Shown here one piece after another: positions 1 to 14,483 of a DNA stretch of 14,483 nucleotides (position 1 is the first letter of the stretch; the number at the start of each line of letters is the position of its first letter). This DNA is from Candidatus Desantisbacteria bacterium CG1_02_49_89. GTDB taxonomy: Bacteria > Desantisbacteria > UBA1551. The translations under genes and the position numbers were made by a program. The DNA lies in assembly GCA_001871075.1 (NCBI GenBank), contig MNUP01000042.1, positions 1 through 14,483 of the forward strand. Reading direction: 5' to 3'. The notes under the pieces were generated by a model. It made no database searches and was not told the origin of the DNA. It saw only the letters and a list, made by a program, of their open reading frames with translations.

Positions 1-602
1 TAGTAATGACAAACGACTAATGACAAATGACTGCTTCTGAAACCACAGGTTAACACAGTTTTTGTCCCAAAGGGACTCCTTCGGAGTAACTCAGGACTTT
101 ACCTGAAAAATGCGTGAAAACGCCCTGTTTTTAACCCTTTGTCGTCGGTAACAGTTTTTTAAATTTTGGCAAATTGGTATAGTTTTCATTCTTGTTTTAC
201 TCTGTTGATAATTATTATGGCAACTTATAAACAAATCTTCATATATGAATAGTTACTTTTTTGGAGTATTACATATATTTATAGGTATGATTTTATTCTG
301 AGTTTTTTGCAAAATGAGTGAATTAAAAACAGTCCGCCGAAGTGAGTTAAATTGCTTTCTCCGAAGGAAAACCGTATATTTCTAAGACCTTTTGCCATGT
401 TAAGTAACCCTACCTAAAAGTTAGGTTCACTTGCAAATGAATTTATCGTCATCATTATACACTGTTTCCTTCGGGAAGTCAAGTATCCTTAATTACCAAA
501 GAACGCATTTTCACGCATTTTTCAGGTTTAGCCCTGATTAAATTAATTACGTGATTTTTACAAAATTAATTATGGAAATACGGAAAATTAATAACTTATA
601 TT
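1..602. other. gene-free AT-rich region with repeats
   Basis: No convincing gene on either strand. Bases 1-33 hold imperfect copies of ATGAC-type words (aatgacaaacgactaatgac), the same style as 4683-4713. Bases 41-60 carry an 'accacaggttaacacag' word that also appears, in variant or reverse form, near 1412-1432 and 10101-10115. Small palindromes occur at 65-77 (GTCCC/GGGAC), 75-87 (ACTCC-TTCG-GGAGT in part) and 412-426 (ACCTAA-AAG-TTAGGT). A long inverted repeat frames 91-537 and is listed separately. The plus-strand open frame at 551-736 is antisense to the end of the secreted-protein gene and looks like chance. Confidence 0.6.
91..537. repeat. 447-bp segment bounded by 32-bp inverted repeats
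   Basis: Bases 91-122 and the reverse complement of 506-537 match at 28 of 32 positions, with a perfect inner 20-base match (101-120 against 508-527, ACCTGAAAAATGCGTGAAAA). The outer ends of both arms are themselves REP-like palindromes (TCAGG...CCTGA) related to the GTAACTCAGGGC family elsewhere in the window. The interior is AT-rich and has no gene. This could be a non-autonomous element (MITE-like) or a widely spaced inverted REP pair. No target duplication is obvious at the edges. Confidence 0.6.
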
Positions 603-1265
603 TTATAATTTCTTCTTTACCTCCTCACGCTGCTCCCTATCCATTTGTTGTTTTAATTTTTCTTCATATTTTTGCTTTTCATAAGCCAATTTCTTGCTAT
701 TGTAGGTCACAGAAATCCAACATTTCCCTTCATTAAATTTTTCATCGGGATTCCTAATATATACTTCTTTTTTAAATTGCATCGTTGTTGTATCTGAATA
801 CCACAAGCAAATTTTATCTTTAGAAAATCCTAAATCAGAAGCATAATCATCATAAGGTTCACCATATTTTTCAATTAATAATTCCAAAATATATTGTGAG
901 AAAGACTCAGCTCCTGTATTTTCATATCCTGTATAAAATTCATCTTCATAAAATATTCCTGCTGCCCAAAGTTTTCTTTTAAAAAATTGAAATTGAATTT
1001 CGATAGTCTCGCCTTTAATTTGATCTTTATAATATACTGTTAAATTTGAGGTATCATTTTTAGTATAAGATCCGTCTGGCAATTGATATTTTGAAATTTG
1101 ATGTTCTTTTAATTTGATTTTCTTTTCTATTAAAATTCGTTTTACTTTCTCGGGACTCATACTCCACTTGGCACCTTGATAACCATCTTCAATAGTAACT
1201 GTTTCAGCAAAACAGATTTTTGTTAAAAACAAAATTAAAATAATAACCCAAAAAAGTCTTTTCAT
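603..1265 (-). CDS. uncharacterised secreted protein, 220 aa
   Basis: The function is not recognised. The first 20 or so residues (MKRLFWVIILILFLTKICFA) form a clear Sec signal peptide with a basic start, a hydrophobic core and a small-residue cleavage site after CFA, so the mature protein is exported. The mature part begins with a YQGAKWSMSPEKVKRIL segment and later has LLIEKYGEP. This G-x-x-W-x-MS-x-x-x-VK ... KYG-P pattern is shared by several uncharacterised exported proteins, a resemblance noted from memory. The last 35 residues are highly charged and probably helical or coiled. I chose the ATG at 1265, which follows GGAG by 6 bases. A frame extension to a TTG at 1277 adds only four residues and would place the Shine-Dalgarno inside the gene. 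The gene is AT-rich compared with the sugar cassette and is last in the minus-strand series. Confidence 0.8.
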   Translation of the reverse strand: MKRLFWVIILILFLTKICFAETVTIEDGYQGAKWSMSPEKVKRILIEKKIKLKEHQISKYQLPDGSYTKNDTSNLTVYYKDQIKGETIEIQFQFFKRKLWAAGIFYEDEFYTGYENTGAESFSQYILELLIEKYGEPYDDYASDLGFSKDKICLWYSDTTTMQFKKEVYIRNPDEKFNEGKCWISVTYNSKKLAYEKQKYEEKLKQQMDREQREEVKKKL

Positions 1266-1282
1266 AAATTTCTCCAAAATAA

Positions 1283-1395
1283 TGGGATAGCGATCATTTT
1301 TTATTCCCTTTATTTTTCAATGGAAATTCAGGAAGCAAATCCATCTGTTATCTCCCTTTACAAAAGGGAGATTTTCGGGTGCGATAAATCATATC
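1283..1395. repeat. dispersed intergenic repeat, copy A
   Basis: The segment starts with a gggatagcgatcatttttt word, continues with ttccctttatttttcaatgg, and ends in a hairpin (CTCCCTTT-aca-AAAGGGAG, 1352-1370) followed by a gataaatca tail. The first half recurs at 1637-1676. The whole pattern recurs, with insertions, at 3142-3355. The repeat sits directly upstream of the secreted-protein gene. Confidence 0.65.
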
Positions 1396-1410
1396 CCTAA
1401 AAGTTATTGG

Positions 1411-1650
1411 CTATGTTAATCTGTGGTTACTTTTTTCGACTTTCCAGTAGCCACCTTTGTCAGGACCGATGCGTTTTAACAAATCTGATTTCTGCAGAAT
1501 ATTCAGATTGTATTTAATGCCATCTTCTGTTATTCCCGCAAGCCTGGCGAGTTCCCGGCGGGTAATCCTTGGATTCTTTTTAATGAACTCAAGTATTTTC
1601 TGGGTAGTTTTCTGGGTAAAAATTAGGGTCAAATTAGGGACAGCGACCAT
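1411..1650 (-). CDS. orphan winged-helix module (AlbA_2 regulator C-terminus), 79 aa
   Basis: Residues 13-70 (from TQKTTQKILEF to RIGPDKGGYWKV) match the winged helix-turn-helix tail usually found at the C-terminus of AlbA_2 / RecG-like ATP-binding proteins, here without the body of such a protein. It resembles the tail of the regulator at 12023-13405 (KNPRI-S/T-R, a recognition helix, then GG-W/Y-W-K). The first dozen residues (MVAVPNLTLIFT) and the putative Shine-Dalgarno (AAAGGG, 8 bases before ATG) are supplied by the dispersed repeat at 1637-1676. The last residues (SNHRLT) come from an 'aaccacagattaac' intergenic word. It begins 20 bases after the stop of the upstream AlbA_2 gene. It may be a translated small DNA-binding protein, a remnant of a lost second regulator, or an alternative tail cassette. 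Expression is uncertain. Confidence 0.55.
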   Translation of the reverse strand: MVAVPNLTLIFTQKTTQKILEFIKKNPRITRRELARLAGITEDGIKYNLNILQKSDLLKRIGPDKGGYWKVEKSNHRLT

Positions 1651-1676
1651 TTTTAATTCCCTTTGTTTTTCAATGG
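1637..1676. repeat. dispersed intergenic repeat, copy B
   Basis: The sequence gggacagcgaccattttta followed by attccctttgtttttcaatgg matches 1283-1323 with few differences, and both halves recur at 3142-3165 and 3222-3243. On the minus strand it supplies an AAAGGG and an ATG that open the orphan winged-helix frame, and it contains the last codons and stop of the upstream AlbA_2 gene. Confidence 0.7.
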
Positions 1677-3100
1677 AGAAAGGGAACGTTTCCTTTCTTT
1701 ACAGAATAATATTTTTGTTTTGGGCTTCTAAGTTTATCGGGTATTGTTGGATGGAGCAAACCTTGCTCAATCAGCGGTTTTAATATTTCTAAGCGAAAAT
1801 GCTCCCTGTCTTTTAAGTTTAAAAATTTCTGGATCTCTTCTCTGTCCCGTGGTATTTGGCAAAACTCAAGTATTCTTTTTGTGCGCTCATCTTGCGGGGT
1901 AGCTTGCGGGGTAGCTTGCGGGGTAGCTTGCGGGGTAAGCATCAAAACGAACTTAAAAACATCTTCTTCAAAAAGCTGGGGATCACGCCCGCAATATATC
2001 CTGCAATACTTAAAAAGATTCCTTACGCCTGATCCGAGCTCATCCGCTCTGCCAATTTCCCTGAATACACGCGCAATGGAAGGATTTTTGGGATAAGGTG
2101 AAAAATAAACGGGATCAATCAAGCCAAAACCGTGCGGTTTATTGCTGTTTTCGGTATATAGTTTTTCATGGTCAATAATAAATTTAGCAGGGAAAGCATT
2201 GATATATTCGCGGTGAATAAGAATATTGCTGATAACTTCGCGCAAAATATGGCCGCGCAGACTTACACGCTGATCATTTTCCATATAAAAAGGATCGCTT
2301 AGGTGCTTTTCCCCAAAACTGAGAAGGCGGTCATAACTGTCAATAAGATTAGTGCGGATATCATCGCGATCATCATAGCGGTCCCTGTTCTCACGCCTTA
2401 ATATGGCATCGGTTCTGAAGTGCGGCAAAACCGATAAAATTGTTTCATCCTTTCCGAAAAGCAGTATTGCGGCAAGCGTAAAACCGTTTTTCCCTGTCTG
2501 AAAATCTTTTTTATACAGCTGAGCGCTTTTTAGCATGCCAAGATCGTCCATTGATTCCCAGGCATGATTTTCACGATGAATTGCCGCCTGTTTCCTGACA
2601 CGCCCGATAATGTCCTGCCGCAGATCTGCAAGCTCCATATAAGGAAAAACCTGGTTTTCTGAATAGGTTGTCTGTTTTCTTAAGAAGAGTTCGGATACAA
2701 GATTATTGTTATCTGTAATGTCAAAGTCTCCGTCTTCATTGCGGTCATAAATCCTTCCGCTGCACCGGTGAACCTGAGAGCTTTCAGGAACATATATATA
2801 CAAAATCACTTTTCCGTCAATCGCAATTTCTTCTATCGACAGGTAAAATGCAGGGCTTATTTTTTGCGGATTGTTTACGGCAGTCACAAAATCCTTTTTT
2901 ATTTGTTCGATATATTTTGGGTCAATCCCCGTGATTACGCCGTTGTCATTAACGCCAAGTAGAAGTTCCCCGCCTGATCTGTTTAAAAATGCGCATACGG
3001 TATCATAAATATCTTTGGCAAGAGATGCCTTGCATTCTTTAAATTCAACAGAGATCTTTTCGCCTTGTTTAATAATTTGTTTGATTTTCAATACCTGCAT
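1670..3100 (-). CDS. AlbA_2 / RecG-like ATP-binding regulator, 476 aa
   Basis: This is a putative transcriptional regulator of the AlbA_2 (Schlafen AAA_4-like) plus HATPase_c_4 type. Residues 12-110 form the AlbA_2 domain (VEFKECKA, then AFLNRSGGELLLGVNDNG). Residues 285-365 form the GHKL-like domain (LREVISNILIHREY, then GRADELGSGVRNL). Residues 389-403 are a TPQATPQATPQATPQ linker encoded by four 12-base repeats. The final 70 residues are a predicted winged helix. The ATG at 3100 follows GGGGAG by 9 bases. The gene lies downstream of the E1 beta gene, across a 375-base repeat-filled gap, so cotranscription is doubtful. These proteins are thought to bind DNA or nucleic acid, but the target is unknown. 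The final residues (KKGNVPFLH) run into a dispersed repeat, so the original end may have been replaced. Confidence 0.9.
   Translation of the reverse strand: MQVLKIKQIIKQGEKISVEFKECKASLAKDIYDTVCAFLNRSGGELLLGVNDNGVITGIDPKYIEQIKKDFVTAVNNPQKISPAFYLSIEEIAIDGKVILYIYVPESSQVHRCSGRIYDRNEDGDFDITDNNNLVSELFLRKQTTYSENQVFPYMELADLRQDIIGRVRKQAAIHRENHAWESMDDLGMLKSAQLYKKDFQTGKNGFTLAAILLFGKDETILSVLPHFRTDAILRRENRDRYDDRDDIRTNLIDSYDRLLSFGEKHLSDPFYMENDQRVSLRGHILREVISNILIHREYINAFPAKFIIDHEKLYTENSNKPHGFGLIDPVYFSPYPKNPSIARVFREIGRADELGSGVRNLFKYCRIYCGRDPQLFEEDVFKFVLMLTPQATPQATPQATPQDERTKRILEFCQIPRDREEIQKFLNLKDREHFRLEILKPLIEQGLLHPTIPDKLRSPKQKYYSVKKGNVPFLH
1891..1938. repeat. four 12-bp tandem repeats encoding TPQA linker
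   Basis: The unit CTTGCGGGGTAG occurs three times (1891-1926), followed by CTTGCGGGGTAA (1927-1938). On the minus strand it codes for repeated T-P-Q-A in the linker of the AlbA_2 regulator. The unit is a multiple of three, so copy-number change keeps the frame. Confidence 0.95.
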
Positions 3101-3141
3101 TTTCTACAACTCCCCGTTAAAGACTTTTTGTAATAAAAATA

Positions 3142-3355
3142 GGGACAGACACCATTTTTTATTTTGACATTTCCACAACTTCACCAACGAAAAACAAGGT
3201 TCTGAGTGAAACGAAGGTTCTTATTTTCCTTATTTTTCAATGGAATTCGAGATTGCTTCCCCCGACATAAAGTCGGGATCGCAATGACAGCCAAAATCCC
3301 TCTGCTGTCTCCCTTTACAAAGGGAGATTGTCGGGCTTGATAAATCAAACCCCTA
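3142..3355. repeat. dispersed intergenic repeat, copy C (interrupted)
   Basis: The parts match copy A at 1283-1395: gggacagacaccatttttt (3142-3160), ttccttatttttcaatgg (3226-3243), and ccctctgctgtctccctttac through the gataaatca tail (3298-3355). Compared with copy A there is about 55 extra bases between the first two parts, and a 40-base insert (3248-3289) carrying its own hairpin. Confidence 0.65.
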
Positions 3356-3359
3356 CATC

Positions 3360-3382
3360 TCAGGGCTGAAGCCCTGAGTTAC
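3360..3382 (-). repeat. REP-like palindrome GTAACTCAGGGC-TTCA-GCCCTGA
   Basis: Read on the minus strand, the sequence is GTAAC followed by stem TCAGGGC, loop TTCA and stem GCCCTGA. The same head-plus-palindrome form recurs at 86-106, 6880-6902, 10047-10094 and 13424-13442. The form matches REP elements, which have a short conserved head and then an imperfect palindrome. Such elements are commonly moved by REP-associated tyrosine transposases, none of which is in this window. Confidence 0.75.
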
Positions 3383-3431
3383 ATTTCGTGTTTTCGTCCG
3401 CAACGCCATCAGCTCAGCTCTGGCGCGCAGG

Positions 3432-3464
3432 CCCCTGCATTGAGCTGCGCAGCAGCTGCAGGGG
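3432..3464. repeat. GC-rich hairpin after the E1 beta gene
   Basis: Perfect 8-base arms CCCCTGCA (3432-3439) and TGCAGGGG (3457-3464) enclose 17 bases with an inner GCTGCGCAGC palindrome. It lies 11 bases beyond the E1 beta stop. No T-run follows on the minus strand, so it is not a typical intrinsic terminator. It may protect the 3' end of the message or be another palindromic repeat. Confidence 0.55.
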
Positions 3465-3475
3465 GTAATCCGTGG

Positions 3476-4489
3476 CTAAATAATTTCTTTTATGGCCTTG
3501 ACGATTTTTTCAGCTGAGGGAATGTAAAAATCTTCCATAGGCGGGGAATACGGGACCGGAATATCCGGTGCGCAGACCCGCTTGATAGGCGCGTCCAGGT
3601 AATCAAACGCCTTTTCAGCAACTGAAGCCGCTATCTCAGCCCCCCACCCGCCCGTGTAATTGTCTTCGTGCACTATCAGGAGCCTTCCTGTCTTTTTAAC
3701 CGAGTCCATAACGCATTCCCAGTCAAACGGGATCAGGGTCCGGGGATCTATCACCTCTGCGCTTATGCCTTCTTTTTCCAGGACTGCGGCGGCGGCAAGT
3801 GATTCGTAAACCATCCGTAAGGTCGCGACAATGGTCACATCCTTACCTTCTTTTTTGACTTCCGCTTTGCCGAACGGTATCAGGTATTCTTCGTCAGGGA
3901 TCTCCTGTTCAACGTCCATCGCCCCTTCAACCTTCCTGGCGCCTTTTGCCCCGTATAATTTCTTGTGCTCAAAAACCATCACCGGGTTATCATCCCTTAC
4001 GGCTGTTTTCAAAAGCCCTTTAGCGTCATAAGCTGTGCTTGGGCAGGCGATCTTGATCCCGGGCACATGGAAGAAATAGGATTCAATAGACTGGGCGTGC
4101 TGGGCTCCGCGCCGGGTCGCTCCCACAGGCACGCGCACCACCATCGGGAGTTTCACTTTTCCGCCTGACATATACCTGAGCTTTGACATGTTATTTACAA
4201 GCTGGTCCATGGCGCAGAAAGCGAAATCCCCGTACTCGAAATCAGCTATGGGCCTCATTCCTGCCATTGCCGCGCCTATGGCAATACCTATAAATCCTGA
4301 CTCGGAAATCGGGGTGTCAAGTATCCGCTCATGGCCGAACTGGTCTGAAAGCCCTAAGGTAACTGTGAACGCGCCGCCGAACCCGCCTGTGATGCCGATG
4401 TCCTCGCCGATGCAAAAAACGCGCTCGTCGCGTACCATTTCTTCCCTTATCGCTTCCCTTAACGCTTCAGCAATAGACATCTTCTTCAT
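3476..4489 (-). CDS. 2-oxo acid dehydrogenase E1 component, beta subunit
   Basis: This is the beta subunit of a thiamine-diphosphate E1 of the pyruvate / acetoin / branched-chain 2-oxo acid dehydrogenase group. With E1 alpha it would decarboxylate a 2-oxo acid and pass the acyl group to a lipoyl E2. Visible family features are IGEDIG near 27-32, the cofactor-contacting Glu in DTPISESGFIG (E63), FEYGDFAFCAMDQLVNN (84-100), the RYMSGG segment (105-110) and GAQHAQS (128-134). The C-terminal transketolase-type domain includes EVIDPRTLIPFD and LIVHEDNYTGGWGAEI. The length of 337 aa is normal. The ATG at 4489 follows CAGGAG with a short 4-base gap; a second ATG three codons on is an alternative. 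The partner alpha gene is 228 bases upstream. No E2 or E3 is present, so the true substrate cannot be fixed. Confidence 0.93.
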   Translation of the reverse strand: MKKMSIAEALREAIREEMVRDERVFCIGEDIGITGGFGGAFTVTLGLSDQFGHERILDTPISESGFIGIAIGAAMAGMRPIADFEYGDFAFCAMDQLVNNMSKLRYMSGGKVKLPMVVRVPVGATRRGAQHAQSIESYFFHVPGIKIACPSTAYDAKGLLKTAVRDDNPVMVFEHKKLYGAKGARKVEGAMDVEQEIPDEEYLIPFGKAEVKKEGKDVTIVATLRMVYESLAAAAVLEKEGISAEVIDPRTLIPFDWECVMDSVKKTGRLLIVHEDNYTGGWGAEIAASVAEKAFDYLDAPIKRVCAPDIPVPYSPPMEDFYIPSAEKIVKAIKEII

Positions 4490-4603
4490 AGTACTCCTGC
4501 GGATTCAGACGGATTAACTAATACGGATGCATACGGATAAAAACTTTTGCCACTGAGGGCACTGAGTTCACTGAGATTTTGCCTTATCTACTTATCAACT
4601 AAT

Positions 4604-4627
4604 CGCAAGCCTAAAGGCTTGCCCTAC
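4604..4627 (-). repeat. REP-like palindrome GTAGGGCAAGCC-TTTA-GGCTTGC
   Basis: On the minus strand the head is GTAG, the stem GCAAGCC/GGCTTGC and the loop TTTA. The GTAG head is the form described for classical REP elements. The loop TTTA is the same as in the GTAACTCAGGGC copies although the stem differs. Confidence 0.7.
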
Positions 4628-4647
4628 GAAACATTTACACGGCGCCT

Positions 4648-4670
4648 GCCCGCCAATTTTGCTGGGCGGG
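4648..4670. repeat. GC hairpin GCCCGCC / GGGCGGG
   Basis: Near-perfect arms GCCCGCC (4648-4654) and GGGCGGG (4664-4670) lie around an AT-rich loop in the gap between E1 alpha and E1 beta. There is no T-run in the direction of transcription, so it is probably a repeat or mRNA-processing hairpin rather than a terminator. Confidence 0.55.
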
Positions 4671-4682
4671 ACACGATTTAAA

Positions 4683-4713
4683 ACTCATGACTCATGACAC
4701 ATGACACATGACT
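4683..4713. repeat. tandem ATGAC/ATGACAC tract
   Basis: The sequence reads actcatgactcatgacac and then acatgacacatgact, about five copies of a 7-base unit. Bases 1-33 of the window hold a related tract. It ends a few bases beyond the E1 alpha stop codon. Confidence 0.7.
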
Positions 4714-4717
4714 GCAT

Positions 4718-5680
4718 CTAGGCCCACAAATCCTCGAGCGCCTGCTCGGGGGCCGGAAGCGGGCTTGCTTTGGCGAATTCCGAGGCTTCGATCATTTCTT
4801 GTTCCGCTTTTTCCTTCATAGCTTTTATTCCATCCGCGGATAGAAGCTTTGCTTCTAAAAGCATGTTTTCCATTATTATCAACGGGTCTTTTTTAAGCCA
4901 CTCCTCTTTTTCGCCCTTAGGCCGGTATGTGCACGCGTCCCCGCGGGAGTGCCCTCCGTGCCTGTAAGTATTGCAGACTAAAAGCGACGGACCTTTGCCT
5001 GCCCTTGCCTGCTCAACCGCCTCTTTAGCCGCGCTGTAAACAGCAACAGCGTCGTTACCGTCAACTGTTCTGCCAGGCATTCCGTATGCATCAGCCCGCT
5101 TTGCTATATCCGTAATTTTAAAAGCTTTCTCAATATGCGTTGACGCGGCGTAAAGGTTGTTCTCACATATGTAAACAACAGGAAGGTTCCAAAGGGAAGC
5201 CATGTTCAGGGTCTCGTGGAAAACCCCCTCGTTGGTAGCTCCTTCGCCGAAGAAAGAGACCGCGACGCTGTTTTTCTTCTGGAATTTAAACGCCAGCGCC
5301 ATTCCGGCGGCTACCGGTATCCCGCCTGCGACAATAGCGATCGCAGGCGGCATTCCAACGTCAATGTCACCCACGTGCATTGACCCGCCCTTGCCTTTGC
5401 AGCATCCGGTGGATTTACCGAATATCTCAGCCATCAAAGAACCGGAAGGCACGCCTTTCGCGATCGCGTGGCCGTGCGGCCTATGGGTGCTTGTGATAAC
5501 ATCATCCTTCCTGAGATTAGCGCACACGCCTGCCGCGACTGCCTCCTGGCCCTGGTAAAGATGGATCGTGCCCGGTATAAACCCGTCTATGAACAGGTAG
5601 TATATCTTATTCTCAAACTCCCTTATCCTGAGCATGCACTCGTAGATCCCCAGTAGCTTGTCTCTTGGTATGTTTTCCAT
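4718..5680 (-). CDS. 2-oxo acid dehydrogenase E1 component, alpha subunit
   Basis: This is the thiamine-diphosphate binding alpha subunit that pairs with the E1 beta gene downstream. The N-terminus reads LGIYECMLRIREFENKIYYL (10-29), then GTIHLYQGQEAVAAG (37-51), STHRPHGHAIAKG (64-76) and the GKGGSMH segment (97-103). The cofactor motif runs from GEG (145-147) to NN (174-175), with Glu replacing the usual Asp of GDG. The loop YRHGGHSRGDACTYR (239-253) is the conserved region that is phosphorylated in eukaryotic homologues. The length of 320 aa is usual for bacterial two-subunit E1. The ATG at 5680 gives the normal family start, but no Shine-Dalgarno is visible because the preceding bases are a GTAAACT repeat tract. 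Translation may depend on the upstream gene or on a leader I cannot identify. Substrate class (pyruvate, acetoin, branched-chain) is undecided. Confidence 0.93.
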   Translation of the reverse strand: MENIPRDKLLGIYECMLRIREFENKIYYLFIDGFIPGTIHLYQGQEAVAAGVCANLRKDDVITSTHRPHGHAIAKGVPSGSLMAEIFGKSTGCCKGKGGSMHVGDIDVGMPPAIAIVAGGIPVAAGMALAFKFQKKNSVAVSFFGEGATNEGVFHETLNMASLWNLPVVYICENNLYAASTHIEKAFKITDIAKRADAYGMPGRTVDGNDAVAVYSAAKEAVEQARAGKGPSLLVCNTYRHGGHSRGDACTYRPKGEKEEWLKKDPLIIMENMLLEAKLLSADGIKAMKEKAEQEMIEASEFAKASPLPAPEQALEDLWA

Positions 5681-5681
5681 A

Positions 5682-5780
5682 AGTTTACAGAGTTTACAAG
5701 TTTACATAGGTTACAAAGTTGATACAGAATAAATTGATTTTTAATTATAGACTCTGTAAACTTTATAAACTTTGTAAACT
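5682..5780. repeat. GTAAACT tandem tracts in inverted arrangement
   Basis: The left tract (5682-5719) repeats agtttacaga-like units. The right tract (5751-5780) is its reverse complement in type (actctgtaaactttataaac). Together they could form a long imperfect hairpin with about a 30-base loop, filling the gap between the aldolase-like and E1 alpha genes and abutting the E1 alpha start codon. The same words recur at 6746-6777 and inside a coding region at 7166-7200. Confidence 0.75.
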
Positions 5781-5796
5781 GCCTTTATTACTTTGT

Positions 5797-6687
5797 TCAA
5801 GCTTGGCCGGCTGAGCCGTATTTTTTGATAAGTCCCTTCACGACATCCTTAACCCTGTTCTTTGCCTTCGTGAAAACGTCTTCATCCTTGCGCGAACCGA
5901 CAACCGCCTGGATATCAAGCTTGTCTATCTCCATACCGGACGTTCTTTTAATTATTTCATCAATATATGCCTTCTTCATCACCGTGCCCACGTTGAATTT
6001 CCTCACGCCAAACCTTATCGCGTCGGGGATCGCCTCGTCAGGAAATCCCGTGCCGCCGTGGATCACAAACGGGACTTTGACCGCTTCGTGTATTTTTTTC
6101 AGTCTTTCGATGTCAACCTGCGCCTTGCCTTCCGTTAAAAGGTGCACGTTGCCGATCGAGACCGAAAGCGCGTCCACACCTGTTCTTCTCACGAATTCTT
6201 CCGCCTGTCCGGGATCTGTAAGCTCAGCGCTGCTGTCTTCCTTGCCGCCTGCGGTCGGAAGCTTTCCAAGCTCTCCTTCAACCGCCGTGCCGTAGGCGTG
6301 CGCTGTCCTTACAGCCCTTCTTGTAACAGATATGTTCTTCTTGAACTCAAGCCCGCTTGTATCCATCATAACAACGTTGAATCCCAGCCTCACGCCCCTT
6401 TCCATCTGCTCAAGGGTCTGTATCTCGTTAAGGATGTAGCACACCGGCACAAGGCTTTTGCGCGCGGCCGCCCTTCCTAAAACGGCAAGATAGTCGAGCC
6501 CCCTTCGGTCAAGCCATTCCTGGCTGACAACGGAACAGCCGAAACCAATTATAACAGGCGAATTGGTTTCCTCAGCTGCTTCCAGCACTGCCTCAAGGGA
6601 ATTCAGGTTCCAGCTCTCGAAATACCCGACCGCGTAGCCTTTCCTGCCCGCGTCTTCCATCATTTCCTTAAAAGTTATCAAAGGCAC
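5797..6687 (-). CDS. class II aldolase-like protein, atypical metal site
   Basis: The protein belongs to the class II fructose-bisphosphate / ketose-bisphosphate aldolase superfamily by fold: PLITFKEMM start, SPVIIGFG (43-50), VEGELGKL (136-143), a Gly-His segment IGNVH (178-182), FVIHGGTG (207-214) and FNVGT (231-235). His182 and His210 match two metal ligands. The usual HLDHG segment, which gives the catalytic Asp and the third His, is replaced by ILNEI (85-89). Classical members cleave fructose-1,6-bisphosphate or tagatose-bisphosphate with Zn. This one may use another substrate or chemistry. Its AVGYFESWNLNSLEAV segment (19-34) suggests a distinct subfamily, since I recall similar ESWNLESL-bearing aldolase paralogues. 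I chose the GTG at 6687, which follows GGAGGG by 5 bases. Upstream frame extension adds only repeat-derived residues. Neighbours are GH38 upstream and E1 alpha downstream. Confidence 0.85.
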   Translation of the reverse strand: MPLITFKEMMEDAGRKGYAVGYFESWNLNSLEAVLEAAEETNSPVIIGFGCSVVSQEWLDRRGLDYLAVLGRAAARKSLVPVCYILNEIQTLEQMERGVRLGFNVVMMDTSGLEFKKNISVTRRAVRTAHAYGTAVEGELGKLPTAGGKEDSSAELTDPGQAEEFVRRTGVDALSVSIGNVHLLTEGKAQVDIERLKKIHEAVKVPFVIHGGTGFPDEAIPDAIRFGVRKFNVGTVMKKAYIDEIIKRTSGMEIDKLDIQAVVGSRKDEDVFTKAKNRVKDVVKGLIKKYGSAGQA

Positions 6688-6692
6688 AATAA

Positions 6693-6698
6693 CCCTCC
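6693..6698 (-). promoter_or_regulatory. ribosome binding site deciding the aldolase start
   Basis: GGAGGG on the minus strand lies 5 bases before the GTG at 6687. The longer frame starting at 6717 would place this site inside the coding sequence, so the GTG start (product begins MPLITFKEMM) is preferred. Confidence 0.8.
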
Positions 6699-6745
6699 AA
6701 AAAAAACCTTTAACCACGAATTTACACTAATTTCCACGGATTTCT

Positions 6746-6777
6746 ACTCTGTAAACTTTGTAAACTCTATAAACTAT
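6746..6777. repeat. GTAAACT tandem tract
   Basis: The sequence actctgtaaactttgtaaac and its continuation to 6777 are the same words as at 5751-5780. They lie between the GH38 and aldolase-like genes, next to a ccacgaatttacactaat word at 6713-6730. Confidence 0.7.
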
Positions 6778-6784
6778 GTCGAAG

Positions 6785-6821
6785 ATCCCCCCTGGGACTT
6801 TCGCAAGAAAGTAGGGGGGAT
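6785..6821. repeat. strong hairpin just after the alpha-mannosidase gene
   Basis: The outer arms ATCCCCCC (6785-6792) and GGGGGGAT (6814-6821) enclose an inner stem ACTTTC-GCAA-GAAAGT (6797-6812) with a GNRA tetraloop. The hairpin begins 3 bases after the GH38 stop on the minus strand. No T-run follows, so rather than terminating it may stabilise the upstream message or mark another palindromic repeat. Confidence 0.7.
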
Positions 6822-6824
6822 AAA

Positions 6825-9800
6825 TTAGCTTAAACGGATGGTTTTGATTTCATGCTTGCCGACGGAAATTTTAATTTTAGCAGGACTAAAGTCCTGCGTT
6901 ACACCAGATATTTTGAGTTTCTTGCCTGCAAGCGGGCGTTCTATCATATCGGTCTCAACAGCGTTCTTCATCTGCGACACATTCAGCGTGATCACGCCTT
7001 TTGTCGCTTTGCCGTGCGCCTCGTAGAATCGCAGTATCATCCCCTTGCCGTCCTCCGCCTTCTTAAACGCGCTGACAATAAGGTTCTTTGGTTCCACACT
7101 CACAAATGAGTGTGTCTCCGGCAGAACCTGTCGTGCGTCGTGCGTCGTTCGTCGTGCATCGTCAGACTTGTAAACTTGTAAACTTGTCAACTTGTCAACT
7201 GCAGTTACCAGAAGCGGCTGATTGAATTCCGCGGCACGGTTCACAGTGCCTGCGGAGCGCCAGTCACCCTTGTGCGGGTACATCGCGTAACCGAAATGGT
7301 GCTCCCCGACAGCTGAAACCGGGTCAGGCTCGTAACCGCTCCTGATAAGCGTAAGCCTTAACACATTACCGATCGCGTCACAGCCGTACTTGCAGTTGTT
7401 CAGGATGCTTAAGCCCCTTTTTCCCGCCTCATCCTTTCCTGTAAGGTCCATCCATTTCTGCGAAGGCACTTCGTTACCTATTGTCGGGCGGTAAATATAC
7501 CCGAACGGTATTTCAAAACAGGCTTCTGAGCTGTTCACGCTCACAGGGAACGCGACTTTAAGCATCGGCCCGTCTGTCTGGGGCGTTCCTTTTTCCTTCC
7601 AGTCTACGTCCGCGTAGAAATCCACGCGCGGGATATCCCTGTAAAGGACTATGTCCTGCCTAAAATCCGAATCCAGTATTTTCCTTTCCACGCTTATGAC
7701 AACGCGCACCGGCCCTTTTTCCTTCAGCTCGACTTTCGCGTCAGAAAGCAGGTTGTCTATCCTGCCGATTGGGCCGACTATCCAGGCAGACATCCCGTGC
7801 GGCTTCTCGTAATGCACCTGCAGCAGGTTGCCAGGCTCGAAGAAAGTCGGAGCCTCAGCCCCGTATTTGAAAGACGGCACGCAGTCCATCCCGTTACTCT
7901 TGTCTATCAGGTTGTGCACGCCGCCAGAATTCTTCCTTATCCTCAGCGTGTAGAACCTGTTCTCCGCGGTTATGAAATTCGGGTCCTCGCTGAATTTGAT
8001 ATCGTCAGCTTCCGGATCTTGCGCGCATTTACTCTTCTGGCAGACGTAATACGTGCGAAATCCCATCGCTGGCACGGTCGCGGCGAATATAAGGCAGTCC
8101 CCGCTCAGCTGTGTCGGGACGCAATTGCCTTTATCATCGCAGATGTTCGCGTCCCTGCGGTTCTCGACCTTGACCATCGCTATGTCAGTGCGCTCCCAGG
8201 AATGCGGGTTAAAAACAACGACCGGCTTTCCCTTTCCCTTGTAATCTATCTTAGACGCGATCACCTGCATAGCTGAATCCATAGCGCTCTTTCCAATAGA
8301 CGCAACTTCGGTGAAAAATTCCTTCGCGTGATGGTCGCCGTCCCCGTATGAAGGATGTATGGCGCACCCGCAGTAAATGTCGTGGAACTGGCTGAACAGC
8401 GTGTTGTGCCACGCCTTATCCATCTTTTCAGCCGGATACTCGCCTCCCAGGGTATTCGACATCAAGCTGAGCGATTCAGCGGCCGGAAGCAGGTTCTCGC
8501 TTGTCCTGTTATACAGCTTGATATCCCCGTGGTTCGAATAGCACCCCTCGAAAGTGAAGTTCAACTCCCTGCGGCACACCGGATAATTCTTTTTGTCCTT
8601 GAGCGCGCCCTTGTAATAGCTTTCAGCTGAATCAAATATCACAGCGGGGAATTGTTTCACCTGCTGCAGCTTTTTAGCCCTTTTAACGTCCCGCCTGGTC
8701 GGCCCGCCGCCGTGGTCGCCGATCCCGTAAACCACCTGGTAATGGTTAATGCCGATCCTTTTCTTATGGTTTATCATCCAGCTGGCCATGTCAGGCCTTA
8801 TCGCCATGTTGTAGGATTCACCGCTTACAAGCGCGAGGATACGGGTGCCGTCAGGAGATTCCCACCAGAAAAGCGGTCCTTCCTTCTGGGGCCTGCACCT
8901 GTGCCCGTAATAGAAATCAATGCCGCTCTTTTTCAGTATCTGGGGGTATGTCCACGGATGGCCGAACGTGTCCGGGCACCAGCAGACCTTCGGCTCAAGC
9001 CCGAATTTTTCCATCACGTATTTCTTCGCGTAGAGCGTCTGGCGCACCAAAGCTTCTCCGCCCGCGGTATTCAGGTCGCCCTCAACCCAGGTGGAAGCTG
9101 TCACGTCCCATTTTCCCTGCTTCACCCTCTTTTTGATCTTATCGTACAATTCCGGCAGGTTCTCCTCAACGCCGTCATAAAGCCCTGCCTGGCTCTGCGA
9201 GAATTTAAAATCCGGCACCTCATCCATAATGCTGTCAACGGTCTTGAAAGTTCCGCGCGCCGTATTCAAAGTGGCAGGCCAGGTCCACAGCCAGTTCATA
9301 TCAATGTGCGCGTGGCCCACAAGGTGGATCTTCAGCTTTTTAGCTTCGCCTGAGATCCCTGAAAGCGCTTCCTGGGCTTTTTCAAGCGACGGAACAAGCT
9401 GTTCAGCGTTCTTGGCATCCAGGGCTTTTATATCAACAAGCGAAACTGCCTTATTAAGCATTTCCGCGTATTTCTTTCCCTTCCATTCCGAAAGAGCGGC
9501 AGCAAGCCGCATCACGTTGAGCGCGACCTCCATCCTGAAGATCCTGTCCTCGACCTTTTCGAAGAACAATCTCGTGCCGTAATAAAGACTGCCCCATCCG
9601 GGCGCCTTAAGGGTCCTGATGACTATGGTAAGTTCTTCTGCTTTAGTTATTTTTTCAACAACCGGGAATATCACGTCGATAAGCCAGTCTGTTTTCGCGG
9701 CGCTCTTGCCGTTCACGAAAACTTCGGCGCCGTTGGGCGAATAAAAATTCCCGTTCACCTGCGAGCCTTTCAAATCGATGCCGAACATCTCAACAGGTAT

Positions 9801-10007
9801 CTGCCTTTTGATGCGGAAGCACGCCACTGTCGTAGGCGTATCCCACCACTTTCCGCCGTAATTCGGCCAGGCAGAATCATCAAAACCCTTCTGCTCAGCG
9901 CCGTCTTCCGGATTTTCCTTGTATTTCCACGCCCCAAGCCCCTGCGCTCCCCTTATCTCGTTGATGAGACCTGCTAACTTCTGCTCTACCTCTTGCCACT
10001 TGTCCAT
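6825..10007 (-). CDS. alpha-mannosidase, glycoside hydrolase family 38, 1060 aa
   Basis: This is a retaining alpha-mannosidase that hydrolyses terminal alpha-mannosides, probably in the cytoplasm because no signal peptide is seen. An N-terminal beta-rich region (about 1-220) precedes the catalytic domain. GHAHIDMNWLWTW (231-243) supplies metal ligands. WCPDTFGH (343-350) holds the catalytic Asp346. WVEGDLN lies at 307-313 and QFHDIYCG (540-547) holds another metal ligand. C-terminal beta domains follow, with SVEPKN and ILRFYE motifs. I chose the ATG at 10007, with an AGGAG-type site 10-12 bases upstream. A frame extension to 10109 would translate a REP pair and is rejected. Two stretches are repeat-derived: one about 100 residues from the end (bases 7131-7200) and VTQDFSPAK near 1036-1044 (bases 6880-6902). 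PfkB kinase lies upstream and the aldolase-like gene downstream. Confidence 0.95.
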   Translation of the reverse strand: MDKWQEVEQKLAGLINEIRGAQGLGAWKYKENPEDGAEQKGFDDSAWPNYGGKWWDTPTTVACFRIKRQIPVEMFGIDLKGSQVNGNFYSPNGAEVFVNGKSAAKTDWLIDVIFPVVEKITKAEELTIVIRTLKAPGWGSLYYGTRLFFEKVEDRIFRMEVALNVMRLAAALSEWKGKKYAEMLNKAVSLVDIKALDAKNAEQLVPSLEKAQEALSGISGEAKKLKIHLVGHAHIDMNWLWTWPATLNTARGTFKTVDSIMDEVPDFKFSQSQAGLYDGVEENLPELYDKIKKRVKQGKWDVTASTWVEGDLNTAGGEALVRQTLYAKKYVMEKFGLEPKVCWCPDTFGHPWTYPQILKKSGIDFYYGHRCRPQKEGPLFWWESPDGTRILALVSGESYNMAIRPDMASWMINHKKRIGINHYQVVYGIGDHGGGPTRRDVKRAKKLQQVKQFPAVIFDSAESYYKGALKDKKNYPVCRRELNFTFEGCYSNHGDIKLYNRTSENLLPAAESLSLMSNTLGGEYPAEKMDKAWHNTLFSQFHDIYCGCAIHPSYGDGDHHAKEFFTEVASIGKSAMDSAMQVIASKIDYKGKGKPVVVFNPHSWERTDIAMVKVENRRDANICDDKGNCVPTQLSGDCLIFAATVPAMGFRTYYVCQKSKCAQDPEADDIKFSEDPNFITAENRFYTLRIRKNSGGVHNLIDKSNGMDCVPSFKYGAEAPTFFEPGNLLQVHYEKPHGMSAWIVGPIGRIDNLLSDAKVELKEKGPVRVVISVERKILDSDFRQDIVLYRDIPRVDFYADVDWKEKGTPQTDGPMLKVAFPVSVNSSEACFEIPFGYIYRPTIGNEVPSQKWMDLTGKDEAGKRGLSILNNCKYGCDAIGNVLRLTLIRSGYEPDPVSAVGEHHFGYAMYPHKGDWRSAGTVNRAAEFNQPLLVTAVDKLTSLQVYKSDDARRTTHDARQVLPETHSFVSVEPKNLIVSAFKKAEDGKGMILRFYEAHGKATKGVITLNVSQMKNAVETDMIERPLAGKKLKISGVTQDFSPAKIKISVGKHEIKTIRLS
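6880..6902 (-). repeat. REP-like palindrome inside the GH38 coding sequence
   Basis: The sequence GTAACGCAGGAC-TTTA-GTCCTGC has the same head and TTTA loop as the intergenic copies. It is read in frame as VTQDFSPA about 20 residues before the C-terminus. The rejected N-terminal extension of the same frame reads VTQGFSP from another copy at 10077-10094. Confidence 0.85.
7131..7200. repeat. two tandem tracts inserted in the GH38 coding sequence
   Basis: Bases 7131-7163 repeat tcgtgcg-type units and 7166-7200 repeat acttgtaaac / acttgtcaac units. The second tract matches intergenic tracts at 5682-5780 and 6746-6777. Read on the minus strand they give KLTSLQVYKSDDARRTTHDA, a basic low-complexity stretch lying just before the conserved SFVSVEPKN. 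A perfect hairpin CACACTCA-CAAA-TGAGTGTG adjoins at 7095-7114. Confidence 0.85.
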
Positions 10008-10046
10008 GATTTTGTTTCTCTCCTTTCTTGTTTTTTTATGATTACA

Positions 10047-10094
10047 GTAACTCAAACCTTCAGGTTTGATGTCAGGGCTAAAGCCCTGAGTTAC
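10047..10094. repeat. paired inverted REP-like palindromes (BIME-like)
   Basis: The left element GTAACTCAAACC-TTCA-GGTTTGA and the right element TCAGGGC-TAAA-GCCCTGAGTTAC face each other two bases apart, each with the GTAACTC head on the outside. This is the classic inverted-pair layout of bacterial interspersed mosaic elements. It lies between the PfkB and GH38 genes, upstream of the GH38 Shine-Dalgarno. Confidence 0.85.
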
Positions 10095-10115
10095 CAAAAC
10101 TGTGTTCACCTGTGG

Positions 10116-11372
10116 TTAATTTGATTTATCGTTTGGTCCCTGCCAAAACCGTTCTGGTTCATTGTATTTCCAACCAGTGGTTTTGATTTCAAGTTTATTT
10201 TTAGGAAGCTTGGCTTCAACCTGCTCAGTGGTTTCTTTCCAGGATTTTATGCCGCTGACAGCATCCAGCACCCGGACATTCTGCGCGCCCACAGTGCAGG
10301 CGTATTTCAAGCTAACCTCAACGCTCTTTCCGTTAAGATAAGCACTTAAAAACCCGGCTATCGCTGAATCTCCTGCTCCGGTGGCACTTGCAACCTCTTC
10401 AACGCGATAGCTGGGCTCCCACAGTTCCCTTCCAGCCCAGTTATCCGGGTCAGCCGGCTTTGTCCATCCCATTTTTTCAAGTTCTTTCTTTCCAGCTGTG
10501 CGCAGGTAGAACCCGCGGACCCCGCTTTTCAGGCTCACGATCTTGGGTCCGTATGACATAAGCCTGGCTGACATCCTTGACATATCCTCGCCCTCAAAGC
10601 AATCTAAGAGGTCCTTGTCCTTTGATCCTTCCCTGAACTGCATAAACCTATCCCTTTCGATCATAAAACAGGTCTCTTCAACGCTCGGAAGGTAGATGTC
10701 CACGAACGGGAGCACGTTTTTCAGTATCTTGTCCCAGTCCTGCTTACCCGAATCGCTTGCCGGATCAGGAAGTGAAACGTCAAGCGAGGTCGTCACCCCG
10801 GTTTCCTTTGCTTTTTTGAATATCCTTGCAAGCTCAGCGCCTTCGTTCTCGTAAAGCCGTCGCATAAGCGGCGGGTACCCGAGGTGGAAGATCCTTGCCT
10901 GCTTTACAAGGTCAAAATTGATGTCTTCCAGGCCGAATGTGTTATTGGCTCCGGGATTATGCAGAAATATCCTGTCAATACCCGGAGGCGCGAGCGCGAG
11001 CGTATACGAACTCTGCTCGCCAGGGACCACATGCATGCCCGCCAGGGTTCGACCAGTCCGCTCTTTTTTGGCGGAGATGGGCGACCTGCCTCCTTTAAAA
11101 GTTTCTTTTAACTTATCAAGAATGGCTTTACCGAAGAAATCGTCCCCGATCTTCGCCATCAACTCAACCTTCGCGCCAAGCCTGTGCAGTCCAAGGCCTG
11201 TGTTTGACACGGGCCCGCCCGTGGAAGTCACCACTTCGCCCACGTTCACAAGCTTTCCGGGAACGAACAGCTCTCCGAACGATTTCGCCCCTGTTTTCGG
11301 AAACCTTGGTATCACGTCAAAGCATATATGCCCGGCTACTACTACATCGATTTTCTTATCAGATTTTACCAT
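10116..11372 (-). CDS. PfkB-family sugar kinase, 418 aa
   Basis: This is an ATP-dependent carbohydrate or nucleoside kinase of the ribokinase / PfkB fold. The N-terminus VVVAGHICFDVIPRFP (10-25) and TSTGGPVSNTGLGLHRLGA (49-67) fit the substrate side, followed by AKIGDDFFGKAIL (73-85). The C-terminal signature SATGAGDSAIAGFL (329-342) has the catalytic base Asp335 and the anion hole GAGD. At 418 aa it is longer than the usual 300-330; the extra length lies mainly around 235-320. The ATG at 11372 follows GGGAG by 8 bases. It is the first gene of the compact cassette with GH38, aldolase-like, E1 alpha and E1 beta, so its substrate is probably a sugar or sugar-derived intermediate of that route. 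The exact substrate is not readable from the sequence. The last residues run into a repeat word shared with other gaps. Confidence 0.9.
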   Translation of the reverse strand: MVKSDKKIDVVVAGHICFDVIPRFPKTGAKSFGELFVPGKLVNVGEVVTSTGGPVSNTGLGLHRLGAKVELMAKIGDDFFGKAILDKLKETFKGGRSPISAKKERTGRTLAGMHVVPGEQSSYTLALAPPGIDRIFLHNPGANNTFGLEDINFDLVKQARIFHLGYPPLMRRLYENEGAELARIFKKAKETGVTTSLDVSLPDPASDSGKQDWDKILKNVLPFVDIYLPSVEETCFMIERDRFMQFREGSKDKDLLDCFEGEDMSRMSARLMSYGPKIVSLKSGVRGFYLRTAGKKELEKMGWTKPADPDNWAGRELWEPSYRVEEVASATGAGDSAIAGFLSAYLNGKSVEVSLKYACTVGAQNVRVLDAVSGIKSWKETTEQVEAKLPKNKLEIKTTGWKYNEPERFWQGPNDKSN

Positions 11373-11406
11373 TTACTATTCTCCCTTCTGAAAAATTAAT
11401 AAAAAT

Positions 11407-11435
11407 TTGACTTTTCCTTGATTTTCTGATATACT
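11407..11435 (+). promoter_or_regulatory. sigma70-type promoter, first small-RNA unit
   Basis: TTGACT (11407-11412), a 17-base spacer and TATACT (11430-11435) differ from the consensus at one position in each box. The gene-free downstream sequence ends in an intrinsic terminator about 70 bases on. The region around the -35 box (aaatttgactttt) and after the -10 (attactaat) resembles the second promoter at 11542-11570. Confidence 0.75.
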
Positions 11436-11441
11436 ATTACT

Positions 11442-11511
11442 AATCCAAGTAATTGGAGTTGGATGACCCGAAGGGGTCAGCGTGAAGAAATCCCGAGAAA
11501 TCGGGTTTTTT
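11442..11511 (+). ncRNA. candidate small RNA 1 (about 70 nt, three hairpins)
   Basis: The predicted transcript starts about 7 bases after the -10 box. It can form three short perfect hairpins: TCCAA-GTAA-TTGGA (11444-11457), TGACCC-GAAG-GGGTCA (11464-11479) and the terminator stem CCCGA-GAAA-TCGGG (11492-11505). It carries no obvious reading frame, and I do not recognise it as a known RNA or riboswitch class. It is divergent to the PfkB gene and transcribed away from it. No gene follows that it could lead. Confidence 0.55.
11492..11511 (+). terminator. intrinsic terminator of small RNA 1
   Basis: Stem CCCGA / TCGGG with a GAAA loop is followed by six T residues (11506-11511). It ends the unit starting at the 11407-11435 promoter. 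Confidence 0.75.
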
Positions 11512-11541
11512 CATTTTTAAAAAACTTTGATAATATAAAAT

Positions 11542-11570
11542 TTGACTTTTAAATGAAATTATGGTATTCT
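11542..11570 (+). promoter_or_regulatory. sigma70-type promoter, second small-RNA unit
   Basis: TTGACT (11542-11547), a 17-base spacer and TATTCT (11565-11570). The -35 box and its flanks (aaatttgactttt) and the run after the -10 (attattag) repeat those of the promoter 135 bases upstream, suggesting a duplicated or shared control signal. Confidence 0.75.
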
Positions 11571-11576
11571 ATTATT

Positions 11577-11670
11577 AGAGTGGTAAGTCCGTTACAGGCG
11601 GTTCGTTGCGTTCCCATCCATCGGTTGGCAAAAGCAACGGCACGACAAGCCTGGAGGCACGCTCTTTTTT
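11577..11670 (+). ncRNA. candidate small RNA 2 (about 94 nt, nested stems)
   Basis: The 5' AGAG-TG (11577-11582) can pair with CA..CTCT (11658-11665), which is directly followed by Ts. Inside lie a small hairpin GTAA-gtccg-TTAC (11583-11595), then nested stems CAGGC/GCCTG (11595-11599 with 11649-11653) and CGTTGC/GCAACG (11604-11609 with 11634-11639) around a 24-base loop. The closing stem plus the T-run (11665-11670) can serve as terminator. I checked it by eye against SRP RNA, 6S, tmRNA, RNase P and common riboswitch signatures and saw no match. The overlapping plus-strand frame 11553-11738 looks like chance. Confidence 0.55.
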
Positions 11671-12022
11671 ATTTATTAGGCAGATATACGGTTTTATACT
11701 TTATATATTTACCTGCACCTCTCACCTTTAAAATTTGATCTGCCTCAGTCATAGTCTTTTCTTCTTACCAATTAGCAAAAAATGCTTACCGAAAATTTAC
11801 CGATTACCTGCCTTATAAATATATTTATCACTTCAGCCTTTCCCTAATTGCTCGGCAAAGCCTGCTTCTGCCACTGCTGCTGTCTCTTCTGCCGTTACTG
11901 CCATATTCTCTTCTTTTGCTACTACAACCTTCTCCTCTACTTTATTTCCAAATGGCTCGATTCTGACCCGATTATGGCTCGATTCTGACCCGATTAAAAC
12001 ATAATATATTGCAGAACTTGCA
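11671..12022. other. AT-rich gene-free stretch with direct and inverted repeats
   Basis: No convincing gene. An 8-base inverted pair AGGCAGAT / ATCTGCCT lies at 11678-11685 and 11738-11745. A 22-base unit is perfectly duplicated at 11952-11995. On the minus strand a frame is open from about 12063 to the stop at 11833-11835 and is listed separately as doubtful. Confidence 0.55.
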
Positions 12023-12063
12023 TTACCTTTTAATCTTCCACCATCCCCCGCTGGTTTTTCCCT
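11833..12063 (-). other. open frame without a good start, overlapping regulator end
   Basis: In the frame one base off the AlbA_2 regulator, about 76 codons are open across its last codons and into the gap. The later half reads VEEKVVVAKEENMAVTAEET and then AAVAEAGFAEQLGKG before a TGA at 11835-11833. It has a biased Ala/Glu composition. There is no ATG until the Met in KEENMAV and no matching Shine-Dalgarno. The 22-base direct repeat lies within it and shifts its frame. It may be a gene remnant or chance. Confidence 0.2.
11952..11995. repeat. 22-bp perfect direct duplication
   Basis: The unit ATGGCTCGATTCTGACCC plus GATT occurs at 11952-11973 and again at 11974-11995 without a mismatch. On the minus strand the word is GGGTCAGAATCGAGCCAT, similar in form (GGG-C-G...CAT) to the gggacagacaccat word of the dispersed repeat at 3142. 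Confidence 0.9.
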
Positions 12064-13405
12064 TTCTTCTTAAAATATTTTTCTTTCTCAGCCTTTTAAT
12101 ATATTCTTTTATTGTGTCTGAACCAATTTTTAATCTGTTGGCTATTTGATTTCGAGAAATCCTGGGATTTTTTATGATTTCCTCGAGTATTTGCTTTTCC
12201 AATCCTGATAATGTAACTTGGGGGGTAACTTGGGGGGTAACTTGGGGGGTAGTACTTATGCTCTCTTCTGCTTTAGCCATATTAAGATACTCTCGATTTT
12301 GTCCGAATGTTATATAAAAATGAGTTTCTGTAAAGTTTATTTTCGGTAACGGAGAGTGATCCTTTTTACAAATTTCCTTTATTCTTTGCATCCCTGAACC
12401 GAGTTTCTCGCCGAAATGAATCCTGGAAAATAAATCAGCAATCACCTGGTTTCTTCTGAAAACAGTTCTGCCAAGAATAAAATGTCTGGGCTTACGCCAA
12501 ATATTTTCTATGCTTATTTTGTCAGGAAAGAATTTCAGAATGTTATTATGCCCATGCTCGAAATAGTCCTTGTGCATAACTGAATTTATCACGGCTTCCC
12601 TTACTGCCTCAAACGGATATTCGTAAATTTCTTCTCTTTGAGGTTTACCAGTAAATCTGTAGGCTACTTTTGTATACATCCGGGTAAAATTCATCACACC
12701 TTCTACTATTTCAAACAGACTTCCTTTCACTTCTTTCCTATCTATTACGTCCGTTCCTTGTTTATCTTTAAAAAGAACTACGGTAAAAACTGACCAAGGT
12801 ATAAAACTTTGAGGATTTTTTGCAAAAAATAGAATACCGGAATTATTAAAATGCAGGTTTCCTCTCTGTCTTGTGCTGACATTCAGGCTCAATAGAATCC
12901 TTTCGCTTCCTGCGGTCTTAGATAAACCTCCAAGTTCAATAAATTCTGTCAATTTATTTTTGTCGTAATCTCCGGGATAATTGAACCCTGGCTCCATCAA
13001 TTCATCAAAACGTATTTTCCCTTCAGATTTAAACAAATCGACAATTTCATTTCTTGTCATTTTCTGGGAGTTTGGACCCAACCTTTTAAAAAATCCTTCG
13101 GAGCATTCATATGGTTTATCGCTTCCCTCCCGAACAGTAATAATAAGTATATTTTCGAATTTTTCAAAAGCAATTTGCACTTTAGGCCTGCAATTACTTG
13201 CAATATCCTGAATCTGAGATTTTAACCTGTTTGAGGCCGCAAAACCCTTTATTTTGCTATCATCGGTTATGCCAAGAAAAATCCTCCCACCTGAGGAATT
13301 CGCGAAAGATACCATCTCTTTGTCAATACCTGAAAGAGACTCTTTAAATTCTATCTTGTATCCTTCACCTTCTTCAAGTATCATTTTCAGTTCTTTTTCA
13401 TTCAT
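12023..13405 (-). CDS. AlbA_2 / RecG-like ATP-binding regulator, 460 aa
   Basis: This is a second, divergent AlbA_2-type regulator. The N-terminal AlbA_2 domain spans about 8-110 (YKIEFKESLSGIDKEMVSFA, then NSSGGRIFLGITDD). The GHKL-like ATP-binding region includes EAVREAVINSVMHKDYFEHG and EKLGSGMQRIKEICKK. A linker with three TPQ units (encoded at 12213-12248) joins a C-terminal winged helix (KNPRISRNQIANRLKIGSD, then GGWWKIKR). The ATG at 13405 follows AAAAGG by 9 bases. A TTG at 13423 would add six residues and put the Shine-Dalgarno inside the gene. Base composition is AT-rich compared with the sugar genes, and the gene is isolated by repeat-filled gaps on both sides, which suggests acquisition by transfer. 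Its target is unknown; the nearby small-RNA units and the glycosidase upstream are the closest candidates. Confidence 0.9.
   Translation of the reverse strand: MNEKELKMILEEGEGYKIEFKESLSGIDKEMVSFANSSGGRIFLGITDDSKIKGFAASNRLKSQIQDIASNCRPKVQIAFEKFENILIITVREGSDKPYECSEGFFKRLGPNSQKMTRNEIVDLFKSEGKIRFDELMEPGFNYPGDYDKNKLTEFIELGGLSKTAGSERILLSLNVSTRQRGNLHFNNSGILFFAKNPQSFIPWSVFTVVLFKDKQGTDVIDRKEVKGSLFEIVEGVMNFTRMYTKVAYRFTGKPQREEIYEYPFEAVREAVINSVMHKDYFEHGHNNILKFFPDKISIENIWRKPRHFILGRTVFRRNQVIADLFSRIHFGEKLGSGMQRIKEICKKDHSPLPKINFTETHFYITFGQNREYLNMAKAEESISTTPQVTPQVTPQVTLSGLEKQILEEIIKNPRISRNQIANRLKIGSDTIKEYIKRLRKKNILRRKGKTSGGWWKIKR
12213..12248. repeat. three 12-bp tandem repeats encoding TPQV linker
   Basis: The unit GTAACTTGGGGG is repeated three times without mismatch and is followed by a partial fourth. 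On the minus strand it encodes repeated T-P-Q-V in the linker before the winged helix. It has the same design as the repeat at 1891-1938 but a different unit. Confidence 0.95.
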
Positions 13406-13655
13406 ATTATTAAACCTTTTCAAAGCTAAAGCCCTGAGTTACATTCAGTGAACTCAGTGCCTTCAGTGCCCTCCCGCCCAGACTTCACGTCGGGGCGAGG
13501 TCTCGCCCGCTGAAAGACGGGCGGACAGTGGCAAAAATTAGTTTAAGTTCTCGTAAGTTCCCTGTAAAAAATATATTTCTCTGTGCTTCCGTTCTTCCGT
13601 GCCTCCGTGGTTATTCTTCAATTTTCAATTTACAATTTACAATTTGAAATTTGCA
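13406..13655. other. 250-bp repeat-filled gap
   Basis: No gene is seen. The gap holds a half REP-like palindrome (13424-13442), a CACTGAG-type word (13446-13470), GC hairpins including GGGCGAG-GT-CTCGCCC (13492-13507) and GCCCG...CGGGC (near 13506-13523), a 'cttccgtgcctccgtggtta' word (13593-13613) and tandem caatttac units (13618-13645). It lies between the glycosidase stop and the AlbA_2 start. Confidence 0.65.
13424..13442 (-). repeat. REP-like palindrome, one arm truncated
   Basis: On the minus strand it reads GTAACTCAGGGC-TTTA-GC, where the second arm stops short of the usual GCCCTGA. It lies immediately upstream of the AlbA_2 Shine-Dalgarno, so the insertion or decay may have reshaped the leader. 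Confidence 0.65.
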
Positions 13656-14483
13656 CTATTTTTTAAAAAGTTTAACATATTCCTTGTTGAGTTTTTCGAT
13701 ATAGCCTGCCATTTCCGCGCTCTTTTCCTCGTCCACCCGGAACGGCACAGCCCCAACGCCTTCGGCGTTCACGGCTGTATGGCAGTCCACCATCTCGTTC
13801 CAGGAGTATATCCCAAGCCCGTCAACGTATTCAAGCGTGTTCTTCGCTATGTCTTCGTAATCGCTGAACTGGGAAGGATTCCCATGCGTGTGGGTCCGAT
13901 GCGTCAGGATCACGTCCATTTTGAATTTCTTCTTGAATTCCCTTATTGATTCATATTCATCGAGCGTGACATCGCCTGAAGAGCGTATAAGCAGCATATC
14001 CGCGTAAGCTATCATTTCAGGAAGCGCGGCATACTGCCATTTATAGCCTACGTAATCCCCGCATCTGCGACCGCAGTCGAACTGGTACGGCAGTTCTGCC
14101 ATAAAATACATATCCGGATATTTTTTCAGCAGTTCCTTTTTTATGTCAGCGAAAGCGCTGCTGCAAAGCTCTGCCCTGAATAATATATGGTCTTCAACAG
14201 GTTTTGGTTGGGTGAACCTTCTCATATTTGAATAATCAAAGATCGCGGTATCGCGTGGGTCAATTTCGGAAAAATCCTTATAGCTTGTTCCCCATTCCGA
14301 ATTCAGCGGATCAATATTTTTATATTTCTTTTTCGCCCATTCCCTGAAATATTCGTTTGTCTGGGTGTCGAATGAAACCATATCCCATCCTGCTTCAACG
14401 CATAGGGAAACAACAGGATGAACCTTCCCGGCTTTTTTGACCATAAGAAGATTGCCTGTATCAGTGCCAAGGTACCTGTCAAT
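13656..14483 (-). CDS. GH42-like glycoside hydrolase, C-terminal part
   Basis: The frame is open to the right edge of the window (IDRYLGTDTGNLLMVKK is read upstream of the first Met), so the gene starts outside and 276 codons are seen. The segment NEYFREWAKKKYKNIDPLNS followed by EWGTSYKDF closely follows the GH42 beta-galactosidase-type motif (xxFREWLKKKYGTIxxLNxAWGT). This places it in a TIM-barrel glycosidase of the GH42 or related group. Later parts include LLKKYPDMYFMAEL and a barrel-like VILTHRTHTHG and GIYSWNEMV. The catalytic residues cannot be assigned safely because the N-terminal half is missing. It is probably a beta-galactosidase-like or oligosaccharide-cleaving enzyme, and its presence fits the glycan theme of the GH38 cassette. 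The end is followed by a repeat-filled gap. Confidence 0.7.
   Translation of the reverse strand: MDRYLGTDTGNLLMVKKAGKVHPVVSLCVEAGWDMVSFDTQTNEYFREWAKKKYKNIDPLNSEWGTSYKDFSEIDPRDTAIFDYSNMRRFTQPKPVEDHILFRAELCSSAFADIKKELLKKYPDMYFMAELPYQFDCGRRCGDYVGYKWQYAALPEMIAYADMLLIRSSGDVTLDEYESIREFKKKFKMDVILTHRTHTHGNPSQFSDYEDIAKNTLEYVDGLGIYSWNEMVDCHTAVNAEGVGAVPFRVDEEKSAEMAGYIEKLNKEYVKLFKK

Follow-up and report, generated by a model that had tools for sequence, protein, structure and literature searches.

An apparently orphaned DUF3800-V RNA beside a putative remnant of its DUF3800 gene in a Candidatus Desantisbacteria genome

What is the short, promoter-led segment in a 14,483-nucleotide stretch of DNA from Candidatus Desantisbacteria bacterium CG1_02_49_89 (the whole analysed stretch is referred to here as the window), and why does it stand there without a gene of its own? 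The original prediction described a compact structured RNA that fitted no nameable class. The first half of that description stands: the segment is a compact structured RNA that carries a promoter of its own and a terminator-like 3' end. The second half is wrong, since an Infernal-type scan (cmscan) against Rfam places the segment in RF02964, the DUF3800-V RNA family, far above the curated gathering cut-off of 37.4 bits. The locus has the following features.

11542 to 11570, plus strand: sigma-70-type promoter of the RNA, TTGACT-17-TATTCT with an extended -10 (TG), from a pattern scan
11573 to 11669, plus strand: DUF3800-V RNA (RF02964), complete, 59.3 bits by cmscan, model positions 1-96 of 96
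11660 to 11670, plus strand: terminator-like 3' end, formed by the 3' arm of the closing helix and then a T-run, read from the sequence and conserved in the family alignment
11669 to 11704, minus strand: putative DUF3800 gene remnant, a stop codon and about the last 11-12 codons (KYIKYKTVYLPNK and the stop), from translation and comparison with locus L050

The match to RF02964 (E = 2.6e-11) is the sole one over the whole window in the Rfam covariance scan. A covariance model of our own, built partly from the window sequence, gives the RNA 86.3 bits, and in a pairing tally all 24 testable pairs form and none of the 28 conserved columns is lost. By score and structure the window RNA is an intact member of RF02964. 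It resembles the family in its full-length sequence and structure, its own promoter, its T-run and its place where a convergent DUF3800 gene ends (here a putative remnant). It departs from the usual member in that the partner gene appears cut to its last dozen codons, and its phylum contributes two genomes to the comparison set. Adjacency to a DUF3800 gene gave the family its name but is no part of the model, and it does not define membership, because an intact gene is missing from 18 of the 63 copies. The family was reportedly described by Weinberg in 2017; the DUF3800-associated RNA families are catalogued, and a literature search found no report of their function. The RNA family is already known, and what is new here is limited to the orphan state of this copy and the architecture brought out by the comparison. 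Weak Rfam matches nearby (rimP leader, mt-tmRNA and others) fall below the cut-off and were dismissed, and a search of the window for tRNA and tmRNA found none.

The elements that had been proposed for the RNA are all present. The near-consensus promoter consists of TTGACT (11542-11547), a 17-nt spacer and TATTCT (11565-11570), the last preceded by TG. The ends of the RNA pair through GAGTG (11578-11582) and CGCTC (11660-11664), and within this closing helix lie the CAGGC/GCCTG stem (11595-11599 with 11649-11653) and the CGTTGC/GCAACG stem (11604-11609 with 11634-11639), which encloses exactly 24 nt (11610-11633). The family model adds a further small hairpin within this 24-nt loop, and a short pairing of CC (11589-11590) with GG (11656-11657) is also found. 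The T-run, predicted to follow the structure directly, occupies 11665-11670; a simple terminator scan omits this 3' end because the loop is long.

Folding energy and comparison across genomes, both named beforehand as checks on the structure, gave different answers. The minimum free energy of the window RNA is -29.2 kcal/mol, only mildly better than that of shuffled controls (z = -1.19), and 24 of 200 shuffles fold equally well. Minimum free energy alone is indecisive at these values, so the comparison with shuffled sequence is uninformative, and folding energy was dropped as proof of the structure. For the comparison across genomes, 84,980 species genomes were scanned by pattern, and searches followed of the genomes found and of 384 Omnitrophota and 340 Elusimicrobiota genomes. 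The resulting set holds 63 unique copies from many phyla, one of them on a mobilizable plasmid. In a MAFFT alignment of the first 39 copies, made without reference to structure, pairing holds in 92.7% of cells, and both sides are changed in 172 cells (49 +/- 7.5 in shuffled controls). Covariation scores 0.514, against a maximum of 0.12 when partners are slid, so that the predicted compensatory changes lie far above both controls. In a structure-fitted alignment of 66 sequences, 23 of 25 pairs have double changes. Most compensatory changes fall in two helices, and the internal loops TAAG, GTTCCC, GGC, AAGCC and GGCACGCT are nearly invariant across the family. This comparative evidence for the structure of the window RNA is decisive. 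A protein-coding reading of the region (open reading frame 11553-11738, 61 aa) was rejected because conservation follows the RNA pairs.

The promoter is conserved along with the structure. At least nine of the 12 consensus positions match at 92% of the 39 loci and in 18% of shuffles, and most members have a TTGAC[A/T]-17-TATAAT-like promoter at a fixed distance, with the -35 box at -29 to -36; the window promoter stands in this register. There is no second copy of the RNA in its own genome (2.48 Mb, 150 contigs), no copy in the single other genome compared from the same phylum, and no family member among six pattern matches in viral contigs.

In most relatives the RNA has a neighbor. An intact convergent DUF3800 gene lies beside 44 of the 63 copies, on the opposite strand and pointing at the RNA, and encodes a protein of ~213 aa that starts M-[YWF]-LYLDESGDLGFD. 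Its stop codon is usually no more than ~15 nt from the T-run of the RNA, with a maximum of 23 nt apart from one locus at 88 nt. The architecture of the comparative set is uniform: the RNA promoter comes first, then the RNA with its T-run, and next to it the stop codon of the convergent DUF3800 gene. Acidic residues of the protein, including an LDESGD motif, are invariant (D7, E8, D11, D131 and D177 in A4), and published work assigns an RNase H fold to DUF3800 (PMC10910872, PMC12669027). A search of solved structures found none related to the partner protein, and a search of viral contigs and phages found no relatives of it. Within the 384 Omnitrophota and 340 Elusimicrobiota genomes, where searches did not select for joint presence, the RNA accompanies 28 of the 29 intact genes that belong to this subfamily; the sole RNA-less gene ends 84 nt from a contig end and has an altered C-terminus. 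The RNA and gene form a unit of 849 bp that is 95% identical between Nitrospira and Thermodesulfovibrionales in unrelated flanks, and a mobilizable plasmid of Ca. Tenderia carries the pair. These comparisons show the RNA and the DUF3800 gene to be co-inherited and to move as one cassette. In Elusimicrobiota, diverged RNA-DUF3800 units also occur in tandem arrays, four in L072 (G066:C62) and two in L074 (G067:C12).

Such movement raises the question of whether the unit is itself a small mobile element, with the RNA or DNA hairpin as its end and the window copy decayed or non-autonomous. The discrete unit in unrelated flanks of two lineages, the tandem arrays and the internal deletions that keep both gene ends (L173, L059, L187) are what such an element might leave behind, but the borders of the unit have neither terminal repeats nor target-site duplications, and a conserved RNA promoter and T-run would be superfluous for a DNA end. 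This explanation is very improbable.

The window appears to have lost the gene. The minus strand up to the stop codon at 11671-11669 reads GKYIKYKTVYLPNK, resembling the ending GNVKYDTIYLPEK of L050, and against the intact C-terminus of that homologue (VFKGNVKYDTIYLPEK and the stop) it keeps the same frame and the same stop position and distance from the RNA. The remnant scores 45, and 4000 dinucleotide shuffles gave a mean of 15.7 (sd 5.0) and a maximum of 34 (z ~5.9). Since the shuffles never reached this score, a gene was probably once present and was deleted to about twelve codons. No other DUF3800 homology was found in the window, including downstream of the RNA. As read from this comparison, the locus is an orphan RNA whose partner gene has apparently been deleted while the RNA, promoter and terminator remain. 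A short direct repeat, GGCTCGATTCTGACCCGATT, occurs in two copies at ~11955-11997, downstream of the RNA in a gene-poor region that would be the former gene's place.

The window is not alone in this. All 18 copies that lack an intact partner retain their pairing. Gene traces range from C-terminal pieces (L044, L115, L119, L174, L191) and internal deletions that leave both gene ends (L059, L173, L187) to an N-terminal scrap (L053), and seven loci have no trace (L037, L121, L171, L176, L179, L184, L192). Judging from these traces, the other copies are at different stages of what appears to be the same process of gene loss. The orphan RNA at L037 forms 24 of 25 pairs and keeps 28 of 28 conserved columns, and structure is maintained about equally well in orphan and partnered copies. 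The orphan status of the window RNA may simply be recent.

What the RNA does must account for both the convergent partner and the fixed structure. With moderate confidence, the DUF3800-V RNA is read here as a stand-alone structured partner that would bind the DUF3800 nuclease, most likely as an antidote or cofactor. The RNA would be transcribed from its own sigma-70-type promoter, fold as a single long, interrupted hairpin whose internal loops are conserved, and end at a helix-plus-U-run terminator. At a normal locus, a convergent gene for a predicted RNase H-fold nuclease ends a few bases from the RNA 3' end. The conserved loops would be putative contacts with the protein, and binding would most likely restrain or direct its predicted nuclease activity, in the manner of an RNA antidote or cofactor. 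A lone RNA would then be a leftover of recent gene loss, or it would still serve in trans against a homologous nuclease.

The main rival explanation is antisense control of the 3' end of the DUF3800 mRNA. The RNA and gene ends abut, with no gene terminator noted before the RNA; the transcripts may overlap, and plain antisense control would suit such an overlap too. The layout recalls the type I systems txpA/RatA and yonT/SR6, with a convergent RNA of ~100 nt, a sigma-A promoter with an extended -10 and ends that would overlap. The antisense RNA of yonT/SR6 in B. subtilis is 100 nt long and overlaps the toxin 3' end (PMC5848175); the RNA here is ~97 nt and its sigma-70-type promoter likewise has an extended -10. 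The toxins of those systems are small hydrophobic peptides, whereas the DUF3800 partner is a nuclease-like protein of ~213 aa with invariant acidic residues and the RNA has a covarying structure. Complementarity in cis is perfect and needs no conserved structure, yet the loops are fixed and the helices covary across phyla. Antisense control accounts for the convergent layout but not for the conserved loops, and is considered unlikely. Were it correct, the window RNA would be a relic, since its antisense target is gone.

Equally doubtful is the proposal that the DUF3800 nuclease becomes active, for example in defence, only with the RNA as its obligatory cofactor or guide-like scaffold, in which case the orphan would be functionless and would decay. 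DUF3800 proteins are accessory nucleases in some CRISPR loci (PMC10910872, PMC12669027), and the presence of a separate RNA for each gene in the tandem arrays suggests cognate pairing. The RNA nevertheless has no variable guide-like segment, PADLOC has no model for DUF3800 of this kind, and the orphans have kept their structure.

The preferred reading, a structured RNA partner of the nuclease, finds a parallel in the type III system ToxIN, which also couples a nuclease-type protein to a structured non-coding RNA, although the parallel is proposed for the way of working only. In type III systems the protein is an endoribonuclease toxin that the RNA inhibits. Their antitoxin RNAs form tandem repeats that precede the toxin within a single operon (PMC8860590). 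Across the DUF3800-V family, by contrast, a single RNA without tandem repeats lies on the opposite strand, convergent with the gene.

An antidote role agrees with the RNA outlasting its gene, but the asymmetry is explained by target size alone. The gene spans 640 nt and the RNA 97 nt, a difference of over six times, and of the 14 single losses one removed the RNA, where a fraction of 0.13 would be expected; the difference is not significant (P ~0.4, by our own arithmetic). RNA-less genes would be rare under an antidote, but because the larger gene target accounts for it, this rarity is not proof of toxin-antitoxin behavior, and that argument was rejected. It is also quite improbable, though less so than the mobile element, that solitary DUF3800-V RNAs are selected as free-standing antidotes against homologous DUF3800 nucleases on incoming DNA; if so, they would give the cell a kind of RNA-based immunity against addiction or defence cassettes. 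As the architecture is uniform and the RNA outlives its protein gene at the window locus, a role as antidote or cofactor is directly testable by co-expression.

The only DUF3800 gene of the genome lies on another contig (C98) beside a DUF3800-VII RNA (RF02967). The anatomy of that pair is the same as that of the DUF3800-V pairs, with a promoter, a short hairpin RNA and a U-run that overlaps the convergent DUF3800 stop codon. Unlike the window RNA, it belongs to another RNA family and another DUF3800 subfamily, and its partner gene is intact.

Several further features were observed. Just upstream of the window RNA, at 11407-11515 on the plus strand, is a second promoter-driven candidate small RNA with CAAGTAATTGGAGTTGGAT, a hairpin and a terminator. 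It has one relative with promoter, motif and hairpin, in an Omnitrophota genome (G315, L151/L160), directly upstream of a DUF3800-type RNA; other pattern matches to it were coding sequence. The window also encodes two Schlafen AlbA_2/HATPase_c_4 proteins on the minus strand (1670-3100 and 12023-13423) with short repeated linkers, TPQAT and TPQVT. A compact relative of DUF3800-V RNA lies where genes of a variant DUF3800 subfamily (MAYIFLDESGDLGFDF) have their 3' end: at L134/L163:1599-1673 on the plus strand, at the DUF3800 gene end in L097, L149 and L151, and at ~8503-8570 in L063. No Rfam family matches it at E <= 1 at the loci tested (L097, L134, L063), and it is probably an undescribed DUF3800-associated RNA. 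In a KSB1 genome, three tandem DUF3800-IX RNAs lie beside one DUF3800 gene (L104:1175-1417).
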